DNA from: Chloroflexota bacterium
GTDB lineage: Bacteria; Chloroflexota; Anaerolineae; J102
Direction: 5' to 3'
Length of the DNA: 13,285 nt
Assembly: GCA_003353825.1 (NCBI GenBank)
Contig: PIVW01000111.1
Coordinates: 1 to 13,285, forward strand
Part shown: positions 1 through 13,285 of the stretch, in pieces
Position numbering within the stretch: the stretch's first letter is position 1
Layout: every line of letters starts with the position of its first letter
The notes under the pieces: model-generated
The model's input: the letters and a program-made list of their open reading frames with translations, nothing else
Told to the model about the DNA's origin: nothing
The model's database searches: none
Translations under genes and position numbers: made by a program

Positions 1-82
1 CTCCTTTCTGAAAATGATATCCGGCTGTATCGATTATGGACCAGCCAGAGGATAATAGCGCCATTCTACGACCCACCCTGAA

Positions 83-150
83 AGATGTCAACCGAGCGCA
101 CATCTTGGGGCGACCGACCTAAGTCGACCGACCTAGGTCGCTCGACATCT
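83..150 (-). repeat. Composite inverted/direct repeat downstream of the broken galT; possible terminator
   Basis: The outer arms AGATGTC (83-89) and GACATCT (144-150), plus GAGCG (94-98) and CGCTC (139-143), can pair to a 12-bp stem with a 4-nt bulge. The enclosed part holds two 14-bp direct repeats differing at one base (111-124 and 125-138) and a perfect 12-bp palindrome CGACCTAGGTCG (129-140). Read on the minus strand, the stem starts about 15 nt after the galT stop and is followed by only three T residues, so it could end galT transcription, but it is not a classic intrinsic terminator. A small REP-like element is the alternative. Confidence 0.45.
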
Positions 151-165
151 GTGGTATGCTGCAGA

Positions 166-986
166 TCAGTTAATACCTCCGGCGAAATCCCTTAAAAAAG
201 CTGCGCTTTCTTCGGGTAACGTTGAGTTGATAAACATGCCCGTGCCAATTTCAAACCCGGCGTTGGTCGAGGTGCGGGGGACAACCGAAACATACCGGTG
301 TAAGTATTCCCTCCCGCGGTCTCGCAAGGGGCTGGTTCGCAACACATAGTTGTCGGGTGGATCATTGAGCCCCCGGTGTAAAAAAGACAAGACCTTGTGC
401 AAACAGTCGCTTACCGCGGCAATATCTTCCTCCTCTGCTTCGAGAAAATCAGATATATGCTGCCTGGGCAGTATCCAAATATGAAATGGGCTATTGGCTG
501 CGTAAAGTACAAATGCCACAGCCCTGTCGTTTTGAGTGATGATCCGTCCGCCACTACGAAATTCATCATTCATCATCAGGCAATGGGCGCACTCCCCCAC
601 ATCGTCAAAGTAGCGTCGAGCTTCTTCCATGCGCGCTCGCTTTCTGTAGGGTACAACTGGCCTTCTACAATGACTTCGTGATAACCCACCCCGCTCATAC
701 GGCGTTTGACACCCTGAAGTACGCGTTGGCGATCCCCATTTAGATCCAGCGCCGGGTATTTGTTTCGCAAGATACGAATGTCCCAGGCCTCCTGTTTCGG
801 CAGGCGTAGGAGTTCGTGTTCATCCCGGCCATCATTTCCCGGACTAAATGGACATCCCGCATCATAGGATGGCAAATCAAGCGGCAATGCAGGCTCTTTC
901 ACCGAGAAAGACCTGGGACGCTGCGCGCGCTCTGTGCTGATTATCACCCACTGTTTGGGCACAACGTTTTGGCGTAAGTGGGGCAT
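166..986 (-). pseudogene. Galactose-1-phosphate uridylyltransferase-like gene, broken by internal deletion and frameshift
   Basis: GalT moves UMP between UDP-glucose and galactose-1-phosphate (Leloir pathway). The first part, read from the ATG at 986, runs through QWVIISTERAQRP, CPFSPGND, RNKYPAL and HEVIVE (about residues 10-108). It then leaves frame and stops near 576. The second part, open in another frame through about 660 to the stop at 166, reads VVPYRKRARMEEARRYFDD, GECAHC, then an HIT-like half with AGFEIGTG. In intact members HEVIVE is followed by about 70-80 residues, including a zinc-ligand His and the HPHxQ catalytic loop, before the VVP segment. That block is absent, and the join lies near 655-665. 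The usual CPFC zinc pair also reads CPFS. A one-base frameshift or programmed frameshifting cannot explain the missing catalytic block. The start is backed by a promoter at 1009-1037. Confidence 0.8.
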
Positions 987-1008
987 CGTTGCCTTGACTC
1001 CTGACCAC

Positions 1009-1037
1009 AGTATAACATGATTTGCACATTCGGCCAA
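1009..1037 (-). promoter_or_regulatory. Sigma-70-type promoter for the broken galT
   Basis: On the minus strand a -35 box TTGGCC (1032-1037) and a -10 box TATACT (1009-1014) are separated by exactly 17 nt. The -10 matches the consensus at five of six positions and the -35 at four. Transcription would begin near 1002, about 16 nt before the ATG at 986, with AGGAG/AAGG purine tracts just upstream of that ATG. The promoter is intact although the gene is not. Confidence 0.55.
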
Positions 1038-1320
1038 TAGGGTATTTTTTTGAACGAGATGATTGATTTTATAAACTGCTTGAATTTATGGCTTATGAGC
1101 CGTTGGCTGTCAGTCCACCTTAGTTTAGATACGCCTAGCAATTGGGCAGAAAGCAGTGATCACTGGTATCTTGAATAATATGGGTATGACCAGTTTGTTC
1201 ACTGCAAATGACCTGACCTGTGTCCACCCACCCCTAGGATATAGACGCTCTTGATGGCTTGTAACGTTGCCGTCACCTGACGTCGCCAACGCGTATACAA
1301 CATACAGCTTTACATACTAA
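1038..1320. other. Intergenic stretch between divergent genes, no gene seen
   Basis: About 340 nt separate the galT start (986) from the NACHT gene start. Short open frames here show no recognisable protein, and no tRNA-like fold or strong hairpin is evident. A plus-strand promoter for the NACHT gene should lie here. I see AT-rich hexamers such as TATAAA (1070-1075), but none with a convincing -35 partner at proper spacing. Confidence 0.4.
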
Positions 1321-1327
1321 AGGGGCA

Positions 1328-4300
1328 ATGATGATGGAACCTATCACCGCTACTATTCTAGCTGCGGCCCTGGGAAAGGGGCTACACGATGTTGGCAAAT
1401 TCGTCCTGGAAACGTGGGGGCCAATCGTAGCACGACAAGCGCAGGAAAAGGGTCTAGTTGAACCGGCGGTCGAACCTGTACGCAAGGTCGTGCAACGGCG
1501 GGCCACGCGCCCACAACGGTCTCGTGAGTTGGAAAAAGCGATGGAAAGGGCGCTGGCTGCTGCCGGAGCTCCCAGTGATGATGACACCGATCTGGATCGC
1601 TGGCTAAAGGGTGTCGGTCTGGATAGACTGACGGCCAGACAAAATGAGGCGTTGCGGCGTCAGTTCGCCAGGGCTGTGGTGGGGTTCGTCGATGCGGAGG
1701 CCGATCCTCCCCAAGAACTGATGGTGGCTCTGGCCTGGCCCCGGCCTCAGCGCCAACAATTGGCGGTGCTACTGACAACATTTCGCCTCGAACTCTACAA
1801 CCTTGAAGAGTGGCGGCCCCTGCTCGAATACGCCAATGAAACCGCCAAACTGGGTTTGCTCAAGAAGATGAATGCGGCCTTTGCCCGGCTGGATGAAGTC
1901 TTTGTGGAGACCGAGCAAGGAGAGGCGCTGCGGGTGGTCGTGGTCGAGCAGGGCTTGAGTGCGGGACGAGCTTCGGTCATAGAACAACGTTATCGAGCAG
2001 ATGTCGTGCGCGATCTGCGCATGCATGATTTTCGCGGCATTGTCCAGATCAAACGCCCCGTTCGCCTGCCCCTGGCCGACATCTACGTGGAATTGGGTTT
2101 GCTTAGCCTGAACAGCCATGAGGAGCAACGGCGTATCCAGGAGCGGATGTTACGCCTAAATGAGGAGGAACGTCTGGCACAAGAAGAACAGCGGCTGCGT
2201 GATCGGGTCACAGATGCATTGGCTCGCTCACAGCGGCTTGTCGTGTTAGGTGAACCTGGTTCTGGTAAAACCACCTCATTGCGTTTCATCGCCCTGATGC
2301 TGGCATATGGCTATGGCGCTGCTCGTCTGGGCTTCAGTACACCCTATATCCCTGTGCTGGTGCGCATGGCCGACTATGCTCGTGTTCTGGAAACACGGCC
2401 GGCATTGGCGCTTGATAATTTTCTGCTGGATGTCATTGCTCAGCAATATGCCAGTGACCCACAGTTGAGCGACTTTTTGCGCCTGGCACTGGATCAAGGC
2501 GCCTGCATGGTACTGTTGGATGGGCTGGATGAAGTAGGTGACGATCCGGTGCGCGGGCGTTCGCTGCGAACTCGAGTAGTTCAACAAGTCGACAGGTTCG
2601 CCAACCGCTGGTGCGATGATCGCAACAACAGGGTACTTGTCAGCAGCCGCATCGAAGGTTATTGGGATGAAGCACTGCGAGGTTTCGATCATGTGCAATT
2701 GAGCCCTCTACAACCGCCGGATGAGGTACGAGATCTCTTGTTGCGTTGGTACACTGCCTATGAACAGGTACAAGATACAGAACTTCCATTCGACATCGCT
2801 TACCAGCGGGCTCAGAGTAGTGTTGATGAACTATTGCCCAGAGCCATGGCATGGCCCAGCGTTCGCCGTCTCGCTACCAACCCTCTGTTGCTGACCATCC
2901 TGGCCCTTATTCATGAGACCTTAGGTCGATTGCCCAATCGGCGCATTAAACTCTACGAGATCGCTGCCCAAACCTTGATCGAATCATGGCGGCAAGCGCA
3001 AGTTGGCATGCCCAGCCAACTCCTGACCGAATTAGAAGAAGAGACTATTATCCGAGTCATGGCGCCTCTTGCATATTGGTTGCATGCGGAGCATCCTGGC
3101 GGCACTGCCTCTTTAGAAGAATGGCGCACCAGATTGATAGAGGTATTGGTGGAGCCTGAAGGTTTCGAAGAAAGCGAAGCCGGGAAGATCGCCGGACGGT
3201 TTCTTCACCACGCCCGCTATGAGACAGGCTTGCTGGCCGAGCGAGGTTTGGGCCAGTTCGGCTTCTTCCACCTCACGTTTGAGGAATACCTGACGGCAAG
3301 AGAGATCGCCAGACAACGAGAACACAAACGCCGGCAGATGTTACGCACTCACTGGGAGGATCCCCGTTGGCATGAGGTCATTCTTCTGGCTGCCGGCCAA
3401 CTAGGTATTGTCGAGACCAGGCAAGATGATGTCAGCCAGTATATTTTGGATCTGTTACAGATGGAGGCTGAGGATAAGCAAAATAAGGGACGACAGGTGG
3501 TACTGGCAGGTCGGGCGGTAGTCGATATCGGTCCCCGTAGCATCAATCCCAAGGCTAAACAGTGGCTGACAGAGGCCTTGTGTGAAACCATGCAGGATAT
3601 GGACCCCACTTCAAAAGGGCCCTATAAACAACCTCAGATTGAGATTCGCACGCGTTTCGATGCCGGTGTTGCACTTGACGAACTAGGTTGGTTACCGGCT
3701 GATTTGAATGCTTGGTTGAAAGTGGGGGGCAAACGTGCTGATGGGAATAAGAAAGAGGGCTTCTTAGCCATGAAGTATCCAGTGACCAATGCTCAATTCG
3801 AGCGTTTTATCCTGGCAGGGGGGTATGAGAACCCGGCGTGGTGGAGCGATCTCGAACAGGCCAGAAATCTCAGGGAAACATTCAAACATCCCGAATATTG
3901 GCATTCTCCCCAGTTTGGCAGAGAGCGTCGCGGCTTCCCTGTTGTAGGCATTACCTGGTACGAAGCCGAAGCTTACAGCAACTGGCTCAGCGATGTGCTG
4001 CGTCGGGCCCGCTCTGAGGATGTCGATTTGGCTTCTGAGGACAAAGCCTTGGTGGCCGAACTCTTGGCACACCATGTGGAGAGTGTCCGCTTGCCCACAC
4101 TGCAGGAATGGCAGAGGATGGCCGGAGGAACAGAGGTCAAAGATCGCTATCCCTGGGATTCTCCGGATGGTCTAGCGACGACCCGAGAGGAAGCTTTATT
4201 AGCTCGAGCCAACATCAGAGATTCCGGTATTCGCACCACTTCACCGGTTGCTCTGTATCCTCTTGGAAAAAGCCGACCTTATGGTCTTATGGATATGGCC

Positions 4301-4486
4301 GGGAACGTTTGGGAGTGGACTCTAACCCAAGAGCAAGATGTGTCTGCTGCCCGTGTGTTGTGTGGCGGCTCGTGGTCCCTCCCTCCGCACTTCGCTCGCG
4401 TGTCGGTGCACAACTGGAACCCCCGCCACAACTCGAACTACAACGTAGGCTGTCGTTTGGTTTCCCCCATCGTTTCTGGTTTCTGA
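1328..4486 (+). CDS. NACHT (STAND) ATPase fused to an FGE/C-type-lectin-like DGR target domain
   Basis: This is a 1052-residue cytoplasmic signalling-type ATPase whose C-terminus is the variable protein of the DGR. Residues 1 to about 150 are an unrecognised, mainly helical N-terminus with no visible catalytic effector motif, followed by a charged helix near 265-300. The NACHT core has Walker A GEPGSGKTT (308-316), Walker B LLDGLDE (396-402), sensor-like VLVSSR (436-441), an NPLLLTILALIH helix (518-529) and FHLTFEEYLTA (647-657). From about 801 comes a formylglycine-generating-enzyme-like domain with MKYPVTNAQFERF, RLPTLQEWQRMA, GNVWEW (992-997) and CGGSW (1012-1016). The catalytic-cysteine segment of true FGE is replaced here by the diversified stretch, so a binding rather than enzymatic role is inferred. 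Three ATGs (1328, 1331, 1334) follow AGGGG (1321-1325), and 1334 has the best spacing. Twelve codons between 1017 and 1040 differ from the template. The likely role is a sensor in immunity or self-recognition. Confidence 0.9.
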   Translation: MMMEPITATILAAALGKGLHDVGKFVLETWGPIVARQAQEKGLVEPAVEPVRKVVQRRATRPQRSRELEKAMERALAAAGAPSDDDTDLDRWLKGVGLDRLTARQNEALRRQFARAVVGFVDAEADPPQELMVALAWPRPQRQQLAVLLTTFRLELYNLEEWRPLLEYANETAKLGLLKKMNAAFARLDEVFVETEQGEALRVVVVEQGLSAGRASVIEQRYRADVVRDLRMHDFRGIVQIKRPVRLPLADIYVELGLLSLNSHEEQRRIQERMLRLNEEERLAQEEQRLRDRVTDALARSQRLVVLGEPGSGKTTSLRFIALMLAYGYGAARLGFSTPYIPVLVRMADYARVLETRPALALDNFLLDVIAQQYASDPQLSDFLRLALDQGACMVLLDGLDEVGDDPVRGRSLRTRVVQQVDRFANRWCDDRNNRVLVSSRIEGYWDEALRGFDHVQLSPLQPPDEVRDLLLRWYTAYEQVQDTELPFDIAYQRAQSSVDELLPRAMAWPSVRRLATNPLLLTILALIHETLGRLPNRRIKLYEIAAQTLIESWRQAQVGMPSQLLTELEEETIIRVMAPLAYWLHAEHPGGTASLEEWRTRLIEVLVEPEGFEESEAGKIAGRFLHHARYETGLLAERGLGQFGFFHLTFEEYLTAREIARQREHKRRQMLRTHWEDPRWHEVILLAAGQLGIVETRQDDVSQYILDLLQMEAEDKQNKGRQVVLAGRAVVDIGPRSINPKAKQWLTEALCETMQDMDPTSKGPYKQPQIEIRTRFDAGVALDELGWLPADLNAWLKVGGKRADGNKKEGFLAMKYPVTNAQFERFILAGGYENPAWWSDLEQARNLRETFKHPEYWHSPQFGRERRGFPVVGITWYEAEAYSNWLSDVLRRARSEDVDLASEDKALVAELLAHHVESVRLPTLQEWQRMAGGTEVKDRYPWDSPDGLATTREEALLARANIRDSGIRTTSPVALYPLGKSRPYGLMDMAGNVWEWTLTQEQDVSAARVLCGGSWSLPPHFARVSVHNWNPRHNSNYNVGCRLVSPIVSGF
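4349..4466 (+). repeat. DGR variable repeat (VR) at the 3' end of the NACHT-FGE gene
   Basis: These 118 bp align without gaps to the template repeat at 6047-6164 with 101 identities and 17 mismatches. Every mismatch sits at a template adenine (9 A-to-C, 7 A-to-T, 1 A-to-G); none sits at C, G or T. The first 27 and last 19 positions are identical and hold no adenine in the template. The last 19 positions (4448-4466) are the candidate initiation-of-mutagenic-homology site. The region encodes residues 1008-1047. The changed residues are 1017-1022, 1027, 1030, 1032, 1034, 1038 and 1040. All twelve codon changes alter the amino acid. Confidence 0.97.
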
Positions 4487-4511
4487 TTTTCTGGATTCTG
4501 ATCTGGGGGGT

Positions 4512-4531
4512 CTGGGGGGCTCGCCCCCCAG
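4512..4531 (+). promoter_or_regulatory. GC-rich hairpin/cruciform downstream of the VR
   Basis: CTGGGGGG (4512-4519) and CCCCCCAG (4524-4531) form a perfect 8-bp stem closing a 4-nt loop CTCG. It lies 45 bp after the end of the VR and before the RT start. In the Bordetella phage DGR, an 8-bp-stem, 4-nt-loop hairpin downstream of the homing site is known to promote target recognition, and this one matches in size and position class. No T-run follows on the plus strand, so a terminator is unlikely. A second TCTGGGGGG copy (4502-4510) directly precedes it and offers an alternative 5' arm. Confidence 0.6.
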
Positions 4532-4556
4532 AAAAATTCCTGATAGAATTAAACCA

Positions 4557-5612
4557 ATGAAAACATATCGTAATCTCTACTCACAAATCTACGAGTGGGA
4601 TAACTTACTCAACGCCTGGCGCAAAGCACGCAAGGGAAAGCGAGGGCGCTCACCCGCGGCAAGTTTCGAATATGATGTCGAAGCTAATCTGTTGCAACTG
4701 CAAAAAGAATTGGCAGAAAAGACTTACAAGCCAGGTGCTTATACCTCGTTCTATATTCATGAACCCAAACGCCGGCTTATCTCGGCCGCACCCTTTCGGG
4801 ATCGAGTCGTGCATCATGCCTTATGTAATATCATCGAACCTATATTCGAACGCAGTTTCATCCATGATTCCTACGCCAACCGGGTGGGAAGGGGCACCCA
4901 CAGAGCATTGGATCGGGCCCAATACTACTCACGACGTTTCCGCTACGTATTGCAAATGGACATCCGTCAGTTTTTCCCCAGCATCGACCATCGCCTGCTT
5001 CAAAGTATCTTGGCAGGTAAGATCGCCGATCCCGGCGTGTTGGCACTTATCGACTCTATCGTCGCCAGTGGCGACAGTGTTTTTGGGGAAAGTTATGACA
5101 TGCAGTGGTTTCCCGGTGATGACTTGTTAGCAGCGATTCGACCAAGAGGGTTACCTATCGGCAATCTCACCAGTCAATTCTGGGCAAACTGCTACCTTAA
5201 TCCTGTCGACCATTTCATAAAGCGGGAACTGAAGTGTAAAGGTTACGTCCGCTACGTAGATGACCTGCTTCTCTTTGCCGACGACAAACCTGGCCTTTGG
5301 CAGTTCGATGATGCGTTAGTAGAAAAGCTTGCAGATCTGCGATTGGCTGTTCATCCTGGTGCTCATCCTCGGCCTGTCTCGGAGGGTATCCCCTTCCTTG
5401 GATTTATCATTTTTCCCACACACCGCCGTCTCAAACGTCGTAAAGTGGTTCATTTCCGACGTCGCTTGAAAACACAGGTACATCAGCACCGCTCTGGTGA
5501 ACTCTCCCGTGAAAAGCTAGATGCGTCGATTCAGGGGTGGATCAATCATGCCCGTTTTGGCGACACCTGGGGTTTGCGTCGTGCAGTATTAAACGATATC
5601 CTCCTCCCTTGA
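4557..5612 (+). CDS. DGR-type reverse transcriptase
   Basis: This 351-residue protein copies the TR transcript into adenine-mutagenised cDNA that replaces the VR. RT motifs appear in order: PKRRLISAAPFRDRVVHHAL (70-89), the catalytic MDIRQFFPSIDH (134-145, D135), IGNLTSQ (201-207), YVRYVDD (230-236, catalytic D235/D236) and GIPFLGFIIF (277-286). The SQ-containing motif 4, where many retroviral or group II RTs have QG, is typical of DGR enzymes. No maturase, endonuclease or RNase H domain follows, which fits the usual 300-400 residues of the family. It starts 70 nt after the NACHT-FGE stop, in the same orientation, with no clear Shine-Dalgarno, so cotranscription is likely. A group II intron RT or retron RT is excluded by the motif pattern together with the adjacent TR/VR pair. 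Confidence 0.95.
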   Translation: MKTYRNLYSQIYEWDNLLNAWRKARKGKRGRSPAASFEYDVEANLLQLQKELAEKTYKPGAYTSFYIHEPKRRLISAAPFRDRVVHHALCNIIEPIFERSFIHDSYANRVGRGTHRALDRAQYYSRRFRYVLQMDIRQFFPSIDHRLLQSILAGKIADPGVLALIDSIVASGDSVFGESYDMQWFPGDDLLAAIRPRGLPIGNLTSQFWANCYLNPVDHFIKRELKCKGYVRYVDDLLLFADDKPGLWQFDDALVEKLADLRLAVHPGAHPRPVSEGIPFLGFIIFPTHRRLKRRKVVHFRRRLKTQVHQHRSGELSREKLDASIQGWINHARFGDTWGLRRAVLNDILLP

Positions 5613-5649
5613 AATGTCACAGTTGATGCTGCGTATCTGAACATAACTT

Positions 5650-5988
5650 ATGCAAGAATCTCCCATTTTTAGTAAAACCTACGACTTACTTCTCTGGTTA
5701 CTCCCAACCACGACAAAGTTTCCCCGTGAGCATCGCTTTGTGCTGGCCAAAGTGGTTCAAGAGACAGCGTTACGTTTCCAGGAGATGTTGATTGAGGCAG
5801 CACAAGGTCAAGGTAAGACCACGAATAGGGCGCTTGCCAGGGCTGATCTCGAATTGGCGAAACTACGATTTTATCTGCGCTTATGTGGTGATTTGCAGAT
5901 CCTGAAACCGGGTCAGTATCACCATTCAGCAAAAATGGTCACCGAGATAGGACGATTGCTGGGTGGCTGGAGGAGATCATCGATCTAG
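5650..5988 (+). CDS. Avd-like DGR accessory protein (four-helix bundle)
   Basis: This small basic 112-residue protein lies between the RT and the template repeat. It resembles the Avd accessory family: FPREHRF (24-30) opens a long helix (about 28-52), followed by a second long helix with ALARADLELAKLRFYLRL (61-78) and a C-terminal GRLLGGW (101-107). Family members form barrel-shaped pentamers of four-helix subunits that bind the RT and nucleic acid and are needed for mutagenic retrohoming. Its start is 37 nt after the RT stop, with no strong ribosome binding site, suggesting cotranscription. The length is at the short end of the family's usual range. Its position right after a DGR RT and 58 nt before the TR is the strongest support. 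A generic 23S rRNA-intervening-sequence four-helix protein is the alternative. Confidence 0.85.
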   Translation: MQESPIFSKTYDLLLWLLPTTTKFPREHRFVLAKVVQETALRFQEMLIEAAQGQGKTTNRALARADLELAKLRFYLRLCGDLQILKPGQYHHSAKMVTEIGRLLGGWRRSSI

Positions 5989-6046
5989 ATGTATCAGATG
6001 TGGCAGATTCCTCTGTCCTCTCGATCATAGGAGCAGGCCAATAGGA

Positions 6047-6164
6047 GCCCGTGTGTTGTGTGGCGGCTCGTGGAACAACAATCAGAACAACGCTCGCGTG
6101 TCGGAGCACAACAGGAACAACCGCAACAACTCGAACAACAACATAGGCTGTCGTTTGGTTTCCC
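6047..6164 (+). repeat. DGR template repeat (TR), core of a noncoding RNA
   Basis: This is the 118-bp donor copy for the VR at 4349-4466, on the same strand and downstream of RT and Avd. It is loaded with AAC codons in the target frame: the central part would encode GGSWNNNQNNARVSEHN followed by RNNRNNSNNNIG. Mutating the adenines of AAC can give many residues but no stop codon. The first 27 and last 19 bases have no adenine, so the conserved GGSW and GCRLV scaffold is protected. The last 19 bases (6146-6164) are the IMH* equivalent, and beyond them TR and VR diverge after a few bases. The open frame across this segment is a by-product and probably not a protein. Confidence 0.96.
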
Positions 6165-6330
6165 ACATTTTTCCCTACCGGCAATACTTCGGGTCAATAT
6201 GACGCGGGTCGAGGTAAAAATGGCGTGGCCTGATCCTGGCCTGCGCTGGCTGACAGCGCAGGGCGAATACAGAAATACCCTGTCCTCTGTGGTAATCGGG
6301 TTTATGCTCGATGAAGCTTAGGGCAGGGTA
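6165..6330 (+). ncRNA. Probable structured 3' part of the DGR template RNA
   Basis: This noncoding stretch between the TR and the convergent oxidoreductase gene holds three inverted repeats. CATTTTT (6166-6172) pairs with AAAAATG (6216-6222), with ACC/GGT continuing inward after a bulge. CCTGCGCTG (6240-6248) pairs with CAGCGCAGG (6254-6262) around a 5-nt loop. TACCCTGTCCT (6276-6286) nearly pairs with AGGGCAGGGTA (6320-6330). In the Bordetella phage DGR, RNA downstream of the TR is needed for cDNA priming and RT-Avd binding. Equivalence here is inferred from position and structure only. None of the stems has a good T-run, so the RNA end is unclear. Confidence 0.4.
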
Positions 6331-6357
6331 AAGTATTGAATGCCAGGCGCTGCATCA

Positions 6358-7365
6358 TCACACCGCAACAGGAAGCCCGTCACTCTCCAAAGAACGCTGC
6401 GCCGCCTCGAGCACACGCACCACCCGCAAGCCATTGGCGCCATCAGTCTGAGGGCGACTGCCCGTCTGGATCGCTCGCACAAAATCTTCGCACTCCATTC
6501 TCAGGGGCTCCAACAAGGGCAATTTGGGGATGGCGATATCGCCCGAGTGCAGGCGATACTGGTATTCGCCATATTGCGGGTCGGTGGCTCGAATCGCCCC
6601 TTTGTCATACACCTTGACCTTGCCCTCCGCCGCCAGATCATCATAGATGATCATTTTTTCGCTACCCACAACGGTCAACCGGCGCACCTTGCTGGGATCC
6701 AACCAGGAGGCGTGAACGTGGGCCATGATACCGCCGGGGAAGTGGAGCGTCAGAAAAATCACATCTTCAACCTGGCCGTTCAGGTACTTTGCCCCACGTG
6801 CGCTCACACGCTCGGGCATTTGACCAAGCAGGTAAAGATAGATGGAGATATCGTGTGGCGCGATGCTCCACAGAACGTTGATATCTGTCTGGATGCGCCC
6901 CAGGTTGACGCGAGTGGAATACAGATAGTAGGTCTCGCCAATGGCATGCTTATCCAGCAGCGCCTTGATGTGGCGAACGGCCGGGACGTATTCGAACACA
7001 TGCCCAACCATGAGTACTCGCGCGCGCGCTGCTGCTAACTCGACCAGTTCTTCTGCCTCGTCCACCGTCATCGCCAGAGGTTTTTCGACGAGTACATGCT
7101 TGTCCGCCTGCAACGCCGCCACAGCCAGTGGATAATGGCTGTGAGCAGGGGTGGCAATGGCGACGGCTTCGATATTACTGTCGATCAGCGCTTCTCCGCT
7201 CTCGAAAAAGGTTGTGGCGCGGTACAGGTCTTTTGCCTTTTGCAGACGGGTAGGGCTGGCATCGCTGATGGCGCTAAGATCACAATTGGGGATAGCATGC
7301 AGATTCCGGGCTAGATTAGGCCCCCAATAGCCAAAGCCTATAAGGCCGATACGAGTTTGATTCAT
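6358..7365 (-). CDS. Gfo/Idh/MocA-family NAD(P)-dependent sugar oxidoreductase
   Basis: This 335-residue cytoplasmic dehydrogenase has full length for the family. The N-terminal Rossmann fold shows GFGYWG (10-15), the EKP motif (94-96, VLVEKPLA) whose lysine is the usual catalytic residue, and a C-terminal alpha/beta domain with APHDISIYL (169-177) carrying the His-Asp pair typical of the active site. The GYWGPN start resembles members acting on nucleotide sugars, such as UDP-N-acetylglucosamine/uronate 3-dehydrogenases and inositol-type dehydrogenases. The substrate cannot be fixed from sequence. It is the last gene of the leftward run, 109 nt after the membrane protein stop, with no clear Shine-Dalgarno. 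With the upstream GT2 and GT-C-like proteins it suggests sugar-nucleotide processing for surface glycans. It converges on the DGR TR. Confidence 0.85.
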   Translation of the reverse strand: MNQTRIGLIGFGYWGPNLARNLHAIPNCDLSAISDASPTRLQKAKDLYRATTFFESGEALIDSNIEAVAIATPAHSHYPLAVAALQADKHVLVEKPLAMTVDEAEELVELAAARARVLMVGHVFEYVPAVRHIKALLDKHAIGETYYLYSTRVNLGRIQTDINVLWSIAPHDISIYLYLLGQMPERVSARGAKYLNGQVEDVIFLTLHFPGGIMAHVHASWLDPSKVRRLTVVGSEKMIIYDDLAAEGKVKVYDKGAIRATDPQYGEYQYRLHSGDIAIPKLPLLEPLRMECEDFVRAIQTGSRPQTDGANGLRVVRVLEAAQRSLESDGLPVAV

Positions 7366-7440
7366 GAGTTATAGGGTCGAACGTGTTGAGGGATGATGAG
7401 ATATGTCACAAGGTTGGGTGTGATGATATGATTGGGTTGT

Positions 7441-7468
7441 GGCAGGTGGCAGGTGGCAGGTGGCAGGT
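7441..7468. repeat. Four perfect tandem copies of a 7-bp unit
   Basis: GGCAGGT is repeated four times without interruption, ending 7 bp before the stop codon of the membrane protein gene, inside the 109-bp gap to the oxidoreductase. It is a heptameric minisatellite and probably varies in copy number. No coding role is apparent. Confidence 0.9.
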
Positions 7469-7474
7469 GTGCGC

Positions 7475-10246
7475 TCATTCTGGCTGTAATTGCCAGGTCA
7501 ATTCAACGAGTGCGAAGGTTGGATCTGCTTCGGTGATGCCATCGCCGAGCGTTACGGTGACAGGCCAGAGGTCGGAGGTGAAGTCCTTAGCAGATCCGGG
7601 TTGGGCGCTCTTTACGCCCACAAAGGCGTGGGCACGGCGTGTGTGGCCGCGGATGTCGGATTGTACACCAATGCTGCTCAGGGCGTCGATGGCTTCTTGT
7701 TGCAGATTGAGGGCGGCGGCATCGCGCACGGCCCCGGCCAGGGTCGTTCCCACTGGCAGGGCGTCGATCCAGGCAGCCATACGCGCGCTTTCACCATCAA
7801 GAGTAGGGTCATGCGTGTCGAAAACCGCGGCGGAGAGGACTTGACTGGCGGTCCCGTCAAGCGCCACAAGGTTGTAGCCGCGCTGGTTGGGGCTGAAGTC
7901 GATACCATCTACAAAGATATGGGCAAAATCGCCGCTGTCCTTGCCTGCGCTACGCACGACGATGCCACTGGCGAAGGGCACATCGGAGGGAACGAAGTCG
8001 TTGTCGGAATGGATTGCCAGGCGCTGAGGGAAGCCATCGGCACTGGGAGGCAGTGACAGGGCGCATGAGTTGATGTCAAAGACCAGGTGGCAGGGAGGCA
8101 GGATTCGGCCATCAAGACTGAAGGTGAGGGTTTGATCACCAGGAGAGAAAAGACTCAGCTCAACGAGGGCAGGGCGAGTGGTAGCGGGCAGAATGAGGGT
8201 GGGGTCAGCACGCGTGGCCCACACGGCTGACCTATCTCCTAACTGGCTGACGACTCCCCAGCCTTGGTCGAGATAGGTTTGCAATTCGGGTGCATCGGGC
8301 AGCAGGTCCACGCGGTTACGCTCCTCTGGCCAGCGCCCTTCGTAACGGGCGACGCCCCCCTGCTCCTCCATCTTGTGCAAGGGGAAGAGTTCCAGTAGCT
8401 TCTCCTCGAATCCATGTGGAACTTTGTCCTTGTGCAAGGTGACAATGTGGATGTTGTAGATGCGCAGAAGGTCGGGCGCCAGGGCTTGGGCGCGAGCGAA
8501 GTCATCGGGCGGGACATCACGGCCATCCTGCAAGGCTGCCAGCACGCCGATGACGGGATGCTCCATGAAGTACTGGAATTTCTGTTCAGGGTTGCGACTG
8601 GTATTGCCGCCCAGCCGCGGTTTGGCGTGGGCAGCCTGATACCATTGCGTGTACATGATAATGGTGTCGGCTTTGCCAAAAACATTGAAGCCATTACGCC
8701 AGCCAATGGGCAGATCGAGCACCGCTCCGGGCCTGTCATCGGCCACCACGGCGTCGTAAGCCGGGGGAAGGCGAAAATCAGAGAGGGGCAGGGGTGCGGA
8801 AACATGTTCAAAGAGCACAATAGCCGCCAAAGCAGCGACGAGCCACTTTCTGCGGGTCGGACGCACATGGCGAAACAAGGCAAGTACACCCAATGCAGCC
8901 AGGACACCGGCGCCCAGCAGGATTACGATGCTATAACGACTGGGGTAGCGGTTGGCCTGAAAAAAGGGGATTTTTAAGAGTAAGGGGAACAAGCCAGGGA
9001 TTTCTGTCTCGTATCCAGCGATGCGAAGGGCCGGGCCCAAAGAGACCAACAAGAAAAAACCGGTCAGGAGGGCGATAGCCCAAACCCAGAGCTTGCGGTG
9101 ATGAACCCAGATACCATACCCGGCCAAAACCATGACACTGAAGCCCAAATAGAGGTGCTGTCCCTTATTTACCATGAACTGCGAACCGTCGGCGCTCACC
9201 CTGGAATTATCGGCCAGGTTACGAATGATGTCGCCAAACAGAGGATGCAACTGTGTGGGCAACAGAAATCCGAGCAGATCCACAGAGAAGATGTCTGAGA
9301 AACCACCTCCCTCGACCAGAAACTCCGCATTAGCCAGCATATCGGGCAGCATGTTTGCCAGATATGGTAATAGACCGATCACGAACATGACTGCAGCGAT
9401 GGCGGCTGCTCGAAATACGCGCCAGGCCGCAGGTCGATACCTCGCCCGGTAGAACGCCATCAGCACGGTACCGATCACCGTCAAACCAATTAGAAGCACC
9501 GCAAAGGTACCGTACGTTAATTCTGCCCAGGTCTGGAAAAGCAGGAAAAGCCCCATCATCATACCGTTTCGCCATCGCCAAGGGGATTGGAAACTGCGCG
9601 CCAGGTAGAATGCGACAAAGGGCAGCCATTGTGAGGATGCGATATTGAACTGGCCGAGAGCTACATAGAACAGTTTGGCCGAAGCGAAAGCGTAGATGAG
9701 CGCGGTAATGAGGGCGGCTAGCCGGAAGTCGGAGGTCGGAGGTCGGGAGACGGAGGTCAGAGGTCTGAGGTCAGAGCGATGCCCTGAGCTTGTCGAAGGG
9801 GTCAGAACGTTGCCCTTAGCCTGGCGTTGGCGCTGGGGGTGAGCGCCATGGTTCGATGCCAGGAGTTCTAGTGTGAGAAGATAAGCGCCGAAGCCCCCGA
9901 TGATGAAGCTGCTGAGCAGGATCAGGTTGCTTGTCAGGATCAACGAGACTGCACTCTGCAGGGGGATGCTGAGGGCGCCGTTGAGCAGGGAGAGTGTGTA
10001 GAAGGCAAGGTTAATACTGATGGGATAGAACATACTATCCCCATCAAAAGGATTGTGTATCAGACCTTCCACACCCGCTCGATCCACCCAACTGTATTTC
10101 GCCCACCACAGATTCCAGGCCAGGGCGGGATCATCGATGCCGTCGCCGGGTACGTGTGTGAATATATTTGGCAGTAGCGGCCAGGTGAGCAGCAGGCTCA
10201 ATAGGGCCAGCAGCAGAAGAAGGCGCCAGGGTCGGGTACGTGTCAT
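7475..10246 (-). CDS. Large multi-pass membrane protein, GT-C glycosyltransferase-like
   Basis: From the ATG at 10246 the protein has 923 residues. It begins MTRTRPW followed by a long hydrophobic segment, then an extracytoplasmic loop with VPGDGIDDPALAWNLWW. Acidic residues in this first loop are typical of GT-C lipid-phosphosugar-dependent transferases. About ten more hydrophobic segments run to roughly residue 480 (for example GQFNIASSQWLPF after a LAALITALIYAF helix). A hydrophilic C-terminal half of more than 400 residues follows, probably outside the membrane. An ATG at 10306 would add 20 residues and overlap the ComF gene. I prefer 10246 because it gives a positive-inside signal anchor and no overlap, though neither start has a clear Shine-Dalgarno. 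An in-frame repeat insertion lies at about residues 131-175. The substrate is unknown; YfhO-like membrane proteins are the alternative assignment. Confidence 0.65.
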   Translation of the reverse strand: MTRTRPWRLLLLLALLSLLLTWPLLPNIFTHVPGDGIDDPALAWNLWWAKYSWVDRAGVEGLIHNPFDGDSMFYPISINLAFYTLSLLNGALSIPLQSAVSLILTSNLILLSSFIIGGFGAYLLTLELLASNHGAHPQRQRQAKGNVLTPSTSSGHRSDLRPLTSVSRPPTSDFRLAALITALIYAFASAKLFYVALGQFNIASSQWLPFVAFYLARSFQSPWRWRNGMMMGLFLLFQTWAELTYGTFAVLLIGLTVIGTVLMAFYRARYRPAAWRVFRAAAIAAVMFVIGLLPYLANMLPDMLANAEFLVEGGGFSDIFSVDLLGFLLPTQLHPLFGDIIRNLADNSRVSADGSQFMVNKGQHLYLGFSVMVLAGYGIWVHHRKLWVWAIALLTGFFLLVSLGPALRIAGYETEIPGLFPLLLKIPFFQANRYPSRYSIVILLGAGVLAALGVLALFRHVRPTRRKWLVAALAAIVLFEHVSAPLPLSDFRLPPAYDAVVADDRPGAVLDLPIGWRNGFNVFGKADTIIMYTQWYQAAHAKPRLGGNTSRNPEQKFQYFMEHPVIGVLAALQDGRDVPPDDFARAQALAPDLLRIYNIHIVTLHKDKVPHGFEEKLLELFPLHKMEEQGGVARYEGRWPEERNRVDLLPDAPELQTYLDQGWGVVSQLGDRSAVWATRADPTLILPATTRPALVELSLFSPGDQTLTFSLDGRILPPCHLVFDINSCALSLPPSADGFPQRLAIHSDNDFVPSDVPFASGIVVRSAGKDSGDFAHIFVDGIDFSPNQRGYNLVALDGTASQVLSAAVFDTHDPTLDGESARMAAWIDALPVGTTLAGAVRDAAALNLQQEAIDALSSIGVQSDIRGHTRRAHAFVGVKSAQPGSAKDFTSDLWPVTVTLGDGITEADPTFALVELTWQLQPE
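9722..9856 (-). repeat. In-frame repeat-derived insertion in the membrane protein gene
   Basis: About 45 residues rich in S, T, P and R interrupt two hydrophobic segments of the membrane protein. At DNA level the stretch consists of seven degenerate 7-bp units of the type GGAGGTC (9724-9772) followed by the 19-bp imperfect palindrome CCCTGAGCTTGTCGAAGGG (9782-9800). The latter resembles a short REP-like sequence seen in many bacterial genomes, commonly translated as STSSG or FDKLR. The reading frame stays open throughout. Confidence 0.75.
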
Positions 10247-10277
10247 GCGAAAAGTGTCGGATGTCAGGCGCTGGCTG

Positions 10278-11066
10278 TCAAGTTTTAGTTGCCTGGCGAT
10301 TGCCATCCCAAGCCATAAAAACTTCGTCCGGGTTCAGGCCATGTTGCCAGGGTTCAGGCTCCATTGGCGAGCGTGCGCGGGCCACCGTCAGCGCCCAGAT
10401 ATCGCCGGCGCCGGCCGCTCGTAAGGCGTCGGCACAGGCCCACAAGGTCGCGCCTGTCGTGCAGACATCGTCGATGAGCAAAAGGGTTTCGCCGTGAAGG
10501 AGATCGGGCGCGAGGGCTGTAAATGCCTGGTGCACATTCTCCATCCGCTCCTTTCGGTTAAGCTGCACCTGGGGTGGTGTGTGTCGTCTGCGACTGATGA
10601 GGTCGGTGCGCACGGCGATGTTGCAGGCTTTGCCTGTGTATTCCGCCAGAAAATCGCTCTGATTGTATCCCCTGAATTCGAGCCGTTCGGCATGAAGCGG
10701 CACAGGGACGATGGCATCGAACTGCAATGGGTGCGCATCGAGATAGGCCACGAGATAACCTGCCAGGGGGCGCGCCAGTTGTGTGAGACCACGGTATTTT
10801 AGCCCGTGAATGGCGAATGCAACAGAACCACCATAGAAAACGGCGCCGCGGATACCGCGCAAGCTTCTCGGCCCCGATTGTTTACACGACAAGCAGGTGC
10901 CGCGTTCAGTCGTAGGTTGTCCACAGCGCACACAAATGTCATCACCTACGAACTGAGCCTCTGATCGACAGTCATGGCAATAGGCCGAACCGATGCGCCG
11001 GCAATAAATGCATCGCGCCGGGAATACCAGATCAATAAGAGAATGCAGAACTTTTTGAGCAACCAC
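10278..11066 (-). CDS. ComF-family phosphoribosyltransferase-like protein
   Basis: This 262-residue protein has an N-terminal double zinc-ribbon region with Cys pairs C19/C22, C30/C33, C45/C48 and C58/C61. A type I phosphoribosyltransferase domain follows, with VPVPLHAERLEFRGYNQS (120-137) and the PRPP-binding loop LLIDDVCTTGAT (196-207). ComF proteins are linked to DNA uptake in competent bacteria through single-stranded DNA handling, and a nucleobase-salvage role has also been suggested. The C-terminus has about 30 residues beyond the usual fold. The start lies 88 nt after the Flp-like pilin stop, and the end is 31 nt before the preferred membrane protein start, so the genes are probably cotranscribed. 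The nearby pilin-like protein fits a competence or surface-appendage theme, but this link is inference. Confidence 0.88.
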   Translation of the reverse strand: MVAQKVLHSLIDLVFPARCIYCRRIGSAYCHDCRSEAQFVGDDICVRCGQPTTERGTCLSCKQSGPRSLRGIRGAVFYGGSVAFAIHGLKYRGLTQLARPLAGYLVAYLDAHPLQFDAIVPVPLHAERLEFRGYNQSDFLAEYTGKACNIAVRTDLISRRRHTPPQVQLNRKERMENVHQAFTALAPDLLHGETLLLIDDVCTTGATLWACADALRAAGAGDIWALTVARARSPMEPEPWQHGLNPDEVFMAWDGNRQATKT

Positions 11067-11125
11067 ACTTTCACCTTATGGTTATCGGGCTCAATGGGAT
11101 CTCATGTGGTCCTGGAAACGCACCT

Positions 11126-11143
11126 GTTGCGTGTTGCGTGTTG
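11126..11143. repeat. Short heptameric tandem repeat, about 2.5 copies
   Basis: GTTGCGT occurs twice in tandem followed by GTTG, in the gap between the pilin-like gene and comF. It is the same unit length as the arrays at 7441-7468 and 9724-9772 but a different sequence. Confidence 0.6.
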
Positions 11144-11154
11144 TTTGGCCAGAC

Positions 11155-11328
11155 CTACCCTGCTTGTTCTGGGAACCACGTTCGCAAGAGATCGAATACA
11201 AACGCTCTCAGATCGTCACCAAGAATGAGTAGAATGGCAAGTATGATGATGGCGATGAGCAACAGAATCAGAGCGTATTCGATCACGCTTTGGCCGGCTT
11301 CAGATGGGTTAGGTGTTTGAGGTGTCAT
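11155..11328 (-). CDS. Flp/type IVb pilin-like small membrane protein
   Basis: This 57-residue gene reads MTPQTPNPSEAGQSVIEYAL and continues with an uninterrupted hydrophobic helix (about residues 19-36, rich in I and L) ending in GDDLRAF, then a short amphipathic tail. The pattern of a short leader, Q-S-V-I-E-Y and a hydrophobic helix matches class III (Flp/type IVb) prepilins. In these a prepilin peptidase cuts before the segment carrying Glu at position +5 and Tyr at +6; here cleavage after G12 would put E17 at +5 and Y18 at +6. It starts 13 nt after the GT2 stop and lies 88 nt before comF, all on the minus strand, which suggests one operon. No Tad assembly genes are visible in the window, so it may be a lone pseudopilin or an unrelated single-pass protein. 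Confidence 0.72.
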   Translation of the reverse strand: MTPQTPNPSEAGQSVIEYALILLLIAIIILAILLILGDDLRAFVFDLLRTWFPEQAG

Positions 11329-11341
11329 AAAAACCGTGAGA

Positions 11342-12103
11342 TCAGGAATCGGTCGAAGCGGGATGGGTGCTGGGCTGATGAGTATTGAGGACGGCGGGTG
11401 GTTTACTTGTCATAAGACGCAATACCGTCATCGCCGCTTTAAAGATCTCATTACGAGAGATCTTTGAGGCGCCACGCCTGCGGTCGGTAAAGACGATAGG
11501 TGATTCAGCCACCCGAAAACCGGAGTTCTGAACCCGCCACAGCATCTCGATAAGGTAAGAGTAACCATCCGCACGAATCGCATGTGGATCAACCGTGCGT
11601 AACACATCTGCCCGATAACATCGGAATCCTGCCGTACAGTCGTGTGCCTGTAATCCCAAGAGGGTGCGGGCAAATAGATTAGCGCCATAGCTAAGCGCTC
11701 GACGATGCCACCCCCACAATCTCACACCACCTCCGGGCACATAGCGAGAACCGATACCCAGGTCGTGTTCATCCACCAATGCCACTAACGAGGGGATGTA
11801 GCGGGGGTTGTGCGAGAAATCAGCATCCATGGTGATGATGCGTTCGTATCCGTGTTCAAGGGCATAGGCGAAACCGACCGTATACGCGGTTCCCAGTCCC
11901 AGTTTTCCAGGCCGATGCAGGACATGTACACGTTCATCAGTTTGAGCGAGATGATCGGCTACATCGCCTGTACCATCTGGAGAATTGTCATCTACAACGA
12001 GGATATGCAGACCCAGATCGAGACTGTGCAGGTTTTCGACAAGGGGTGCGAGATTCTCGGCTTCGTTGTAGGTGGGGATAATGGTAATGGTTTTCAAGAT
12101 CAT
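11342..12103 (-). CDS. Polyprenyl-phosphate mannose (dolichyl-phosphate mannose) synthase-like GT2
   Basis: From the ATG at 12103 this is a 253-residue GT-A glycosyltransferase of family GT2 that would transfer a hexose, typically mannose from GDP-mannose, to a polyprenyl phosphate on the cytoplasmic face. Visible motifs are IIPTYNEAENL near the start, VVDDNSPDGT, GKLGLGTAY, MDADFSHNP (the DxD-type metal and nucleotide site), GSRYVPGG, CTAGFRCYR and DRRRGASKIS. It lacks the C-terminal membrane helices found in some relatives and ends in a Pro/Ser/Thr-rich tail. The frame is open to 12214, but a promoter at 12186-12214 and the start of homology at MILKTITIIPTYNE favour 12103. It leads the leftward operon. 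Its lipid-linked sugar would be a natural donor for the GT-C-like protein downstream (inference). Confidence 0.9.
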   Translation of the reverse strand: MILKTITIIPTYNEAENLAPLVENLHSLDLGLHILVVDDNSPDGTGDVADHLAQTDERVHVLHRPGKLGLGTAYTVGFAYALEHGYERIITMDADFSHNPRYIPSLVALVDEHDLGIGSRYVPGGGVRLWGWHRRALSYGANLFARTLLGLQAHDCTAGFRCYRADVLRTVDPHAIRADGYSYLIEMLWRVQNSGFRVAESPIVFTDRRRGASKISRNEIFKAAMTVLRLMTSKPPAVLNTHQPSTHPASTDS

Positions 12104-12185
12104 GAACCGTCGACTGTTCGAGATCGCCGACACAGGTAGAAATGCATTGGCAGACGCGTTATGGTGATTACGCCTCAACCCCGGC

Positions 12186-12214
12186 ATTCTAGCATAGGGC
12201 AGATTTGCGCCCAA
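12186..12214 (-). promoter_or_regulatory. Sigma-70-type promoter of the leftward operon
   Basis: On the minus strand a -35 TTGGGC (12209-12214) and a -10 TAGAAT (12186-12191, five of six consensus matches) are spaced by 17 nt. Transcription would start near 12179, about 76 nt before the GT2 start at 12103. This placement makes the longer GT2 start at 12214 unlikely. Confidence 0.55.
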
Positions 12215-12267
12215 GTTCCTGACGGCGCCCGAATCCTTTGGGATATTGAATTACACCTGAAAACCTG

Positions 12268-12300
12268 ACGCACACCCAACGCACACCCAACGCACACCCC
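12268..12300. repeat. Three tandem copies of an 11-bp unit
   Basis: ACGCACACCCA occurs twice exactly and a third time with the last base changed, in the divergent intergenic region just upstream of the zinc-ribbon gene promoter. It is a minisatellite, with no evident protein-coding role. Confidence 0.9.
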
Positions 12301-12316
12301 GCCTTATGCCTTCCCA

Positions 12317-12333
12317 CACACGTGTGCTACAAT
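12317..12333 (+). promoter_or_regulatory. Extended -10 promoter with adjacent palindrome, upstream of the zinc-ribbon gene
   Basis: TGCTACAAT (12325-12333) is an extended -10 element with five of six -10 matches, about 47 nt before the likely start of translation. No good -35 is present at 17 nt. The perfect 10-bp palindrome CACACGTGTG (12317-12326) abuts the -10 and could be a regulator site, but this is speculative. Confidence 0.35.
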
Positions 12334-12386
12334 TTCAGCCCTTAAAGAAAAACCATATCGCTCGCTCAGTCATTCTGAGGAATCCC

Positions 12387-13085
12387 ATGCGTCCGATCAT
12401 ACAACTCGCCGCCCTGCAAGCGATAGACACAGACCTTGATGCAGATCGCAAGCGTTACGCCGAGATTCAGGCTGAGCTACAACCACCATTGTCACTGTCA
12501 CAAGCTCAAACGGCCAGAGATGGAGCGGTTACACTGGTGGAACAGTGGCGAAAGGAGCAAAAACAGCGAGAGGGAGAAGTTGCCGACCAGAATACGAAAA
12601 TCCAGATACAAGAGAAGCAACTTTATGGTGGGCGAGTCAAGGATCCCCGGGAACAGGTGGCCATGCAGCAAAATGTCGAAGCGCTCAAACGCCATCTGGA
12701 GACGTTGGAAGATGCTGAGTTAGAAGCGATTTTGGAAACGGAACAGGCAGAGAGCGATCTGGCCGAGGCCGAGGCGAACGTAGGGGAGGAACAGGCTTCT
12801 TGGGCGAGAACAGAGGCAGAGTTACAACAAGAACGTCAGAGCCTCATCCTCCGTGCCCAGAAACGGAAAGCGCAACGTGATGCCGCCGCCGCCAGTCTGC
12901 CGCCGCCAGACCTCAAACGTTACGTAATATTGCGAGAGAGATCAGGGGGCGTTGCCGTGGCACCCTTGCAAGGGGCGGGATGTGGTGGCTGCGGTGCGGC
13001 CCTGCCTACGGCTACCCGCCAGCAGGTGCATGGTGATCAGATCGTGACCTGTCCGATTTGTCGGAGAATGCTTTATACCGGGTGA
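12387..13085 (+). CDS. Coiled-coil protein with C-terminal C4-type zinc ribbon
   Basis: The ATG at 12387 follows GAGG about 7 nt upstream and begins MRPIIQLAALQAIDTDLD, the usual N-terminus of this family. An upstream ATG at 12306 would place the candidate promoter inside the gene. The 232-residue product has a long, charged, Glu/Gln/Arg-rich antiparallel coiled coil (about residues 10-175, containing the family segment GGRVKDPREQ) and then a zinc ribbon with Cys at 199/202 (CGGC) and 222/225 (CPIC). It belongs to the C4-type zinc-ribbon (DUF164/CdsZ-like) group. A chlamydial member acts as a chaperone-like adaptor for secretion, while the function elsewhere is poorly defined, with nucleic-acid binding often suggested. 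It is divergent from the GT2 operon. Confidence 0.85.
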   Translation: MRPIIQLAALQAIDTDLDADRKRYAEIQAELQPPLSLSQAQTARDGAVTLVEQWRKEQKQREGEVADQNTKIQIQEKQLYGGRVKDPREQVAMQQNVEALKRHLETLEDAELEAILETEQAESDLAEAEANVGEEQASWARTEAELQQERQSLILRAQKRKAQRDAAAASLPPPDLKRYVILRERSGGVAVAPLQGAGCGGCGAALPTATRQQVHGDQIVTCPICRRMLYTG

Positions 13086-13285
13086 GGATATGGTCTTAGG
13101 ACAGAATAACGTGCGGAACTAGTCCTAAATCGAGTGTAGACCTCCACTTATTATTGAATTCTCAATCCTAAGCCTATATTTCGCAGTTTCTGAGAAAGAA
13201 ATCGAGCAGCGCATGAAAAATAACCCGAAAGTATTAGTGGATTCTGACGAATACTTGTTCTCAGCCTATCTGAAGCATTAGTCAC
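13086..13285. other. Right-hand end, no supported gene
   Basis: After the zinc-ribbon stop there is a 7-bp inverted repeat, TTAGGAC (13096-13102) and GTCCTAA (13122-13128). It has a 19-nt loop and no T-run, so it is at best a weak terminator. A plus-strand frame stays open from about 13129 to a TAG near 13279 and contains MKNNPKVLVDSDEYLFSAYL after an ATG at 13213. I do not recognise it, and it has neither a ribosome binding site nor family similarity that I can see. Confidence 0.3.

Follow-up and report, generated by a model that had tools for sequence, protein, structure and literature searches.

A complete diversity-generating retroelement with a NACHT-lectin target in a Chloroflexota bacterium

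Related systems and layout of the locus

NACHT-lectin proteins have already been published as targets of diversity-generating retroelements (DGRs). The excerpted text of Dore 2024 (PMC10907252) names filamentous chloroflexi among the hosts of clades 5A-5D, describes degenerate DGR loci in Thiohalocapsa and reads the NACHT-lectin targets as antiphage defence, and it also attributes to Vallota-Eastman et al. the view that cyanobacterial DGR targets act in signal transduction. In the DGR of Bordetella phage BPP-1 a phage tail protein is diversified, and the record AY029185 has the order mtd, bbp7, template repeat (TR), brt, where bbp7 is Avd by its sequence match. The spacer following the TR of BPP-1 folds and recruits the reverse transcriptase (RT) together with Avd, according to the excerpt of PMC12875486.

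The DNA analysed here (the window, 13,285 nucleotides from a Chloroflexota bacterium) contains a complete DGR, a further example of this already known type of system. As a sequence-only reading had claimed, every part lies in the same orientation: the ORFs of the target gene (1328..4486, 1052 aa), the RT (4557..5612, 351 aa) and Avd (5650..5988, 112 aa) are on the + strand, as are the TR (6047..6168), the variable repeat (VR, 4349..4470), a hairpin behind it (4511..4532) and a structured RNA 3' of the TR, a putative scaffold (6232..6330). The locus shares with BPP-1 an RT, Avd, a TR and a target gene with a 3' VR, as well as the post-VR hairpin, the adenine rule and a structured RNA after the TR (excerpts of PMC3240598 and PMC12875486). 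Unlike in BPP-1, the target is a NACHT protein, and the TR and its RNA come after the RT and Avd. That same reading had set the order target-RT-Avd-TR against that of the Bordetella phage; since AY029185 (mtd-avd-TR-brt) has the TR ahead of brt, this contrast is correct. As judged from the excerpt of PMC10907252, the target resembles those of clade 5D in its central NACHT, single C-terminal lectin domain and N-terminal extension without a named domain, whereas clade 5D commonly has two targets and only one is present here; the likeness is one of target architecture. The structured RNA and, described below, the empty site and the VR-RNA fusions have no counterpart in that excerpt.

The assignment of the RT to the DGR type is borne out by the motifs IGNLTSQ and YVDD, both present in this PF00078 protein, and by its best solved relative in the PDB, 8ub7_A (E 4e-55), an entry that additionally contains a chain named Avd. 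An RT phylogeny had been proposed as a check, and in a tree of 40 RTs the product of 4557-5612 groups with DGR RTs, with a 100/100 split from seven RTs that were found by a group II model. The Avd-like protein is likewise confirmed, with 99.8 bits to NF033474 (NCBI cut-off 80), 69.1 bits to bAvd PF22296 (cut-off 40) and a match to the PHROG Avd.

The repeat pair and the variation it would allow

TR and VR align in a register of 1698 bases, which reaches 122 bases before the first non-adenine mismatch. Over these 122 positions 104 are identical, and all 18 differences fall on the 34 TR adenines. For the 118-base span the earlier claim of 101 matches with every difference at a TR adenine agrees with our recount (17/17, at 32 TR adenines); given 17 differences, the hypergeometric chance is 4e-12, a slightly flattering figure because the end points were picked partly by the adenine criterion itself. 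Repeating the scan of the whole window for C or G in place of A gave nothing, and for T it recovered the same pair on the opposite strand, as expected. A plain duplication that has since diverged would account for two repeats of 85% identity, but hardly for 18 of 18 differences at the adenines of one copy, nor for the adenine-rule TR/VR pairs present at 48 of 80 fetched loci carrying the structured RNA (one training contig of the RNA model included) against 1 of 80 random control stretches, and we regard this explanation as negligible.

The target gene carries the VR at its 3' end, as had been claimed; the VR falls in aa 1008-1047, and PF03781 matches aa 808-1045. Stop codons are out of reach by A mutation from every TR codon, and the TR could encode about 10^18.9 protein variants, none with a stop. 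The VR of this organism is known from a single allele. Of 68 aligned rows, 43 entered the assessment of variation, namely the window plus 42 relatives with an identity of 55% or above. Where the TR has an adenine at the first or second codon base (19 VR codons), mean column entropy amounts to 2.84 bits, compared with 0.94 bits in the remaining 21 VR codons, 1.22 bits in the FGE domain outside the VR and 0.79 bits in NACHT, and the relatives vary at 17 of these 19 codons. Of the 543 residues that the 42 relatives have at the 13 AAY codons, 524 could be encoded by NNY, with K and M absent, compared with 6372 of 8019 residues in the FGE domain outside the VR. Variation among the relatives is concentrated in the codons with TR adenines.

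The predicted post-VR hairpin was located as a 9-bp stem with a 4-base loop, TCTGGGGGG-CTCG-CCCCCCAGA, at 4511-4532 on the + strand. The DNA fold of 4480-4556 beats shuffled sequences moderately (z -1.84, 8 of 200 shuffles as good). Stems of at least 7 bp within 90 bases past the VR were found for 11 of 27 DGR VRs, against 96 of 2200 random stretches; after the other 16 of the 27 VRs examined, no such stem was found.

The target protein and its possible role

The target consists of a helical N-terminal domain, a NACHT NTPase, a helical middle part and a C-terminal domain of the FGE/C-type-lectin kind. NACHT (PF05729) matches aa 303-474 with 33.6 bits, above the cut-off of 26.7, and motif search identified Walker A (GEPGSGKT, aa 308-315, 2249..2272 on the + strand) and Walker B (VLLDGLDE, aa 395-402). 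The AlphaFold2 model has a mean pLDDT of 90.2, and its best solved matches are EgtB/FGE and NLRC4. As in bacterial NACHT and Avs STAND antiphage proteins, NACHT is placed between an N-terminal domain and a C-terminal sensor; unlike in those proteins, the sensor is a DGR-diversified lectin domain, and only weak model matches were obtained. None of the known NACHT defence protein models in PADLOC and NCBIfam fits the target, PADLOC returning a weak mad8 match only (aa 290-333) and NCBIfam EruA reaching 21.2 bits where the cut-off is 1000. Of the NACHT sensor named by the sequence-only reading, the NACHT domain is present, and the defence role is predicted from architecture.

The copper site of formylglycine-generating enzyme is made of two cysteines, and this pair defines the enzyme. 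In fold, the C-terminal domain is like FGE/SUMF1 (FGE-sulfatase PF03781, 125.6 bits), and EgtB and FGE structures are among the best matches, which would suit a working formylglycine-generating or sulfoxide-synthase-like enzyme. Nevertheless, the conserved active-site cysteine pair was not found in aa 790-1052, where the only cysteines are C1012 and C1042 and the relatives mostly have R and F in these columns. As neither is conserved, the two-cysteine copper site cannot be formed by conserved residues; moreover, the region is the VR and is overwritten by it. A working enzyme is already disfavoured and appears very improbable.

The all-helical N-terminal domain (aa 1-232, 1328..2023 on the + strand, model pLDDT 86.5) gave no PDB match at E ≤ 0.001 and no clear fold match, and a Pfam search of aa 1-291 up to E 5 found nothing. 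Among the 7997 candidates sharing most words that were scored, the N-terminal domain was not found in any stand-alone effector gene; P0121, the only protein of 127-406 aa among them to carry this domain, resembles a piece of a split target. The target may recognise something other than phage, such as self/non-self or a surface or signal ligand. By Pfam, the flanking genes in the window look metabolic and glycan-type, with no defence island, no known effector was found in the target, and the signal-transduction argument of Vallota-Eastman et al. (excerpted in PMC10907252) points the same way. On the other hand, two relatives (P0070 and P0072) have a TIR at the N-terminus and a third (P0039) has an Mrr nuclease domain, a swap and an insertion that follow the plan of antiphage STAND proteins, and Dore 2024 favours defence for NACHT-lectin targets (PMC10907252, excerpt). 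We consider non-phage recognition unlikely, but the most serious competitor to a phage sensor.

Structured RNA, loss of the cassette and proposed mechanism

Beyond what the sequence-only reading had noted, our analysis added the structured RNA after the TR, the helical N-terminal domain of the target and a near relative in which the site is empty. The segment 6225-6330 has a fold z-score of -5.7, the second half of the RNA is closed by a terminal stem, and in 12 sequences 11 of 12 pairs have changes on both sides; on this comparative evidence the structured RNA is conserved through compensatory changes. The covariance model R1, built from nine sequences with the window among them, scores 74.4 bits on the window and matches in 63 of 396 genomes from this class, while it gives no match in BPP-1. 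Among the complete loci found with it, the order target-RT-Avd-TR is the commonest (21 of 33). Such a model lets templates be found independently of the RT, including at the 15 of 80 loci that have TR and VR but no RT in the fetched stretch. At five of the 80 loci a single repeat is joined to the RNA; in these, the target VR is fused directly to the RNA, the configuration expected from VR x TR recombination.

These RT-less and single-repeat loci suggest that loss is common in the kin, and together with the degenerate loci of Thiohalocapsa (Dore 2024, PMC10907252, excerpt) they would fit a DGR that is no longer active here, with the present VR frozen. Against this, all ORFs and the RT motifs are intact, and the repeats have no non-adenine difference in 122 bases, some of which decay would soon produce. 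Inactivity of this copy is thus clearly improbable in our judgement.

A near relative (genome G001, contig C301) matches window positions 1-1048 and 6362-12244 at 93-96% identity and has 133 unrelated bases where the window has the cassette 1049..6361 (no strand assigned), so that 5.3 kb are missing there. With slightly less than even confidence, we propose that the DGRs of this class behave in an LTR-like manner: recombination between VR and TR would excise the machine, full, RT-less satellite (dependent on an outside RT) and solo forms would coexist, and the RNA would tag the template, so that one RT could serve several sensors. Because the RT and Avd both sit between the direct repeats VR and TR, such recombination would remove them; excision would freeze the receptor and leave a solo VR fused to the structured RNA of the TR. 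The five VR-RNA fusions point to a possible route by which diversification might be stopped while a chosen receptor is kept.

For the locus itself, we consider it likely that the DGR would copy the TR into an adenine-mutated cDNA that replaces the VR of a predicted phage sensor. By analogy to BPP-1, the TR and the following structured RNA would be transcribed, the RNA would recruit the RT and Avd and prime cDNA synthesis, A would be misread during this synthesis, and the constant 3' end of the VR, next to the hairpin, would be where the cDNA enters. Since the mutated cDNA would replace the VR, the binding face of the predicted sensor would keep changing. Going by the NLR-like architecture, ligand binding to the lectin domain may open the NACHT module and let the protein oligomerise, upon which the helical N-terminal domain may act as or assemble an effector, with arrest or death of the infected cell as the probable outcome. 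Among the systems in which a bacterium appears to use programmed mutation to diversify a sensor of NLR-like type, this locus is a further clean and complete case.

Anatomy of the element

The window element comprises a target ORF (1328-4486, 1052 aa), an RT ORF (4557-5612), an Avd ORF (5650-5988) and a template repeat (TR, 6047-6168) that matches the variable repeat (VR, 4349-4470) at the 3' end of the target ORF, all on the forward strand as the sequence-only reading had described, and the hairpin that it placed after the VR was found at 4511-4532 (9-bp stem, 4-base loop). Over the full register of 122 positions, all 18 differences between TR and VR fall at TR adenines, of which there are 34; the 17 differences counted earlier over 118 positions (32 adenines), all at adenines, were reproduced. 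Scanning the window for TR/VR-type pairs with mutation at C or G returned none, and the adenine scan recovered the annotated BPP-1 TR and VR (17 adenine differences, 0 others) as a positive control.

Both motifs on which the DGR-type assignment of the RT had been based, IGNLTSQ and YVDD, are present. In a tree of 40 RTs, the phylogeny that had been proposed as a check, the window RT falls on the DGR side with a 100/100 split from seven RTs that a group II model picked up in the same class, only one of which scores above the model's cut-off (a further candidate, L125, was left out). Its nearest neighbours are the RTs of L021 (Chloroflexi bacterium CFX8, 70% identity) and L112 (support 99/96). 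Among solved structures, the window RT is matched best by that of 8ub7, an entry that also holds an Avd chain, and PHROG 1423 (reverse transcriptase) matches it with 403.7 bits. The closest NCBIfam model, that of group II RT/maturase, gives 129 bits, well short of its cut-off of 300. The Avd-like protein was recognized by NF033474 (99.8 bits, cut-off 80) and matches chains 4dwl (Bbp7) and 8ub7_B (Avd). By the definitions tested, the element is a DGR, and its type of target has already been published (excerpt of PMC10907252). Named relatives, together with the class sampled around genome G001, point to a chloroflexote host.

The order target-RT-Avd-TR does differ from that of BPP-1 (VR-Avd-TR-RNA-RT), as had been pointed out, in that the RT of BPP-1 follows the TR and RNA, whereas RT and Avd precede the TR in the window. 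It is nevertheless an ordinary order, because 21 of 33 complete loci share VR-RT-Avd-TR-RNA, and 122 cassette patterns are listed in a survey (excerpt of PMC6642488); the BPP-1 order was seen in eight complete loci and other orders in four. Avd and RT lie on opposite strands in L106, L108, L109, L110, L053, L028 and L257; the RTs of the first five form a single 100/100 clade, with L028 outside it and L257 absent from the tree. At L100, TR and RNA (6123-6364) are on the strand opposite RT, Avd and VR, so the template would need a separate transcript.

Structured RNA and the loci that it reaches

A CC-n-G motif, an AAATA-like stretch and a terminal stem recur after the TR in nine loci, in most of them along with a hairpin, and the window segment folds with a z of -5.7. 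Across 12 sequences, 97.9% of terminal-helix cells are paired, with both-sided changes in 11 of 12 pairs, in an alignment that was fitted to the structure and is hence biased towards this helix; the slid alignment used as control pairs at most 47.9% of cells, and RNAalifold returned nine of the 12 pairs from an unfitted alignment of the nine. R1, the covariance model of this RNA (window 6232-6330) built on the nine sequences, matched 12 of 85 sources at E <= 1e-5. Three of these (L114, L027, L101) lie outside the training set, and all three have a DGR RT and an Avd; no match was obtained for many further DGR-RT loci of the 85 sources, BPP-1 included. In BPP-1, the RNA that lies 3' of the TR brings in RT-Avd and serves to prime cDNA synthesis (excerpt of PMC12875486).

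Among 396 genomes, an even draw from a larger group of the class, R1 matched 63 at E <= 1e-4, with 89 matches in total. Eighty were classified, the other nine being training loci (L100, L102, L103, L105, L107, L111), L101, L114 and a second match in L256; within the 80, L185 is apparently the training contig of L021, and L211 and L194 apparently repeat L027 and L118. TR, VR and RT were found together in 33 loci, TR and VR with no RT within the stretch in 15, RT or Avd with no VR found in 12, a target VR fused straight to the RNA in five, and RNA alone in 15 (L184, L190 and L205 among them). Of 80 random stretches of the same loci, one contained a TR/VR pair. Three RNA-only loci (L184, L190, L244) carry a TR-like stretch rich in asparagine codons immediately 5' of the RNA, so their targets may sit elsewhere; L205 has no such stretch and may be a false match.

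For genomes with RT-less TR/VR loci, a DGR-like RT was found elsewhere in G037, G340, G177 (partial match), G162, G228, G058, G123 and G196, none was found at E <= 1e-40 in G309, G032 and G279, and the sole match in G238 is 115 residues long (search without G298 and G223). L186, L198, L204, L214, L219, L252 and L270 hold TR, VR and RNA with no RT detected in the stretch; their genomes carry a DGR-like RT at another place. L197, L202, L222 and L246 are near contig ends, which leaves the loss of their RT uncertain. Degenerate loci and action in trans were reported before for Thiohalocapsa (excerpt of PMC10907252).

In the five joined loci (L187, L201, L206, L221, L273), the target ORF measures 679-1067 aa up to where the repeat motif ends, 60-99 bases separate this end from the RNA, and neither RT nor Avd was found in their stretches. 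Recombination between VR and TR would produce such a layout, which makes these loci possible solo scars. The L187 repeat is asparagine-rich and TR-like, unlike the altered repeats of the other four; the case for L273 is weak, given its RNA match at E 2e-5 and the lysines in its repeat. No earlier report of joined loci was found in a literature search that is a weak test, its matches being mostly unrelated papers.

Presence and absence of the cassette

In G001, the closest genome compared, contig C301 (L153) is 93-96% identical to window 1-1048 and 6362-12244 and has, at C301 2240-2374, 133 unrelated bases instead of window 1049-6361, so cassette and target are present or absent as one unit. 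By eye, the ends of the 133-base stretch resemble inverted repeats. The cassette junction was not seen in the loci of other relatives. In the flanks, a galT/HIT-type gene (166-1037, reverse strand) is broken into two overlapping ORFs, its G001 copy being a single open frame longer by about 180 bases, and a 943-aa ORF (7475-10306, reverse strand) has an ILEI-like C-terminal domain (PF15711).

The target protein and its variation

The NACHT domain claimed for the target was located by Pfam at aa 303-474, and an FGE-sulfatase domain at aa 808-1045. The AlphaFold2 model (mean pLDDT 90.2) has EgtB/FGE structures and NLRC4 as its closest solved structures. An enzymatic C-terminal domain is disfavoured, because just two cysteines occur in the FGE-like domain, in columns that are mostly R and F in relatives; we read it as a putative binding fold. 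Residues 1-232 are modelled as helical, and family search and fold comparison gave them no family and no clear fold. By domain search, the homologues P0070 and P0072 start with a TIR domain in place of the N-terminal domain, and in P0039 an Mrr nuclease domain sits between a similar N-terminus and NACHT, as expected if the N-terminal part were a swappable output part. Precomputed domains also place TIR in P0071, P0073 and P0075-P0077, and not in P0074. PADLOC returned a weak mad8 match and nothing more; from the architecture, we infer a putative defence role.

A protein search, limited to scoring the 7996 candidates with most words in common, passed 254 homologues, and 67 of the 120 matches listed were aligned with the window protein. 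Across 43 rows (window included, all at least 55% identical to it), the 19 VR codons whose TR counterpart has an adenine at the first or second base average 2.84 bits of entropy, against 0.94 for the remaining 21 VR codons, 1.22 for the FGE domain outside the VR and 0.79 for NACHT; two of the 19 (aa 1028 and 1047) are conserved even so. NNY codons could specify 524 of the 543 residues that stand at the 13 AAY codons, as judged from the window TR rather than the relatives' own, and K and M are absent there among relatives. The window TR could encode about 10^18.9 proteins with zero stops.

In the mechanism that we propose, the TR-RNA would be transcribed, cDNA synthesis primed and the cDNA integrated; the target would then bind a ligand, NACHT would open and the effector would act. 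Variation across the family falls at the codons expected from TR adenines, which suggests, indirectly, that these targets are diversified in nature.
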